This document shows positions 1 through 64,000 of a stretch of DNA of 64,000 nt, piece by piece; position 1 is the first letter of the stretch, and each line of letters begins with the position of its first letter. Position numbers and translations under genes: made by a program. Origin of the DNA: Hoeflea sp. (GTDB lineage: Bacteria > Pseudomonadota > Alphaproteobacteria > Rhizobiales > Rhizobiaceae); the NCBI GenBank assembly GCA_019084245.1, contig JAHRFE010000015.1:1-64000 (forward strand), in the 5' to 3' direction. The notes beneath the pieces were generated by a model. It searched no databases, was not told the origin of the DNA, and saw nothing but the letters and a program-made list of their open reading frames with translations.

Positions 1-861
1 GCTGACATTGACGGCAAGGGTAAGCGTGCGCAGCGCGGGATCATCGCTCCACAGCGCCAGCGTCCGGCAGGCCTCCTGGATCACCCAGCCGCCCAGAAGC
101 GGCATCAGCCCGGCGGCTTCGGCCGCGGGAATGAACTCGCCCGGCGAGACCGGGCCGCGCTTGGGATGCTGCCAGCGCAGCAGCGCTTCGGCGCCGAGAA
201 CGGTCCCCGTCAGGTCGATCTGCGGCTGGAAGTAGAGCTCCATTTCTCCCCTGCGCACGGCGTTGCGCAGTTCGAGCGCCATGCCTTTCGGCCGGGTGAT
301 TTCGCGCTGGATGGCGTAGATGCCGCCGCACATCATGGTTGTCGCCAGCACGCCGTTTACCCAGATGCCGATGGAGCGGATGTCATCGGGGATGGTCTGG
401 GCAAAGGGGAACGCATAAGTCGTGCACGACAAGGCGACGAAGGCGGCAAGGCTGACAGCCGTCACCGCAAGCTGAAAGATCGACCTGCGCCGGAGGTGGC
501 CGATATAGCCCAGCATCGCCAGCACAAGAAGGTACAGATGGGTGATCCGGGGAATGTCCGCACTCGGCGGGTCAAACATCAGGCCGTAGAAAATGGCGAA
601 AACCACCAGACTGAGCTCACAGACGACCAGGGCGGTATTCAGACGGCCGGACCGGATCAGCAGCCACGTCACCCCGGCAAGTGCCACCAGGATCAGATTC
701 GTGATGGCGATGGGCCATTGCTCGATCCAGATGAAGTAGAGGCTCCAGGGCAGGGTCAACGCCATGATCAGCAAGGCAGAAGTCTCATAGGCGAAGATCA
801 GCCGCTGCGACTGCTTGTCCGCGTGCGCCTCCAGTCCGATGTTCGCTGTGTAGAAAGCCAA
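1..861 (-). CDS. Membrane-anchored EAL-domain c-di-GMP phosphodiesterase (3' end outside window)
   Basis: The visible 287 codons read leftward off the window edge. The first ~190 residues hold five or six hydrophobic segments. An EAL domain follows directly, seen from MELYFQPQIDL, GAEALLRWQHP (the EAL signature itself), SPGEFIPAAE and LAVNVS at the edge. EAL domains hydrolyse cyclic di-GMP; the rest of the catalytic residues lie outside the window, so activity cannot be judged. No GGDEF domain lies between the membrane part and EAL. The start is uncertain: the frame is open to a stop near 926 and has no upstream ATG, so the TTG at 861 is a guess. Family call firm, start weak. Confidence 0.8.
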   Translation of the reverse strand, partial: MAFYTANIGLEAHADKQSQRLIFAYETSALLIMALTLPWSLYFIWIEQWPIAITNLILVALAGVTWLLIRSGRLNTALVVCELSLVVFAIFYGLMFDPPSADIPRITHLYLLVLAMLGYIGHLRRRSIFQLAVTAVSLAAFVALSCTTYAFPFAQTIPDDIRSIGIWVNGVLATTMMCGGIYAIQREITRPKGMALELRNAVRRGEMELYFQPQIDLTGTVLGAEALLRWQHPKRGPVSPGEFIPAAEAAGLMPLLGGWVIQEACRTLALWSDDPALRTLTLAVNVS

Positions 862-1067
862 TTGCGTCTCGCATGTCTCGACCGGCCTGAAGCTGATCCT
901 GCAACCGCCCGTGGCAATTCATGGCACCACAAGCTTAACAAGATCGATTGCCATGCCTGCAAGAATTGACTGGTATGGCTTTGGCGTCCGTGCTGGCGGA
1001 ATTCGCTGCCGGACCAGCGATCATGCGCGCTGCGAACCTTGATGCGGGAGGTGAGTCTTGCCACGGC

Positions 1068-1991
1068 TCACCCATCCTGCCGCACGCCCCATTTCTCCCG
1101 CGTCCGCGGGTTGAGCTCGATCAGGAATTTCTCGAACACCTTCAGCTTCCTGGGTTTCAGCCGGTGCCTCGGGTGGGCGAGGAACATTTCGCTGCTGCCC
1201 GGACGGAAGCCGTCAAGCACAGGAACAAGGCTTCCGGCGCGAACCTCGGTGTAGACGAGATAGCTTGCCAGCTGGATGACGCCGGAGCCGCGCCTGGCGG
1301 CAACAACCGCGGCGGCCGCGGTCTCGAAGGCCAGCCGGCCCTGAACTGCGATGGAGATATCCTCATCTTCCACCCGGAACCGCCATGGCACGGTGCGGCC
1401 GCTGATGGACGAGATGATCGGGATGCACTGGTGGCGCGCGAGTTCCTGGGGGGTGGCCGGTTCGCCATGGCTGCCGAGATAGGCTGGCGATGCCACCGTC
1501 ATCACCGGAATGCGGCCCAATGGCCGCGCGACGATGTCGATCGCGGGCACCGCGCCGATCAGCACCGCGGCGTCAATCTGGTCGCCCACAAAATCCGGAA
1601 CGCCGTCGCGCGACAGGATTTCCAGATCCACCTGCGGATAGGATTTGAGGAATTCCGGCAGCGCCGGCGCCAGCGCTAGGGCTGCGAGCCCTGCCGGGAT
1701 CTGCACCCTCAGCCGTCCGCGCGGCTGCCGCTCTGCGGACCCGACCTCATCCTCCAGATTGGCCACGGATTCAACAATCGCCCGGGCTCTTTCCAGATAA
1801 TACAGCCCGTCCTCGGTCAGCCGCAGGCTGCGCGTCGTCCGCTCAAGCAACTGCACGCCCAGATATTTCTCAAGCTCGGTGACAATCGCGCTGGCGCCGC
1901 CGCGCGACAGCCCCATGTCGAGGCTGGCCGCCGTCAGGCTGCCGCGTTCGGCGACGCGCTGAAACACCCTCATTGCCTTGAGCTGGTCCAT
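1068..1991 (-). CDS. LysR-family transcriptional regulator
   Basis: This is a full-length LysR regulator of 307 residues. An N-terminal winged helix-turn-helix spans residues ~1-60 (FQRVAERGSLTAASLDMGLS, then LLERTTRSLRLTEDG), and a substrate-binding-like effector domain spans ~90-295. It is divergent from the hemerythrin-like gene at 2112, with about 120 bp between them. That arrangement is the usual one for a LysR protein that controls its neighbour and itself. The effector is unknown. The start has no competing in-frame ATG. The family is certain; the target is inference from gene order. Confidence 0.92.
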   Translation of the reverse strand: MDQLKAMRVFQRVAERGSLTAASLDMGLSRGGASAIVTELEKYLGVQLLERTTRSLRLTEDGLYYLERARAIVESVANLEDEVGSAERQPRGRLRVQIPAGLAALALAPALPEFLKSYPQVDLEILSRDGVPDFVGDQIDAAVLIGAVPAIDIVARPLGRIPVMTVASPAYLGSHGEPATPQELARHQCIPIISSISGRTVPWRFRVEDEDISIAVQGRLAFETAAAAVVAARRGSGVIQLASYLVYTEVRAGSLVPVLDGFRPGSSEMFLAHPRHRLKPRKLKVFEKFLIELNPRTREKWGVRQDG

Positions 1992-2111
1992 GACATTGTC
2001 CTGAATTTTCGGACACTCAATCCGAGTTCGACCTGTTTTTCAAGTGAAACAAACTGGCTATTCCGCGCTCCATTCGACCGCCGGACAATCCCGCGGCACA
2101 AGGAGACAATC

Positions 2112-2807
2112 ATGAATGCCCAGACCGAATTTCGCGCTTCTCATGAAGAGAAGGAAGACCTCTACTATGCCGTACACAAGGGACTGCGGCTTGCCAGCGC
2201 CCGGATGCTGATTGCGCTGGGACAGCTTGATCCATTCGACCGGGGCGCTGTCTCGGCTGCGCTCGACCGGCTGTCCGATTTCATCGTCATGGGCGTGAGC
2301 CATCTCACCCATGAAAACAGGGAGATTCACGCCCTGCTTGACCAGCAGCTGCCGGGAGTCGCCGACCATGCCGCCGATGACCATGAGCACCATGTCGAAG
2401 CCTTCGATGAGCTGCGCCAGCTGGCAAGCGACCTGGCTTCTGCCGAGGGCAATGACCGGCCGGTGCGGTTGCGCAAGCTCTATCAGCGCTTCGCGCTGTT
2501 CATCGCCGACGACTTCAAGCACATGCACGAGGAAGAGACTGAAATCCAGCCGCGGATCGAGGCGCATTTTTCGGGAGCCGAGATTACCGCCATCCGCGAA
2601 CGGATCGTCGGAGGCATCGCGCCTGAAAAGATGGTGCTGTTCACCCGCGCCATGCTGGCGGCAGCGAGCCGTCCCGAGCGGATCGCCATGGTGACCGGCA
2701 TGCAGGCGGGGATACCGGCGGAAGTCTTCCCGGGCTTCATGGCCGCAGTGGTGGGCGAACCCTGGCAGGTCGGTGACTGGGACAAAATGGAGGCCGTGCT
2801 ATGCTGA
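2112..2807 (+). CDS. Hemerythrin HHE-domain protein
   Basis: A 231-residue soluble protein with a four-helix hemerythrin-type domain in residues ~20-155. Candidate di-iron ligands are spread as expected: H and E around SHLTHENREIH, H residues in the DHEHHVEAF stretch, and HMHEEETEIQP in the last helix. Such domains bind a non-haem di-iron centre and act in O2 or NO sensing, iron storage or stress repair. The C-terminal ~75 residues are not part of the core. It starts ~10 nt after an AGGAG-type ribosome site. It sits divergently from a LysR regulator and its stop overlaps a tiny cysteine-rich frame at 2801. Confidence 0.85.
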   Translation: MNAQTEFRASHEEKEDLYYAVHKGLRLASARMLIALGQLDPFDRGAVSAALDRLSDFIVMGVSHLTHENREIHALLDQQLPGVADHAADDHEHHVEAFDELRQLASDLASAEGNDRPVRLRKLYQRFALFIADDFKHMHEEETEIQPRIEAHFSGAEITAIRERIVGGIAPEKMVLFTRAMLAAASRPERIAMVTGMQAGIPAEVFPGFMAAVVGEPWQVGDWDKMEAVLC

Positions 2808-2947
2808 GGCGGAGCGCGGCCAAGCGCCCGCCCGTCTCACCCTGCAGCCGGATCCCCTCCGGCACATGCCTTGGCTGCCCGAACTGCCTGCGGTCCGGTT
2901 GGCTCAGTGACACGAGCTCCGGCAGGCAGGCGAACTGGGCAGATTGA
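2801..2947 (+). CDS. Candidate 48-residue cysteine-rich small protein
   Basis: An ATG overlaps the hemerythrin stop codon in the sequence ATGCTGA, the usual form of translational coupling. It opens 48 codons whose third positions are overwhelmingly G or C, as in neighbouring real genes. The peptide is basic at the start and carries a cluster of cysteines (PSGTCLGCPNCLRSGW), which resembles a small metal-binding knuckle. A hairpin follows at 2959-2987. I do not recognise a family. Coupling to a di-iron protein makes a metal-related role possible, but this is speculation, and the frame could be chance in GC-rich DNA. Confidence 0.4.
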   Translation: MLRRSAAKRPPVSPCSRIPSGTCLGCPNCLRSGWLSDTSSGRQANWAD

Positions 2948-3098
2948 TAATCCGCGTATCCGGGGCGGGCGCGGCCAGCGCCCCGGACATTGGCTGTCCG
3001 AAGTGTTTTCGGCGCAGTCCGGGTCCATGCACCCTTGCCATCACGTCCATTTGTGGCCATCAGACGGGCCTGATGTGGAATTGCACGATAGGACGCCG

Positions 3099-3773
3099 AT
3101 GATTCCCTGGGTCCGGCTTGACGCCGTTCAACTTGATGATGGCCCGGAACTCAGGCTGATGCAGCGGGGGTCCGAATTCTCGATCATGCTCGGCTCCAAC
3201 GAATTGATGAACAGCCGTCAGAGCGGTTCGGAAGAAGCGCTGGCGCGTCTCGCGGCGGAACGGCTTGAAGGTCGGCCAAAGGCTCGCATGCTGATCGGCG
3301 GGCTCGGCATGGGCTTCACCCTGCGCGCAGCCCTTGCAAGCCTGGGCAGGAGCGCCCGCGTCACGGTCGCCGAACTGGTGCCCGAGGTGATTGCCTGGGC
3401 GCGCGGGCCGATGGCGGAGGTCTTTGTCGGTTGCCTCGACGATCCGCGCGTCAGCCTGGTGGAAGACGATGTCGGAAAGCTTATCGGAGAAGGAGCAGGG
3501 CTTTGGGACGCCATCCTGCTCGATGTCGACAATGGCCCGGAAGGGCTCACGCGCACGGGCAATGACGCGCTCTATTCGGCGACCGGACTGGCTGCCGGCT
3601 TCCGGGCGCTCACGCCCGGCGGCGTCTTCTCGGTCTGGTCCTCGGTGCCGGACCCGGCCTTCACCCGCCGGCTCCGGCAGGCGGGGTTTGACGTGGACGA
3701 AGTCCCGGTCCGCGCCAGCACACGCAAAAGAGGCGCGCGCCACATGATCTGGGTGGCTGTGCGGCCCGGCTGA
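3099..3773 (+). CDS. Spermidine-synthase-like / SAM-dependent methyltransferase-fold protein
   Basis: A 224-residue cytosolic protein with a Rossmann methyltransferase fold. The glycine-rich SAM loop is MLIGGLGMGFTLRAAL (residues ~65-80), followed by an acidic strand end (VAELVPEVIAWA) and an LLDVDNGPEGL motif, which fits the spermidine-synthase superfamily better than a classical methyltransferase. The substrate is unknown. An upstream in-frame extension to 2871 is open but has shadow-like composition. The ATG at 3099, preceded by an AGGA site, matches where recognisable sequence begins. It is probably transcribed singly, or with the gene at 3840. Confidence 0.8.
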   Translation: MIPWVRLDAVQLDDGPELRLMQRGSEFSIMLGSNELMNSRQSGSEEALARLAAERLEGRPKARMLIGGLGMGFTLRAALASLGRSARVTVAELVPEVIAWARGPMAEVFVGCLDDPRVSLVEDDVGKLIGEGAGLWDAILLDVDNGPEGLTRTGNDALYSATGLAAGFRALTPGGVFSVWSSVPDPAFTRRLRQAGFDVDEVPVRASTRKRGARHMIWVAVRPG

Positions 3774-3839
3774 GGGTCTCGCCATTGCCGAGCGGCTCGG
3801 CTAATCTCCCTGTGCAACGCATTTTTCCGGAACGACGCC

Positions 3840-4505
3840 ATGCGCCCATTCGACGAGATCTTCGCCATCGCGGCCAGCCGCAAGGGCGGCGCCGAGGCCT
3901 TGAACGCCATGCTCACCCCGCCGAAATCGGCTGATGAACTCGCAGCCATCCCCGATGACCGCTGGCTTGCGGCGATGACCAGATGCATCTTCCAGGCAGG
4001 CTTCAACTGGAAGGTAGTCGAGAGCATGTGGCCTGGGTTCGAGGCGGCCTTCGACGGCTTCGACATCGGCCGCTGCGCCATGCTGACCGACGAGGATTTC
4101 GACAGGCTGGTGTCGGATACGAGGATCGTCCGCCATGGCGCCAAGATCCGGTCGGTCCAGGAAAACGCTGTCTTTCTCCAGACGCTCGCGGCCGAGGCGG
4201 GCAGCGCGGCCAGGGCGATCGCCGCCTGGCCGTCGTCTGACTACATCGGTCTGCTTGGTGTGTTGAAGAAGCGAGGCAGCCGGCTCGGCGGCACGACCGG
4301 GCAATATTGCCTGCGCAGCCTCGGCAAGGACAGTTTCATCCTGTCGCAAAGCGTGGTCGACCGGCTGATCGCAGAAGGCGTCGTTGACAAGACGCCGACA
4401 TCAAGAAAGGCCTTGGCGGATGTCCAGTCCGCGTTCAATGTCTGGTGCGAACAATCGGGCCGCTCGCTGACCGAGATCAGCCGTGTGCTCGCCATGAGCC
4501 TGTGA
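3840..4505 (+). CDS. DNA-3-methyladenine glycosylase I family protein
   Basis: 221 residues matching the divergent glycosylase I family common in rhizobia (MRPFDEIFAIAASRKGG, then FQAGFNWKVVESMWPGFEAAF, DIGRCAML). Glycosylase I removes N3-methyladenine from alkylated DNA to start base-excision repair. The helix-hairpin-helix-like core is in the middle and the C-terminal ~60 residues form an extra helical tail. It lacks the obvious Cys/His zinc set of E. coli Tag, so the substrate should not be assumed. It is followed after 30 bp by a LysE exporter on the same strand. Confidence 0.75.
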   Translation: MRPFDEIFAIAASRKGGAEALNAMLTPPKSADELAAIPDDRWLAAMTRCIFQAGFNWKVVESMWPGFEAAFDGFDIGRCAMLTDEDFDRLVSDTRIVRHGAKIRSVQENAVFLQTLAAEAGSAARAIAAWPSSDYIGLLGVLKKRGSRLGGTTGQYCLRSLGKDSFILSQSVVDRLIAEGVVDKTPTSRKALADVQSAFNVWCEQSGRSLTEISRVLAMSL

Positions 4506-4534
4506 CGGCTTGCCGGTACTGAAGGAGCATCTCC

Positions 4535-5167
4535 ATGCAATGGACCATCGCATTTGTCGGCGTCTTTGCCATCTTCATCCCGGCGCTGATGCTGCCGGGT
4601 CCTGACTTCATCGCCGTCGTGCGCTCGTCGATGGCGCGGGGAACGCGCGCTGGCCTTCTGACCACGCTCGGCGTCACTCTGGGGCTCGGGTTCTATGCGG
4701 GGCTGAGCCTGCTCGGGCTGTCGGCCATTCTGATCCAGTACCAGTGGCTCGCCTGGGCGGTGCGGATCTGCGGCGGGCTCTATCTCGCCTGGCTCGGGTT
4801 CAGACTGCTCATGACCAAGCCCACGGCTATTGAGATCGATGGCGGCGACCCTGGCCGGTCCGGCAACCCGTTCGCCTTCGGCTTTCTGGTGACGCTGACC
4901 AACCCCAAGGCGATCGTGCTGTTCACCAGCGTCTTCGCCACGGCGGTCACCGATGCGATGCCGCTGTGGGTGATGGGGATGATGATCGGCCTGGTGATGC
5001 TGAGTTCGGCAACATGGTACACGCTGGTAACCCTGTTCATGTCGTCGCGCCCGGTCATCGCCCGGTTCCAGAATGCCCGGCACTGGATCGAGCGCGCCGC
5101 CGGCGTCTGCTTCGTCGCCATCGGCGGCAAGATCCTCGCCGATAGCCGCAACCCGATCACGCCCTGA
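4535..5167 (+). CDS. LysE/RhtB-family amino-acid exporter
   Basis: A 210-residue inner-membrane protein with about six hydrophobic segments and the family signature LMLPGPDFIAVVRSSMARG near residues 20-40, where the PGP motif is diagnostic. The second half carries GFLVTLTNPKAIVLF, the typical conserved NPK(A)-type segment. LysE/RhtB proteins export amino acids or analogues using the proton gradient; the substrate cannot be deduced. The start has an AGGAG site six bases upstream. Confidence 0.93.
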   Translation: MQWTIAFVGVFAIFIPALMLPGPDFIAVVRSSMARGTRAGLLTTLGVTLGLGFYAGLSLLGLSAILIQYQWLAWAVRICGGLYLAWLGFRLLMTKPTAIEIDGGDPGRSGNPFAFGFLVTLTNPKAIVLFTSVFATAVTDAMPLWVMGMMIGLVMLSSATWYTLVTLFMSSRPVIARFQNARHWIERAAGVCFVAIGGKILADSRNPITP

Positions 5168-5247
5168 ACCGGGGCCGCCTGCCAGCGGCCTGATCAAACG
5201 CCCGGCGGAGCGGCAATGTGTCGTGTTCGGTTTAACTCAGGCCTGAC

Positions 5248-5267
5248 TTATGCAGAAAATTGCATAA
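5248..5267. promoter_or_regulatory. Perfect 7-bp inverted repeat, candidate operator
   Basis: TTATGCA and its exact complement TGCATAA are separated by six bases, giving a 20-bp palindrome in the 290-bp gap before the globin-coupled chemoreceptor. It is AT-rich against a GC-rich background and lies about 190 bp upstream of the chosen start. This is the form of a dimeric regulator site. The binding protein is unknown. Confidence 0.45.
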
Positions 5268-5459
5268 CTTTGATGTGTTCGCGCTAGAGTTTTGAAAAGG
5301 CTGTGGAATTCCACAAAACCCTTAAATCCTGCCTCAAAGTTTCATTCTATTTTAGGGAGTGCCGAGCGAAATGGTTACGGGGCGATTAACGCCCTGTTGC
5401 AGGCCAGGACAACCGCGGATGATGAGCGATCTTTCAAGGCGTCAGATCGGGAAACTATC

Positions 5460-6968
5460 ATGCAAGAAGACTCTGCGGCCAAGACCGAAATCGCCGACAA
5501 ACTCAAATTCGTGGCAATGGGCGAGCAGCAACTGGCGGCGCTGAAAGCGGTCCAGCCGCAAATCGAGCGCTCCGTGGGGCCCGCGCTGGACCGGTTCTAT
5601 GGCCAGGCCACGTCCAATCCCGAAACCGCCCGGCACTTCCGCGATGCGGCCCACGTTGAACACGCCAAGCAGAAGCAGGTCGACCACTGGAACCTGATCG
5701 CCACCGCCACCTTCGATCAGAATTACATCGACGGCGTGACCCGCATCGGCAAGGTCCATGCCAAGCTGGGGCTCGAGCCAAAATGGTACATCGGCGGCTA
5801 TTCGCTGATCCTCGAGGAACTGATCACCAACATCATCGAGACCGAAGTCACCGGCTTCGGCATGGGCAAGAAGGCCCGCAAGACCAGCCAGGGCGTGACA
5901 GCCGTGGTCAAAGCGGCGCTGATCGACATGGACTACGCCATCTCGGTCTATCTTGACGAATTGCACGAGCAGCGCGCCAGGGCGGAAGCCGAACAGGCGC
6001 GGTTGAAGGCCGAGCAGGACAAGGCGCTGCGGGCGCTTGACCGGGCTTTGACCGGACTGTCCGACGGCAATCTCGGGTCCACCATTTCCGAGCCGCTCGC
6101 GCCTGATTTCGATCAGCTCAAGCACAATTACAACACCGCCGTCACGAGGCTGAACGAGGCATTTGCCGAGATCGTCGCCTCAATCGGCCAGTCAGGCTCC
6201 GACACCCGGGAGCTCTCCACCGCCACCGACGACATGGCGCGGCGGACCGAGCAGCAGGCGGCGGCGCTTGAAGAGACATCGGCGGCGATCGAACAGATTT
6301 CCATCATTTCGAAGCAGTCGGCTGTGCGAACCCAGGAAGCCCGCCAGGTGGTCGATCAGACCTCCGCGCACGCGGCGCAATCGGGCGAGACCGTCACCGA
6401 GGCGATCGGGGCCATGGGCAAGATCGAGCAATCTTCCAAGAAGATCACGCAGATCATCTCGGTGATCGACGAGATTTCGTTCCAGACCAACCTTCTGGCG
6501 CTCAATGCCGGCGTCGAGGCCGCGCGCGCCGGCGAGGCGGGCAGGGGCTTTGCCGTGGTCGCCCAGGAAGTGCGGGAACTGGCGCAACGCTCGGCTTCCG
6601 CTGCCAAGGAGATCAAGGAACTGATCGAATCCTCGTTCAGCGATGTTCTCAATGGCGTGGCGCTCGTCAACAAGACCGGCGAGGCGCTGACCAGCATCGG
6701 CGGACAGGTGCGCGTCATCAGCGATCATTTTGCCGCGATCTCGCAATCGGCGACGGAGCAGGCGTCCGGCATCGCCGAGATCAACACCGCGGTCACTTCG
6801 ATGGACCACATCACCCAGCAGAACGCGGCGATGGTGGAGCAGACCAATGCCGCGACGCAGAACCTGCTCGGCATCAACCAGGCGCTGGCCCAGCTGGCTG
6901 GCCGCTTCACCATCGCCGGCAAGGCGAGCCATACGCCGCAGAAGTCCCGCCTCGGCAAGGCCGCCTGA
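5460..6968 (+). CDS. Globin-coupled methyl-accepting chemotaxis protein (HemAT-like)
   Basis: A soluble chemoreceptor of 502 residues with no membrane segment. Residues ~10-180 form a protoglobin sensor ([46 protein letters not shown], which includes the proximal-histidine region). Residues ~240-480 are an MCP signalling domain with the conserved hairpin tip ([20 protein letters not shown]). Family members bind haem and O2 and signal through CheA/CheW. The frame is open 56 codons further upstream from a TTG at 5292, but the ATG at 5460 begins immediately before the globin fold and is preferred. No che genes are in this window. Confidence 0.93.
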
Positions 6969-7009
6969 CGCGCGTCAGAGTTCAGCAAGATACGGCCGGC
7001 GCTGCGGGT

Positions 7010-7603
7010 TCAGCTGGATTGCTGGCGCTCAAGGATCGCACGGTGCCGCGCGTCCACCTGGGCCCTGAGCGCCCTTAGCAGCGGATGACGGCCGGTGGCC
7101 TCCAGCCCATAGCCGAGATTGAACCGGTAATCGAAGTCGGCGTCGTTCTTGCCGGTCGAGTGGGTCAGCATGGTTTCGATCTTGTCGAGCCCCTTGGCGA
7201 GAATGGCCTCCGGCGTGGCGGCCTCGGCATACTCGTCCCACAGCGCCACGATCTCGGCCTTCAGGTCCTCGGGCAGGGGCGCACAGAGCGTGATGAGATC
7301 AGCGCGTTCGCGTGACGCACGCTCGTCGCCGGCGCGCTGGTCGATCGCCGGCACGTCTCCGGAGATCGCCTCTCCGAGATCATGCACGATGCAGATCTTG
7401 AGAAGCCTGAGGATATCCACGCCCTCGAGTTCCCCTGCCAGCACCATCACCAGAAGGCACAGCCGCCAGCTGTGCTCGGCGGTGCTTTCCTGCCGGCCTT
7501 CAGGCGTGCGCCCGCTGCGCAATGTGTCCTTCAGCCGGTTGGCTTCGTCGAGAAACGCAAGAACGGCTGATATCCGCTCAAACGAGGGCGTGGTGACGGT
7601 CAT
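7010..7603 (-). CDS. HD-domain hydrolase (YfbR-like 5'-nucleotidase family)
   Basis: A 197-residue cytosolic metal-dependent phosphohydrolase. The metal-binding histidines are visible in order: H in AEHSWRLCLL, the HD pair in ICIVHDLGEAISGD, and a downstream aspartate in AKGLDKIETM. Relatives such as YfbR dephosphorylate deoxynucleoside monophosphates. Its ATG overlaps the alkB stop codon by four bases, so the two are translationally coupled. The link between nucleotide hydrolysis and alkane oxidation is not obvious; co-transcription may be incidental. Confidence 0.88.
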   Translation of the reverse strand: MTVTTPSFERISAVLAFLDEANRLKDTLRSGRTPEGRQESTAEHSWRLCLLVMVLAGELEGVDILRLLKICIVHDLGEAISGDVPAIDQRAGDERASRERADLITLCAPLPEDLKAEIVALWDEYAEAATPEAILAKGLDKIETMLTHSTGKNDADFDYRFNLGYGLEATGRHPLLRALRAQVDARHRAILERQQSS

Positions 7604-8772
7604 CGGCCAGCAAGCCCCGCCTGATACAGATGCGCCCGTGACGGATCGAGATTGGTTTTTGCCGGATCGGCCCCGGCCCAGGCAAGCACCTTGGGATCCA
7701 TGACGGAAAACCACAGCGGCGGGATCGCGGCGAGCAGGAATGTGCCGGGATAGCCCGACGGCAGTGTCGGCAGATCGTCAAACGAGCGCAGCGCCTGATA
7801 GGGCCTGAGCGGATTGGCATGGTGATCGGAATGCCGCTGCAGGTGAAACAGGAACAGGTTGGTGACGATGTGGTTGGTGTTCCAGGAGTGGCGCGGCTCG
7901 CACGGCCCGTAGCGCCCGTCGGGCCTCACATCGCGCTTGAGCCCGTAATGCTCGACATAATTGGCAAATGTCAGGTGCAGCCAGCCGATCAGATTGTGCA
8001 GCAGAAGAAACGGGATCATGGTCCAGCCGAAAGCGACGATCAGCACAAGATCGACGGCCAGGGTGATGGCGTAGCCCTGCAGGATGTCGTTGCGCCAATG
8101 CCAGAACGACAGGCCCTTGCGCGCCAGCCGCTCGCGCTCCATGCGCCAGCCGCGCACCGCGGTGCCCGGGATCTCGCGCAAGGCAAAGCGCCAGAGGCTT
8201 TCGCCCAGACGCGCCGAGGCCGGGTCTTCCGGCGTGGCGACATGCACATGGTGGCCGCGATTGTGCTCGATGCAGAAATGGCCGTAACCTGACACCGCAT
8301 TGGCGAGCTTGGCGCCCCACTGGTCGAGCCGGTTGAGCTTGTGGCCGAGTTCATGGCCGACGGTGATCGCGGTGCCCGAACTGATGCCCGCGCCCAGCGC
8401 CAGCCCGAGCCAGGCCCAGAACGGCGTGCCTTCCTGGCCGGCTGCGATGGCGCAGGCGAGGAAGGAGAACCAGAACACCGGAACCGACAGGAACAGCAGG
8501 ATCCGGTAGTAATTGTCCGAGGCCATCGCCTCGACCACCTCTTCGGGCGGATTGTTCGGATCGACGCCGACCAGATGGTCGGTGGCGACGTAAATGCCGT
8601 AGTAGAACACGATCGGCGCCAGCACCCACCATGGATTGCCGCTGGCGAGATAGGCCACCGCCGCAAGCCCCGGCAGCGAAGGCGAGAGCACCGATAGGAT
8701 CCACAGCCCGCGCTTGCTGTCGCGGTACTCGATGCGATCGCCGTTTTTCGACGTGGCAATGAAGATCATCAT
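7600..8772 (-). CDS. alkB: Alkane 1-monooxygenase
   Basis: A 390-residue integral-membrane non-haem di-iron hydroxylase. The family histidine boxes are all present: HELGHK (~140), HNRGHH (~170) and LQRHSDHH (~310), plus the alkB-specific NYVEHYGL segment. Six hydrophobic helices surround them. AlkB oxidises terminal carbons of medium-chain alkanes, taking electrons from rubredoxin and rubredoxin reductase; neither is encoded nearby, so they must come from elsewhere. Two adjacent ATGs (8772, 8769) follow an AGGAG site and the second has better spacing. The HD hydrolase gene is coupled downstream. Confidence 0.93.
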   Translation of the reverse strand: MMIFIATSKNGDRIEYRDSKRGLWILSVLSPSLPGLAAVAYLASGNPWWVLAPIVFYYGIYVATDHLVGVDPNNPPEEVVEAMASDNYYRILLFLSVPVFWFSFLACAIAAGQEGTPFWAWLGLALGAGISSGTAITVGHELGHKLNRLDQWGAKLANAVSGYGHFCIEHNRGHHVHVATPEDPASARLGESLWRFALREIPGTAVRGWRMERERLARKGLSFWHWRNDILQGYAITLAVDLVLIVAFGWTMIPFLLLHNLIGWLHLTFANYVEHYGLKRDVRPDGRYGPCEPRHSWNTNHIVTNLFLFHLQRHSDHHANPLRPYQALRSFDDLPTLPSGYPGTFLLAAIPPLWFSVMDPKVLAWAGADPAKTNLDPSRAHLYQAGLAGR

Positions 8773-8891
8773 CCGGCTCCTGCCTGTGGCCCAACCTGGC
8801 GGGCCTTCTGGCGCAAGCCCCGTTCACGAAGGTTAAGCCTGCGGCCGGTCGCGGGCAAGGTCTCTGGCTTGCTTTGTAGACAAGTTGCAGG

Positions 8892-10277
8892 TCAGGCGGC
8901 GGCGACCATAAAGCAATCGCGTCCGGCTTCCTTGGCTTCATACAGGGCCCTGTCGGCACAGCGCATCAGATCCGGCAGGCCTTGGCCCGGCGCAAGGGTC
9001 GCCACCCCGATACTGACCGTTGCGTGCAGCAATTGGCCTTCGAAGGCAAAGGGCAGTTCGGCAGTCTCCATGCGCAGTTTTTCGGCCACCCGTGCCGCGC
9101 CGGCAGGACCGATTTCCGGCAGCAGAATACAGAATTCCTCGCCGCCGATGCGCCCGATCAGGTCGTGCGAGCGCAACACCCGTTTCCAGCGCTCCACCAT
9201 GCCTTTGAGGACCTCGTCTCCGGCGGTGTGACCATGGCGGTCGTTGATCCGTTTGAAATGGTCCGCATCGAGAATGAGCAGGGACACCTCGACACCGTGG
9301 CGGCGGGCGCGCTCGATCTCACTTTCGGCCAGCTCCATGATGCGGCGCCGGTTCATGGCCCCGGTCAGGCTGTCGGTCCAGGCCAGCCGCGCCAGTTCCC
9401 GTTCCTGGCGCTTGAGCTTGGTGATGTCGAACCGGAACCCGACCAGGCCACCCTCGCTGGTGCGGCGTTCCTGAACCCTGAACCAGATATCGCCCGGCAG
9501 ATGCTGCTCGATTGGGTCCCCCGGATTCTGATGCGCCTCGAGACGCTCGGCAATCCAGGCCTCTTCATTGCCCACGGCATCGGGGTATTGTCCCCTTTCG
9601 ACACCCTTGCGGATGAGATCCTCGAAGCGCGCGCCGGCTCGGATGAAATCGGCGCTCTCGGCATAGATTTCGCGGTAGCGCCTGTTGCAGATGACCAGCC
9701 GGTCGTCCTTGTCAAACAGCACGAAACCGTCGGGCAGGCACTCCACCGCGTCAAACAGGCGGCGCTCGGCTGTTTCCGCCCGGTCAATGATCAGGCGTGT
9801 GTCGAGCGCGTCCATGACGACCGCCGCCAGATCTGCAAGCGATCGCCTGTCCGTTTCACTCAGTGTCCGCGGCCTGGTGTCGAGAACACACAGCGTGCCG
9901 ATGTTCAGTCCGCCGCTGGCGCGCAAGGGAGCGCCGGCGTAAAAACGGATATGGGGATGTTGGGTGACAAATGGATTGTCCGAGAACTTCGGATCCTTCC
10001 GGGCATCCTCGATGACGAAAACATCATTCTGGCAGATCGTGTGGGCACAGAAGGAGAGCTCCCGCTGGATCTCGTTGCGATCTCCGCCGACCTGCGCCTT
10101 GAACCACTGGCGGTCGCCCTCCACGAGCGAGATCATCGCGGCCGGCATGTCGAGGATCTTGGCGGTGAGCCGGGTGATGCGCTCGTAGGTTTCTTCCGGC
10201 AGGCTGTCGAGGATTTCATAGCTGCGCAGCTTGGCCACACGTTCCGCTTCTTGCGCCGGCAGGGGATAGATTGGCAT
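8892..10277 (-). CDS. GAF-PAS-GGDEF diguanylate cyclase
   Basis: 461 residues with three modules: a GAF domain (~25-150; ISLVEGDRQWFKAQVG), a PAS domain (~170-285) and a GGDEF domain (~295-460). The active loop is intact as GGEEF (388-392), and the inhibitory RxxD I-site lies five residues before it (RSHD). The protein should therefore make c-di-GMP from GTP and be product-inhibited. No membrane segment is seen. It is separated from alkB by ~120 bp and is probably its own unit. Confidence 0.94.
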   Translation of the reverse strand: MPIYPLPAQEAERVAKLRSYEILDSLPEETYERITRLTAKILDMPAAMISLVEGDRQWFKAQVGGDRNEIQRELSFCAHTICQNDVFVIEDARKDPKFSDNPFVTQHPHIRFYAGAPLRASGGLNIGTLCVLDTRPRTLSETDRRSLADLAAVVMDALDTRLIIDRAETAERRLFDAVECLPDGFVLFDKDDRLVICNRRYREIYAESADFIRAGARFEDLIRKGVERGQYPDAVGNEEAWIAERLEAHQNPGDPIEQHLPGDIWFRVQERRTSEGGLVGFRFDITKLKRQERELARLAWTDSLTGAMNRRRIMELAESEIERARRHGVEVSLLILDADHFKRINDRHGHTAGDEVLKGMVERWKRVLRSHDLIGRIGGEEFCILLPEIGPAGAARVAEKLRMETAELPFAFEGQLLHATVSIGVATLAPGQGLPDLMRCADRALYEAKEAGRDCFMVAAA

Positions 10278-10603
10278 TCGGTGTCCTGTCTGGTCGGCTC
10301 GCGCTTCAGCAATCCGCTGCGGTTTGCCGGATTGCCCGACGCTGTGGTGCCATCATGTTAATGTCTCGATACCGTGCGGGGCAGGGCGTCGCCTCATTCC
10401 CAGCGCCCGAGCAGCATCGTTTGTCAGTGCGACGCGTGGCCGGCCGGCAACGACGTGTCGGGTGCATCATGCTGAAAAAACGCTAATAAAGAGCTACCTG
10501 ATACGCCGGGTCCGCACTCCGACGGCATGCGGAAGACAGCGGCCAATTTTTTAACATTGTCGCGCTACATTGCGTCCGGATGATCTGCACAAGGAAGACC
10601 CGC
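10278..10603. other. Intergenic region between diguanylate cyclase and small membrane protein
   Basis: A 326-bp divergent gap that must hold promoters for both flanking genes. The only structure I see is a perfect 8-bp inverted repeat, GCAATCCG at 10309-10316 and CGGATTGC at 10328-10335, about 30 bp from the cyclase start. No gene-like frame. Confidence 0.4.
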
Positions 10604-10879
10604 ATGCGCACCCTGTCCGCTCTCGCATTGGCGCTGATCGCCGTCATGTCGGCCGCGCCAGCCCATGCGCTTGATTTCGACCAACTCCTCAAAAGGGCTT
10701 TCGGCACATCGGACCCCAGTGAACTGGGTGGTCCGCTCTTCGCGCTGATCGGCTTGGTGGCGGTTCTGTTCTTCTGGGGCGCTCTCCGAATAGGGAAAAG
10801 ACGCCAGCGCCGGATGATCGAATCCTACGACGCCGACCTGAAGGATTACTCGACGCGGCTCAGGCGCGGCAAATCCTGA
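10604..10879 (+). CDS. Small exported/membrane protein of unknown function
   Basis: 91 residues. A clear signal peptide (MRTLSALALALIAVMSAAPA, cut after AHA) is followed by a short periplasmic stretch, one transmembrane helix (LFALIGLVAVLFFWGAL, ~45-62) and a basic cytoplasmic tail (GKRRQRR). The ATG at 10604 has an AAGGAAG site ahead of it; an ATG 24 bases earlier would bury the signal peptide. I recognise no family. GC-rich codon third positions support coding. Confidence 0.65.
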   Translation: MRTLSALALALIAVMSAAPAHALDFDQLLKRAFGTSDPSELGGPLFALIGLVAVLFFWGALRIGKRRQRRMIESYDADLKDYSTRLRRGKS

Positions 10880-11040
10880 ACGGATCGGGGTTGCGCGCGT
10901 GGCTTTCCCGGTCTGAGCGGCATTCATTCAAAACCCGAATGGCCGCTTTCCCGAAATTCATTTCACATCCCCGGCCAATGCTTTAGGAAAACGGGAGAGG
11001 GTCGCAGGCTCTCTTCGTTGTCTTGATCCATGAGGCCGCC

Positions 11041-11784
11041 ATGCCCGCCGAGCTTTCCGTCAACCTCAATGCCATCGCCATGCTGCGCAACCGCCGCGAC
11101 CTGCCCTGGCCGAGCGTCACCGCACTGGGGCGCATCGCGCTCGCCAATGGCGCCCACGGGCTGACGGTTCACCCCAGGCCCGACCAGCGCCATATCCGCT
11201 TCTCCGATCTTCCCGAGATCCGGGCGCTGATCGACGATGAATTCCCCCACGCCGAGTTCAACATCGAGGGCTATCCGACCGACGAGTTTCTCGATCTGGT
11301 CGAGACCAACGCGCCCGAACAGGTGACCCTGGTGCCGGACGATCCGTTACAGGCCACCTCCGACCATGGCTGGGATTTCGAGGGCAAGGGAAATTTCCTG
11401 CGCGCGGTGGTGCAGCGGCTGAAGAAGAACGGCGCGCGCGTGTCGCTGTTCTGCGACCCCGACGCCAGCCGCGCGAGCCTGGAAGCGGCGAAAGCCACCG
11501 GCGCCGACCGGGTGGAGTTCTACACCGGTCCCTATGGCGGAACCTTTGACGATCCGGCTCGCGCCGCGGCCGAACTCGCCAAGCTCGAAGCTTCGGGCAG
11601 GATCGCGGGCGAACTCGGGCTCGGCGTCAATGCCGGCCATGACCTGACCGTCGAAAACCTGCCCGCACTCGCCCGCGCGTTGCCCAACCTCTTGGAAGTC
11701 TCCATCGGCCACGGCCTGACGGCTGATGCGCTGGAACACGGCATGGCCGAAACCGTCCGCCGGTTTGTCCGCGCCTGCGGGTAA
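11041..11784 (+). CDS. pdxJ: Pyridoxine 5'-phosphate synthase
   Basis: 247 residues of a TIM-barrel enzyme that condenses 3-amino-2-oxopropyl phosphate with 1-deoxy-xylulose-5-phosphate to pyridoxine 5'-phosphate, the last ring-forming step of vitamin B6 synthesis. Recognised by [41 protein letters not shown] and [11 protein letters not shown]. The start follows the usual N-terminus MPAELSVN rather than the ATG six codons earlier. It is monocistronic, ending at a strong hairpin. Confidence 0.96.
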
Positions 11785-11799
11785 TGCCGCGAAAGTCAG

Positions 11800-11831
11800 G
11801 CCTCCCTCCATCAGGCATGGAGGGAGGCTTT
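11800..11831 (+). terminator. Hairpin terminator after pdxJ
   Basis: A perfect 12-bp stem (GCCTCCCTCCAT / ATGGAGGGAGGC) with a 5-base loop and a short TTT. It lies between two convergent genes and can serve both. The T-run is weak, so termination may be partial. Confidence 0.7.
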
Positions 11832-11878
11832 GGTCATGGCTGGAGGTCAGGGCCATGACTTGGGTCACGGGATCGGAA

Positions 11879-12766
11879 CTATCCGAGCAAAGCCGCCTTG
11901 CTCGCCTCCAGAAAATCCTCAAGCGATGTGAGCCCCGCGCCCGAAAGCGTCCTGGCATCGTCCGTCACCATGGCGATCTTGCCTTCGCGCGTGTTGGCGT
12001 CGAACGACACCAGCGTCGGGATGAACGGCGCCGGAACGCCTGCATGCTCCATGCCCTGCGCCAGCTCGGCGTCGCTCACATGCACCACCGCGAGCGGCTT
12101 GCCGGTCACGTCGCTGACGAGAGCCGCAATCTCGTCGGTCGTGCGCGCGGTGTCGCCGGTCAGCGTATAGGTGACATTCTCCGCGGACGGCGAGGCGAGG
12201 CCGGCGGCAATCGCGCGGGCAATGTCGTCGCGGGCGATGTGGGCGAGCTTGCCGTCGCCGGCCGCGCTGTACCACTGGCCCGAGGCAAGCGCCTGTGGCA
12301 GCGCCATGAACAGGTTTTCCATGTACCAGCCATTGCGGAAGATGGTGTGGGCGATGCCTGACGCCTTGATCGCCTCTTCTGTGCCCAGATGATCGGGCGC
12401 GAAGGTGATCAGGCTGTCGTCGGCGCCCGGCATCGAGGTGTAGAAGATCCGGCCAACGCCGGCCTGTTTCGCCGCCGCGACTGCAGCCAGATGCTGCCGG
12501 AGCCGCGTGCCCGCGCCATCGAGCGCATCGGTGGAGACAATCAGCAGCCGCTCGATGCCGGCGAACCCTTCCGTGAGCGAGGCGGCGTCATCGAAATCGA
12601 TGCGGCGGGTCTCGACGCCCTTGCCGGCCAGATCCGCCAACTTTGCAGGATCGCGCGATCCGGCGACGATGGCGGAGGCTTCGACGCCGCTTGTGGCGAG
12701 CAGATGGTGGATGATGCGGGAGCCGAGCTGTCCCGAAGCGCCGGTGACGAGAATCCTGCCAGTCAT
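11879..12766 (-). CDS. NmrA/SDR-type NAD(P)H:quinone oxidoreductase (QorB/YtfG-like)
   Basis: A 295-residue atypical short-chain dehydrogenase. The N-terminal Rossmann motif is ILVTGASGQLGSRIIHHLL. The YxxxK catalytic pair is not in the classical position, as in the NmrA/QOR2 group. Relatives reduce quinones with NADPH to avoid semiquinone radicals. Divergent to it is an HxlR-type regulator, the same arrangement as E. coli ytfG/ytfH (qorB/qorR). The ATG at 12766 follows GGAAAGGA; the frame is open further upstream but lacks a ribosome site. Confidence 0.88.
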   Translation of the reverse strand: MTGRILVTGASGQLGSRIIHHLLATSGVEASAIVAGSRDPAKLADLAGKGVETRRIDFDDAASLTEGFAGIERLLIVSTDALDGAGTRLRQHLAAVAAAKQAGVGRIFYTSMPGADDSLITFAPDHLGTEEAIKASGIAHTIFRNGWYMENLFMALPQALASGQWYSAAGDGKLAHIARDDIARAIAAGLASPSAENVTYTLTGDTARTTDEIAALVSDVTGKPLAVVHVSDAELAQGMEHAGVPAPFIPTLVSFDANTREGKIAMVTDDARTLSGAGLTSLEDFLEASKAALLG

Positions 12767-12816
12767 GAAATATCCTTTCCTGGGCGATGCGCACCGATGG
12801 CGCATCGAAAATGAGT

Positions 12817-12839
12817 GTAGCTCTCATATTGAGAGTTAC
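12817..12839. promoter_or_regulatory. 23-bp palindrome, probable HxlR-regulator operator
   Basis: GTAGCTCTCA and its near-complement TGAGAGTTAC flank a central TAT. A second perfect repeat, GGTAA / TTACC with a five-base spacer, lies at 12849-12863. Both sit in the 147-bp gap between the divergent oxidoreductase and HxlR genes, where a repressor of both would bind. Confidence 0.6.
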
Positions 12840-12913
12840 TCCACATATGGTAAGTGTGTTACCAGCGAAAGAAGGCAGTTTTGCCGCCAATGGTTACACG
12901 GAAGGAACCACCC

Positions 12914-13312
12914 ATGGATGCACGGATCAGCTTTGCCGACCGGCTCAAGATGATGCAGGGCGACTACGCCCTCGACAAATGTCCGGTCCGCCAGGTCATG
13001 CAGGGCATCTTCGGCAAATGGAGCACGCTGCTGTTGCTGGCGCTCGGCGAACGGCCTTACCGCTTCGGCGAGTTGCGCCGCCTTGTGCCCGATATCTCGC
13101 AGCGCATGCTGACCCAGACTTTGCACGACCTTGAGCGCGACGGCCATGTCTATCGCAAGGTCCACGCCACCAAGCCGCCGAGCGTCGAATACGGCCTGAC
13201 CAGCCTCGGTGTCTCGATGCTGGTGCCGCTCACGGAACTGGTGGTATGGTCCGGCGACAATTTTTCAGCCGTCGATGCGGCGCGGCAGCGGTTCGATGGG
13301 GACAATCCATGA
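12914..13312 (+). CDS. HxlR-family redox-type transcriptional regulator (QorR-like)
   Basis: 132 residues forming one winged helix-turn-helix domain (CPVRQVMQGIFGKWSTLLL; FGELRRLVPDISQRMLTQTL; LERDGHVYRKV). The cysteine before the first helix (DKCPV) is the conserved redox-sensing residue in HypR/QorR/HxlR proteins. It is divergent from the quinone oxidoreductase gene and probably represses it until oxidised by quinones or aldehydes. The start follows GGAAGGAA; an open frame 20 codons upstream is ignored. Confidence 0.9.
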   Translation: MDARISFADRLKMMQGDYALDKCPVRQVMQGIFGKWSTLLLLALGERPYRFGELRRLVPDISQRMLTQTLHDLERDGHVYRKVHATKPPSVEYGLTSLGVSMLVPLTELVVWSGDNFSAVDAARQRFDGDNP

Positions 13313-13446
13313 AGCGCTTCAGCAGACTTGAATTCCGCGCCTGCCGACGCCTGTAACAATGTGCTGACCAGATGGCGCCCTGCGTTCCCGCTTGAAATTG
13401 TCACAATGCTCGGCCAAAAAGCCGAAGCGCTGTGACAGGAGACATG

Positions 13447-13926
13447 ATGAGTCGGCTCAAAACGAGAATTCTGGTGATGCTCGCGCCATTCGCGCTGGCG
13501 GGCTGCGTTTCGGAACCGCAGTCTCCTCCGTCGCCAAGGATGCCGGTGGTCAATCTCGATGCGGTGCTGCCGCCTGAGAGCCTGCTGCGCGAGGATACGC
13601 TCACCGCGCTCTCCCATGACCGCAATGCAAGCCGTCTGGCCTATGTCGGGGTCTGGGCCACCGATGGCGACAGATGCGCGATGATGGACCAGACCGATTT
13701 CGAGGGCTTCGCCGTCATCACGCCCGACAGCATCCGCCAGTCGAGCGGCACGTGCACCTTCGCGCAACCCGCGCCGGGCGAGACAAGCGTGCTTCTCAAC
13801 GCGACCTGCAAGGCCGGAGGCAACCGGACCGTCTCGATCCAGATGCTCAACAGCCAGACCATGCACCTGTCCACCGCCCCCGGCCAGCCCGGCGCCCAAA
13901 TGGTCCGCTGCCGTTTGCAGAAGTGA
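13447..13926 (+). CDS. Putative outer-membrane lipoprotein of unknown function
   Basis: 159 residues with a lipoprotein signal: basic start, hydrophobic core and lipobox ALAGC, so the cysteine near residue 20 would be lipidated. The mature part is small, with a mid-region (YVGVWATDGDRCAMMDQTDF) resembling DUF-type lipoproteins, in which four cysteines may form disulphides. Of two tandem ATGs (13444, 13447), the second has better spacing from AGGAG. It stands alone between a regulator and a repeat-rich gap. Confidence 0.75.
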   Translation: MSRLKTRILVMLAPFALAGCVSEPQSPPSPRMPVVNLDAVLPPESLLREDTLTALSHDRNASRLAYVGVWATDGDRCAMMDQTDFEGFAVITPDSIRQSSGTCTFAQPAPGETSVLLNATCKAGGNRTVSIQMLNSQTMHLSTAPGQPGAQMVRCRLQK

Positions 13927-13934
13927 GTTGGCCC

Positions 13935-14113
13935 TTTCCATTTGCCCCTTGAGGGGAGGGTCGGAGAAGCGAGTGGAGCGACGCTGATCGGGGTGGTGGT
14001 GCGGTGTATCAGCGGAAACTAAACTTGCGGGGGGCATCGCCTACCCGATCCTGCGGTCCGACCATCCTCAAGGGGGAGGTGCGGCAGAGCGGTCACCGGC
14101 AAATCACATCCCC
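13935..14113. repeat. Intergenic palindromic repeat (CCCCTTGAGGGG family), copy 1
   Basis: The left end GCCCCTTGAGGGGAGGG and the inverted right end CCTCAAGGGGGAGGT bracket a ~150-bp noncoding stretch rich in GGGGTGG. The same end motifs recur, again as an inverted pair, at 56636-56780. This is consistent with a dispersed rhizobial intergenic element. No coding capacity. Confidence 0.6.
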
Positions 14114-14114
14114 C

Positions 14115-14144
14115 TTGACACCGAACCGTACGGTACGGTACGGA
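14115..14144 (+). promoter_or_regulatory. tetR promoter with overlapping palindromic operator
   Basis: A perfect TTGACA -35 box at 14115-14120 precedes interlocking CCGTACGG palindromes at 14126-14143, occupying the spacer and -10 region just before the TetR gene. This placement fits autorepression by the TetR protein. Confidence 0.6.
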
Positions 14145-14150
14145 TCTCCC

Positions 14151-14846
14151 ATGACCATTGCCGCCCACCCGATCCTGCGCCCTGAGCACTCCGCCGCCGC
14201 GACCCGCGACGCTGCGGGCAGCGCTGCCGCATCCGGCGCCGAGGCGGAGTTCTCTGGGCGCCAGCGCGAAGTGCTCGACGTGGTGCTCAGGCTGATGGTG
14301 GCGGAAGGGGACGGGTTTTCGGTGGCTGCCGTGGCGCGGGCTGCGAGCTGTTCCAAGGAGACCTTGTACAAATGGTTCGGCGACCGCGACGGGTTGTTGA
14401 CCGCCACCGTGCGCTGGCAGGCGTCGAAGGTGCAGATGCCGAAACTGCCGCGTGACGGGCTGACCCGCGCGAGCTTGTCAGCAGCGCTCACCGGTTTTGC
14501 CGAGAGTTGGCTCACGGTGATCACCAGTGATCTGTCGATTGCGCTCAACCGCGCGGCGGTGTCGCACGCGGGTTCCGGCAAGAGCCGGCTTGGCGAGATC
14601 GTGCTGACCAACGGCCCCTTCGCCATGAAGAGCCGCATCGAGCCGCTCCTGGAGGCGGGCAGGGCGGCGGGACTGCTCGGCTTCGAGGATGTTGCCGACG
14701 CCTTTCGCAGCTTCTTCGGTCTCGTGGTAGCCGACACCCAGATCCGGCTGCTCCTGGGCGACGACAGCCATCCGGACGACGCCGAAATCAAAACCATCTC
14801 CGCCCGGGCGGTGACGAAATTCCTCGGCCTTTACAGGCAGGGATAG
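14151..14846 (+). CDS. TetR/AcrR-family transcriptional regulator
   Basis: 231 residues: a disordered Ala-rich lead, a TetR DNA-binding domain (~35-85; FSVAAVARAASCSKETLYKWFGDRDGLL) and a helical ligand-binding C-terminal domain. The recognition helix is typical (ETLYKWFGDRDG). No divergent efflux or enzyme gene is adjacent; ilvC lies 77 bp downstream on the same strand, so co-transcription is possible. The start is directly after the promoter/operator. The ligand is unknown. Confidence 0.9.
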   Translation: MTIAAHPILRPEHSAAATRDAAGSAAASGAEAEFSGRQREVLDVVLRLMVAEGDGFSVAAVARAASCSKETLYKWFGDRDGLLTATVRWQASKVQMPKLPRDGLTRASLSAALTGFAESWLTVITSDLSIALNRAAVSHAGSGKSRLGEIVLTNGPFAMKSRIEPLLEAGRAAGLLGFEDVADAFRSFFGLVVADTQIRLLLGDDSHPDDAEIKTISARAVTKFLGLYRQG

Positions 14847-14881
14847 ACGTTCAACACACTGGCGGCGGGCGTTGTGCCTGA

Positions 14882-15943
<1,062 letters not shown>

Positions 15944-15970
15944 TCTTTTCCGAATTCGGAACGAGCAACG

Positions 15971-15999
15971 AAGGCCGGGAGAGATCCCGGCCTTCTTTT
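15971..15999 (+). terminator. Rho-independent terminator of ilvC
   Basis: AAGGCCGGGA / TCCCGGCCTT stem with a short loop followed by CTTTTA, 30 bp after the ilvC stop. Confidence 0.85.
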
Positions 16000-16021
16000 A
16001 TGGTGGCGCCGCCCGGCCGGG

Positions 16022-17113
16022 TCAGGCGGCGCCGGTCAGAAGCACTTCCGCATCCGTCGTCGGGAAGGCAAAGCCGCTGCCATCGATAAGCGGCAGCACC
16101 GCGTGGCGGATGTGTCCCGGCACCGGCCGCGCCGCAACTTCGCGCCCGTCCTCCATGTCGAGCACGTGCAGCACGTTGTCCATCGACAGGACGTAAAGCT
16201 TATCCGCGCGCGTGGTGATCTCGGCCAGAACCGATGCCCAATTGCCGGCGCTGCCGTCATAATCCGTGGTCTGGTGGCGCCAGCGCACCCGGCCGCTCTC
16301 GAGGCTGATCGCATAGATCCAGCCGGTCGGCGACCAGAGATGGGCGGCGCCGCCGGCAACATGCTGGGAATTGATGAAATTGCCGGCGTTGAAGCTCCAC
16401 AGCCGGCTGCCATCCTCAAGCGCCAGCCCGGCCAGGATCTCCTTGTAGGTGCCCGCCACCAGGATGCCGTCAGCGACGGTGATCTGGCGCAGATACTGCC
16501 AGTCGCGGCTGATATCCCTGGACCAGCGCAGGCCGCCGGTCATCCGGTCGAGCGCATAAAGATGCCCGTCCCCCGGGCCAGCATAGATCGTGTCGGCGGA
16601 GGCCGCAGGCGCATAAGCGGCGAGCGTGTCTGGGATGCCCGCGAACCGCCATTGCTCCGCGCCGGTCAGTGTATCGAGGGACACGATCTCGTGGCCGTCG
16701 CCAAAGACCACGCTATCCTCTTCCACCAGCGGCACGCCGGTCTGGATCCGCGCCGGGTAGCGCCAGATTTCCGCGCCGCTCGCCTGGTCGCAGGCCGCGA
16801 GCCAGTGCCGGCCGCCCGTCACCATCAGCGAAGACGTGAGCCGCGGGCGGAACACCGCCGGGCTGTCAAATCCGTGGGCGTGGCTCCAGAGCTGATCGCC
16901 GCTGGCGGGCGAAAGCGCTCCGATGCTCCGGTCCCCGGCATAAAACAGCCGCCCCGACGCTTCGCTGAGTGGACCGATGCGGCCGTTGTCGGTCGGCCAG
17001 AGATGTCGGACCGACAAGGGCGCCGCATCCGCCGCACGCCCCATCGCCGGCCTGAGACACAGGCCGGCGATGGAGGCTTGCAGAAAACGCCTGCGATCCA
17101 GTCTCAGCGGCAT
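16022..17113 (-). CDS. Tat-exported PQQ-like beta-propeller protein
   Basis: 363 residues. A twin-arginine signal ([12 protein letters not shown]) directs folded export. The rest is a seven- or eight-bladed propeller of PQQ-type repeats, seen as recurrent [30 protein letters not shown] and [20 protein letters not shown] segments. It resembles BamB/PQQ-dehydrogenase propellers but lacks an evident quinoprotein active site, so catalytic activity is not supported. Its start overlaps the upstream cytochrome gene by 10 bp, implying coupled translation and joint work in the periplasm. Confidence 0.82.
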
Positions 17114-17973
17114 TGCGCGCCTTGCTTGATCCAGGCGAACAGGATCTGCGAGTTCGGATGGTCGCGGTCCTCCGACGGATCAATGCCGGGCGGCATGCGG
17201 TCCTCGGTGAGATGCTGGAACACGCCGCTCAATTCGGGATGCCCCGGAATGATCACCTTGGTTGCGTTATCGACGCCCTTGGCGACGGAATCGGCGCCGA
17301 GCATGATGCCCTCGTAGGAGGTCACGTCCAGTTCGTGGAAACTGGGCGGTTCCTCGTTGGACATGTGGCATTCGGCACAGGAGGGTGTGTCCTCGCCGAA
17401 CACGTTTGCGGTGTTGAACAGTGGCAGGATGTTGTTCTGGAAATTATCGTCATTTGCGGCGCCCGCCGTGATCCACGCTTCCACCGACTTGATGGCATCG
17501 GTGCTATGATCAACGTTGAAGCTGACGCCAAGCGGCATCCGGTTGTTGCGCATCCGGCGGCCGAGGATTTCGCGTTTCGGATCCTCGCCGGCGACGAAGA
17601 TCGGGCGCGCCGGCGCTTCCGTGGAGCCCTCCTTGATGCCGTCGCAGGTGGAAAGGTCAAGCCCGCGATAGCTGACGGCCGGATCGGCGGAGGAATGGCA
17701 GACGATGCAGGCTGGTCCGTCGCCAAAGGCGTTCGGGCTCGCCATCAGCTGGGCGATGTAGCTGTAGGGAATCGGAATGTTGCGATTGAGGATCAATTCC
17801 GTGACCGCCGCATGATCGCCTTCGATGTGGATCTTTCCCTGCCGCAGATCTTCCAGATATTGCTCGTTGACCGACTTCTTCTTGTCGTCGTCGTCGGCCA
17901 TGGCAGCCGCGCTGAGCGCAATCGCAGCAATGCTTGCCCATACGGCCGCTTTGGCCAGTGATCGCTTGGTCAT
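17104..17973 (-). CDS. Periplasmic di-haem c-type cytochrome-like protein
   Basis: 289 residues with a cleavable signal peptide (ending AMADDDD). Two CxxCH haem-attachment motifs, CIVCH (~90) and CAECH (~190), each sit in a cytochrome-like module; a likely distal ligand is the methionine in NNRMPLG or DRMPPG. The acidic patch DDDDKKK follows the signal. It is the first gene of a two-gene operon with the beta-propeller. Electron transfer in the periplasm is a reasonable inference; the donor is unknown. Confidence 0.85.
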
Positions 17974-18254
17974 GTGAGTCCCCCTCCCGGTTTCAATGTT
18001 GCCGCCGCGCGGGTAACCGGCCTTTGGGCCGATCCTGCGCCGCGTCGTCCACTTGCTGCTGAAGGAGGCTCTCCTCGAATGATGTCTGCCGGGGCTCCTC
18101 CTGGGTCGCCCGGTTGCCTGCGTCCTTTATCACAAGTGTTGATCAGCAACTGCATCAATCAGCCGCAGGTCAATCGATACTTTCCGCTTGGAGGCCGCCA
18201 AAACCTCCAACTAGACTAAAGTAAAGGCGCAATCAGACCAAAGGCACATTCGCT

Positions 18255-18863
18255 ATGGTTGCAGAAGCGGGATTTGACCATCGGACGACACTCGACTTGC
18301 CCGAGTCGCGTGGCGGGTTCTTGCGCGCCGGCGCCGGCTTGTTCGACGGGCGAATGATCCTGACGCTGATTCAGCTTGTCTGCGGCACCATACTGGCGAT
18401 CGATGTCGGCTCCGAGATCCACGTCAACCTGGTCAGCGACGATCCGGCCGAGAGATATGGCTCGCTGCATCTCGCATCCGAGGTTTTTGCGACAGTTCTG
18501 CTCTTTGTCGCCTTCGGGCTGTCATCCCGTTATCTGTTGCAGCACCGGGCCGAGTTGCGCCGGGCTGAACAGCGCGCCAGCAGCCTCCGCAGCGACTTTA
18601 GCGGCCTGGTTAGCCACCGCTTCGCCGAGTGGGGCCTGTCGCCGGCCGAGTGCGAAATCGCCCTGTTGACGCTCAAGGGCCTCAGGATTGCCGAAATCTC
18701 GCGGTTGCGCGGCACCTGCGAGGGTACCGTCAAGGCGCATCTGAGCGCGATCTTCCGCAAGTCGGGCGTCAAGTCGCGCCCTGAACTGCTGGCCAAATTC
18801 GTCGACGACTTCCTCGATTTCGCGGCTGAGGAACCTCTAGCTCCCGCGAACGCCTCCGGCTGA
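18255..18863 (+). CDS. Membrane-tethered LuxR-type HTH regulator
   Basis: 202 residues with an unusual layout: two hydrophobic helices (~34-50 and ~74-93), a charged coiled coil (RAELRRAEQRASSLRSDF) and a C-terminal LuxR/GerE helix-turn-helix (LSPAECEIALLTLKGLRIAE; EGTVKAHLSAIFRKSGVKSR). DNA binding would occur at the membrane. It faces the cytochrome/propeller operon across 281 bp, so that operon is a plausible target. No receiver domain is present. Confidence 0.82.
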   Translation: MVAEAGFDHRTTLDLPESRGGFLRAGAGLFDGRMILTLIQLVCGTILAIDVGSEIHVNLVSDDPAERYGSLHLASEVFATVLLFVAFGLSSRYLLQHRAELRRAEQRASSLRSDFSGLVSHRFAEWGLSPAECEIALLTLKGLRIAEISRLRGTCEGTVKAHLSAIFRKSGVKSRPELLAKFVDDFLDFAAEEPLAPANASG

Positions 18864-19004
18864 TTGGTCAGCCACAGCTGCGATGTATCGGGGCGCATTC
18901 GTCATTTCGCTGTCAACGCGCGTCGCATGGTGCTTCAAGGCAAACCCTGTTCCCAGCATAGTCCAGGACCCGAGCCCGCGCGAAACCGGCTTCAATCAAT
19001 ATAT

Positions 19005-19251
19005 ATTCTATAAAGTCGAATAATTTTCGGAACGTTCCGCCGGCTTGCGCATTGTGCTGGTGTAATCGAACCCGCGACCGACGTCCGAGAGGGCGAAGCC
19101 GCACTAAGGAACTTCCCTTGAAAGAGTTTGCTGTTGCCGCCGCAGTGCCGAAACCGCGATAGGCAACCGAAAGTATCCTGATCTGACACCCCTTCAGATC
19201 AGCTTGGCCAGCCGGCTTCCCCACCCCCCTGCCGGCTGGCCATCTTTTTTT
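19005..19251 (+). ncRNA. Candidate structured small RNA
   Basis: An AT-rich box near 19000-19015 (TATATATTCTATAAAG) resembles a -10 region. Downstream are a perfect 12-base palindrome CGGAACGTTCCG (19029-19040), an exact 8-bp hairpin CTGATCTG / CAGATCAG (19178-19202), and then a 10-bp terminator stem followed by seven T. No reading frame fits. The orientation is set by the terminator. Ends are approximate and no known family was recognised. Confidence 0.35.
19206..19250 (+). terminator. Strong rho-independent terminator
   Basis: GGCCAGCCGG / CCGGCTGGCC (10 bp, perfect) with a 16-base loop and a seven-T tract. No protein gene ends closely upstream on this strand; the LuxR-type gene stops 340 bp earlier, which suggests a separate untranslated transcript. 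Confidence 0.85.
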
Positions 19252-19786
19252 CCGGCTTTTTTCACCGCTGACCCGCCCACCGACGCCCTTTTCCGGCTGC
19301 TGAATTGCCCTCGCCAGAAAATCCCTGCCGCTGAAACCTTCCGGTCCCGGTTATTTCCCGGACGGCCGCGCCCCGTGCGCCCCGTCCCAAATCCTGGCCC
19401 ACATGTCCTGGCCCGCGGAGCCTTGCCGGCATGCCACGCCCCCGGTTTGTCCTGCCGAGACCGATCGGTTCGTCCTCATCCCGCGGATCTACGGGACTCT
19501 CGGTTGTCCATTGAACCGGCTGCTCCTGCAGATCCTCGGCACGACGACCGAGAATGACGGCGGCGGCGGTCGAGGATCACGACGGCGGGCCTTGAACGAC
19601 AAGAATTCGACGTCCATGAAGGCCAGACTTCGGCCATCAATCGCAGGTGGATCAAGCACTTGATTGAGCTACCAAGACACTTTGATTAAAACTGCGGTTC
19701 CCCCGAAAAGCCGATCTTAACGCCTTTGTGCAATGTTCCCCGCAATCCGCAAGACGGGTTGGCATGAGTGTGAAGTGAGACGGGCG

Positions 19787-20998
19787 ATGGACACGGGCGT
19801 TGGCCGCACGCAGGAACGCCTGCATGACTGGGATTTTTCCAGGGCGCTGTACCTGGTCCTCGGCATCCCGTTTCATGCCGCGGTCATCTATTCGCTGAGC
19901 CATGAATGGTCGGTGAGTTCGCCCGACAAAAGCCAGGCGCTGACCTGGTTTGCCAACTTCCTCCACACTTTCCGCATGCCCGGATTTTTCATCCTGGCCG
20001 GCATGTTCTCGATCATGCTGCTCGACCGGCAGGGCGCGCGGGCCTGGCTCAAAAGCCGGCTCATCCGCCTCGGTGTGCCGCTGGTCTTTGCCACGCTTCT
20101 GATCCTGCCGTTCCAGATCGTCGTCCAGTCTGTGGCGCTGACCGTGTCCGGCGCCTTGCCGATGAGTGAGTTGCAGAGCCATATCGCCCGGGAACTCACC
20201 CATTTCGGCGAGCCCTGGATCTCGCACCTGTGGTTCCTGTGGGCGTTGACCGCCTATTGCGTGGGCCTGGCGGCGCTTCATGCGCTGATTGGCGGACGAG
20301 GCCTGCGCGCCCTCGCCGAAGGCGGTGTCGCCTGGGTCGGGGACAACCGCATCCTGTCGCTCGCAGCTTTCGCCGCCATCTGCGAACTGGCCGCCCTTGC
20401 CCAGACGGAGGTCACCGGCGCAAGCCCCTATTACGGCAATGCGGTGATCAACTACAATCTCTACGCTCCCTATTTCGGCCTCGGCGTGGTGCTGTTTTAC
20501 AGCCGGACCCTGCAGGATCTGCTGCTCAAGGCCGGTGTGCGGAGCTTCGCCGCCGGCGTCGCGCTGGTGAGCCTGTCGCAACTCCCCTATGCCGGGCTTT
20601 TCACCCACACGCTCACGGTGATTGCGGGGCTGATCGGCGCGGTTCTGATTGTCGGCTTCATCTCCAATCTGGCGCGGCGGCATTTCAGCCGGTCCGATCC
20701 GCGCATTCGCGGACTGGTCGACGCCTCCTTCACCATCTATCTGTTCCACCACCCGGTGGTCTATGTGCTGGCGACGCTGTTCCTTTTGGTCAACCTGCCG
20801 CCGCTGCTGGAATTCGCCCTGATCGCGCCTGCTGCCGGCTTGATCGCCTATGGCATCCACCTGGCTGTCAGCCGCAGCGCCGTGCTGACGCTGATGTTCA
20901 ACGGGGTGATGCCGAAACAAGCGCGCGCGGCGCCGACCGTCTTGGCTAACGAGCCGCTCGCCATGTCGATCGCACGGCCGTACCCGTGGCGGGGGTGA
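19787..20998 (+). CDS. Acyltransferase 3 family membrane protein (OpgC-like)
   Basis: 403 residues with about ten transmembrane helices. The family landmarks are DFSRALYLVLGIPFHAAV at the N-terminus, with the catalytic-type histidine in the first helix, and RMPGFFILAGMFS. Related proteins O-acylate or succinylate periplasmic glucans or polysaccharides. The ATG at 19787 is preferred because the 18 upstream codons are polar and atypical. No glucan synthase gene is nearby. Confidence 0.85.
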   Translation: MDTGVGRTQERLHDWDFSRALYLVLGIPFHAAVIYSLSHEWSVSSPDKSQALTWFANFLHTFRMPGFFILAGMFSIMLLDRQGARAWLKSRLIRLGVPLVFATLLILPFQIVVQSVALTVSGALPMSELQSHIARELTHFGEPWISHLWFLWALTAYCVGLAALHALIGGRGLRALAEGGVAWVGDNRILSLAAFAAICELAALAQTEVTGASPYYGNAVINYNLYAPYFGLGVVLFYSRTLQDLLLKAGVRSFAAGVALVSLSQLPYAGLFTHTLTVIAGLIGAVLIVGFISNLARRHFSRSDPRIRGLVDASFTIYLFHHPVVYVLATLFLLVNLPPLLEFALIAPAAGLIAYGIHLAVSRSAVLTLMFNGVMPKQARAAPTVLANEPLAMSIARPYPWRG

Positions 20999-21004
20999 AG
21001 GGCC

Positions 21005-21316
21005 TCAGCGGTCCTCCGGCGGGATATCCTTGAGCCGCCGCGAAAAGGCAGCGACCTCTTCCGCTGAATAGGACATCTTCCGCCGGATCGTGGACGCAGG
21101 ACGCTTGGCGACCGACAGTCCGGGCCGCCATTCCGTGGCCGGGCGGATTGGCCGCGGCGCAAACCCGCCGCCGCAATTGGGGCAGACATTCAGAAGGACA
21201 GTCTCGACGCAATCGGCGCAGAAGGTGCACTCGAACGTGCATATCCGCGCCTCGGTTGCCTGTGGCGGCAGGTCCTTGTCGCAGCATTCGCAATTGGGTC
21301 TGAGTTCCAGCGCCAT
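21005..21316 (-). CDS. DUF1272 zinc-ribbon protein
   Basis: 103 residues. Residues 1-55 hold eight cysteines in paired CxxC-type motifs (CECCDKDL; CTFECTFCADC; CPNCGG), the DUF1272 pattern, which should bind two zinc ions. The tail is basic and ends with a short helix (EEVAAFSRRLKDI). Function unknown; it is probably an adaptor or nucleic-acid-binding protein. The gene ends 7 bp from the convergent acyltransferase stop. Confidence 0.85.
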   Translation of the reverse strand: MALELRPNCECCDKDLPPQATEARICTFECTFCADCVETVLLNVCPNCGGGFAPRPIRPATEWRPGLSVAKRPASTIRRKMSYSAEEVAAFSRRLKDIPPEDR

Positions 21317-21360
21317 GGCGGGTTCTCCTTGTGCGGGAGGATACTCTTGAGCGGTTCCAG

Positions 21361-22641
21361 CTACCGACCGATCACCCGACCCAGCCGCTTTATGCCCTCA
21401 TCGATCATGGCTTCGGTGGCGCAGGAGAACGACAGGCGGATGGTGTTGGAGCCGGAGCCGTCGGCGAAGAAGGCGCGGCCGGGGACGAAGGCGACGCGCT
21501 CGGTCTTCAGGCTTTCGGCCAGCAGTGCGGCGCCGTCGAAGCCCTCGGGCAGCGTCACCCAGACGAACATGCCGCCGTCCGGCCGGGTCCAGCTCACGCC
21601 CTTGGGCATGTGGGTGTCAAGGGCCGAGAGCATGGCGTCGCGGCGCGCCTTGTAGGCGGCCTTGATCGTCGCCACCTGGGCCTCGAAGCCATTGGCGGCG
21701 ACGGTGTGGATCGCCATCTGGTTGAGCGTCGCCGAATGCAGATCCGCCGCCTGCTTGATCAGCACGAGTTTGGAGATCACCGGCTTTGCGGCGCAGACCC
21801 AGCCGACGCGCAGGCCGGGCGCCAGCGTCTTGGAGAAGCTGCCGCAATAGATCGTGCGGCTGGCCTCGATCGAGCCCGTGCGCGCGATGTCGAGCGCCAG
21901 CAGGGGAGGGACGTCCGCGCCGTCATAGCGCAGTGACTGGTAGGCGGCGTCCTCGATGACGGCAATGTCGAGCTCCGTGGCGAGATCGAGGATGGCCTTG
22001 CGTGCGCTCTCGGGAAGGGTTTCGCCGGTGGGGTTGGCGAAATCGGCCGAGGCATAGGCGAACTTGACCTGCCCGCCTTTCGACGCGGCGGTCTCGCGGT
22101 AGTCGGCGGCCGAGCGGTTGGCGAGCGGCGTCAGCCGGTCGTAGTGGGGCTCGTAGGCGTTGAACGCCTGCAGCGCGCCCAGATAGGTGGGCCAGCCGAC
22201 CAGCGCCGTGTCGCCCTTCGACAGGAACAGCTTACCGAGATAGTCGAGCGCCTGCTGCGATCCCGAGGTGATCATGATGTTCTCAGCTGTGCAGGGCACG
22301 CCGAGAGAGGCCATGCGGGTGACCAGCCACTCGCGCAGCGGCCGGTAACCTTCGCTGACGGAGTATTGCAGCGCAGCCCCCTTGGTGTCGCCCGACAGCG
22401 CCGCAGTCAACGCCGCGCCAAATGCTTCGGCCGGAAACAGCGCCGGGTCGGGAATGCCGCCGGCAAAGGAGATCACGTCGGGCTGGTCGAGCAGTTTGAG
22501 CAGTTCGCGGATTTCCGAGGCCTTCATCCGTTCCGCCCGCGTGGCGAAAAGCGCCGGCCAGTCGAGGCCGTGACCGGCCGCTATCCCGCCGGCGGGGGCG
22601 CGATCCCTGTTGCATCTGCCCATCCTGTTGCATTTGCCCAT
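21361..22641 (-). CDS. PLP-dependent aminotransferase, class I/II (2-aminoadipate transaminase-like)
   Basis: A fold-type I aminotransferase of about 430 residues. Markers are MKASEIRELLKLLDQPDVIS, FAGGIPDPALFP, SGSQQALDYLGKLF, the PLP lysine in GSFSKTLAPGLRVGW, and the C-terminal RLSFS arginine. Relatives use aromatic or 2-aminoadipate substrates. The start is unresolved: the frame opens inside three 18-bp repeats and ATGs exist at 22641, 22623 and 22527. The best ribosome site (AGGAGGA, 22668-22674) instead leads to an ATG at 22663 in a different frame. Confidence 0.88.
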   Translation of the reverse strand: MGKCNRMGRCNRDRAPAGGIAAGHGLDWPALFATRAERMKASEIRELLKLLDQPDVISFAGGIPDPALFPAEAFGAALTAALSGDTKGAALQYSVSEGYRPLREWLVTRMASLGVPCTAENIMITSGSQQALDYLGKLFLSKGDTALVGWPTYLGALQAFNAYEPHYDRLTPLANRSAADYRETAASKGGQVKFAYASADFANPTGETLPESARKAILDLATELDIAVIEDAAYQSLRYDGADVPPLLALDIARTGSIEASRTIYCGSFSKTLAPGLRVGWVCAAKPVISKLVLIKQAADLHSATLNQMAIHTVAANGFEAQVATIKAAYKARRDAMLSALDTHMPKGVSWTRPDGGMFVWVTLPEGFDGAALLAESLKTERVAFVPGRAFFADGSGSNTIRLSFSCATEAMIDEGIKRLGRVIGR

Positions 22642-22659
22642 CCTGTTGCATCTGCATTG
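22606..22659. repeat. Three tandem 18-bp repeats at the aminotransferase start
   Basis: Three near-identical units (CCTGTTGCATCTGCCCAT and variants) at 22606-22623, 22624-22641 and 22642-22659. Each carries a start codon on the minus strand. Because the unit length is divisible by three, copy-number change would add or remove residues without shifting the frame. Confidence 0.8.
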
Positions 22660-22841
22660 ACATGCTGTCCTCCTGGGAGCGCGCTGCTGCGCTCGATCGA
22701 ATGCGGTGTGGTGCCATACCGCGCCATGTGCTGAAGGTTCGTTTCGCCCGGATAGGTCCCTGATGGCGCAACAAAACTGCGTGGACAGCGGTCTCACGGC
22801 AAGATTGAGCATGAAAGCATATTTATGTCAACAATGCTGAC

Positions 22842-23270
22842 CTAATCTTGAGCGGGGCTTTCCCGGTCAGGCTCGAAGGTCATCGCGGTGCCGTTCATGC
22901 AGTAGCGCAGGCGCGTGGGCGCCGGCCCGTCGTTGAAGACATGGCCGAGATGGGCGTCGCAGTCGGCGCAGCGCACTTCGGTCCTGACCATGAAGAAGGA
23001 GCGGTCCTTGTGCTCGCTCACCGCATCCGGCGCGACAGGGGCATAAAAACTCGGCCAGCCGGTGCCGGAGTCGAATTTGGTCTCGGAGCGGAACAGTGCG
23101 CGGTCGCAGCAGACGCAGCGGTAGAGCCCCGCCGCCTTGGTGTCCCAGTTGGGGCCGGTAAAGGCCCGTTCGGTGCCGTGCTTGCGCGTCACGCGATACT
23201 GCTCCGGCGTCAATTGGTCGCGCCACTCGGCTTCGGTCTTGCGGATCTTGTGGGGGGCGCTGTCGCTCAT
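22842..23270 (-). CDS. msrB: Peptide-methionine (R)-S-oxide reductase
   Basis: 142 residues. Four zinc cysteines (C52/C55 in RCVCCDRAL and C101/C104 in RCADCDAH) and the resolving/catalytic cysteine (C124, RYCMNG) are present, together with the substrate-site motifs GTGWPSF and HLGHVF. MsrB reduces methionine-R-sulfoxide in proteins using thioredoxin. The ATG at 23270 has AGGAGA upstream; the longer open frame is not coding-like. It is a stand-alone gene, with msrA elsewhere. Confidence 0.95.
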
Positions 23271-23514
23271 CGGCTGGTCTCCTGCCTCCGGATAATAGAC
23301 CGCAACGCCTTGCTGGCAAGGTGGTTCCCGGGCCGCTGCATGTTCGGCGCGATGCTGCCGGAAATAGCTTGCTGCGGAGCCTGGAAATGGAAGAGAACAG
23401 GTCTTTTCCACCAATTTTGAAAAGGTTTGACTTGTCCAAAACGGATGTGACGACTAAGTGACGGGGCAAATACCGTTCAATCGGAAATCAGAAGCCGTCC
23501 CCGGGGAACTTTGA

Positions 23515-25899
23515 ATGAGCGCTGCCGCGCCAGGAACGACGTTACTTGTTTTGATGTTGCCGTTTCTGGCGGCGTTGATTGCACCATGGCTGACCCGTCG
23601 CCTGGGGCACAATGCAGCCTGGGTGCTGGCGCTGGCGCCCGCGGCGATCTTCATTCATTTCCTGGGCTTTGCCGGAGAGGTGGCCGATGGCGGTGTTGTT
23701 ACCGGCGGCTTTGCCTGGGTTCCATCCTACAATGTGAGCTTTTCCTGGCTGATCGACGGCCTGTCGCTCACCTTCGTGCTGCTGATCTCGGGCATCGGCG
23801 CGCTGATCATGCTCTATTCGGGCGGCTACCTGAAGGGCAACGACCAGCTCGGCCGGTTCTTCTCCTTCATGCTTCTGTTCATGGGCGCGATGCTCGGCGT
23901 CGTGATCTCCGACAGTTTCCTGATGCTGTTTGTCTATTGGGAACTGACCTCCATCACCTCGTTCCTGCTGATCGGCTTCGATCACACCCGCGAGGCCTCG
24001 CGCCGTGCCGCCATCCAGGCGCTGGTGGTCACCGGCGGTGGCGGCCTTGCGCTGCTCGCGGGTCTCCTGGTGATCTGGAACATCACCGGCGTCAGCCAGA
24101 TCTCGCTGCTCTTGAGCTATGGCGACGATGTCCGCGCAAGCCCGTTCTACCTGCTGGCGCTGTTTCTGGTGCTGGGCGGGGCGTTCTCCAAATCGGCGCA
24201 GTTCCCGCTGCATTTCTGGTTGCCCAACGCCATGGAGGCGCCGACGCCGGTGTCGGCCTATCTGCATTCGGCCACCATGGTCAAAGCCGGCGTCTATCTC
24301 TTGATGCGGCTCAACCCGGTGCTCGGCGACACGGCCTGGTGGGAAACCATCCTGCCGGTGTTCGGCGGCGCCACGCTGCTCGTCGGCACGCTTCTCGCCA
24401 TCCGACAGACCGATCTCAAGCTGATGCTGGCCTACACGACCGTCTCCTCGCTCGGGCTTCTGGTGATGCTGACCGGCTTCGGCTCCGAGCACGCCATTGC
24501 CGCGGCAGTGCTTTATCTGGTGGCGCACTCGCTGTTCAAGGGTGCGCTGTTCATGGTTGCGGGCCTGATCGATCATGAATCCGGCACCCGTGACGTCACC
24601 CGCCTCGGCGGCCTGCGCAAGGCCATGCCGATCACCTTCATCGCGGCGATCGCTGCGGCAATCTCCATGGCAGGCCTGCCGCCCTTCGTCGGCTTCCTCG
24701 CCAAGGAGGAGATCTACTATGCGCTCTGGGCCACCAATCCCTGGGCGCTGTCCTTTGTCGCGGTGGCGGTGGTGGGCAATGCGCTGATGTTCGTTATCGG
24801 CTTTGCGGTGGCCATCAAGCCGTTCTTCGGCCCGGAGGTGAAGACCCCCAAATCCGCCCATGAAGGGCCGGTGCTGTTGTGGCTCGGGCCTCTGACGCTG
24901 GGCATTGCCGCATTGCTGGCGGCGCTGGTCTCGCCCTTCACCCACCGCTTCATCTCGTCCCCCATGGCAAGCGCCGTGGCAGGCAAAGCCGAGATCGTGA
25001 CGATCTCACTGATTCCGCATCTGGGCCCGGCGCTGATCCTGTCGCTGGTCACGGTAGCGCTTGGCGTCATCTTCTACCGCATGCTCGATCAGCTCAGGGC
25101 AGGGATGGTATGGTTGCTCTCGGCCATCGGCTGGGGCCCCGACCGCGGCTTCGACCAGCTGATTGCCGGGCTTGTCCGGTTGTCCGTAGCCGTCACCCGG
25201 TTTGTCCAGCCGGGGCGGCTCGAGATCTACATGACGGTGACCTTCCTGATGGTCGCCGCGGCGCTGATCGGACCGATGGCCTGGTATGGCGAATGGCCGG
25301 CGATGCCGGTCTGGCCGGCCGATGCGCAGTTTCATGAGCTGGTGGTCATCGCCATCGCCTTCATCGGCCTGCTTGCCGTCATTTATGCCCGCGACCGGCT
25401 TACGGCCATCGTCTCGCTCGGCATCCAGGGCTTTGCCTTGGCGCTGATCTTCATGCTGTTCGGCGCGCCGGACCTCGCGTTCACCCAGTTCATGGTCGAG
25501 ACCCTGGCCGTGGTCATTCTGGCCCTGGTCATGACACGGCTCAAGCTGACGTCGGCCGACCACAGGCCGACCGGGCGAAAGCTTATCGACCTGTCGGTGG
25601 CGCTTGCCTGCGGAACCGGCTTCATGCTCTATCTCATGGCGGTCACCCAGCAGCCGTTCAACACGGCGCTCAGCGAATTCTTCTCGGCCTATTCAAAGGT
25701 CGTCGCCCACGGCACAAATGTCGTCAACGTGATCATTGTCGATTTCCGCGGCACGGATACCCTGGGCGAGATCGCTGTCGTCATGGTCACCGGTCTTGCC
25801 ATCCTTTCGTTGATCCGCATCCGCTCGCTGCGCGCGGGCGAGATTGCCGACAATGATCCGGACCAGCTTGGGCCCGACCAAAATGGCAAGGTGAACTGA
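23515..25899 (+). CDS. mrpA: Mrp Na+(K+)/H+ antiporter subunit A
   Basis: 794 residues, about 20 transmembrane helices, the largest Mrp subunit. It is homologous to the Complex I NuoL subunit in residues ~60-410 ([50 protein letters not shown]), including the proton-channel lysines and glutamate. The C-terminal third has the MrpA-specific NuoJ-like part ([20 protein letters not shown]). The complex exports Na+ or K+ in exchange for protons, giving alkali and salt tolerance; in rhizobia it is called Pha1. First of seven tightly packed genes. Confidence 0.96.
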
Positions 25900-25900
25900 C

Positions 25901-26320
25901 ATGCGCACCGTCATTTTCCGTTCCATTGCGCCGTTTCTGACCAGTCTCATGGTGCTTTTTTCGATCTTCGTGCTGCTGCGCGGCCACAACGAGCCTGGCG
26001 GCGGCTTTATTGGCGGGCTGATCGCGGCATCGGCGCTTGCGATCTACGGTATCGCCTGCGGCGTCGCCGCGGTTCGCCGCGCCATCTATTTCCACCCGAT
26101 GGCGCTTTCGGCTTTCGGGCTGTTCATGGCGACTGTGGCCGGCGTGCTCTCGGTGTTCGCCAGCGTGCCCTTCATGTCGGGCCTGTGGACCTATCCCGTG
26201 ATTTTCGGGGTCGAACTGGCCCTGTCGAGCGTGCTTGTCTTCGATGTCGGGGTCTATCTGGTCGTCGTTGGAGCCATCGGCTCGATTGCGCTTGGACTGG
26301 AAGAAGGGGACCGCGACTGA
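25901..26320 (+). CDS. mrpB: Mrp antiporter subunit B
   Basis: 139 residues with four membrane helices and the MnhB signature ([20 protein letters not shown]). It starts one base after the mrpA stop. Its own stop shares a base with the mrpC start. Obligate part of the seven-subunit antiporter. Confidence 0.95.
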
Positions 26321-26697
26321 TGGAGCCTTTATTCGCCGTTCTGGTGGGCGCGCTGTTCACCGTCGCCTTCTACCTGTTCCTGTCCAAGCACATCATCCGC
26401 ATCCTCATGGGCGCGGCGATCCTGAGCAACGGCGTCAACCTGCTGATCTTCACCGCGGGGCGGGTCACGCGCGAAGTCCCGCCGGTGATTGGCCACGATG
26501 CCGATGTGCTCTCCGCTTCCGCCGCCAACCCGCTGCCGCAGGCGCTGATCCTGACGGCAATCGTGATTGCGTTTTCATTTTTCGCGTTTCTCCTGGTGCT
26601 TGGCTTCCGCACCTTCCAGAAGCTCGAGACCGACCGTTCCGACGAAATGCGCTTGGCCGAACCGGTGAGCGAGCCTTCGCCGCCGGTCGGGTACTGA
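26320..26697 (+). CDS. mrpC: Mrp antiporter subunit C
   Basis: 125 residues, a NuoK homologue with three membrane helices (FAVLVGALFTVAFYLFLSKH; LMGAAILSNGVNLLIFTAG; PQALILTAIVIAFSFFAFLL). The internal PLPQALILTAIVI segment is family-conserved. It starts in a TGATG junction with mrpB and ends with a short charged tail. Confidence 0.95.
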   Translation: MEPLFAVLVGALFTVAFYLFLSKHIIRILMGAAILSNGVNLLIFTAGRVTREVPPVIGHDADVLSASAANPLPQALILTAIVIAFSFFAFLLVLGFRTFQKLETDRSDEMRLAEPVSEPSPPVGY

Positions 26698-26707
26698 GGG
26701 AGCAAAA

Positions 26708-28294
26708 ATGGCTGTACCAAGCACTCCCCTTGAGGATCTTTCCGTCGCCTATCTGATGGAACCGGTGGCGGCTGCCGACTGGCTGATCCCGGCCCCGGTG
26801 GTCTGGTGCCTGCTGGTCGGCTCGGTTCTGGTGATGCTGCGCAAGCGCACGGCGCTGCAGCCGCTGATCGCCATACCGTCGCTGATGGTGCTCGTTTTCA
26901 TAACGCTGGGGCTTTTGTGGCATGTGGCCGTGAACGGCACGGTCACCATGACCATGGGCCGCTGGCTGCCGCCCTTCGGAATTTCCTTCACGGTGGATCT
27001 GCTGAGCGCGTTCTTCGCCGCCACCTCGTCGCTGGTGGCGCTCGCCGCCGGCATCTATGGCCGCAGCGATGTCGATGATTCAAGCCGCCGCTACGGCTTC
27101 TACCCGTTCCTGCTGCTGATCATGGCGGGCATTCTGGGCGCGTTCCTGACCGGCGACATCTTCAATCTCTATGTCTGGTTCGAAGTGCTGCTGATTTCGT
27201 CCTTCGGGCTCCTGGTTCTGGGCTCGAGACCCGTCCAGCTTGACGGCGCGGTCAAATACGCCTTCCTCAACCTGATCGCCACCACTTTGTTCCTGGTTGC
27301 CACCGGCTATCTCTACGGCCTGTTCGGCACGCTCAACATGGCCGACATCGCCATCAAGGCGTCCGAACTGCGCGGCGCCGCGCCGCTGATGACCCTGGTC
27401 ACGCTGTTCCTGCTGGCGTTTGCCATGAAGGCGGCGGCGTTTCCGGTCAATTTCTGGCTGCCCGCCTCCTACCACACCCCGCGGATCGTGGTCTCGGCGA
27501 TGTTTGCCGGCCTGCTCACCAAGGTCGGCATCTACGCGTTGCTGAGGATCCTCGGCATGCTGTTTCCGGTCGAGCGGCAGGAACTCTCCTTCCTCATCGC
27601 CCTTGCCGCAGCCTTCACCATGATCCTTGGGGTCATGGGCGCGCTGGCGCAGAATGATATCCGCCGCGCCATGGGCTTCCTGGTGATTTCCGGGATCGGC
27701 GTGATGATGGCGGGACTGGCGCTCGGCAGCCCGGCGGGCCTGTCCGGCGCGATCCTTTATGCCGCCCATTCGATGGTTGTGATGACGGCGCTGTATTTCG
27801 CCGTGGGCATCAGCGCACGGCTCGGCAGCAGTTTCAAGCTCACCGAGGCGGGCGGGCTCTACGCCCGCAACGCGGCGGTTGCCGGCCTGACGCTGGTGCT
27901 GTTCCTGTCGGTCGCGGGCCTGCCGCCGTTCTCCGGTTTCTGGCCCAAGATCATGCTGGTCAAGGCCTCGCTGGATGTCGGCGCCTGGTGGTTGGCCGGC
28001 GCCATCCTGATGACCGGCCTGCTCACCACCATCGCCGTCGGGCGGATCTGGGCGCTGGCCTATTGGCGCCCCGCGCCGGAAGCTGCTGACGGGGCGGGCG
28101 AAACCCCCGATCCCATGGATACCCAACCGCTGTCCTTCGGCGCCACGGCGGCTCTTGGCGGACTTGTGGTGATCACCATTGCCGCCGGCGTCTGGCCGGA
28201 GCCGGTGATGGCGCTGGCCCAGGAGGCCGCGCGCGGATTGCTTGATCCGTCGGCCTATGTACAGTCGGTGTTTCCCGTGGAGGCGTCCCAATGA
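26708..28294 (+). CDS. mrpD: Mrp antiporter subunit D
   Basis: 528 residues with ~14 membrane helices, homologous to NuoM/N. The proton-translocation motif is in YVWFEVLLISSFGLLVLG and KAAAFPVNFWLPASYHTPR, and VAGLPPFSGFWPKIML is the conserved discontinuous helix. It has an AGGGAG-type site before its start and its stop overlaps mrpE by four bases. Confidence 0.96.
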   Translation: MAVPSTPLEDLSVAYLMEPVAAADWLIPAPVVWCLLVGSVLVMLRKRTALQPLIAIPSLMVLVFITLGLLWHVAVNGTVTMTMGRWLPPFGISFTVDLLSAFFAATSSLVALAAGIYGRSDVDDSSRRYGFYPFLLLIMAGILGAFLTGDIFNLYVWFEVLLISSFGLLVLGSRPVQLDGAVKYAFLNLIATTLFLVATGYLYGLFGTLNMADIAIKASELRGAAPLMTLVTLFLLAFAMKAAAFPVNFWLPASYHTPRIVVSAMFAGLLTKVGIYALLRILGMLFPVERQELSFLIALAAAFTMILGVMGALAQNDIRRAMGFLVISGIGVMMAGLALGSPAGLSGAILYAAHSMVVMTALYFAVGISARLGSSFKLTEAGGLYARNAAVAGLTLVLFLSVAGLPPFSGFWPKIMLVKASLDVGAWWLAGAILMTGLLTTIAVGRIWALAYWRPAPEAADGAGETPDPMDTQPLSFGATAALGGLVVITIAAGVWPEPVMALAQEAARGLLDPSAYVQSVFPVEASQ

Positions 28295-28764
28295 GCCTGT
28301 TTCTGGTCAATGTGCTGCTTGCGCTGGCTTGGGCGGCGGTCACCGGATCGTTCACCTTCCTCAATTTCGCCTTCGGCTTCGTGCTGGCGATTTTCGCCCT
28401 GTCGCTGATCCGCGAGCAAGTCGGCTCCGTCGGGTATTTCTCCCGCGCCCGCCGCGTCGTGTCGCTGTTGCTGCTGTTTGTCACCGAACTGGTGCTTTCG
28501 GCCTGGAAAGTGGCGCTGCTTGTGCTGTCGCCACGCATGGATCTGAAGCCGGGGATCTTCGCCTATCCGCTCAGGGTCGACCGCGATTTCGAAATCACCA
28601 TTCTGGCAAATCTCATCACGCTCACACCCGGCACCTTGTCGGTCGATGTGTCCGATGACCGGCGTATTCTCTACATTCATGCCATGGACGCCTCCGATCC
28701 CGACGCCACGCGGCGCGAGATCGCCGAGGGTTTTGAAAGCAAGATCATGGAGGCGTTCCGATGA
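28291..28764 (+). CDS. mrpE: Mrp antiporter subunit E
   Basis: 157 residues; two membrane helices at the N-terminus and a soluble domain with the MnhE signature ([31 protein letters not shown] across ~85-115). Overlaps its neighbours by four bases on each side, consistent with translational coupling. Confidence 0.94.
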
Positions 28765-29186
28765 TCGGCGTCGAAACCATCTTCGATTATGCTGTCACCA
28801 CCACCTTGGGCGTTTTGTGCCTGTCGTTTCTGGTCACCATCTACCGCATCGTCAAGGGACCGACCCTGCCGGACCGGATCCTGGGTCTCGACATGCTGGT
28901 GTTGATCGCCATCGGGTTCATTGCGGTGATCGGCATCAAGACCGGCTACGCGCTCTATGTGGATGTCGCCATTGCGCTGGGGCTGGTGGGTTTTCTCGCC
29001 ACCGTCGCCTTTGCCCGTTTCGTTCTGTCGCGCGGTAAGACCGAGGACGATATTCTGACCGAAGCGCGCGAAGCGGCCTCCACTGCGCGCCGCGAGGCAA
29101 AGCTGCGGGCAAGACCTTCAGGCGGAAATCCGGGCTCCGCACCGCATCCCGGCGCGGGCCAAACCGGGGGGGAAACCAACCCATGA
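28761..29186 (+). CDS. mrpF: Mrp antiporter subunit F
   Basis: 141 residues. Three membrane helices make up the conserved ~90-residue MrpF core ([18 protein letters not shown]). An additional ~45-residue polar tail rich in Ala, Arg and Gly ([18 protein letters not shown]) is longer than in typical MrpF proteins and would face the cytoplasm. Confidence 0.93.
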
Positions 29187-29521
29187 CTGAGATCGTCACC
29201 CTGATATCCGCGGGCCTGCTGCTGATCGGGTCGGCCTTCACCCTGGTGGCCTCGATCGGTCTGCTGCGGCTGCCGGATGTGTACACGCGCATGCACGCCG
29301 CCTCGAAAGCCGGCACCATGGGCTCCTGCCTCATGCTGATCGCGCTCGCCATTCACTCCGCCGATTTCGGCACCATGTCCCGGGCTCTGGCCGGCGTGGT
29401 CTTCATCCTGCTGACTGCGCCGGTGTCATCGCATCTTCTGGCAAAGGCCGCCTATACCGTCGGTTACAGACTGCATGCGTCATCGGTGCGGGATGAAATG
29501 GCTCCGCAAGACAAACAATAG
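29183..29521 (+). CDS. mrpG: Mrp antiporter subunit G
   Basis: 112 residues, three membrane helices, with the MnhG/PhaG signature ([34 protein letters not shown]). It overlaps mrpF by four bases and closes the operon. No clear terminator follows directly. Confidence 0.94.
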
Positions 29522-29885
29522 TGCGTGTCTTGCCCGGATGGATTCATTCGACGAAACCCTATTTGAATTACGTCGAACATCTACAGCGCCTTTGCAGCAT
29601 CCAATTGGATGCACTGCACAGTAGTGAAACATCGAACAAAACACAGCGTTTATGCAACTTAAGAATTAATGCAAGGTGAGGTTGCGCGCCTAAATTATAA
29701 ATCGGTAATAATTTTTGATATGTTTTATTAAGTCATAGGCCATGTCATGAAAATTAGTAGTTGTTTAAGCTTGAAATTCAGGTAAGCCAGACCTTGCGCC
29801 CCGCGGTGCGGAATGTTCGTTATTTTGTAACCATTTCAAACCGCTCAAAAGGCAGTGCGCTTGATTGAAAAGTTAGGACCAGACT
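29522..29885. other. AT-rich intergenic region upstream of mucR
   Basis: 364 bp, far richer in A and T than the rest of the window, especially 29640-29770 (runs such as AAATTATAAATCGGTAATAA). MucR/Ros proteins bind AT-rich DNA and regulate their own genes, so this is the likely promoter with autoregulatory sites. No gene and no mrp terminator recognisable. Confidence 0.5.
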
Positions 29886-30308
29886 ATGACAGAAGCAAAC
29901 AAAGACAATGGCGCCGATCTATTGATCGAACTGACCGCCGAAATTGTCGCAGCCTATGTGAGCAACAATTCTGTTGCCGCCAATGATCTTCCAAACGTGA
30001 TTACCCAGGTGCATTCAGCACTTGGTGGCGCGACAATGCCCCTGGAAGAAGTTGTTGAAAAGCCGAAGCCCGCGGTTTCGGTGCGCCGTTCGATCCAGAA
30101 TGATTATCTGATCTGCCTGGAAGACGGCCAGAAGTTCAAGTCGCTCAAGCGCCACCTGATGACCCATTACGGTCTGACGCCCGAGCAGTACCGTGAAAAA
30201 TGGGAACTGCCGGCCGATTACCCGATGGTTGCTCCGGCCTATGCCGAGGCGCGCTCGCGCCTGGCAAAGGAAATGGGCCTGGGTCAGAAGCGCAAGCGCA
30301 CCAAGTAA
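29886..30308 (+). CDS. mucR: MucR/Ros-family zinc-finger transcriptional regulator
   Basis: 140 residues. The single prokaryotic zinc finger is at ~78-100: C in [14 protein letters not shown], aspartate in the same turn, and two histidines in RHLMTHYG, followed by the conserved [10 protein letters not shown] helix and a basic C-terminus (KRKRTK). The N-terminal ~50 residues oligomerise. MucR is a nucleoid-associated regulator of exopolysaccharide, motility and cell-cycle genes in Hyphomicrobiales. A Shine-Dalgarno-like AGGACC precedes the start. Confidence 0.95.
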
Positions 30309-30706
30309 GATTGCTGCCGGATTTACCGGCGATCGCACAGGGTCTGGTTGTCAACTCCCGACCCATGCGATCAATCGGAAACCGGCGGGAACAATGCCGA
30401 GAGATCCTGTTCACTCGGACAGAGACGAAACAACCGTGGCTCCGTGCCACGGTTTTTTTGTTTCAGGCGCAGCAACGACCTCAAAAATGCACTTCCGTGA
30501 TGCGCGGTGTGGCCCCGTTGCCGGTCCTGTCGCATGCGCTGCTTCCGACATGTGTGCAAAAAGTGAGGAAAAAATTCCTTGCAAAATCGACCTTTTCGAT
30601 CAAAAACACTGATAAAACAACGATAGGATGCAGCCAATGGCTGGCTGCACGTCCCCGTCATCTGCATATCATGTAAGAAAATATTCCTATAGCGGAGATT
30701 TTCATC
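30309..30706. other. Intergenic region between mucR and the DnaA-domain protein
   Basis: 398 bp. Holds a mucR-side terminator (30434-30459). The 30540-30705 part is AT-rich (AAAAAGTGAGGAAAAAATTC, then AATATTCC) and probably contains the promoter of the gene at 30707. No coding frame is convincing. Confidence 0.45.
30434..30459 (+). terminator. Rho-independent terminator downstream of mucR
   Basis: Stem CCGTGGC / GCCACGG with a five-base loop and an eight-T tract. It lies 125 bp after the mucR stop, leaving a fairly long 3' untranslated region. Confidence 0.85.
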
Positions 30707-31327
30707 ATGGCAGACCGGCACGGACAATTTGGCAATCCAGACCAGCGCAACCCCCAGCAAGGCCGGCGCCAGCCGTGGCCCGGCCCGGAGTCTGGACCAG
30801 CGTTTGGCCCTGAGCTTGGGCGCGGCCTTGGACCCGGACCCTCAGTGGTTCTCAGTGAAAGCATTCTGGCGATCGCCGCCATTGCCGACATGGCGCGGCT
30901 GATCGATCCCCCGGTTTCCGCGCGCCGGCCGGGCAGGGCGGTGCGCCGTGCACGGGCAGCAGCCCGCGGCCTCAAGGGTGCGGGCCGCGACAATCCGGTC
31001 GATGTGTTGCGCTGCCGCATCGTCTGGCGTCTGGTGGCGCAATTGTTCGCCATGGCCTGCGAGCGCGACCTGCCCGAAGGCCCGGCGCGGCGCAGGCCCC
31101 GCTGCCACGTTCGTCAGGTCGCCATGTATCTCTCCCATGTGGTTCTGTCGGTGCCCTACGCCGCTGTTGGCACGGCCTTTGGCCGGGACCGCACCACGGT
31201 GGTGCACGCCTGCGCGGTGGTGGAGGATCGCCGCGATGACAGGGCCTATGACCGGTTTGTCGAGCAGTGCGAGCGCTGCATCGAAGCCGTCTTCGTGCCT
31301 TTCGGGTTCGATCATGCGGAGCTCTGA
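30707..31327 (+). CDS. Free-standing DnaA domain IV-like DNA-binding protein
   Basis: 206 residues. The first ~45 are Pro/Gly/Gln-rich and disordered, the middle is basic (ARRPGRAVRRARAAARG), and residues ~130-180 match the DnaA C-terminal DNA-binding domain: RQVAMYLSHVVLSVPYAAVG and FGRDRTTVVHAC, where the DR/HTTVxHA signature contacts DnaA boxes. There is no AAA+ ATPase domain, so it cannot open origins. It could bind DnaA boxes competitively or control genes. Its 3' end overlaps the DUF6456 gene by 14 bp. Confidence 0.82.
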   Translation: MADRHGQFGNPDQRNPQQGRRQPWPGPESGPAFGPELGRGLGPGPSVVLSESILAIAAIADMARLIDPPVSARRPGRAVRRARAAARGLKGAGRDNPVDVLRCRIVWRLVAQLFAMACERDLPEGPARRRPRCHVRQVAMYLSHVVLSVPYAAVGTAFGRDRTTVVHACAVVEDRRDDRAYDRFVEQCERCIEAVFVPFGFDHAEL

Positions 31328-32153
31328 GGCACGCCATTCCCGCAAGGCGCTGGCGGGGCTCGTGGGTTTTCTGGTGCGCGGCGAGGCCACCGGCCCGCTT
31401 CCTGCCGCCCGGTCCGGCCGAATCACCCTCGAGCGCAGCGATGGCAGCCGGCGGGAGGTGGACGCAAACCTGCTCAAGGCCGCTCTTGCCCGCGGTTTGC
31501 TCACAGACATAGTGTCGCAGGTCGACCAAGCCGCCGGTCCTGCGGGAAGCATGGGGCAGGGTGCAGGAGCGAACCCTGCGTTGCACGCCTATGCGCCGAC
31601 GCCCGAAGGCCGGGCGGCGCTCAAGCGCTGGCTCAGCGATCCCGACAGCGCCTTTCAGGACCAGCACCGGACGCTCCTGTCCAGATCAGACCCGGACCAG
31701 GGCCAGATGATGGTCAATGCGGATGAATCGCCGCTTGCCGCCCTGGCGCGGATCAAGGCCAGGGACGGAACCCTGTTTCTCGATCCCTCCCAGGTCGAGG
31801 CGGGAGAGCGGCTGCGCGCGGACTTCACCCGCGGTCAGATGCAGCCGTCGCTTGGCCAGCGCTGGGAGCCAGTGCGTCTTGGCCGCCAGTCGGGCGTGCC
31901 GGGTGGTGCTGCGGAAATGAGCGAGGCGACGCTGTCCGCGCGGCTGCGGGTCGAGCGCGCGCTGGCCGATGTCGGGCCGGAACTCTCTGGCGTGCTTCTG
32001 GATGTGTGCTGCTTTCTCAAGGGACTGACGGAGGTCGAGCGCGAGCGGCAATGGCCGGCCCGCTCCGCCAAGCTGATGCTGCGCACCGCACTCGCAGCCC
32101 TTGCCCGCCACTACAGCGCGCCGAGACGCAATCATGAGCGCACAAAGCGCTGA
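31314..32153 (+). CDS. DUF6456 domain protein
   Basis: 279 residues. The C-terminal ~135 residues are the DUF6456 domain (ESPLAALARIKARDGTLFLD; AGERLRADFTRGQMQPSLGQ; DVCCFLKGLTEVERERQWPA; KLMLRTALAALARHY), which is predicted helical and likely binds DNA. The N-terminal half is less conserved and contains a winged-helix-like stretch. The ATG overlaps the end of the DnaA-domain gene, so both are made together. Function unknown; the pair is typical of Hyphomicrobiales. Confidence 0.8.
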   Translation: MRSSEARHSRKALAGLVGFLVRGEATGPLPAARSGRITLERSDGSRREVDANLLKAALARGLLTDIVSQVDQAAGPAGSMGQGAGANPALHAYAPTPEGRAALKRWLSDPDSAFQDQHRTLLSRSDPDQGQMMVNADESPLAALARIKARDGTLFLDPSQVEAGERLRADFTRGQMQPSLGQRWEPVRLGRQSGVPGGAAEMSEATLSARLRVERALADVGPELSGVLLDVCCFLKGLTEVERERQWPARSAKLMLRTALAALARHYSAPRRNHERTKR

Positions 32154-32155
32154 AT

Positions 32156-32581
32156 TCAGGCGGCCCGCGCCGCCGCCGCATGCGCCTTGATGCGCAGCAC
32201 CATCGAGCGCAGGCCGTTGGCGCGCTGCGTCGACAGGTGTTCGCCGAGCCCCAGCCGCGACATCAACTCCGCCTCGTCGAGATTTTCCACCGCGGAAGCC
32301 TTCTGTCCCGAGGTTGCGGCCAGCACGATGGCCACCAGGCCGCGCACGATATGGGCATCGGAATCCCCCCGGAAGACCATCACCGGATCGCCCGGGTCTC
32401 CGGCCTCGGTCTCGGCCACCAGCCAGACCTGGCTGGCGCAGCCCTTGACCTTGTTGGCCTCGACCCGCTCGGGCTCCGGCATCTCGGGAAGCGCCTTGCC
32501 GATCTCGATGACATAGCGGTAGCGGTCCTCCCAGTCGTCCAGATATTCGAAGTCGTCGATGATGGTCTGCAGCTTGCTCAT
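32156..32581 (-). CDS. sufE: Cysteine desulfurase sulfur acceptor SufE
   Basis: 141 residues. The sulfur-carrying cysteine is C48 in KVKGCASQVWLVAE. SufE receives persulfide sulfur from SufS and passes it to the SufBCD scaffold for Fe-S cluster assembly. The length and fold (helices around WEDRYRYVIEIGKALPEMP) are standard. It stands alone here, away from a suf operon, convergent with the DUF6456 gene two bases away. Confidence 0.94.
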   Translation of the reverse strand: MSKLQTIIDDFEYLDDWEDRYRYVIEIGKALPEMPEPERVEANKVKGCASQVWLVAETEAGDPGDPVMVFRGDSDAHIVRGLVAIVLAATSGQKASAVENLDEAELMSRLGLGEHLSTQRANGLRSMVLRIKAHAAAARAA

Positions 32582-32693
32582 GCCATGGGTCCTGTGCCTG
32601 ACCTGTCATATAGGCGAAACCGGGAGAGAGTGCACCCCGTCGCGCCGACAAAGGAAAGCCGCCACCGGAATGCGGGCCGGCGCCCGCGCCCAC

Positions 32694-32736
32694 ACAAAGA
32701 AAAACGCCACCGGGAGGAAGGGCAGGTCCCGGTGGC
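32694..32736 (-). terminator. Rho-independent terminator of the DUF5330 gene
   Basis: On the minus strand a stem CCACCGGGA / TCCCGGTGG is followed by GCGTTTTTCTTT, ~120 bp after the DUF5330 stop. Confidence 0.8.
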
Positions 32737-32853
32737 GGCGCATCGCATGCGGCTTGAATTGGCAGTCTGGTGCATCATGTCGTCGGCATTGGATCCTTTT
32801 GATCACCGCGTCCCTGAAGCAAGCGAGCGGTTATGATCGGGCAGGCTCCGGCC

Positions 32854-33177
32854 CTAATTCACGTCCTGCAAAGACCCGGTGACGATTTCGGCGTCATCGC
32901 CGGCGAATTTATCGTCGAGGAACTGATAGGCGATTCGGGCGCCTTCCTTGGCGCGAATGCCCAGTGCCGCGAAGGTCTCGCTACCGGTCTCGCAGACATC
33001 GGGATTGCGCACGCAGATCTGCTTGATGTCCTCGAACGCCGCGACGGCGGCGGCGACGCTCTGGCCGACTTCCAGCGGCGGCGCCTTGTCGAGTGCCTCC
33101 TGCGAGCCGGTGTCGAGAAACGGCAGGGTGATCAGCACAAGCGAGAACCAGAAACTTCCCTTGATCAGAAACCACAT
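32854..33177 (-). CDS. DUF5330 single-pass membrane protein
   Basis: 107 residues. The start MWFLIKGSFWFSLVLITLPF is an uncleaved membrane anchor, followed by a periplasmic domain with two cysteines (IKQICVRNPDVCETG) likely to form a disulphide. This is the DUF5330 pattern found across Hyphomicrobiales; function unknown. The ATG at 33177 directly opens the hydrophobic segment, and longer upstream frames are rejected. Confidence 0.82.
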   Translation of the reverse strand: MWFLIKGSFWFSLVLITLPFLDTGSQEALDKAPPLEVGQSVAAAVAAFEDIKQICVRNPDVCETGSETFAALGIRAKEGARIAYQFLDDKFAGDDAEIVTGSLQDVN

Positions 33178-33622
33178 GAATGAGCCCTTCCTGTTGCCCG
33201 CCGCTTTGGACGGGGTTGCCCGGGTTTTCCCGGACTTGGCGAGGATCATGCTGCAAAAACTTCAAGGCCGATTTGAAGCGGACAGGATGTTTTGAGACAA
33301 ATTTGCCGAAAATTTTAGCGATTGTCCCCAGAGCCCGGTCCGGCCGCCGCAAAGCTCGTGAAACGCAAGGCTCCAGGCCGTTTATAGAGGAGAAACCTCC
33401 GAACATTTCCGGTCGGGACCCGGATTCCCTGCGCCTCACGCGTGCAAGGCGAAGTCCTGTACTTCCCCGGAAAGCCCTCGTTAACCATGTTCCCCAAAGC
33501 CGGCTTTTCATTGCCGCACGCGGTCCGGATCTCCCGGTTTTGAGGCTCGTCAAGGGCCGCGCTTATCCTTTCCTTAAGCCAGCACTGGCAGAGTCCGGCC
33601 AACAACAAAAACTGCGGCGTGT
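33178..33622. other. Divergent intergenic region between DUF5330 and the DivJ-like kinase
   Basis: 445 bp serving divergent genes. A TTAACCAT box at 33481-33488 matches a CtrA-type half-site. No coding frame has convincing composition. Confidence 0.45.
33481..33488 (+). promoter_or_regulatory. Candidate CtrA-binding box (TTAACCAT)
   Basis: An exact match to the TTAACCAT form of the CtrA site, 135 bp upstream of a DivJ-like cell-cycle kinase gene. One eight-base match can occur by chance, but the context is suggestive. Confidence 0.35.
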
Positions 33623-35494
33623 ATGGATTCGGCAGTGACAAAATTGGATGGACTTATCGACAGGGTGAGACTGGCTGGACGGCAGACGGCCGAGTCCTGG
33701 CTTGGGACACCCGTGCAGGACGGCAATTGCCCCGAAGGCAACGAGCCGCGCATCCGCGCCATGACCACCTGCCTCGCCAGCGCCATTCTCACGCCCCTGA
33801 TTGCCGTTCCCGCCCTTCTCACAGCCTTTTCCTGGCCGCAGGCGATTGCCGGCGCGCTGACCGCTGCCGCCATGCCGATCGCCATTGCCGGCGTGCTCGC
33901 CTCCACCGGATCGCCGCAGGTCGCGGGGCGCCTCGCCGTGTTTGCCGCAGCCATCGCGCTCGCAGCACTCGCCGTGGTCAGCGGCGGCCTGGCCTCGCCG
34001 TTCCTGCCGCTTCTGGCGCTGATTCCGCTCGAAGCCGCGATCCAGTCGCGGCGGCTGTCCGGGCTTGCCATCGGCGCACTGGACGCGGTCACCGCGCTTC
34101 TGGGCGTGGCGGCCTTCAGCACCATCCTGCCGGTTCACCCGGCGCCCGAAGGCGCGGTTTTCGCCACCGGACTCAGTTTCGCGCTCTATGCCCTGGTGCG
34201 CGGCCTCACCATCAGCCTCGACGCCGCGCCCGCCCCGCAGGCCGCTCTGCAGGTCGAGCCACAGCCGGTGGCAGGCATGGACATCCTCGACGGCCTGCCG
34301 GGCCTCATCACCCGGCATGATTCACGCGGCGACGTGGTCGCGGTCGCCGGCGCAGACCGGTCCGATTTCGCCCGGCGCATCGGCGAGTTCTCCGGCAAGG
34401 GCTTTGTCAGCCGCATCCATGTCGCCGACCGCATCGCCTTTCTCGATGCACTTGACCGCCTGCGCCGCGGCGAGCCGCGCCAGCAGGTCGAGATCCGCTT
34501 CGACAGCATCGGCGCCTCGTCGCAGTTCGTCCACGCCGCCATTTCGCTGTCCGCCGAGCAGGGGCCGGATGGCCGCTTTGCCGGCGTTCTGGCCCAGACC
34601 CGCGACATTTCCATTGAAGTCGAAGCGCGGTTGCGCGCCCACGCAGCCACCGAGGACGCCGAAACCGCGAATGCCGCCAAGACCCGGTTTCTCGCAGCCG
34701 TCAGCCATGAGCTGCGCACGCCGCTCAATGCCATCATCGGCTTCTCGGACATTCTCGCGCATGAATATTTCGGCGCCTTCAGCAATGACCGCCAGCGCGA
34801 ATATGTCGGCCTCATCCACCAGTCGGGCGAGCATCTGCTGTCGCTGGTCAACACCATGCTCGACATGTCCAAGATCGAATCCGGCCGCTACGAGGTGTTT
34901 GTCGAACCCTTCGCCGTGGGCGAGGTGATCGACAGCTGCGACGCCATGCTGCGGCTGCAGGCGACCACCCGCGGCGTGACGCTGACGCGCAGGCTGGCTC
35001 GCGGCGTCGGCGAAATCACAGCCGACCGCCGCGCCATGCACCAGATCCTGATCAACCTGGTCGGCAATGCCATCAAGTTCACCGAACCCGGCGGCGTCAT
35101 CAATGTCGACGCTTCGATCGCGGACGGCCGCTTCCGGCTCGTTGTCAGCGACACCGGCATCGGCATTCCGGCCGAAAAACTCGCCCGCATTGGCGAGCCC
35201 TTCGTCCAGGCGCAGAACGGCCTTGCCCGGCACTACGAGGGCACGGGGCTGGGCCTGTCGCTGGTCAAGGGCCTGGTCGATCTGCATGGCGGCGCCTTCG
35301 CCATCGACAGCACCGAGGGCGAGGGCACCGTGGTGACCATCGACCTGCCCGCCGACGGCTCGGGCGCCAACCGCCAGGACTGCGAAGCGGATCAGTCCGA
35401 GGCCATCATTTTCCCGCCGGTCCTGCCAAGGCCAGCCAGAAAAGAACTGAACAACAGGAATGAAGCCCATGTCGAGACAGCGCGCAGCGCCTGA
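33623..35494 (+). CDS. Membrane sensor histidine kinase, DivJ/PdhS-like
   Basis: 623 residues. A hydrophobic N-terminal block with about six helices (~45-195) is followed by a PAS-like region (~215-335), a HisKA domain with phospho-histidine H362 (FLAAVSHELRTPLNAIIGFS), and an HATPase domain (NLVGNAIKFTEPGG; SDTGIGIP; GTGLGLSLV). The HisKA sequence is typical of DivJ/PleC/PdhS kinases that phosphorylate DivK and thereby govern CtrA. There is no receiver domain. Downstream genes at 35469 and 36536 follow closely on the same strand. The assignment to DivJ itself is tentative. Confidence 0.85.
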   Translation: MDSAVTKLDGLIDRVRLAGRQTAESWLGTPVQDGNCPEGNEPRIRAMTTCLASAILTPLIAVPALLTAFSWPQAIAGALTAAAMPIAIAGVLASTGSPQVAGRLAVFAAAIALAALAVVSGGLASPFLPLLALIPLEAAIQSRRLSGLAIGALDAVTALLGVAAFSTILPVHPAPEGAVFATGLSFALYALVRGLTISLDAAPAPQAALQVEPQPVAGMDILDGLPGLITRHDSRGDVVAVAGADRSDFARRIGEFSGKGFVSRIHVADRIAFLDALDRLRRGEPRQQVEIRFDSIGASSQFVHAAISLSAEQGPDGRFAGVLAQTRDISIEVEARLRAHAATEDAETANAAKTRFLAAVSHELRTPLNAIIGFSDILAHEYFGAFSNDRQREYVGLIHQSGEHLLSLVNTMLDMSKIESGRYEVFVEPFAVGEVIDSCDAMLRLQATTRGVTLTRRLARGVGEITADRRAMHQILINLVGNAIKFTEPGGVINVDASIADGRFRLVVSDTGIGIPAEKLARIGEPFVQAQNGLARHYEGTGLGLSLVKGLVDLHGGAFAIDSTEGEGTVVTIDLPADGSGANRQDCEADQSEAIIFPPVLPRPARKELNNRNEAHVETARSA

Positions 35495-36497
35495 CCTGTT
35501 TGACGATGAAACCGGGTCCGGCAACGGAGTTCTGGGAATGCTCGGCCAGATCGTGTCCGCGCACCCGTCGCTTGCCGGCGGTTCCGTCGCCTTCAGCGTG
35601 ATCTTCGGCTTCATTGCCGCCAATGCGCTGTTTCATCAGCCGGGCCAGCATCCCGCGCCGATCCTCAAGACCCGCGAGATCGCCAGTCCCGCGGTTCCGG
35701 TGACCCAGGCTCTGCCTGAATCGGCCGCTCCGCTCGAAGAAGCCGTGCCGGCCCGCACCGTCACCACCTACCGCATCGAGCGCAATGACGAGACCCCGAC
35801 CGCCTCGATCCCGGTCCCCAATGAGCCGCAGGTTTCGGCCCCCGTCGAGACCGCGGCCCGTCCCGCGGCCGATCCGGTGCTGACCCGGATCCAGACCATT
35901 CTGAACGAGCAGGGACTTTACACGGGCGCGATCGACGGGTTGATGGGCCCGAAATCCGCGGCCGCGATCCGCGCCTGGGAAAAGACCAACGGCTATGCCG
36001 AGACCGGCGAGGCCACTGCGGCGCTACTCGACATCATGGACGCGCGGCCCTCGATCCGCAGCCTGATCGGGACCTCTGAGAAGGCGCCGGAGCAAACCCG
36101 GGCGCAGGCACCCGAGAAAGCGCCCGCGAAGATCGAGGCGCAGGCGCTGGCCCCCGCACCGGCGCCGCGGACAGCGCCGGTCGATCTGGCGAGCCTCGAG
36201 GATATCCCCGCGCCCGCGCCCAACCCGCGCGCGGCCCCATCCGTGACCGCCGACAGCCGCGCGGGGCAGCCGGTGACGGTGCCTGCGGCCGACATCCCCA
36301 ACGGCCCGAGCGAGCTGGTGCGGCGCATCCAGTCGGGCCTGTCCAACATTGCCTATGCCGACATCGCAGTCGACGGCGTCGCGGGCGCCGAGACCCGCGC
36401 AGCGATCAGCGCGTTTGAGCGCCACTACCGCCTGCCGGTCACCGGCGAGCCCAACGAGATCGTCCTCGACAAGCTGGTCGAGATCGGCGCCTTGTGA
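35469..36497 (+). CDS. Peptidoglycan-binding domain protein with two PG-binding modules
   Basis: 342 residues. One membrane helix near ~35-55 (SVAFSVIFGFIAANALF) anchors it; a long Pro/Ala/Glu-rich linker separates two PG_binding_1 modules (~140-185: LTRIQTILNEQGLYTGAIDG; ~275-340: RIQSGLSNIAYADIAVDGVA). It would bind cell-wall glycan in the periplasm. The ATG at 35469 is 10 bases from an AGGA site, whereas the ATG at 35460 is too close. Overlap with the kinase gene implies co-expression. Confidence 0.85.
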   Translation: MSRQRAAPDLFDDETGSGNGVLGMLGQIVSAHPSLAGGSVAFSVIFGFIAANALFHQPGQHPAPILKTREIASPAVPVTQALPESAAPLEEAVPARTVTTYRIERNDETPTASIPVPNEPQVSAPVETAARPAADPVLTRIQTILNEQGLYTGAIDGLMGPKSAAAIRAWEKTNGYAETGEATAALLDIMDARPSIRSLIGTSEKAPEQTRAQAPEKAPAKIEAQALAPAPAPRTAPVDLASLEDIPAPAPNPRAAPSVTADSRAGQPVTVPAADIPNGPSELVRRIQSGLSNIAYADIAVDGVAGAETRAAISAFERHYRLPVTGEPNEIVLDKLVEIGAL

Positions 36498-36501
36498 TGT
36501 G

Positions 36502-36547
36502 GAAGCCGTGAAACTGAAGCAGTGAGGCTGAAGCCGTGAGACTGAAG
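36502..36547. repeat. Tandem 14-bp repeats spanning the DUF1491 start
   Basis: Units GAAGCCGTGAAACT, GAAGCAGTGAGGCT and GAAGCCGTGAGACT, plus a partial GAAG. Each contains a GTGA; the third supplies the GTG start at 36536. There is no SD-like site other than GAAG itself. Confidence 0.8.
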
Positions 36548-36877
36548 GCTGGCATTTTCGTCGCGGCCCTGACCCGCCGGATCTTCGCCGAGGGCGGCAT
36601 GGCCGCGGTGGAACGCCACGGCGCCGATGATGCCGGCGCCATCTTCATCCGCATCCGCCACCGCGACGGCTCCGGAAGCCTGGCCGCGCCCGCACCCCAG
36701 ACAGCCTTCGACGACGCCCAGCCCGGCACCCGCCTGTTCGAACTCCGCAAATCCCGCGTCCCCGAAGCCGAGATCACCGAGGCGCTGGCCCGCGAGGCCC
36801 GCTTTGATTCCGACATCTGGGTGGTGGAGATCGAGACCGACAGCCCGGAGACCTATCTGGATTTTGTGGAGGGGTAG
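36536..36877 (+). CDS. DUF1491 family protein
   Basis: 113 residues matching DUF1491 (VAALTRRIFAEGGMAAVERH; DAGAIFIRI; RFDSDIWVVEIE). Small, soluble, function unknown, common in Alphaproteobacteria. It begins with GTG inside the third copy of a 14-bp repeat and follows the peptidoglycan-binding gene by 38 bp on the same strand. Confidence 0.85.
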   Translation: MRLKAGIFVAALTRRIFAEGGMAAVERHGADDAGAIFIRIRHRDGSGSLAAPAPQTAFDDAQPGTRLFELRKSRVPEAEITEALAREARFDSDIWVVEIETDSPETYLDFVEG

Positions 36878-36990
36878 GGGACGCGTGGCCGGTTTTCGAT
36901 CGCCCGGGCGATGGCTACAATCTTAACGGTTGCGGTCGGAAAATCTTGTTCTTTTGCGTGCATCATTGAGCCCTGCAACCGGGGCTTCGG

Positions 36991-37272
36991 ATGACGATGG
37001 CGAGATTTGCAACATGGGTTATTGTCTGCTCGGCTGCGGCCTTCGCGGCGCCCGCGACGATCAGGGCCGTCGCCTCGCAGGCCCAATCCGTGCTGAGCGG
37101 GGAGCCATGCCTGATCAAGGGAAACATCAGCATCAACAGCGGCGCGCGCATCTACCATGTACCCGGCCAGCACTTTTACAACCAGACCAAGATACGGCCC
37201 GAATTCGGCGAACGCTGGTTCTGCACCGAAGCCGAAGCCCGCGCCGCGGGCTGGAGGAAGGCGCGGAGGTAG
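36991..37272 (+). CDS. Exported small protein with C-terminal 'sunset'-type domain
   Basis: 93 residues: signal peptide (MTMARFATWVIVCSAAAFAA), then a compact domain with CLIKGNISINSGARIYHVPG and ERWFCTEAEARAAGWRKAR. This cysteine-bracketed motif is found at the end of rhizobial nuclease-like and ExoI-like proteins, here without any catalytic domain. The two cysteines probably form a disulphide. Function unknown. Alone between DUF1491 and the MFS gene. Confidence 0.72.
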   Translation: MTMARFATWVIVCSAAAFAAPATIRAVASQAQSVLSGEPCLIKGNISINSGARIYHVPGQHFYNQTKIRPEFGERWFCTEAEARAAGWRKARR

Positions 37273-37451
37273 GGGGATGAAGGATTGAAGCGGTGACGGG
37301 AGGGGACTGCCAGGTTTCCGAATGACAGTCGCAGAAGCGGATATAGACCGGCGCGGCTTGCGACGTTTTCGGCCCGAAGGAGACGTTCGTGTCTCCGCAG
37401 CGAACGACCGCAAGGAGCCCAGATTGCTCGATGCTGCGCGATGCACAAAGG

Positions 37452-38744
37452 TCAGCTATAGGCTTCCACGGCCAGTTGTTTGACCAAAACCAAGGACAGT
37501 ATCACAGCAATGAATAGTAACACCGCACCGACAATCCATGCGATGGGCGTCGAGTAAATCTCGGCGACGGTTCCGGCCAACAGCAGTCCTAATGCGGCCC
37601 CCAACTGCTGTATAAGCGATCTCAATGACAGCATGGTCGACCGCTGACGGTCTTCTACGCAACGATGCAGAATGCTGCTGGCAGGGGTCTCGCTGACGCC
37701 AAGGAACACAGAATACAGGACAAAAACGGTCACAAAGCCCAGGATATTGCCCTGTAACGCCAATGCGATCTGAAGGCCTGCCAGGCATGCAAAAGTCGCC
37801 GCAAGCGTCATTGCGTGCTGCCGCTTGAAGATCCGGCTGATGTACGGAGACAGAGATGCGCCAAAAGCGATGGAGAAGAAATAGGTCGCGGTCACGACGC
37901 CAATGACGGTGTTTGCATAGCCCTCGTCCAACATTGGCTTTGCGTGGGTTGGCCAGATCACCTCGACTGGGTTGGTTGCCATCAAGAAGAACGCCAGCGT
38001 TGCCAATAGAACCGATAGTGCAGGATGTTTCAGAGCAAGAATGCCCGCGTCTTTGATCACGAACGGAACGTTTGCGAACCCCTGTCTGAGTGCTCCGGGG
38101 TCCATCGAACGTGGTTTTTCGACAATGGCCAATACCGTGAAAACAAACACGCCCAGCATCACACCAAAGCTTGCTGCATAGGGCACATCATAGATGCTGA
38201 AACCGATGCTTTCCGCGACCGAGCCCAAAATATCGGGCAGAAGGCCTCCGAGGACCGCGCCAAGGGCCAACCCGACGGCATTGGCCGATTGCGCTTTGGC
38301 CAGGGCGGGCTGGACATCCACATTTGGCGCGGCGGCCTTGAAAGTTTCGACAAACCACGCATCAAGCGTCCCCGACCGAAGCGCACGTCCGAAGCCGATG
38401 AACGCAAATGAAAGTGCGAGAACATAGAAATCGCTGGTCGAGAGAAAGAGCGCGAGCGAAATCAAGCTGGCGACGACTGCCGTCAGAAAGACCGGCTTGC
38501 GTCCAATACTGTCTGCCAAGCCACCGAAAGGCAGCTCCATCGCAATAGTCGTGAGCGAATACACCCCGAAGAGAAGCGATATTTGTAAGAGGTCCATGCC
38601 TCGGTCGGTTAACGCCAGAGCAACAACGGCAACCGTCAGACCCATCGCAAAACGATCAAGAAACTGGTGTATCTGAAACACCCGAATGTGCCGTCGTGCC
38701 GAACGGGTTAGCGCTACGAAGGAAAACTCTGTTTCTGTTGCCAT
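37452..38744 (-). CDS. Major facilitator superfamily transporter
   Basis: About 430 residues, 12 transmembrane helices. The MFS loop motif is GGLADSIGRKPVFL near residue 75. The substrate is unknown. Codons and base composition differ from all neighbours: more A/T in third positions, as in GTCTTTGATCACGAACGGAA on the complementary strand. This suggests recent acquisition. Flanking gaps carry no insertion sequence. The ATG at 38744 is chosen because the 11 upstream codons are polar. Confidence 0.88.
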   Translation of the reverse strand: MATETEFSFVALTRSARRHIRVFQIHQFLDRFAMGLTVAVVALALTDRGMDLLQISLLFGVYSLTTIAMELPFGGLADSIGRKPVFLTAVVASLISLALFLSTSDFYVLALSFAFIGFGRALRSGTLDAWFVETFKAAAPNVDVQPALAKAQSANAVGLALGAVLGGLLPDILGSVAESIGFSIYDVPYAASFGVMLGVFVFTVLAIVEKPRSMDPGALRQGFANVPFVIKDAGILALKHPALSVLLATLAFFLMATNPVEVIWPTHAKPMLDEGYANTVIGVVTATYFFSIAFGASLSPYISRIFKRQHAMTLAATFACLAGLQIALALQGNILGFVTVFVLYSVFLGVSETPASSILHRCVEDRQRSTMLSLRSLIQQLGAALGLLLAGTVAEIYSTPIAWIVGAVLLFIAVILSLVLVKQLAVEAYS

Positions 38745-39077
38745 GTTTGCAACATCGACGTTTCTGCTACCATGCACAATGCCAAAGGTGGATCAGGACC
38801 GATCCCACGCGCACCAAAGCGGCCGTTCGAGCAAGCGCAGCGAAAGCTCACTTTGTCCCGCATAGCTGCCGCTCCAACCGCTCCCGGCACACATCCTTGC
38901 GATGAACACGTTGCCCATCGCGACGCGCACATCCCCACCACCCCACACCACCACACCCCCTCAATCCCGCCTTGACACCTTCCCATCCTCTCCATACCGT
39001 CGGGGTCATAAGAACAAGGGATGAGGGATCCGGCCAATGCTCATGGCGACAATCAAATCGAGTGCGATGTTCACTTC
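38745..39077. other. Intergenic region upstream of the ABC-transporter operon
   Basis: 333 bp. Contains a cytosine/adenine-rich run (38930-38965) and a plausible promoter for the operon: CTTGAC at 38971-38976 and ATACCG about 17 bases on. No gene. Confidence 0.45.
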
Positions 39078-39827
39078 ATGAGCATTGTGCTGAAAGCCGA
39101 AGGCCTGACCAAGGAGTTCAAGGGCTTCGTGGCCGTCAACAAGGTTGATCTCGAGGTCGAGGAGGGGACGATCCACGCTTTGATCGGCCCGAACGGCGCG
39201 GGCAAGACCACCTGTTTCAATCTTTTGACCAAGTTTCTGCAGCCGACGGCGGGAAAGATCACCTATCAGGGCCGCGACATCACCAGCATGTCGCCTGCCG
39301 GCATCGCCCAGCTCGGCATGGTGCGCTCCTTCCAGATCTCGGCGGTGTTTTCCGACCTGACGGTTCTCGAGAATGTGCGCATCGCGCTGCAGCGCAAGCG
39401 CGGCGAGAGTTTCGATTTCTGGCGGTCGGAAAGGATGCTGTCGCAGTTCGATGACGATGCCCGCGGCTTTATCGAGGATGTGGGCTTGGGCGAATTCACC
39501 AACCACCGCGCCGGCGAGCTGTCCTATGGGCGCAAGCGCGCGCTCGAAATCGCCACGACGCTGGCGCTCGATCCCGGCATGCTGCTGCTCGACGAACCCA
39601 TGGCCGGCATGGCCCAGCAGGATGTCGAGCGCATCTCGGCGCTGATCCGCCGGATTGCCAAGAACCGCACCGTGCTGATGGTCGAACACAATCTGTCGGT
39701 CGTGGCGGATCTGTCCGACAAGATCACCGTGCTTGCGCGCGGCGAGGTGCTGGCGGAGGGCGACTATGCGTCTGTCTCGAAATCACCGGCCGTGATCGAA
39801 GCCTATATCGGAGCCGAGCATGCGTGA
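39078..39827 (+). CDS. LivG-like ABC transporter ATPase
   Basis: 249 residues. Walker A is GPNGAGKTTC, the ABC signature ELSYGRKRALEIA, Walker B MLLLDEP, and the extended LivG-specific region AGMAQQDVERI is present. With LivF it powers a hydrophobic-amino-acid-type (HAAT) importer. The ATG at 39078 matches the family start (MSIVLKAEGLTKEFKGF), while the ATG at 39021 does not. First gene of a five-gene operon; the LivF gene overlaps its end by eight bases. Confidence 0.92.
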   Translation: MSIVLKAEGLTKEFKGFVAVNKVDLEVEEGTIHALIGPNGAGKTTCFNLLTKFLQPTAGKITYQGRDITSMSPAGIAQLGMVRSFQISAVFSDLTVLENVRIALQRKRGESFDFWRSERMLSQFDDDARGFIEDVGLGEFTNHRAGELSYGRKRALEIATTLALDPGMLLLDEPMAGMAQQDVERISALIRRIAKNRTVLMVEHNLSVVADLSDKITVLARGEVLAEGDYASVSKSPAVIEAYIGAEHA

Positions 39828-40563
39828 GGCCGCAACCCTGAGCGAAACGGCGACGCCAGGCGGCGACGCCTTGCTCTCAGTCAGCGGCCTCAACGGCTGG
39901 TATGGCGAGAGCCACGTCCTGCATGGTGTCGAGTTCGATGTGAGGCCCGGCGAGGTGGTCACGCTGCTGGGGCGCAATGGCGCGGGCAAGACCTCGACGC
40001 TGTGCGCGATCATGGGCCTGCTCGGCAAGCGCACCGGGTCGGTCAAGTTTCGAGGCACGGAAACCATCACGTTGCAGCCGCGCCATATCGCGCGGCTCGG
40101 CATCGGCTTCTGCCCGGAAGAGCGCGGCATCTTTTCCTCGCTCAATGTCGAGGAAAACCTGATGCTGCCGCCGCGCATCGCCGAGGGCGGGTTGACCGTG
40201 GAGCGGATCTATCAGCTGTTCCCGAACCTGCTCGAGCGCCGCCGCAGCCAGGGCACGAAACTTTCGGGCGGAGAGCAGCAGATGCTGGCCATCGGCCGCA
40301 TCCTGCGCACCGGCGCGAAACTCCTGTTGCTCGACGAGCCGACCGAGGGCCTTGCCCCGGTGATCGTCCAGCAGATCGGCGCCACCATCCGCGAGCTGAA
40401 GAAAGAGGGCTTTACGATCGTGCTGGTCGAGCAGAACCTCAGATTCGCCGCCTCGGTGGCCGACCGGCATTGCGTGGTCGAGCAGGGCCGGGTGATCGAC
40501 ATGATCCCCAACACCGAACTCGACAACAATATCGACAAGCTGCACGGCTATCTGGGCGTGTAG
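39820..40563 (+). CDS. LivF-like ABC transporter ATPase
   Basis: 247 residues. Walker A GRNGAGKTST, signature KLSGGEQQMLAIGR, Walker B LLLLDEPTEGLAP, all intact. An N-terminal extension of ~15 residues precedes the usual start. Pairs with the LivG-like subunit in the import complex and precedes the binding-protein gene. Confidence 0.93.
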   Translation: MREAATLSETATPGGDALLSVSGLNGWYGESHVLHGVEFDVRPGEVVTLLGRNGAGKTSTLCAIMGLLGKRTGSVKFRGTETITLQPRHIARLGIGFCPEERGIFSSLNVEENLMLPPRIAEGGLTVERIYQLFPNLLERRRSQGTKLSGGEQQMLAIGRILRTGAKLLLLDEPTEGLAPVIVQQIGATIRELKKEGFTIVLVEQNLRFAASVADRHCVVEQGRVIDMIPNTELDNNIDKLHGYLGV

Positions 40564-40612
40564 GTCGTTGAAATCAATCGCGCATTCTTGCGTATAACAG
40601 AGGAGGAATATC

Positions 40613-41809
40613 ATGTTCAGAAAAGTTGCAATAGGAAGCCTTGCGCTTGCTGCAATGGGCGCGGGCCCGGTGCTCGCCCAGGATATCAGCCTTAAACTGG
40701 GTGTGCTCAACGATCGGTCCGGCGTCTATGCCGACCTGTCGGGCGAAGGCTCGGTGGTTGCCGCCCGCATGGCGGTCGAGGATTTCGGCGCCGCCGACAA
40801 GGGCATTGCTGTCGAGATCGTCTCGGCCGACCACCAGAACAAGCCTGACATCGCGTCCAATATCGCGCGGGAGTGGCTGGACGCCGGTGGCGTCGACGCC
40901 ATTCTCGACGTGCCGACCTCTTCGGCAGCGCTCGCTGTCGCCGAGATCGTGGCGCAGGCCGGCAAGGTGTTCCTGAACTCGGGCGCGGCCACGACCGACC
41001 TGACCGGCGCCCAGTGCCAGCCGACCACGATCCACTGGACCTATGACACGGCGGCTCTGGCCAACGGCACCGGCAAGGCCGTGACCGAGGCGGGCGGCAA
41101 GAAATGGTTCTTCCTGACCGCCGACTACGCCTTCGGCCACGCGCTCGAACGCGACACGACCGCGGTGGTCACCGCCACTGGCGGCGAGGTTGTCGGCCAG
41201 GTGAACGTGCCGTTCCCGGCGACCGACTTCTCGTCGTTCCTGCTGCAGGCGCAGGGCAGCGGCGCCAACGTGATTGGTCTCGCCAATGCCGGCGGCGACA
41301 CGGTCAACGCCATCAAGCAGGCCTCGGAATTCGGCATCACCCAGGCCGGGCAGCAGCTCGCAGCCCTGCTGATGTTCGTCACCGACGTCCACGCGCTGGG
41401 CGCAGAGACGGCGCAGGGCCTGTCGCTGACGGAAGCCTTCTACTGGGATCAGAACGACCAGACGCGCGAGTGGTCGGCTCGCTTCGAGGAGATCCAAGGC
41501 TCCAAGCCGACCATGGTGCAGGCCGGGGTCTACTCCAGCACGATGCACTACCTGCGCGCCGTCGAGGCCGTCGGAAGCTCCGACAGCAAGGAAGTCGTCG
41601 CCAAGATGAAGGCCACCGAGTTCGACGATCCGCTGTTCGGCAAGGGCTATGTCCGCGGCGACGGCCGTGTGATCCACGACATGTTCCTGTTCGAGGTCAA
41701 GAAGCCCGCCGACAGCACCGGTGAATGGGATCTCTACGACCAGATCGCCGTCATCTCGGGCGAAGACGCCTTCCTGCCGATGCGCGACGAGTGCAACTTC
41801 ACCAAATGA
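40613..41809 (+). CDS. Periplasmic substrate-binding protein of the HAAT family
   Basis: 398 residues with a signal peptide (MFRKVAIGSLALAAMGAGPV, cut near VLAQD). A type I periplasmic-binding fold: LNDRSGVYADLSG at the ligand cleft, VPTSSAALAVAEI and NSGAATTDLTG. The ligand is not determinable; relatives bind branched-chain amino acids, amides or urea. A long IR between this gene and the permease probably raises its mRNA level above the membrane subunits. Start follows GAGGAGG. Confidence 0.9.
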   Translation: MFRKVAIGSLALAAMGAGPVLAQDISLKLGVLNDRSGVYADLSGEGSVVAARMAVEDFGAADKGIAVEIVSADHQNKPDIASNIAREWLDAGGVDAILDVPTSSAALAVAEIVAQAGKVFLNSGAATTDLTGAQCQPTTIHWTYDTAALANGTGKAVTEAGGKKWFFLTADYAFGHALERDTTAVVTATGGEVVGQVNVPFPATDFSSFLLQAQGSGANVIGLANAGGDTVNAIKQASEFGITQAGQQLAALLMFVTDVHALGAETAQGLSLTEAFYWDQNDQTREWSARFEEIQGSKPTMVQAGVYSSTMHYLRAVEAVGSSDSKEVVAKMKATEFDDPLFGKGYVRGDGRVIHDMFLFEVKKPADSTGEWDLYDQIAVISGEDAFLPMRDECNFTK

Positions 41810-41815
41810 TGCACC

Positions 41816-41844
41816 GCGGCGCCCCGACCTGTTCGGGGCGCCGC
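41816..41844 (+). promoter_or_regulatory. Intra-operon stem-loop after the binding-protein gene
   Basis: A perfect 10-bp stem, GCGGCGCCCC / GGGGCGCCGC, without a T-tract. It lies between the binding protein and the first permease, where such hairpins usually protect the upstream mRNA and limit read-through. Confidence 0.7.
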
Positions 41845-41870
41845 GCCGCTCTCACTGACCGGGGCCGTTC

Positions 41871-42758
41871 ATGTTCGAACTATTGGGAATACCGCCGCAG
41901 GTTCTGATGGGACAGCTTCTGCTGGGCCTGATCAACGGATCGTTCTACGCCGTGCTGTCGCTTGGGCTGGCGGTCATTTTCGGCCTTCTCAACATCATCA
42001 ATTTCAGCCACGGCGCGCAGTACATGATGGGGGCTTTCGTCGCCTGGATGCTGCTCAACTATCTCGGCATCGGCTACTGGCCGGCCCTTGTGCTGGCGCC
42101 GCTGATCGTCGGCGCGACCGGCATCGTGCTGGAGAAGGTGGCGCTCTCGCGGCTCTACAAGCTCGACCATCTCTATGGCCTGCTGCTGACCTTCGGCATC
42201 GCCCTGATCCTTCAGGGCCTGTTCCGCAACTATTACGGCATCTCGGGCCTGCCCTACCAGATCCCGGCGAGCCTGTCGGGCGGGCAGAATCTGGGCTTCA
42301 TGTTCCTGCCCAACTATCGCGCCTGGATCGTCGTGGCCTCCGTTGTCGTCTGTTTCGCCACCTGGTTCATGATCGAGAAGACCCGGCTTGGCGCCTATCT
42401 GCGCGCGGCCACCGAAAACCCGGCGCTGGTCGGCGCCTTCGGCATCAATGTGCCACGCATGATCACGCTGACTTACGGTTTCGGCGTGGCGCTCGCCGCA
42501 TTCGCCGGAGTGCTCGCGGCGCCGATCTATGCGGTCAATCCCAACATGGGGGCGGACCTCATCATCGTCGTCTTCGCCGTGGTCGTCATTGGCGGCATGG
42601 GGTCGATCATGGGGGCAATCGTCACCGGCTACGGGCTGGGACTGATCGAGGGGCTCACCCGCGTCTTCTATCCGGAAGGGTCGGCGGTGGTGATCTTCGT
42701 CATCATGGCGATCGTTCTGCTCATCAAGCCCGAGGGCCTGTTCGGTAGGGCTGCATAA
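41871..42758 (+). CDS. LivH-like ABC transporter permease
   Basis: 295 residues with eight hydrophobic helices and the family start QLLLGLINGSFYAVLSLGLA, plus FGLLNIINFSHGAQYMMGAF and GFGVALAAFAGVLAAPIYA. One of the two membrane subunits of the HAAT importer. Its stop shares a base with the LivM start. Confidence 0.93.
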   Translation: MFELLGIPPQVLMGQLLLGLINGSFYAVLSLGLAVIFGLLNIINFSHGAQYMMGAFVAWMLLNYLGIGYWPALVLAPLIVGATGIVLEKVALSRLYKLDHLYGLLLTFGIALILQGLFRNYYGISGLPYQIPASLSGGQNLGFMFLPNYRAWIVVASVVVCFATWFMIEKTRLGAYLRAATENPALVGAFGINVPRMITLTYGFGVALAAFAGVLAAPIYAVNPNMGADLIIVVFAVVVIGGMGSIMGAIVTGYGLGLIEGLTRVFYPEGSAVVIFVIMAIVLLIKPEGLFGRAA

Positions 42759-43738
42759 TGGCTATGACAGAAAATGAAACCGGCGAGAATGTGAGCTTCC
42801 GCAAGGAAGTCGGCATGCCGCGGCTGCACAAGGTCATCTTTCTGGTGCTTCTGTGCTTCCTGATTGCGCTGCCGTTCATGGTCTACCCGATCTTCGCGAT
42901 GAAGGTGATGTGTTTTGCGCTGTTTGCGGCGGCCTTCAACCTGCTGCTCGGGTTTGGCGGCCTGCTCTCCTTCGGCCACGCGGCCTATTTCGGCGGCGCG
43001 AGCTATGTTGCCGCCCACGCCGCCAAGGTCTGGGGCTTCACCCCGGAACTGGCGGTTCTGGCGGGTACGCTGGCGGCCGCGCTGCTGGGACTGGCGATCG
43101 GCTCGCTGGCGATCCGCCGGCAGGGGATCTATTTCGCCATGGTGACGCTCGCATTCGCGCAGATGGTCTATTTCTTCGCGCTTCAGGCGGAGTTCACCGG
43201 CGGAGAGGATGGAATTCAATCCGTGCCGCGCGGCGAATTGTTCGGCCTGTTCTCCCTGCAGGACAATATCTCGCTGTATTTCTTCGTGCTGGTGGTCACC
43301 TTTGGCGGCATCCTCGCGCTTTATCGCATCGTGCACTCGCCCTTCGGCCAGGTTTTGAAGGCGATTCGCGAGAACGAGCCGCGGGCGATTTCGCTGGGCT
43401 ACCAGGTCAACCGCTACAAGCTGATGGTGTTTACCCTTTCGGCCACCTTTGCAGGGCTTGCAGGCGCCACCAAGTCGCAAGTGTTTCAGCTTGCCTCGCT
43501 CACCGACGTGCATTGGAGCATGTCGGGCGAAGTGGTGCTGATGACCCTGCTTGGCGGCATGGGGACGATCTTCGGCCCCATCGTCGGCGCGGCGGTGATC
43601 GTGACCATGCAGAACTACCTCGCAACCTTCGGAGCCTGGGTGACAATCATCCAGGGCGTGATCTTCGTGCTTGGCGTGCTCTTGTTCCGCGAGGGAATCG
43701 TCGGCGTGATCTCGCGTCTGCTGAAACGGCGGCTTTAA
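42758..43738 (+). CDS. LivM-like ABC transporter permease
   Basis: 326 residues, about ten membrane helices, with the LivM markers AAFNLLLGFGGLLSFGHAAY, FAMVTLAFAQM and VLKAIRENEPRAISLGY. Completes the importer. An ~25-residue polar N-terminus precedes the first helix. Confidence 0.93.
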   Translation: MAMTENETGENVSFRKEVGMPRLHKVIFLVLLCFLIALPFMVYPIFAMKVMCFALFAAAFNLLLGFGGLLSFGHAAYFGGASYVAAHAAKVWGFTPELAVLAGTLAAALLGLAIGSLAIRRQGIYFAMVTLAFAQMVYFFALQAEFTGGEDGIQSVPRGELFGLFSLQDNISLYFFVLVVTFGGILALYRIVHSPFGQVLKAIRENEPRAISLGYQVNRYKLMVFTLSATFAGLAGATKSQVFQLASLTDVHWSMSGEVVLMTLLGGMGTIFGPIVGAAVIVTMQNYLATFGAWVTIIQGVIFVLGVLLFREGIVGVISRLLKRRL

Positions 43739-43783
43739 TCGCCCGCCGGCGTCACGGGTTTCGGGCGTGATCGGCTGACCGCA

Positions 43784-45073
43784 TCAGCCGGTCTTGCGCG
43801 GTCCCCTCCGCGTCTCCTGACGCGTCTCGGGCTTGGTCTCTGGCCGCGCCGCCCGCTCGAACGGCTGCCGGCGCACATCCTTGCTTTCGGCGAGCGCCGG
43901 CACATGGGTCGCGCCGCCATGTGTGTAGCTGTCGGCGCGCTGCCAGGCGTCAAGACGCGCGGCGCAGGCCTCGCGGTCGAGACCGGCGATCAGGTCGGTG
44001 GCCAGCGTCTTCTGGGTCGATGGCTGTCCCAGATGCGGAAAGAAGCTTTCGAGGCTTGCGCGGATGGTGGCTTCGGGCACGCCCATCGCGATCAGCGCGG
44101 TGGCGAGCTGTCGGCCCGAGATATCCATCATGATCCGTTCTGCAAGGGCATAGCTTGATTGCATCGCGTCGGCGAGTGCGGTGGCGAACCAGCTTGCCTG
44201 GTCGGGCTTGGCGTAGCGCGCGAGTTGGGTGAGCCTGAGTTCGGTGATCTTGCGCGGCGGTGAGGCCGCCGGAGTGGCGCGCATCGGTTCGGTTCCGGGT
44301 GCGGCGCGGGTGCTGACCGGTCGGTTGAGCGGTTGCGCGGGTGCGCGGTGGCCCACCGTCGGGACCGGTCGTTTGGGCTTCGGCGCCGCGATGGCAGGCT
44401 CTTGAGGCGCGGGCAGGGGTCCGGCAGCGGGACTGCGCAGCGCCAGGGCGCGCAGCACTTCCCTGAGTTTTCCGCTCGGATCAAGCGGCGGCGCTTCGAC
44501 CACGGGCCGGGTTTTGACGTGCGGCGCGGCGGAAGGCGTGGCGTGCGGTCGGGCAACTGGTGCGGCGGCCGGGGCAAGCGGTCGAGCGGCTGGAAATTGA
44601 GTGCCAGGGTTTTTCGCCGGATCGGGGATCAGGCCGCGCAGGATCAACAACCCTTCCACCGAGGGATCGTTGAGGCTTCGAAGCGTCGCGATCGCCTGGG
44701 GCGAGAGATCGGAGCGCCTTGCGGCGGCGCGGGCATGGGGCGCGCCCTTGCGCGCCACCGCGCGGGCAAGCGTGCTTTCCTTCAGGAGCGGATAATGGGC
44801 GATGAAGGGGGCGGCAATCGCGATCGGTTCATGGACCAGCATGTCGGCCACATCGTCGGGCAGGCGCGGCAGCCGCGACAGCGCCGCCGACGCCGTGCGC
44901 CGGACGTCAAGGCTGGCGGCGGCGTAAAGCGGCATGAACAGGCGGGAAAACCGGGCGAGATCCTGCCGTGTCGGGTGCTCCAGACACTCCAATCCGCTGA
45001 TCGCCGCCATCAGCACCTGATCCTTGCGGTGGGCCGCATCGGGACGTTCAAGATCGCGGAAATTATCGGACAC
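43784..45073 (-). CDS. DUF2336 domain protein
   Basis: About 429 residues. The N-terminal ~140 residues form the helical DUF2336 repeat (FSRLFMPLYAAASLDVRRTA; FIAHYPLLKESTLARAV). A Pro/Ala-rich linker (~150-270) leads to a second helical block (ELRLTQLARYAKPDQASWFA) and a charged tail. Function unknown; widespread in Alphaproteobacteria. Preferred start is the GTG at 45073 (protein SDNFRDLER). It is divergent from the small gene at 45225. Confidence 0.82.
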   Translation of the reverse strand: MSDNFRDLERPDAAHRKDQVLMAAISGLECLEHPTRQDLARFSRLFMPLYAAASLDVRRTASAALSRLPRLPDDVADMLVHEPIAIAAPFIAHYPLLKESTLARAVARKGAPHARAAARRSDLSPQAIATLRSLNDPSVEGLLILRGLIPDPAKNPGTQFPAARPLAPAAAPVARPHATPSAAPHVKTRPVVEAPPLDPSGKLREVLRALALRSPAAGPLPAPQEPAIAAPKPKRPVPTVGHRAPAQPLNRPVSTRAAPGTEPMRATPAASPPRKITELRLTQLARYAKPDQASWFATALADAMQSSYALAERIMMDISGRQLATALIAMGVPEATIRASLESFFPHLGQPSTQKTLATDLIAGLDREACAARLDAWQRADSYTHGGATHVPALAESKDVRRQPFERAARPETKPETRQETRRGPRKTG

Positions 45074-45224
45074 GGGCACACCTTGACTGAAACGCAACTG
45101 GACACTTGGCTCAATTTATCCCAAAAGCGTTAGCGAGCTGTTAACCAAGTCATGGCTTGATGGCCGGCAAGCAAGGAGAAGAGTGTCGAGCGTATTCCCT
45201 GTTCCACAGCGTGGGAGTTAAGAT

Positions 45225-45455
45225 ATGGCGACAATACTGACCTTTGATGTCTCGCGCCGCCGGCAGGTATCGGCGCCGGTTTCTCGTGGCATGTCTGACA
45301 CCGCCCAGGTGCTGATCTTCACCGGCGTCCGCCGCGAACCGCTTCTTCCCACCAAGCACACGCACCGCCATCATGAGCCGATGTTTCATGATCCTCTGGA
45401 CCCCGCGCCGGATAAGCCGAGCGGCAAGAAACGCCGCCGCGGCAAGGCCGGGTAA
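45225..45455 (+). CDS. Conserved small basic protein of unknown function
   Basis: 76 residues with a histidine-rich middle (TKHTHRHHEPMFHD) and a basic tail (GKKRRRGKAG). The N-terminus MATILTFDVSRRRQVSAPVS is followed by no membrane or catalytic motif. GC-rich third positions support coding. No family recognised; nucleic-acid or metal contact is possible from charge only. Confidence 0.6.
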   Translation: MATILTFDVSRRRQVSAPVSRGMSDTAQVLIFTGVRREPLLPTKHTHRHHEPMFHDPLDPAPDKPSGKKRRRGKAG

Positions 45456-45566
45456 CGTCGAGAGGGGGTTGGCTCCCAAACTCAAAGCCTCCCATAAGCC
45501 GATCTCCCCAATGGGGTCCTTGCACTTTCCAAGCACAGTGATGCCGGACTGCTTGGCGACATCTCT

Positions 45567-45961
45567 CTCCCCGTCATCCCGGCCCCGCGCCGGGATAGAG
45601 CCACGCGAGCGTCTGCGAGCCGGAAGACCAATCTGTTCAACGTGAGAAGAGTCTTTCACCGCGCCGACGCGCGGTGGCTGGACCCCGGCTCAGGGCCGGG
45701 GTGACGGGGGGAGGGAGTTGGCTCACAAAATCCTGCCTCCGGAAAACGCAATCTCAACAAAGGGTTACATGTTTGCCAAGTTCAGCGATGCGTGAGTGTT
45801 CAGCGCTTTCTCTCCTCCGTCATCCCGGCCTTGAGCCGGGATAGAGCCACGCGAGCGTCCGCGAGCCGGAAGACCAATCTGTTCAACGTGAGAAGAGTCT
45901 CTCACCGCGCCGACGCGCGGTGGCTGGACCCCGGCTCAGGGCCGGGGTGACGGGGGGAGGG
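45567..45961. repeat. Tandem REPIN array, copies 1-2
   Basis: Two ~150-bp elements (45567-45716, 45811-45961). Each begins GTCATCCCGGCC...GCCGGGAT and ends in the inverted ACCCCGGCTC...GGCCGGGGTGACG, i.e. two head-to-head REP palindromes around a central GCGAGCGTC...CACCGCGCCGACGCGCGGTG part. Copies 3-5 lie at 46379-47017. Units repeat every ~244 bp because the ~95-bp spacers (TCCGGAAAA, AAAGGGTTAC, GAGTGTTCAGCG) are also conserved. Confidence 0.88.
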
Positions 45962-45984
45962 ATGGGTTGAATCTCTCTGGATAT

Positions 45985-46278
45985 TCAAAGGCCGTGAAGA
46001 AAATGGGCAATATCGTCCCAACCCGGGTTCATCGTCTCGATCAGATCTATTTTCCATTGCCGCGGCCACTTCTTGATCAATTTTTCCCGTGCGATGGCGT
46101 CCGTGACGAGGTCATGCTCCTCGAACCAGACCAGTGTTTTCACACCGTATTTCGACGTAAAGCCCGGCGTCAGGTCGTTCTGGTGCTCGAACAGTCGGCC
46201 GGGCAGGTCGCTGGTTACGCCGGTGTAGAGCGTGCCGTTGCGCTTCGATGCCAAGATATAGACATAGCCTTTCCGCAT
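45985..46278 (-). CDS. Small GIY-YIG endonuclease-like protein
   Basis: 97 residues, essentially one GIY-YIG domain: the family signature appears as YVYILA and LYTGVTSDLPGRLFEH, with the conserved catalytic arginine in the latter and the glutamate in EEHDLVTDAIAREKLIKKWP. Such UvrC-like mini-proteins occur in many alphaproteobacterial genomes. The ATG at 46278 begins the domain. It sits between copies 2 and 3 of the REPIN array; whether it acts on those repeats is unknown. Confidence 0.85.
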   Translation of the reverse strand: MRKGYVYILASKRNGTLYTGVTSDLPGRLFEHQNDLTPGFTSKYGVKTLVWFEEHDLVTDAIAREKLIKKWPRQWKIDLIETMNPGWDDIAHFLHGL

Positions 46279-46378
46279 GCGGCAAGGATTGCATGGCGTG
46301 AGATTGCTCGCAAAAGCTTTGTGCGCGCTTGTGTTTCGGCACGACCCACCGGCAGATGGTTGACTGAGAGGCAACATC

Positions 46379-47017
46379 TCTCTCCCCGTCATCCCGGCCT
46401 TGAGCCGGGATCCAGCGGGCGAGCGTCCGCGCGCCGGTAGACCAATCAGTTCAACGCGTGAAGAGTCTTTCACCGCGCCGACGCGCGGTGGCTGGACCCC
46501 GGCTCAGGGCCGGGGTGACGGGGGGAGGGAGTTGGCTCATAAAATCGTACCTCCGGAAAAGGGCAATCTCCACAAAGGGTTACGTGCTTGCCAAATCCAG
46601 CGTTGTGTGAGTGTTCAGCGCCCTCTCCTCCGTCATCCCGGCCTCGAGCCGGGATCCAGCGGGCGAGCGTCCGCGAGCCGGAAGACTATTGTTTGCCAAG
46701 TGAAGAGCCTCTCACCGCGCCGACGCGCGGTGGCTGGACCCCGGCTCAGGGCCGGGGTGACGGGGGGGAGGGAGTTGGTTCAAAAAATCGTGTCTCCGGA
46801 AAAGGGCAATCTCCACAAAGGGTTACGTGCTTGCCAAATCCAGCGTTGTGTGAGTGTTCAGCGCTTTCTCTCCTCCGTCATCCCAGCCTCGAGCCGGGAT
46901 CCAGCGGGCGAGCGTCCGCGAGCCGGAAGACGATTGTTTGCCAAGTGAGGAGCCTCTCACCGCGTCGACGCGCGGTGGCTGGACCCTGGCGCGGGGGCCG
47001 GGGTGACGGGGGAGGGA
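46379..47017. repeat. Tandem REPIN array, copies 3-5
   Basis: Three further units at 46379-46529, 46623-46772 and 46868-47017, spaced 244-245 bp. They differ from copies 1-2 mainly in GGGATCCAGCGGGCGAGCG replacing GGGATAGAGCCACGCGAGCG, so the GIY-YIG gene separates two sequence sub-types. Copy 5 carries a few substitutions (CATCCCAGCC; CCTGGCGCGGGGGCC). Confidence 0.88.
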
Positions 47018-47059
47018 GTGCCGTTCCAAAGACTGGCATGCTGAGAGGCGTTTTCGGCC

Positions 47060-47614
47060 TCAGGCAGGCTCGATCCGGAACGAGGCGCAGATGGCGTTGC
47101 TCAGAAAGGCGCGGGCGGCGGGTTCCTGGCTGGGCAGGGGGGCGATGGTGCGCAGGGCGACATAGCCTTCGGGCCGGGTCAGCTCGACCAGCACGGCGCG
47201 CTCGAGCGTTTCGGGCATCGTGCGGCGGAGCTGCAGCATCTGGGCTGGCGTGACGAAGGCAATGTCGACGTCGGCGCCGATCGAGGACCGGTCGTTCATC
47301 GAATAGGTTTCGTTCGACGACGCGTCATAGGCCGACACGGTCCACATCGCCACGTCGCCCCTGGCGATGACCCTCACCGGTGCATTGGTGATGTCGAAAT
47401 GGCACACGGCGGTGCGGATATTCGGATCGTCGTTGAACAGCCCGGTCGGGTTGGGTTCGTTGGCGAGCGAGAAGAAGCGGTTTTGCGCTCCCATCACCAT
47501 GACCCGCGTCCAGGCATCCTTGCCGGTCCACATCGGCAGCGCCAGGATGATGACGATGTGGATGAACGCGGCCCCGACAAGCCCGATCACGACGGCCAGC
47601 AGCACACTACGCAT
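47060..47614 (-). CDS. DUF1254 domain protein (membrane-anchored)
   Basis: 184 residues; an N-terminal membrane helix (SVLLAVVIGLVGAAFIHIVI) and a periplasmic beta domain (NRFFSLANEPNPTGLFNDDP; VSAYDASSNETYSMNDRSS). It overlaps its DUF1214 partner by eight bases. In many genomes these two domains are one protein; here they are separate subunits. Function unknown. Confidence 0.75.
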   Translation of the reverse strand: MRSVLLAVVIGLVGAAFIHIVIILALPMWTGKDAWTRVMVMGAQNRFFSLANEPNPTGLFNDDPNIRTAVCHFDITNAPVRVIARGDVAMWTVSAYDASSNETYSMNDRSSIGADVDIAFVTPAQMLQLRRTMPETLERAVLVELTRPEGYVALRTIAPLPSQEPAARAFLSNAICASFRIEPA

Positions 47615-48194
47615 CGCGGCAGCCGATCAGCCGGATATCGGGCATGTCGAGGTCGGCCAAGTTCGCCGACGCCGCCGTCGGCGTGTCGATCAGGGTCAGG
47701 ATGAAAGTCACCGGGCCCTGCGCATCAAGCCGGATCCAGTTGCCGGGTTCGGGCGTGGCGTTGAGCTTGATGCTGAATGTGCCGTCGATGCGGCGCAGCG
47801 TTGTCCAGGAATTGAGGTGGTCGGGAAACCGGGGCTTTGCATCCACCGGTGTGCCCGCCGCGTCGGCGATCCGGAGCGTCCAGAACCGCGCCGGCGGCGT
47901 TGTCCCGGAGATCTCATAGGCGCAGCGGCCCGACAGCGCGGTGCCTGTTCCGTCGGTCCTGGCGGCGAACACCAGGCCTTCGGCGCGGCCGAGCAGGATG
48001 CGGCCGTCACCGGCGCGGTGGGCCCTGGCGAAGGGGTCGGCGCTGGCGGTCTGGAGTTCGGGATAGGCGTCCCATGCGCCCAGTTCGATCGCCCCGAACC
48101 CGGAAGTGGCCTTCAGCATCCACGACGCCGACCAGGCGCCGCCGCCAAAGGCGATCGCCAGCGTGAGAAGAACCAGGGCAGGCAGGCGGAACAC
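47607..48194 (-). CDS. DUF1214 domain protein (exported)
   Basis: 195 residues with an N-terminal signal/anchor (LPALVLLTLAIAFGGGAWSA) and the DUF1214 fold (GAIELGAWDAYPELQTAS; RCAYEISGTTPPARFWTLRI). First gene of a two-gene unit with the DUF1254 protein; both probably form one envelope complex. Homologous pairs lie beside cell-envelope genes. Confidence 0.78.
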   Translation of the reverse strand: MFRLPALVLLTLAIAFGGGAWSASWMLKATSGFGAIELGAWDAYPELQTASADPFARAHRAGDGRILLGRAEGLVFAARTDGTGTALSGRCAYEISGTTPPARFWTLRIADAAGTPVDAKPRFPDHLNSWTTLRRIDGTFSIKLNATPEPGNWIRLDAQGPVTFILTLIDTPTAASANLADLDMPDIRLIGCRDA

Positions 48195-48415
48195 GGGCGG
48201 GAGTTTCCTTCGTCAGAGCTGCGCGGCGAGGGCCGCACGGGATGCGTCAAATCTGCGATGTGAAGCCGGATCTTCACCGGACCCGGACGAACCGGCCGAA
48301 CGTGCAAACCTGCCCCAAAACCCAGTCGTCATGAAAACATCTTCCCGCCCGCCTGATCGCCCCAAGACCCGCGGATCCCGGATAGAGGGGGCCCGCGAAA
48401 CCGGGTCATGACTTA

Positions 48416-50650
48416 TCATCGTTCAATGGTGATGGGAACAAGTTCCGGTGATGTCTGGGGCGGGGCCGCAGCCAGGCGGTCGGCGGTGCCAAGCGGCTTG
48501 GCGCGCTCGAACAGCTCCGCGAGACCGCGCAGGACATTGGTGGTGTCGCGGTTGAGGCTGCGCGGCCGCTGCAGCGGCGGCAGCGCGTTGCCATTGGCGT
48601 CGGTCGCCGAACTCGCCACCAGCGGCGTGGCCTTGGGCTCAGGCAACGGGTTTTCGACGCCTGGAATTGCCCTCAGTTCGATGCCCTGATGGGCGTAGTC
48701 CATCAGCCGCTTGAAGGTCATCGCCGGCAGCGAACCGCCGGTCATCCTGTTGGACGAGGTGTAATCATCGTTTCCGAACCAGACCGCGGCGGTGAAATTG
48801 CCGGTAAAGCCGGCAAACCAGGCATCGCGGTAGGCCTGGGTGGTGCCGGTCTTGCCACCGGTCAGCACGCCGTCGACAGCCGCGCGCCGCGCCGTGCCGA
48901 CATAGGGAACCCGGGTCAGCATCTGGTTCATGTAGTCGTTGGCGGTCTCCGACAGCACCCGCTCGGCGGGCGGCGCGTCGCGGGCAAAATCATAGAGAAT
49001 GTCGCCATTGTAATTGACGATCTGCGTAATCCCGTGCCGGCGCGACTCGACGCCACCGGCGGGAAACACCGCATAGGCCGTCGCCTGGTCGAGCACGGTC
49101 ATTTCCGAGGTGCCGATCGGGATGGTGACGTCGCGGCGGATCGGGGTCTCGACGCCGAATTTTTTGGTGATCTCCATGATCTGGCCGATACCATCCTCGC
49201 CGAGCTTCTCCTTGGCGAGCCTCACCGGAATGGTGTTGATCGAGCGGGCGAAAGCGGACTTCATGTCGACGCGGCCGGAATAGCCGCCATTGTAGTTCTT
49301 CGGGTTCCAGTTGCCCCAGAAGATCGGCGCATCGACAACCGCGCTGTCGGGCGTCATGCCCTTTTCCATGGCCAGCGCATAGGTGAAGATCTTGAACGAC
49401 GAACCGGGCTGCCTGAGCGCGCGCGAGGCGCGGTTGAACTGGCTTTCGCCATAGTCGCGGCCGCCGACCATGGCCCTGACCGCGCCGCCATTCTCGATCA
49501 GCACCAGCGCTGCCTGGCTCGCCCGGTAGCGCTCGCCGTCCTGGCGCAGGCTGGTCTCGATGGCCGCGTCGGCGGCGTCCTGCAGGCCTGGATCGATGGT
49601 CGTGCGCACGATCAGCGAATGCTGATCAAAACCGCCGGCGATGCGCTTGACCTCCTCGAAGGCCCAGTCGAGGAAATAGTCCGGCGCGTCATGATCGCCG
49701 CGGTCGATGACGCTTGCCGGATTGCGCCGCGCGCCGATGACCTGGCCCTCGGTCATCAGATTGCCGTGCACCATGTTGGACAGCACCTCGTTGGCCCGCG
49801 CGCGGGCGGCGGGCAGGTTGATGTGCGGCGCATAGCGGGCAGGGGCCTTGAACAGGCCGGCGAGCATCGCGGCTTCCGCGATCGAGACCTCGGTGAGGTC
49901 CTTGCCGAAATAGAACTGCGCCGCCGCCGCCGCGCCAAAGGTGCCGCCGCCCATATAGGCGCGGTCGAGATAGAGCCTCAGGATTTCCTTCTTGCTCAGA
50001 TTGGTCTCAAGCCACAAGGCCAGGAATGCTTCCTTGACCTTGCGCTCGATGGTCCGCTCATTGGTCAGGAACAGGTTCTTGGCCAATTGCTGGGTGATGG
50101 TCGAGCCGCCCTGGACCACCGAATTGGCCTTGACGTTTTCATTCATGGCGCGGGTCAGGCCGACGAAATCGATGCCGAAATGGTGAAAGAACCGGCGGTC
50201 CTCGGTCGCCAGCACCGCCTTGACGAAGTGATCGGGCAATTGATCCACGGGCACGGAATCCTCGTGGATGATGCCGCGGTGGCCGATCTCGTTGCCGTAG
50301 CGATCGAGGAAGGTCACGGCGAAATCATCGCGCGCCTGCCAGTTGCCCGACGTCTCCTCGAAGGCCGGCAGCGCCAGTGCCAGAAGCAGCACGAAACCGG
50401 CGGTTCCGGCGTTCATGCCTTCGCCGGCGACCTCGAAGACGGCCTTCCAGACGCCGCGGGTGCGGAAGCGGCGGAAGAAGATGGTGATTTCTTCCCAGAT
50501 CTCGCCCACGCGGAAACCGGCATTCCAGATCGTCGAATCGATCCAGGAATCGATGCGGAGCAAAAAATTGGAGCGCTTGCGCGGCCGGTCTTCCTGGTTG
50601 AACGGGTCTTGCACGGGTCCTGGTCCATTGCGGGCGGCGGCTCGCGCCAT
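48416..50650 (-). CDS. Class A penicillin-binding protein (PBP1A-type)
   Basis: 744 residues. A membrane helix (~80-95) leads to a glycosyltransferase domain with E150/D151 (ATEDRRFFHHFGID) and GGSTITQQLAKNLFL, then a transpeptidase with SxxK (S417-K420, GSSFK), SxN (S470-N472) and KTGT (K600). It polymerises and cross-links peptidoglycan in the periplasm. The long cytoplasmic tail is rich in charged residues. Monocistronic, divergent from the gene at 50790. Confidence 0.95.
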   Translation of the reverse strand: MARAAARNGPGPVQDPFNQEDRPRKRSNFLLRIDSWIDSTIWNAGFRVGEIWEEITIFFRRFRTRGVWKAVFEVAGEGMNAGTAGFVLLLALALPAFEETSGNWQARDDFAVTFLDRYGNEIGHRGIIHEDSVPVDQLPDHFVKAVLATEDRRFFHHFGIDFVGLTRAMNENVKANSVVQGGSTITQQLAKNLFLTNERTIERKVKEAFLALWLETNLSKKEILRLYLDRAYMGGGTFGAAAAAQFYFGKDLTEVSIAEAAMLAGLFKAPARYAPHINLPAARARANEVLSNMVHGNLMTEGQVIGARRNPASVIDRGDHDAPDYFLDWAFEEVKRIAGGFDQHSLIVRTTIDPGLQDAADAAIETSLRQDGERYRASQAALVLIENGGAVRAMVGGRDYGESQFNRASRALRQPGSSFKIFTYALAMEKGMTPDSAVVDAPIFWGNWNPKNYNGGYSGRVDMKSAFARSINTIPVRLAKEKLGEDGIGQIMEITKKFGVETPIRRDVTIPIGTSEMTVLDQATAYAVFPAGGVESRRHGITQIVNYNGDILYDFARDAPPAERVLSETANDYMNQMLTRVPYVGTARRAAVDGVLTGGKTGTTQAYRDAWFAGFTGNFTAAVWFGNDDYTSSNRMTGGSLPAMTFKRLMDYAHQGIELRAIPGVENPLPEPKATPLVASSATDANGNALPPLQRPRSLNRDTTNVLRGLAELFERAKPLGTADRLAAAPPQTSPELVPITIER

Positions 50651-50789
50651 CCGCGTGTTGCCATTTGCGCAGTGCTGACGGCGCCGCGGTTTTCGCCCCT
50701 GTGGCCTATGCTTTTGGCCGATTTTCAGTCAAAGGACAAGCCGGACAAGCGGCGAGAAGCGCCGCATAATGCAAATAAGGATAACTGCC

Positions 50790-51242
50790 ATGGGCGCCAA
50801 GCCCTTCTGGGTCACCAAGCAGCTTGACGAAATGACCGCAGCCGAATGGGAAAGCCTGTGCGACGGCTGCGGCCGTTGTTGCCTCAACAAGCTTGAGGAC
50901 TGGGACACCGGCGAGATCGCCTGGACCTCCATCGCCTGCCGCCTGCTTGATGGCGAAACCTGCCGCTGCAAGGACTATTCCAACCGCCAGGCGACCGTGC
51001 CCGACTGCATCGGGCTGACGCCGGACCAGGTCGAGACCATCACCTGGCTGCCGCCGACCTGCGGCTACCGGCTGGTGGCCGAGGGCGCCGATCTCTACTG
51101 GTGGCATCCGCTGGTGTCGGGCGATCCCGAGACCGTGCACGAGGCCGGCGTGTCGGTGCGCGGCCGGACGCTGAGCGAAGCCGATATCCCGGTCGAGGAT
51201 TTCGAGGACTACCTGGTCGAATGGCCGGGCGAGGAGCCATAG
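50790..51242 (+). CDS. YcgN family cysteine-cluster protein (UPF0260)
   Basis: 150 residues. Cysteines cluster in [29 protein letters not shown] and [10 protein letters not shown], the UPF0260 pattern suggesting a metal or Fe-S site. Soluble, function unknown. The ATG at 50790 has AAGGAT upstream; the ATG at 50769 does not. Confidence 0.9.
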
Positions 51243-51336
51243 GCGGCGGTTGTCCGCGGCACACACAATACCCTTCGGCGGAACCTTTCGCGCCTTGCGA
51301 CGTTGAAAGCCATATTGCCAAATGGAGGGTTACCCG

Positions 51337-51498
51337 ATGATCCAATGGATCCTGATCTTGCTTATTGTCGCGGCCGTTGCGGGCCTCTTGGGCTTCGGCC
51401 GCCTGTCCGGCGCAGCCATGACCGGCGCCAAGCTGCTGATCGGCATCGTGCTGATCCTGTTCCTGCTCGCCGTGCTCGGAATTGTCGCGATCGCCTGA
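51337..51498 (+). CDS. DUF1328 small membrane protein
   Basis: 53 residues, two membrane helices (LILLIVAAVAGLLGFG; LLIGIVLILFLLAVLGIVAI) around GRLSGAAMTGAK. A GGAGGG site precedes the ATG. It ends in a strong terminator 38 bp on. YtjA-like proteins of this family accumulate in stress or stationary phase; function unknown. Confidence 0.88.
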   Translation: MIQWILILLIVAAVAGLLGFGRLSGAAMTGAKLLIGIVLILFLLAVLGIVAIA

Positions 51499-51535
51499 CC
51501 CCCTTCATCCTCCTCCCGGTTGAAGCACACCTCAC

Positions 51536-51567
51536 ACCGCCAGAGCCTGTCTCTGGCGGTTTTTTTG
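51536..51567 (+). terminator. Rho-independent terminator of the DUF1328 gene
   Basis: ACCGCCAGAG / CTCTGGCGGT (10 bp, perfect) with a five-base loop and a seven-T tract. Confidence 0.9.
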
Positions 51568-51747
51568 TGGGGTGGGGGAGTGCGGGAGGCAGCATTCTCA
51601 ACAGGCGGGTCTCGTGGTGCTTTCATTCGCAGAACGCAGTTGAAAGGGCGCCGCGCCTGGACCGGCGCTTCATTTCGAAACGGAAGCTTGTTGGATCAGT
51701 TGCCTTCGGACGGAATGAACAATTCTGAGCGGAATAGGAAAATAATC

Positions 51748-51777
51748 CTTGACGGCGTGACGGTGCTTTGGTAAGGT
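51748..51777 (+). promoter_or_regulatory. Predicted sigma-70-type promoter
   Basis: CTTGAC at 51748-51753 and TAAGGT at 51772-51777 with an 18-base spacer. It points rightward into a region with no coding frame that ends in a terminator ~115 bp later, as expected for a small RNA. Confidence 0.5.
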
Positions 51778-51783
51778 TATGTC

Positions 51784-51898
51784 ATCGTCACACAACTGCG
51801 CCGGACACGGACGCTGAATTCGCCGGGATCGCGGCGGCTGGGCGGTTTGGAAATTGATGGTTGCGTCAAGCGCCCGAGGCTCGCCCGGGCGCTTTTTT
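51784..51898 (+). ncRNA. Candidate ~115-nt small RNA
   Basis: Bounded by a promoter (CTTGAC / TAAGGT) and a terminator (AGCGCCCG / CGGGCGCT with six T at 51893-51898). It has no coding frame of merit and lies between two protein transcription units. I cannot name the family. Confidence 0.45.
51869..51898 (+). terminator. Rho-independent terminator ahead of the GTA cluster
   Basis: AGCGCCCG / CGGGCGCT stem with a T-run. Lies 33 bp before the first GTA gene and would also block transcripts entering from upstream. Confidence 0.85.
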
Positions 51899-51930
51899 GT
51901 GGGCTGAGTTCAGGATTTCGCGAGGACTTG

Positions 51931-52581
51931 ATGACCGGAACCATTGGGTTTGGCGGGCGGTTGCGGCTGTCCGGCGCTGAGGCGGAGTGCGAGGCCGCGC
52001 TGATCGACCTTGTGGTCGAGATGGTGCTGGCGCTCGAGCCGCTGGAGCACAAGCAGCACGGGGCCGCGGATGGGCCCGATGCGGCGCCGGCCGGGCGCGG
52101 GATCGGACAGGCGGGACCGCTCGCGCCTGTGCCCGAAAGCCCGACGCTTGTGGCCGAGAGCACCCAGCGGATGCTGGCGCAGATGCGCGCCGTGCTCGAC
52201 CGCGAGGCGGCACGGCTTGGCGCCGACGGCAGCGAGGGCAAGGCCGCGGTCGACCAGGTCTCGCTGATTGCCCGCACGCTCGAGAAGATCGACCAGATGG
52301 AGCGGCTGATCGCCGAGGACCAGGCCCGCGCCACCGCCCGCACGCTCTCTGCCGACGAGCGCGAGCAATTGAGGCAGACCGTGCGGCAGCTCATTCTCGC
52401 CGCCGCCGAGCGGCTGGCGGCGGAGCGGCTGGGGCAGGGTGTGGCCGAGGGGGATGGTGGTAGCGGGGGTGCAACGCAGGTCTCCGAGGTGGCGGCAAAA
52501 TCTGCCTCTGCGGCACATGGGCATGAGCCCCCTGACCCGGCGGACGCCGGGTCGATGGATCCCGGCTCAAGGCCGGGATGA
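51931..52581 (+). CDS. GTA gp1-like small-terminase protein with REP-derived C-terminus
   Basis: 216 residues, helical, with a long coiled-coil-like stretch (TLVAESTQRMLAQMRAVLDR; KIDQMERLIAEDQARATAR). Position directly before the terminase large subunit indicates the GTA small-subunit-like protein, though identity is by context. The last ~14 codons (DPADAGSMDPGSRPG) are read from a REP sequence (GATCCCGGCTCAAGGCCGGG), so the natural C-terminus was probably replaced by repeat insertion. Confidence 0.6.
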   Translation: MTGTIGFGGRLRLSGAEAECEAALIDLVVEMVLALEPLEHKQHGAADGPDAAPAGRGIGQAGPLAPVPESPTLVAESTQRMLAQMRAVLDREAARLGADGSEGKAAVDQVSLIARTLEKIDQMERLIAEDQARATARTLSADEREQLRQTVRQLILAAAERLAAERLGQGVAEGDGGSGGATQVSEVAAKSASAAHGHEPPDPADAGSMDPGSRPG

Positions 52582-52803
52582 CGGGGTGGAGGGGCCGGGA
52601 TGACGGGGTGGGGAGGACCGGGGTGACGGGGTGAAAAGCCAGAGTTCTGAAAACGCATAATCTCTCCGCCGGCCACGAGCCGGGATCCAGCGGCGAGCGT
52701 CGGCAAGCCGAGGATTTTTTCTTAACGTGGAGTCGCGGGACGGGTCTTTCACCGCGCGGACGCGCGGTGGCTGAACCCCGGATCAAGTCCGGGGTGACGG
52801 AGG
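52545..52803. repeat. REP/REPIN cluster inside the GTA operon
   Basis: REP halves at 52556-52585 (GATCCCGGCTCAAGGCCGGG then ATGACGGGG) and two partial copies (GGGATGACGGGGTGG; CCGGGGTGACGGGGTG) are followed by a complete unit at ~52660-52803 with central CACCGCGCGGACGCGCGGTG. The elements separate the small and large terminase genes. Confidence 0.82.
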
Positions 52804-52886
52804 CCTGGATTTCGGCAAGGCGGGAAGCCGCGGTTTGGGATTTCGATCTGGTGGTGTGTGGCCGAATGATCCTCGGAGGAAGCGGC

Positions 52887-54533
52887 ATGATTGTCCGGTC
52901 GATGTCGGTGGCGCTGAGCTGCGGGGTGTGGATACGGCCCAGGCCCTGCAGGGCACGGTGGGTTCATGCGCTGATGGCGGCTCAGTTGCGGCGCCGGCCC
53001 CGGGCGGTGGGCGAGCTGCAGGCTTGTGAGACTTGCGACGCGCGCCAGGCCAGCTACGCTGGCGAAGAGACCGTGGCACACGAAAAATTTGATGCGGCGC
53101 GGATGCGGGAGCGGATCGGGGCTTCCGGGACGAGTGAGCTGACCGGTGCGCGCGGGGTGCGGATCGTGGCCGGGGCGGCGGAACTGACCGGGCTGGGGCT
53201 GACGGGTGCGCTGTGGCTCAATGGCGCGTTGGATACCGGCGGCGAATTGAGTGTCGCGGATCTGGTGGCGGCGCATATCCTGCGGTTCGATGACCAGGCG
53301 CTGATGGCGCAGGCGAGCGACTGGCGGCTCTTGGCGCGGCCGGAACAATTGCCGCCCGAGGGCGATTGGCGCACCTGGCTGTTGATGGGCGGGCGCGGCT
53401 CGGGCAAGACCCGCGCAGGCGCCGAGTGGGTGCACGCTCTCGCCACGGGCGAGATCGAAGGTCTTGGCAAGGATGGCCGCATCGCGCTGGTGGCCGAAAC
53501 TTTTGGCGATGCCCGCGAGGTGATGATTGACGGGGTATCGGGGATCATGGCTGTGGCGCGTGACCGGCGGCCCGCCTTCGAGGCGACGCGGCGCAGGCTG
53601 GTGTGGCCCTCGGGCGCGGTGGCGCAGATGTTTTCCTCGGAAGATCCCGAAAGCCTGCGCGGGCCGCAATTCGATCTTGCCTGGTGCGACGAACTGGGCA
53701 AATGGCGCCATGCGCGCGAGACCTGGGACATGCTGCAATTTGCACTCAGGCTCGGGACCGCGCCGCGGCAGCTGGTGACGACGACGCCGCTCGCCACGCC
53801 GCTGATGCTGGCGCTGGTGAAGGACAAGGCCACGCGGGTGACGCGGATCAGGACCCAAGACAATGCGGCCCATCTGGCGGCCGGGTTTCTCGACGCGATC
53901 CGGGTGCGCTATGGCGGCACGCGGCTGGGGCGGCAGGAGCTCGACGGCGAACTGATCGCCGACCGCGAGGACGGGCTGTGGCGGCGCGAGCAGATCGAGG
54001 CGCTGACGGTGCGCGCCCACGGACTGCTCTCGCGAATCGTGGTGGCGGTGGATCCGCCGGCTGCGGGGGACGCCAAATATTCCTGCTGCGGCATTGTTGC
54101 TGCCGGGCTCGATCCGGACGGCCGCGCGGTGGTGCTGGCTGACGGCTCGGTCGAGGGCGCGAGCCCGACGCACTGGGCGCAGGCCGTGGTGCGGCTCTAC
54201 CGACGCTTTGACGCCGATTGCGTGGTGGCCGAGATCAACCAGGGTGGCGACATGGTGACGAGCGTGTTGCGCACTGTCGAGCCGTCGCTGCCGGTGCGGC
54301 AAGTGCGAGCGACGCGCGGCAAATGGCTGCGCGCCGAACCGGTGGCGGCGCTCTATGAGCAGGGAAGGGTGGTCCATGCCGGCCATTTCGGCGCGCTCGA
54401 GGACCAGATGTGCGATTTCGGCCCGGACGGGCTCTCCTCGGGCCGCTCGCCCGACCGGCTCGACGCGCTGGTCTGGGCGCTGACCGAATTGTTGCTCAAC
54501 CGGCGGGGCGAACCGCAGGTGCGGCATTTGTGA
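52887..54533 (+). CDS. GTA/phage terminase large subunit (gp2)
   Basis: 548 residues as read from the ATG with GGAGGA six bases before it. From ~residue 120 it is a TerL: Walker A in LLMGGRGSGKTRAGAEW, Walker B in AWCDELGKW, and the RNase-H-like nuclease with aspartates in VAVDPPAAGD, AEINQGGD and SPDRLDALVWAL. TerL packages DNA into heads. Typical GTA TerL is ~430 residues; the first ~120 residues here are unlike the family and include a cysteine pair (ETCDARQASY). A start at the TTG at 53247 would give a normal length. Confidence 0.85.
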   Translation: MIVRSMSVALSCGVWIRPRPCRARWVHALMAAQLRRRPRAVGELQACETCDARQASYAGEETVAHEKFDAARMRERIGASGTSELTGARGVRIVAGAAELTGLGLTGALWLNGALDTGGELSVADLVAAHILRFDDQALMAQASDWRLLARPEQLPPEGDWRTWLLMGGRGSGKTRAGAEWVHALATGEIEGLGKDGRIALVAETFGDAREVMIDGVSGIMAVARDRRPAFEATRRRLVWPSGAVAQMFSSEDPESLRGPQFDLAWCDELGKWRHARETWDMLQFALRLGTAPRQLVTTTPLATPLMLALVKDKATRVTRIRTQDNAAHLAAGFLDAIRVRYGGTRLGRQELDGELIADREDGLWRREQIEALTVRAHGLLSRIVVAVDPPAAGDAKYSCCGIVAAGLDPDGRAVVLADGSVEGASPTHWAQAVVRLYRRFDADCVVAEINQGGDMVTSVLRTVEPSLPVRQVRATRGKWLRAEPVAALYEQGRVVHAGHFGALEDQMCDFGPDGLSSGRSPDRLDALVWALTELLLNRRGEPQVRHL

Positions 54534-54613
54534 ACGGGGGTCGTTTAGGCGGTTGCGAATCCTGGGCGAAGGGTGGATCAGGGGCGGGCATTCAAGACGG
54601 AAAGGAACTGCCG

Positions 54614-54919
54614 ATGATCCGCCATATCGTGTTTTTCAGCGTCAAGGATCAGGCCGATCGCGACCGGGTCGAACAGGGCCTCAAGCTGCTGGCCGCGACG
54701 CCGCACGCACGCAATTTCGAGATCGGTCGCAACCTCAATCATGACGCGATCTCTGAACCGGTGGATTTCGTGGTGTATGGTGAATTCGAGGATGAAGCGG
54801 CACTCGCCGCCTACAAGGCCGATCCGCTCTACCAGCGTTCGATCGACATTGTGCGGCCACTGAGGGAGCTCAGGATCGCCGCGGATTTCGTGAGCGCGGT
54901 ACCGGCGGCTCGCGACTGA
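54614..54919 (+). CDS. Dabb-family stress-response A/B-barrel protein
   Basis: 101 residues with the Dabb fold: MIRHIVFFSVKD, an acidic middle and PVDFVVYGEFEDEAALAAYK, YQRSIDIVRPL. Dimeric barrel proteins of this kind serve as small-molecule enzymes or stress proteins; no catalytic residue can be assigned. It has its own ribosome site (AAAGGA) and terminator, and is not a known GTA structural gene. It lies between terminase and portal. Confidence 0.85.
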   Translation: MIRHIVFFSVKDQADRDRVEQGLKLLAATPHARNFEIGRNLNHDAISEPVDFVVYGEFEDEAALAAYKADPLYQRSIDIVRPLRELRIAADFVSAVPAARD

Positions 54920-54964
54920 GGCAGCGCGCCGCGGCGCGCCGGACATAATCGATGTGACGTTCAA

Positions 54965-54995
54965 CCCCGCCCGGGTCGCCCTGGCGGGGTTTTTG
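54965..54995 (+). terminator. Rho-independent terminator after the Dabb gene
   Basis: ACCCCGCC / GGCGGGGT stem followed by five T, 45 bp after the Dabb stop. It would separate the portal and later GTA genes from a promoter upstream of the terminase. Confidence 0.85.
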
Positions 54996-55022
54996 ATTTC
55001 CGGCTTTTGAAAGGGTGTGACC

Positions 55023-56201
55023 ATGGCATTCGGATTGAGGCTTCCCTGGACCCGCGCCGCCGCGTCAAAGCCGCCCGCAGCCAAGAGCTGGCTGCCGGGC
55101 GCGATCGCGGCGTTTGCCGAGGGCGACGGCGCGCGCTGGAGCGGACGCAGCTATGCGGGCCTTGCGCGCGAGGGTTTCATGCGCAATCCGGTGGCGCACC
55201 GGGCGACAAGGATGATCGCCGAAGCGGCCGCCTCGGTGCCCTGGCTGGTGTTTGACGGGGGCCGCGAGCAGGAGCGCCATGCGGTGCTCGACCTGCTTCA
55301 TCGCCCTGACCCGAACGGCGCGGGCAACGGCTTCTTCGAGACGCTCTACGGCCATCTGGTGCTCTCGGGCAATGCCTGGGTCAACCCGGTCGGCGCGGGC
55401 GGCCGGATCGCCGGATTGCAGCTCCTGAGGCCCGACCGGATGCGGGTGATCGAAGGACCGGACGGCTGGCCCATGGCCTATGAGCACCAGGCGGGCGGGC
55501 GGCGGCAGCGCTTTGCGGCCCAGCCCGAGGAAGGGCCGGGGCTGCTGCATCTCAAGCTGTTTCATCCGCTCGACGATCATCTCGGCTTTGCGCCACTTGA
55601 GGCTGCGCTGATGGCGCTCGACCTGCACAATGCGGCGATGAGCTGGAACAAGGCGCTGCTCGACAATTCCGCGCGGCCGTCGGGCGCACTGGTCTACCAG
55701 CCCAAGGACGGCGGCAACCTGACGCCGGAGCAATATGAGCGGCTGAAGGCCGAGCTCGAGGATGGCTACCAGGGCGCGCGCCGGGCCGGACGGCCGATGC
55801 TGCTCGAAGGCGGGCTCGACTGGAAGGCGATGGGACTGACGCCGCGCGACATGGATTTCATCGAGGCGCGCAACGGGGCGGCGCGCGACATTGCGCTGGC
55901 GCTCGGCGTGCCGCCGATGCTCCTGGGCATCCCCGGCGACCTGACCTACGCCAATTACCAGGAGGCCAATCGCGCCTTCTGCCGCCTGACCGTGCTGCCG
56001 CTGGTGGGCCGCACGGCGCAGGCGCTGACGGCCTGGCTGCAGCCGGTCTACGGCGCGGGGCTCAAGATCGACTACGACGCCGACCGGCTTCCGGGGCTGT
56101 CGGCCGAACGCGATGCGCTGTGGGCGCGCGTCGGTGCCGCGGATTTCCTGAGTGACGCGGAAAAGCGCGAAGCCGTGGGATATCAAAGTGTTGCGGGTTG
56201 A
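55023..56201 (+). CDS. GTA portal protein (gp3, HK97 family)
   Basis: 392 residues. HK97-type portal signatures run through the sequence: NPVAHRATRMIAEAAASVPW, HRPDPNGAGNGFFETLYGHL, GNAWVNPVG, HPLDDHLGFAPLEAALMALD, DFIEARNGAARDIALALGVP and YANYQEANRAFCRLTVLPL. The portal ring sits at one head vertex and passes DNA. Length is normal and no frameshift is seen. The ATG at 55023 follows AAAGGG, whereas the in-frame GTG at 55017 lies nearer that site. Confidence 0.92.
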   Translation: MAFGLRLPWTRAAASKPPAAKSWLPGAIAAFAEGDGARWSGRSYAGLAREGFMRNPVAHRATRMIAEAAASVPWLVFDGGREQERHAVLDLLHRPDPNGAGNGFFETLYGHLVLSGNAWVNPVGAGGRIAGLQLLRPDRMRVIEGPDGWPMAYEHQAGGRRQRFAAQPEEGPGLLHLKLFHPLDDHLGFAPLEAALMALDLHNAAMSWNKALLDNSARPSGALVYQPKDGGNLTPEQYERLKAELEDGYQGARRAGRPMLLEGGLDWKAMGLTPRDMDFIEARNGAARDIALALGVPPMLLGIPGDLTYANYQEANRAFCRLTVLPLVGRTAQALTAWLQPVYGAGLKIDYDADRLPGLSAERDALWARVGAADFLSDAEKREAVGYQSVAG

Positions 56202-56274
56202 ACCGGACTCAGATCGGCAACCACTTGATTCAGTTTGCCAGCTGGAAGCGTCCGCAAGCAAAGGAGGCAAGGCG

Positions 56275-56589
56275 ATGCAGGGCATGGAACCCTCGTTGCT
56301 GGCCATGCGGATCGTGGGCGCCATCGCCGGCGCGCTGGTCTCGCTGGCCTACATGATGCCCAAAAGCGCGCGGGAAGCGGCGGCGCGGGCGATTGCCGGC
56401 GTGCTCTCGGGCCTGGTTTTCGGCGGCCCGGCAGGCCTGGCGCTGGCGCAATGGATGGGTGTGAGCGAATTGCTGTCGCCATCCGAGATCCTGCTTACGG
56501 GATCGGCGGCGGCCAGCATGACGGCCTGGTGGGTGCTCGGAGCACTGGCAAGGATTGCCGCCCGGACGGGGCGGGGACGGGGCGCTTAG
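56275..56589 (+). CDS. DUF6107 membrane protein (GTA-associated)
   Basis: 104 residues with three or four hydrophobic segments (IVGAIAGALVSLAYMM; IAGVLSGLVFGGPAGLALAQ; LLTGSAAASMTAWWVLGALA). DUF6107 proteins lie between portal and protease genes of rhizobial GTA clusters. Role unknown; a holin-like or assembly function is possible. Starts after a strong AAGGAGG. Confidence 0.85.
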   Translation: MQGMEPSLLAMRIVGAIAGALVSLAYMMPKSAREAAARAIAGVLSGLVFGGPAGLALAQWMGVSELLSPSEILLTGSAAASMTAWWVLGALARIAARTGRGRGA

Positions 56590-56635
56590 GGACATTTGCG
56601 GAAGTCTACCTTTTAGCAGACCGGCAGCCACATGT

Positions 56636-56780
56636 TGCCTCCCCCTTGAGGGGGTCCGCAGGACGGCGATTGGCTCGGTGTAACCGAGACAGAGCCGGTG
56701 GGGGTGCAGCACCATCATCTATCTCAGCGCGTGAGGCTTACCCCCACCCCAACCCCTCCCCTCAAGGGGGAGGGGCTAGC
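56636..56780. repeat. Intergenic palindromic repeat (CCCCTTGAGGGG family), copy 2
   Basis: Left end CTCCCCCTTGAGGGGG and inverted right end CCCCTCAAGGGGGAGGGG flank ~110 bp of noncoding sequence. Same end motifs as 13935-14113. The element separates DUF6107 from the prohead protease. Confidence 0.65.
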
Positions 56781-56826
56781 CTGCCCGCAAGCATCTCAAA
56801 ACACTTCGACCAACAAGGATAGTACC

Positions 56827-58647
56827 ATGACACCTGACTGGAGCGCATCCAGACGGCAGCACAAGCGTGTCGATCTGGCTTTGGAAGATGTGAGCGGCGA
56901 CGGCAGTTTTTCGGGCTATGCCAGCCTGTTCGGCACGGTGGATCTCGGCCGCGACGTGATCGAGCCCGGGGCCTTTGCCGCCTCGCTCAAGCGCCGGGGC
57001 GTGGGCGATGTGCGCATGCTCTACCAGCACGATCCGGACCAGCCGATCGGCCGCTGGCTGTCGATCCGCGAGGATGCCCATGGCCTGCATGTCGAGGGCA
57101 AGCTGGCGCTCGGCGTGGCGCGCGCCCGGGAGGTGCACGAACTGATGAAATCGGGCGCGCTCGACGGGCTGTCGATCGGCTTCCAGACAATTCGCGCCCG
57201 GGCCGAGGCCAAGAGCGGCGTGCGACGGATTTTAAGCGCCGATCTCTGGGAGATCTCGGTGGTGACGTTTCCGATGCAGCCGGGCGCGCGGGTGACCGCG
57301 GTCAAGGCGGCGTCAGGTGCGAGCCTCACCGTGCGCGATCTCGAACGACGGCTCACGCGGGATGCGGGGCTGACCAGACGCCAGGCGCGCGGGCTGATTG
57401 CCCGCGGCCACGGCGGGCTTTCGGACAGGCAGGACGCTGGCCCGGAGGATCTCGAACGACTGGAACGCAAGCTCAGAACCCTGACCGGGGCGCTGGCTGG
57501 TTCCACCCCATCCACTGACTTGACCCTGTTGAAAGGACGACCCATGACCACGCAGTTGAACACCCGAACCGGGCGCGCGCCGGAAACCAAGAGTGTCGAC
57601 GCCGACATTTCCGCCGCCTTCGAGGACTTCATGTCCGCCTTCGAGCACTACAAGCAGACAAATGAGCAGCGCCTCGACGAGATCGAGCGCCGCGGCGGCG
57701 CCGATGTGCTGATCGAGGAAAAGATGGCCCGGATCGACCAGGCGCTCGACGAGCAGAAGCGCACGATGGATGCGCTCATCGTCAAGCGCGCCCGCCCGGA
57801 CCTGGGGCGCGGCGGCGGCTCTGCGCCGAGCGCGGTGCGCCAGGCCTTCGATGCCTATGTGCGCCGCGGCGACGAGGCGGGCCTGCGCCAGGGAGACCTG
57901 AAAGCCATGTCCGTGGGCAGCGATCCCGATGGCGGCTACCTTGTGCCTGACGAGCTCGACACCGAGATCGGCCGGCGGCTTTCGGAGCTCTCGCCGATCC
58001 GCTCGATTGCGACGGTGCGGCAGGTCTCGGGCGCGGTGCTGAAGAAGCCTTTCGCGCTGAACGGCATGGCCACGGGCTGGGTGGGTGAGACCGCTGCGCG
58101 GCCGCAGACGGCCACGCCGCAGCTGACCGAGCTGCAGTTTCCCACCATGGAACTCTACGCCATGCCGGCCGCCACCGCCTCGCTGATCGAGGACGGGGCG
58201 CTCGACATCGAGGGCTGGATCGCCGCCGAAGTGGAGGCCGCGTTTGCCGAGCAGGAGGGCGCGGCCTACCGGCACCAGGGTGCGCGCAAGGGCGTCGGCT
58301 GCGACTGCCTGGGGCTGGTGCGCGGCGTCTGGGCCGAGATCATCGGCCAGGAGGCGGAACAGCCCGGCGCCTATGCGCCCGACTGGGCCGAGCGCGGGCG
58401 CACCGACCGGCTGATCGAGGCGGCGCAGCGGCACTGCGGTGCGGCCATTCCACTGTCCGAGGCGATGGCCGGAGACATCCTGCTGTTTCGCTGGCGCGAC
58501 GGGGTTTCGGCCAAGCATGCGGGCATTCTCTCGGACCCGGATCACTTCATCCACGCCTATGAGGCGGCGGGCGTGATTGAAAGCGCGCTGGTGCCTGCCT
58601 GGCTGCGGCGGATCGCGGCGGTGCACCGGTTTCCGTCCCAACGCTGA
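56827..58647 (+). CDS. In-frame chimera: GTA prohead protease (gp4) - truncated major capsid (gp5) - NlpC/P60 tail peptidase (gp14)
   Basis: 606 residues in one open frame. Residues 1-239 are an HK97 prohead protease (FSGYASLFGTVDLGRD; catalytic histidine in MLYQHDPDQPIGRW and serine in LDGLSIGF). From M240 (MTTQLNTRTGRAPETKS) comes the major capsid: coiled-coil delta region, then SVGSDPDGGYLVPDELDTEI, SIATVRQVSG, to FAEQEGAA. At ~479 it switches to YRHQGARKGVGCDCLGLVRG, the gp14 peptidase with catalytic cysteine and a later histidine (AKHAGILSD). Capsid residues normally following are absent, so no functional head can be expected. The capsid start retains its own ribosome site (GAAAGGACG). 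Confidence 0.85.
   Translation: MTPDWSASRRQHKRVDLALEDVSGDGSFSGYASLFGTVDLGRDVIEPGAFAASLKRRGVGDVRMLYQHDPDQPIGRWLSIREDAHGLHVEGKLALGVARAREVHELMKSGALDGLSIGFQTIRARAEAKSGVRRILSADLWEISVVTFPMQPGARVTAVKAASGASLTVRDLERRLTRDAGLTRRQARGLIARGHGGLSDRQDAGPEDLERLERKLRTLTGALAGSTPSTDLTLLKGRPMTTQLNTRTGRAPETKSVDADISAAFEDFMSAFEHYKQTNEQRLDEIERRGGADVLIEEKMARIDQALDEQKRTMDALIVKRARPDLGRGGGSAPSAVRQAFDAYVRRGDEAGLRQGDLKAMSVGSDPDGGYLVPDELDTEIGRRLSELSPIRSIATVRQVSGAVLKKPFALNGMATGWVGETAARPQTATPQLTELQFPTMELYAMPAATASLIEDGALDIEGWIAAEVEAAFAEQEGAAYRHQGARKGVGCDCLGLVRGVWAEIIGQEAEQPGAYAPDWAERGRTDRLIEAAQRHCGAAIPLSEAMAGDILLFRWRDGVSAKHAGILSDPDHFIHAYEAAGVIESALVPAWLRRIAAVHRFPSQR
58252..58270 (+). other. Deletion junction: major capsid gp5 to gp14
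   Basis: The capsid codons end at EQEGAA and gp14 codons begin at YRHQGARK, within GAGGGCGCGGCCTACC. The joined frames are in register. In intact GTA clusters these positions are separated by about nine to ten genes (gp6-gp13). Confidence 0.8.
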
Positions 58648-58686
58648 GACGCTTCTCTTCACTTTCCTGAACATCGAGATCCCGAC

Positions 58687-61600
58687 ATGGCGACAATTCT
58701 CTTGCAGGTGGCGGGCGCTGCGCTTGGCAGCGTCTTTGGGCCGGTTGGCACGGCGATCGGCTCGGCCGTGGGCGCGACGCTCGGCGGCATGATCGACACC
58801 AGCCTGATCAACTCCACCCGCACCATTGCCGGCCGTGGCCTGAGCGGCGCGCGGATCCCGTCGGCGGACGAGGGATCTGCCATCCTGAGGGTGCATGGTT
58901 CGATGCGGATCGCCGGCGCGCTGATCTGGGCGACGCGGTTCGAGGAGACGGTGACGCGGGAGCGCCAGGGCGGCAAGGGCGGCGGCCCCAAGGTCGAGAG
59001 TTTTCACTATCACGCCAATTTCGCGCTGGGGCTGTGCGAAGGCCCGATCGCCTCGATCCGCCGGGTCTGGGCCGACGGGCGGGAGCTGGATCTCGAAAGC
59101 CTCGACATGCGGATTTACCGCGGCACGGCGTCGCAATTGCCCGATCCGCTGATCGAGGCCAGGCAGGGTGCGGGCCGGGTTCCGGCCTGGCGCGGGCTTG
59201 CCTATGTGGTGTTCGAGCGGCTGCCGCTCGATGCTTTCGGCAACCGCATCCCGGTGCTGCAGTTCGAGGTGGTGCGGCCGGTGGGCCAGCTTGAAACCGC
59301 CATCAAGGCGGTGGCGGTGATCCCCGGCGCCACCGAGCATGGTTACGCCACCACGCCGGTGCGTGAAACGCTTGGCCCGGGTGCTGCGCGCGTGCTCAAC
59401 CGCAACATGCGGCAGGCATCGACCGACTGGGCCCAGTCGATCGACGAGTTGCAGGCGCTGTGCCCCAACCTGACATCAGTGGCGCTGGTCTCGTCCTGGT
59501 TCGGCGACGATCTGCGCGCGAGCCATTGCCGGTTCCGGCCCGGCGTCGAGGTGAGCGCGCGGTCGGGTGAAACAAGGCCGTGGAAGGTGGGCGGGCTCAG
59601 CCGCGCAACCGCGCATCTGATCAGCACCAAGGATGGCGGCCCGGCCTATGGCGGCACGCCCGATGACCGGGCGGTGATCGAGGCGATTGGCGATCTCAAG
59701 GCGCGCGGGCTCAAGGTGGTGCTCTATCCCTTCGTGCTGATGGATGTGCCGGACGGCAATGGGTTGCCGGACCCGAATGGCGCTGCCGAACAGCCTGCCT
59801 ATCCGTGGCGCGGGAGGATCACCGCGAGCCCGGCGCCGGGGCTGACTGGCACCCCGGACGGGACGGCGGCGATGCGAACCGAGATCGAGGCGATGAGCGG
59901 CGGGATGGACGTGGCGGATTTCACCGTCGTGGGAGACAGCGTCTCCTGGACCGGCGGCGACGAGGGCTATCGCCGCTTCGTGCTGCATCATGCGGCGCTG
60001 GCGCTGGCCGCGGGCGGGGTCGACGGCTTCATCATCGGTTCGGAGATGATCGGGTTGACCCGGCTGCGCGATGAGATCGGCGCGTTTCCCTTCGTCGAGG
60101 AACTGATCGCGCTGGCGGAAGACGTCAAGGCGATGCTGGGACCGGCCACCACCGTGACCTATGCCGCCGACTGGACCGAATATGCGGGCTACCGGCCGCA
60201 GGACGGTTCGGGCGACGTCTATTTCAATCTCGATGCCTTGTGGGCGCATCCGGCGATCGGCGCTGTCGGCATCGACAATTACATGCCGCTGAGCGACTGG
60301 CGCGATGGCGACCGGACAGCAGGCAATCCCGATGGGGCGCGTTTTGCCAATGATTCCGCAGCCATGGGCAGGGCGATTGCCGGCGGCGAGGGGTACGAGT
60401 GGTATTATGCCGATGAGGCTGGGCGGAATGCCCGCGACCGGCTGTCGATCAGCGACGGGCTTGCGGGCAAGGACTGGGTCTACCGGGTCAAGGATCTGAG
60501 CGGCTGGTGGCAGAACCAGCATTTCGACCGGACCGGGGGCAGCGAGACAGCTGTTGCGAGCCCCTGGGTTCCGGGGTCAAAGCCGTTCTGGTTCACTGAA
60601 CTCGGCTGCCCGGCAGTCGACAAAGGCGCGGGCCAGCCCAACCTGTTTCCCGATCCGAAATCGTCGGAAGGCGCGCTGCCCTGGTTCTCGACCGGCGCGC
60701 GCGACGATCTGGCCCAGCGCGCCTTTCTCGAGGCCCATCTCGCCCACTGGTCCGGCCCGGCCAATGCCGAGGGCATGGTTGAGACGGACCATATCCATCT
60801 CTGGACCTGGGACGCGCGGCCCTATCCGGCGTTTCCGCTCTCCTCCACCGTGTGGTCGGACGGCCCGAATTGGCGAACCGGGCACTGGCTCAACGGGCGA
60901 CTCGGGACCATGGCGCTCAAGGATCTGATCGCCGCGGTTCTGATTGAAGCAGGGATGAGCGAGTTTAATGTCGACCGTGTCGACGGCGTGGTCACCGGCC
61001 ATGTGATCGCAAGCCCCGCCTCGGCCCGCGCGGTGCTGGAACCGCTGCTGCAGGCCTTTGCCATCGACGTGCGCGAAGGCCCCGGCGGGCTCGAATTCGC
61101 CTCGCGATTGAAGCTTGGCGCGGCGCCGGTCGAGATCGGCGTGATGGCCGAAGCCCCTGAGGGGCCGCTGTTCGAGGAGATCCGCGGCGAGATCGGCGCA
61201 TTCGCCAATGAGGCGGTGGTGCTGTCCGCCGATCCGCTCAATGATTATGCGCCCGCCTCGGCCCGCTCGCGCCGGCTTGAGGGCGAGCCGGTGCGCCAGC
61301 GGGATCTGCCGCTCAGCCTGGCGCTGGATCCGGGTCTGGCGCGCGTCACCGCCGATCAATGGCTGCACGACCACCGGCTGCAGCGCCGCCAGCTGCGCTT
61401 TGCCATGCCGCCGCAAGCGGCGCAGCTGGAGCCGGGCGATAGTGTCCGCTTTACGCTGCCGGAGGCGCCGCAGGGCCGCTACCGCATCGTCCGTATCGAG
61501 GACGGCGGGATGCGTCGCGTCGAGGCGGTGGCCCATGCGGGGGCGGCGCCGGGCGAGATGGGCGAAACACTTGGCTCCCGCGCCCCGACCGACGCCAACG

Positions 61601-62535
61601 CCTATTTCGCGCCGGAGCTCATGTTTCTCGATCTGCCTGCGCTCTCCGGCACGGATGAGACCGGCTGGGCGAGGGCCGGAGCTCTGGCCCGCCCATGGCG
61701 GCGGATGGTGCTGTCGAGTTCGGTGGAGGAGGAAGGTTTTTCCGCGCGGGCGACGCTCGATGCGCCAGCGAGACTTGGCACGCTGGCGGCGGATCTGCCG
61801 CCGGGGGACGCCGAGGGCCGGTTTGATGCGTTTGCGGCGCTCGAGGTCGATCTCGGCTTCGGCGGGCTGTCGAGCGCCAGCCGGCTGGCGGTCCTGAATG
61901 GCGCCAATGCGGCGGCGGTGCGCTCGCAATCCGGCGTCTGGGAAATTGTTCAGTACGAGACCGCCGAGGAGATCGCGCCCGACCGCTGGCGGCTGACAAA
62001 CCTGCTGCGCGGGCAGGGCGGAACCGACGATGCCATGCGCGCAGGCGCTGTGGCCGGGGCGGCGTTCGTCGTGCTCGACGGGGCTGTCCGGTCGCTGGGG
62101 CTATCGCTTGAGGAAGCAGGTCGCGCGCTCAACTGGATCGCCGAGGCTTCGGGTGGACCCGTGGGCGGCTTCGGGCCGGTTGCCTTTGCCGGTGGCGAGC
62201 GGGCGCTCATGCCGCTGTCGCCGGTGCACCTCCGCGCCAAGCGCGCGCCGGACGGGGTGATGGTCTCCTGGATCCGGCGCGGACGGATGTCCGCAGACAG
62301 CTGGACGCCGGCGGACATCGCCCAGGACGAAGGCTTTGAGCGCTACCGGATCGAGATCCTCGATGGCGAAGCCGTTGTCCGCGCCGCCGAGGTGGAGGGC
62401 TCACCGTGGCTCTATCCGGCGGGGAACGAACTCACCGATTTCGGCGCCGAACAGGCGTCGCTCACCGTGCGCATGACGCAAGCCGGAAAGCGCGTGCCCT
62501 GGGGCGTGGCGCGCACCGCGACGATCGAACTTTGA
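58687..62535 (+). CDS. GTA gp15-like baseplate/host-specificity multidomain protein
   Basis: 1282 residues and apparently intact. N-terminal membrane-like hydrophobic region (~1-45), then the GTA TIM-barrel domain (TVTYAADWTEYAGYRPQDGS; FNLDALWAHP; GIDNYMPLSDWRDGD; WFTELGCPAVDKGAGQPN), and a C-terminal phage-tail/host-contact domain (FGGLSSASRLAVLNGANAAA; RLTNLLRGQGGTDDAM). Its length matches the largest GTA tail protein, placed at the distal tail. It follows the chimera by 39 bp. Without the tail genes it has no tail to attach to. Confidence 0.9.
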   Translation: MATILLQVAGAALGSVFGPVGTAIGSAVGATLGGMIDTSLINSTRTIAGRGLSGARIPSADEGSAILRVHGSMRIAGALIWATRFEETVTRERQGGKGGGPKVESFHYHANFALGLCEGPIASIRRVWADGRELDLESLDMRIYRGTASQLPDPLIEARQGAGRVPAWRGLAYVVFERLPLDAFGNRIPVLQFEVVRPVGQLETAIKAVAVIPGATEHGYATTPVRETLGPGAARVLNRNMRQASTDWAQSIDELQALCPNLTSVALVSSWFGDDLRASHCRFRPGVEVSARSGETRPWKVGGLSRATAHLISTKDGGPAYGGTPDDRAVIEAIGDLKARGLKVVLYPFVLMDVPDGNGLPDPNGAAEQPAYPWRGRITASPAPGLTGTPDGTAAMRTEIEAMSGGMDVADFTVVGDSVSWTGGDEGYRRFVLHHAALALAAGGVDGFIIGSEMIGLTRLRDEIGAFPFVEELIALAEDVKAMLGPATTVTYAADWTEYAGYRPQDGSGDVYFNLDALWAHPAIGAVGIDNYMPLSDWRDGDRTAGNPDGARFANDSAAMGRAIAGGEGYEWYYADEAGRNARDRLSISDGLAGKDWVYRVKDLSGWWQNQHFDRTGGSETAVASPWVPGSKPFWFTELGCPAVDKGAGQPNLFPDPKSSEGALPWFSTGARDDLAQRAFLEAHLAHWSGPANAEGMVETDHIHLWTWDARPYPAFPLSSTVWSDGPNWRTGHWLNGRLGTMALKDLIAAVLIEAGMSEFNVDRVDGVVTGHVIASPASARAVLEPLLQAFAIDVREGPGGLEFASRLKLGAAPVEIGVMAEAPEGPLFEEIRGEIGAFANEAVVLSADPLNDYAPASARSRRLEGEPVRQRDLPLSLALDPGLARVTADQWLHDHRLQRRQLRFAMPPQAAQLEPGDSVRFTLPEAPQGRYRIVRIEDGGMRRVEAVAHAGAAPGEMGETLGSRAPTDANAYFAPELMFLDLPALSGTDETGWARAGALARPWRRMVLSSSVEEEGFSARATLDAPARLGTLAADLPPGDAEGRFDAFAALEVDLGFGGLSSASRLAVLNGANAAAVRSQSGVWEIVQYETAEEIAPDRWRLTNLLRGQGGTDDAMRAGAVAGAAFVVLDGAVRSLGLSLEEAGRALNWIAEASGGPVGGFGPVAFAGGERALMPLSPVHLRAKRAPDGVMVSWIRRGRMSADSWTPADIAQDEGFERYRIEILDGEAVVRAAEVEGSPWLYPAGNELTDFGAEQASLTVRMTQAGKRVPWGVARTATIEL

Positions 62536-62561
62536 AGCTCAACCTTGAAAGGAGAGACAGA

Positions 62562-62768
62562 ATGACCGACATCAAGCCCTGGTGGCAATCCAAGACCCTG
62601 TGGGGCGCCCTCGTGACGATCGGCTCCGCGGCCCTCGGCCTCGCAGGTCTTGAGCTCGGCGATAGGGATCGCGAGGCTCTGATCGAACTGCTGACATCGC
62701 TGGGGGCCGCCATCGGCGGCGTGATCGCGATCTTTGGACGGATCACGGCGAAGAGCAGGATCGGGTGA
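62562..62768 (+). CDS. Small phage-like membrane protein
   Basis: 68 residues with an N-terminal KPWWQSKTLWGALVTIGSAA helix and a second helix (LTSLGAAIGGVIAIFGRITA) around a charged loop. The pattern is like small holins or pinholin-type proteins next to tail and lysis genes in rhizobial GTA/prophage regions. The start follows AAAGGAGAG. Holin function is a context inference. Confidence 0.6.
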   Translation: MTDIKPWWQSKTLWGALVTIGSAALGLAGLELGDRDREALIELLTSLGAAIGGVIAIFGRITAKSRIG

Positions 62769-62808
62769 GGCAGGGTTACTGCACCAGGGCAACTCAACCG
62801 TCTGCTCA

Positions 62809-62839
62809 TTGACAAGTATGTAAATTACGCACATATATC
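62809..62839 (+). promoter_or_regulatory. Toxin-antitoxin promoter with overlapping inverted repeat
   Basis: TTGACA at 62809-62814 and an A/T-rich -10 (CATATA at 62832-62837, spacer 17). TATGT (62817) and ACATA (62831) form an inverted pair across the spacer, the usual antitoxin operator position. Transcription is predicted to start at or just next to the toxin ATG at 62844. Confidence 0.6.
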
Positions 62840-62843
62840 ACGC

Positions 62844-63230
62844 ATGCCCAACACCCTGCACACCGTCACCGAGCTTGGCGCGTTCAACAGAGCGGCGAAG
62901 GCAGCGGGGATGTCAGCACTGGATGTGGAGGACCTGGTGACGTATCTCGCAGAGAACCCAGATGCGGGTGATGAGATACAGGGAACAGGCGGATGCCGTA
63001 AGCTCCGTTTTTCGATCCGAGGCAACACAAAGGGCAAGAGTGGCGGCGTAAGAACCATCACGCTGTTTTCGGGGCCTGATTTGCCGGTTTTCCTGATCAC
63101 GGTGTTTGCAAAGAACCAGAAAGTGACGCTGACAAAGGCCGAACGCAACAGCTTGAAAAAGCTTTCTGACCAGATAGTTCGAGAGTATGCGAGGCGCGTA
63201 TCGCCTCTGGCAGAAGGAGACAGAGAATGA
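62844..63230 (+). CDS. RelE/HigB-type toxin of a type II toxin-antitoxin system
   Basis: 128 residues with the compact RelE/ParE fold (GCRKLRFSIRGNTKGKSGGV; VFLITVFAKNQKVTLTKAER; QIVREYARRV). The basic residues fit a ribosome-dependent mRNA interferase, but I cannot assign the catalytic set reliably. The toxin gene precedes the antitoxin, as in HigBA/NadNS systems, with a four-base overlap. A/T-richer than the GTA genes, suggesting separate acquisition. Confidence 0.82.
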   Translation: MPNTLHTVTELGAFNRAAKAAGMSALDVEDLVTYLAENPDAGDEIQGTGGCRKLRFSIRGNTKGKSGGVRTITLFSGPDLPVFLITVFAKNQKVTLTKAERNSLKKLSDQIVREYARRVSPLAEGDRE

Positions 63231-63556
63231 GCAAAAAGGCATTTGACCAGATAGCGGAGGGGCTGGAGGAGGCCTTGGCCGTGGTGCGCGGCGAAGCAGA
63301 ACCTTTCAAGCTGCATGTGCCTTCCGAGATTGATGTAAAGGCTATCAGGGCGCGTACGGGTCTGTCACAAAAGGACTTCGCCTCAACATTTGCCTTCGGG
63401 TTGGATCAGTTGAAGCAGTGGGAGCAGGGACGCTCACGGCCTGTGCAGGCGATGCGGGCGTACCTGCTTCTGATCAATGCCCACCCCGTAGATATGGTGA
63501 AGGCTCTGAGAGATTTGAAAGAGCATGGGCAGAGTTCCAAGCTTTTGGCTGTTTGA
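63227..63556 (+). CDS. HigA/NadS-like antitoxin
   Basis: 109 residues. A helix-turn-helix (RARTGLSQKDFASTFAFGL; LDQLKQWEQGRSRPVQAMRA) binds DNA, while the N-terminal helix would contact the toxin. Probably represses the operon through the operator around 62817-62835. Translation is coupled to the toxin by ATGA. Confidence 0.88.
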   Translation: MSKKAFDQIAEGLEEALAVVRGEAEPFKLHVPSEIDVKAIRARTGLSQKDFASTFAFGLDQLKQWEQGRSRPVQAMRAYLLLINAHPVDMVKALRDLKEHGQSSKLLAV

Positions 63557-63690
63557 TTGCTCCTGTATTCCGGCCTCTGTATCCGCCCGCGCCCTTGCGC
63601 ACCCGCCCCCGGTTTCCATTCATTTGCGGTTCAGGCAGGATCTTGTATCACTGGCTTCACGATGAAATACGAACCGCTTCAGGGCTGATC

Positions 63691-63978
63691 ATGACCATGA
63701 ATATCCTCAGTATTGGCTTAATCGCAGCGCATGCCGCGACCATGGCGCCGGTGGCTGCCGTGCCTGTGGGGCAGGGGGCGTCGGGTGACGCGGCGATCAT
63801 CCGCGTCGCGGCTGATTGCTCCGGCGCGGCTTCCCAGGTTGTGGGCGAGACCGGCGGGCAGTTGCTGTCTGCATCGGCCAAGACCAACGGCGGCCAGACC
63901 GTTTGCGAAATTACCGTCCTGGTGCCGGGCAGCGGCAATGACCGGCCAAAAAAGGTCACGGTCAGGGTTCCGCAGTGA
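63691..63978 (+). CDS. FeuN-like small periplasmic regulator
   Basis: 95 residues. A signal peptide (MNILSIGLIAAHAATMAPVA) precedes a small domain with two cysteines (VAADCSGAASQVVGETGGQL; TVCEITVLVPGSG) and a basic end (DRPKKVTVRVPQ). This layout matches FeuN, an essential periplasmic inhibitor of the FeuQ kinase in rhizobia. Another start (ATG 63989, MQRI) begins at the window edge and may be the response regulator FeuP. Identification is by remembered pattern only; an alignment is needed. Confidence 0.5.
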   Translation: MTMNILSIGLIAAHAATMAPVAAVPVGQGASGDAAIIRVAADCSGAASQVVGETGGQLLSASAKTNGGQTVCEITVLVPGSGNDRPKKVTVRVPQ

Positions 63979-64000
63979 GGTTTTCACCATGCAACGGATC

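Follow-up and report, generated by a model that had tools for sequence, protein, structure and literature searches.

The RcGTA-like head-tail gene cluster of a Hoeflea-group alphaproteobacterium (marine) was very probably inactivated, and recently so, by one deletion of about 5.2 kb through illegitimate recombination, leaving behind a hybrid that is translatable but probably useless. The hybrid lies in the window, that is, the whole 64,000-nucleotide stretch of DNA that was analyzed, on the 207-kb contig C28 of an assembly of 4.82 Mb in 46 contigs. Its frame (56827–58647, forward strand) contains no inner stop and translates into 606 residues, in which Pfam matched Peptidase_S78 at residues 25–160, Phage_capsid at 369–480, and NLPC_P60 at 478–588. 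TIGR01543, TIGR01554 (profile positions 3–223 of 385), and TIGR02219 (profile positions 10–134 of 134) concurred with this division, placing the capsid at residues 260–480 and the NlpC/P60 peptidase at 478–603 of the product. An earlier note, made from the letters of this DNA, had described one frame joining the prohead protease, the front of the major capsid protein, and gp14; both its coordinates and the in-frame switch from capsid to gp14 agree with the translation and the family models.

The first part of the frame, an S78 prohead protease (gp4) with a linker (56827–57543, forward strand, residues 1–239), reads into the capsid gene without a stop. The N-terminal part of the major capsid protein (gp5) follows at 57544–58266 on the same strand and comprises the first 241 of about 415 residues. 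Only positions 1–113 of the 280 in the Phage_capsid profile were covered, indicating that the HK97-fold capsid domain is incomplete, ends mid-domain, and lacks more than half of its length. The alignment to RcGTA that the earlier note had proposed holds for this portion, which aligns to the solved RcGTA capsid protein structures 6tba and 6tb9. Because the capsid gene retains its own ATG, preceded by a Shine-Dalgarno-like GAAAGGA, the sequence could also give a 367-residue capsid-gp14 product starting from Met240. The last part (58267–58647, forward strand) encodes 126 of the 147 residues of the NlpC/P60 peptidase gp14, the first 21 being absent when the gp14 of L034, the cluster of the nearest relative, is taken as the length reference. 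Cys494, His564, and His576, which we take to be the catalytic residues of the peptidase, were invariant across the 46 rows of a gp14 alignment (A2).

The RcGTA cluster runs from terminase, portal, protease, and capsid through to gp14 and gp15. With the same-genus clusters as reference, RcGTA-type protease, capsid, portal, gp14 peptidase, and megatron genes were present here in conserved order. The retention of terminase, portal, and gp15, also asserted in the earlier note, was borne out by profile matches, and all three frames are open and on the forward strand. The conserved part of the large terminase (gp2) occupies 53253–54533 within a listed ORF that opens at 52767 (PHROG terminase large subunit), the portal (gp3) occupies 55017–56201 (TIGR01537, 224 bits), and the 1282-residue megatron baseplate protein (gp15) occupies 58687–62535, where the GTA equivalog NF048004 matched over positions 1–1298 of 1299 with 1652 bits against a cut-off of 800. 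Amino acid identity was 84–94% for the terminase in 11 relatives (86% over the part matched in L046) and 87–95% for the portal across 12 relatives; the megatron was matched in 15 of 18 genus genomes. Upstream of the terminase, a 244-residue ORF at the gp1 position (51847–52581, forward strand), presumably the small terminase by its position, was matched by tblastn in 11 of the 13 loci L034–L046 of the genus, the L039 match being short, but had no match among Pfam or PHROG profiles. That the locus is a prophage instead of a GTA, a reading that turns on integrase, lysis, and replication genes, is argued against by the megatron equivalog and by collinearity with 13 genus members.

Two further features were seen within and beside the cluster. 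Between terminase and portal lies a Dabb (stress-responsive A/B barrel) gene (54410–54919), over which DNA alignment was continuous in L034, L035, L043, and L046 and broken in the other relatives reaching that region. At the 3′ end of the cluster, about 840 bases (62770–63608) carry a RelE-type toxin gene (62844–63230) and an antitoxin-like gene (63227–63556) with weak MqsA and HTH matches under their cut-offs; the 12 relatives whose fetched DNA reaches this site have about 15–70 bases there instead.

The missing segment was defined against 13 fetched clusters of the same genus (L034–L046), which is represented in the collection by 17 other genomes. DNA matches to all 13 loci end on the capsid side at 58265–58267 and resume on the gp14 side at 58258–58265, and in the relatives these two join points are 5189–5945 bases apart. 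The flanks of the gap resemble the same-genus clusters, including named copies among L056–L065 that are mostly Hoeflea; against L034, DNA identity is 86% on one flank and 88% on the other. Unlike this cluster, all 13 hold 5.19–5.95 kb at the gap, and none has the hybrid. Across a wider set, capsid and gp14 were both on the fetched stretch in 72 of 83 loci examined, 5113–8047 bases apart. These comparisons show that everything between capsid residue 242 and gp14 residue 21, both included, is missing here, in keeping with the earlier claim that adaptor and tail genes are absent between capsid and gp14. The corresponding stretch of L034 encodes the C-terminal part of the capsid, a head-tail connector (Phage_connect_1), a head completion protein (Phage_HCP), a tail completion protein, a tail tube (Phage_tail_2), further ORFs, a DUF2460 protein, an ORF at the gp13 position, and the first 21 residues of gp14; the labels gp10–gp13 and tape measure are our assignments by position, after the order in RcGTA.

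The lost segment was not found elsewhere in the genome. With the DNA of the L034 segment as query, the whole genome yielded a single match under the E = 0.001 threshold; it covers about 200 bases of contig C7 at 67% and falls in a separate capsid-like gene. The best match to the gp13 protein had E = 0.53, hence no convincing counterpart, and the full L034 capsid protein matched the truncated copy in the cluster at 91% and four others at 38–46%. A complete set of capsid, connector, tail-tube, and tape-measure genes is absent from the cluster, and searches of the genome with segment DNA, gp13, and cluster-type capsid did not find one.

The continuity between protease and capsid is older than the deletion. 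The two lie in one open frame in 11 of 15 comparable genus members, this genome included (10 of the 14 others), while the remaining genus loci have one stop between them (three loci) or a different frame (one locus). None of 69 further loci from other named records shows the open frame: 47 have the capsid in another frame, 19 have one stop, and 3 have two. One of these 69, L097, is labelled Hoeflea, with identities of only 72, 63, and 60% in the three parts. Exact GAAAGGA precedes the capsid ATG in 12 of 14 aligned clusters, this one included, and L044 and L045 carry close variants. On these sequences the protease-capsid continuity is widespread in the genus and may be a harmless read-through of a short spacer; the deletion would have added the gp14 end only. 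The earlier note had taken the whole three-part fusion as the product of a single in-frame deletion of several kilobases. A loss of about 5.2 kb between capsid and gp14 fits the comparison with the 13 relatives; the joining of the protease by the same event is not supported, because 10 of the 14 other genus loci have protease and capsid in one open frame and the capsid start is kept. Separately, the record L083, titled Bacillus subtilis strain SK6B4, was found to contain a GTA cluster whose similarity is close to that of the Pseudochrobactrum clusters, and the record is probably mislabelled.

In DNA alignments the deletion junction maps to 58258–58267 (forward strand), where an exact match of 3 bases, CCT (58265–58267), is shared and no filler bases occur. 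As for the short homology that the earlier note had suggested looking for, ten bases at the join agree at 8 positions when L035 is taken as the ancestral state and at 6 when the nearest relative L034 is used. Under random placement, at least 8 of 10 matching bases are expected with a probability of about 0.002, although the 8/10 match was noticed post hoc, and an exact match of at least 3 bases with a probability of about 0.085, that is, commonly by chance. The pattern fits illegitimate recombination but proves little. The frame runs on across the join because the shared CCT has the same codon phase in both genes; an in-frame join is a 1-in-3 chance for which no selection needs to be invoked.

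The age of the event was approached through branch dN/dS, using simple Nei-Gojobori counts with the two near relatives L034 and L035 over gap-free columns only; for lack of a terminase or portal match, L036 was not included in the tree. The codons used were 242 of 426 for terminase, 393 of 394 for portal, 175 of 223 for protease, 235 of 239 for the capsid part, 122 of 125 for the gp14 part, and 1019 of 1282 for megatron. Over these 2186 codons of the six remaining genes, dN/dS was 0.127 on the branch of this genome, compared with 0.117 for L034 and 0.165 for L035. Single-gene estimates have wide bootstrap limits: terminase (0.148 versus 0.051 in L034 and 0.136 in L035) and protease (0.147 versus 0.041 and 0.087) are somewhat higher here, but their limits overlap those of the relatives. 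The values for megatron were 0.174 here versus 0.164 and 0.163, for portal 0.059 versus 0.065 and 0.208, for the capsid part 0.065 versus 0.099 and 0.107, and for the gp14 part 0.120 versus 0.145 and 0.252. A long decay of the remaining genes was judged unlikely, given that overall dN/dS is not raised, though single genes vary. The upper 97.5% bound on the unconstrained share of the branch was 0.028, so the deletion would be younger than about 3% of the branch if the remaining genes became neutral when it occurred. Missing relaxed selection would be equally expected if the remaining genes still had some use. These sequences thus suggest either a very young deletion or remaining genes that still matter, of which a very young deletion is the simpler reading.

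Whether the hybrid could fold was addressed with structure models. Chimera residues 442–606 were modelled with a mean pLDDT of 83, the peptidase blocks ranging from 64 to 97. The gp14 domain has lost its native first helix together with its first 21 residues, and in the model a capsid helix (model residues 20–35, ten-residue blocks at pLDDT 74–78) takes its place. The best PDB matches were NlpC/P60 peptidases, for example MepS and Spr, and the matches shown were largely of that type. The sequences aligned for this model are intact gp14 proteins, an input that favours the gp14 fold, and because of that alignment the model speaks for a possibility and not for function: the peptidase part of the hybrid may be able to fold. 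A model of all 606 residues had a pLDDT of 65, with low confidence over capsid residues 390–459 that is also weakened by misplacement in its alignment (A1); it is unusable for the peptidase because the gp14 rows of A1 were placed against protease and capsid.

A junction-spanning protein probe matched in 293 of 394 family genomes. Among the matches listed, only this genome spans the junction at high identity, and several others cover the greater part of the probe at about 50% identity. Two of the latter, G378 and G147, considered as other capsid-gp14 fusions, proved to be normal capsid genes that lack the peptidase motif GCDC. No match to the junction pattern occurred in a contig collection from which the record of the window itself was possibly excluded. 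In the literature, no publication was found on a protease-capsid fusion; searches on GTA in Hoeflea and on GTA fusion, in-frame deletion, pseudogene, loss, or orphan genes returned nothing on this event, as judged by titles and the starts of abstracts, and in the portion of PMC7947584 covered, words of loss yield one unrelated passage.

Among 15 genus genomes with a completeness of 90% or more and a contamination of 5% or less, the main cluster was broken, without a capsid gene, or not found in 3: this genome, G009, and G002. In G002, listed as 100% complete, no match was found to the chimera, megatron, or capsid protein, and its main cluster seems from these searches to be lost. In G009, the cluster has both protease and connector, but the capsid gene between them is replaced by about 380 bases unmatched to L034 (L148:6855–7234), and a full-length capsid gene, 53% identical to the L034 capsid, lies on another contig (L150:5991–7238), near a DUF2793 gene and an RmlD-type gene, with a methyltransferase gene in between; it is possible that the capsid was replaced by a relocated copy. 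This genome likewise has an orphan capsid fragment at the start of contig C14 (L151:107–853), which matches the G009 orphan at 61% identity as far as residue 195 of the latter and breaks off near a 130-base repeat common to the start of contig C19. The next identified gene beside this fragment is an FAA-hydrolase gene. Three of 15 genomes without an intact main cluster suggests repeated loss, and, on sequence comparison, GTA capsid genes may have been lost and relocated repeatedly in the genus. The genome also has three further pairs of S78 protease and HK97 capsid genes (C7:9205–10854, C7:62868–64527, and C21:207445–209119), probably prophages.

Other explanations were weighed against these data. 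An artefact, with an intact cluster in the sequenced cells and a junction arising from the assembler or from a deletion variant in culture, is improbable. The junction is known from one assembly of 46 contigs only, and an event without a trace of sequence decay would look like an artefact or a culture variant too; however, the junction is interior to its 207-kb contig, the 5.2-kb segment was found on no other contig, and only 3 exact bases are common at the join in the two nearest relatives, probably too few for an assembly-graph collapse, which was therefore judged unlikely. We hold it for extremely improbable that the GTA is still functional with its lost parts supplied from elsewhere in the genome, such as an orphan capsid copy or prophage tail genes. 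The HK97 capsid genes on C7 and C21 and the C14 fragment (C14:137–652 in the match to the G009 orphan) would speak for it, but that fragment matches only to residue 195 and breaks off near the contig-end repeat, the other full-length capsids are only 36–39% identical, and neither gp13 nor the remainder of the GTA segment gave a convincing counterpart.

Very unlikely, too, is that selection maintains both the chimera and the genes that remain in some other role, for example as a cytoplasmic or released NlpC/P60 peptidase with a capsid-derived part. Consistent with this, the remaining genes are open and jointly under purifying selection, the conserved Cys and both His are retained, and the modelled capsid helix replaces the lost gp14 helix in a domain whose PDB matches are largely of NlpC/P60 type. 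Yet a young deletion accounts for the missing decay, the model was given intact gp14 sequences and so is biased towards that fold, the capsid part ends mid-domain, portal and terminase would have no obvious use, and among the matches listed from the 394 family genomes the join occurs at high identity in none besides this genome. We likewise see only a slim chance that the hybrid works as a capsid-derived module before a still folded NlpC/P60 peptidase and was retained in a cell-wall or anti-particle role once the GTA had been given up in a genus with repeated loss or relocation of capsid genes. Under the preferred reading of a recent inactivating deletion, one illegitimate recombination event would have removed about 5.2 kb and joined the capsid front in frame to the gp14 end at a very short match, the frame being preserved by chance. 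The cell would no longer be able to make GTA particles, because the C-terminal part of the capsid and the connector, tail-tube, tape-measure, and distal tail genes are lost. The 606-residue product, or the 367-residue one from the capsid start, may be translated but would have no selected role, and the event would be young, perhaps confined to one strain.

In RcGTA, deletion of the gp14 peptidase gene alone left no native particles, with empty tailless heads seen, as described in the passages of PMC7296036 consulted. The present cluster is like that of RcGTA in having the same gene kinds at both ends, a capsid that aligns to the RcGTA structures, and a gp14 that is a TIGR02219 peptidase, and unlike it in that the capsid is truncated, everything from the C-terminal part of the capsid to the gp14 start is gone, and the protease and capsid lie in a single open frame. 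The part of PMC9765227 covered speaks of incomplete RcGTA-like clusters as abundant, and this cluster resembles those alphaproteobacterial ones in that the head-tail set is partly missing and the rest recognizable; unlike them, as far as that part describes them, it has a junction-resolved in-frame deletion, datable against close relatives, and one hybrid frame. According to the same part of PMC9765227, analogues that go unrecognised may stand in for GTA genes that look absent, a caution that weighs less here because close relatives show the missing part. The deletion itself is of an ordinary kind, incomplete GTA clusters being already known, and the leftover hybrid is neat. The general view is that selection maintains GTAs over long periods, and their loss is usually inferred from absence. 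A young, junction-resolved deletion in a cluster whose rest is fully constrained, with intact relatives at hand, would permit a comparison of GTA-plus with GTA-minus within one genus.
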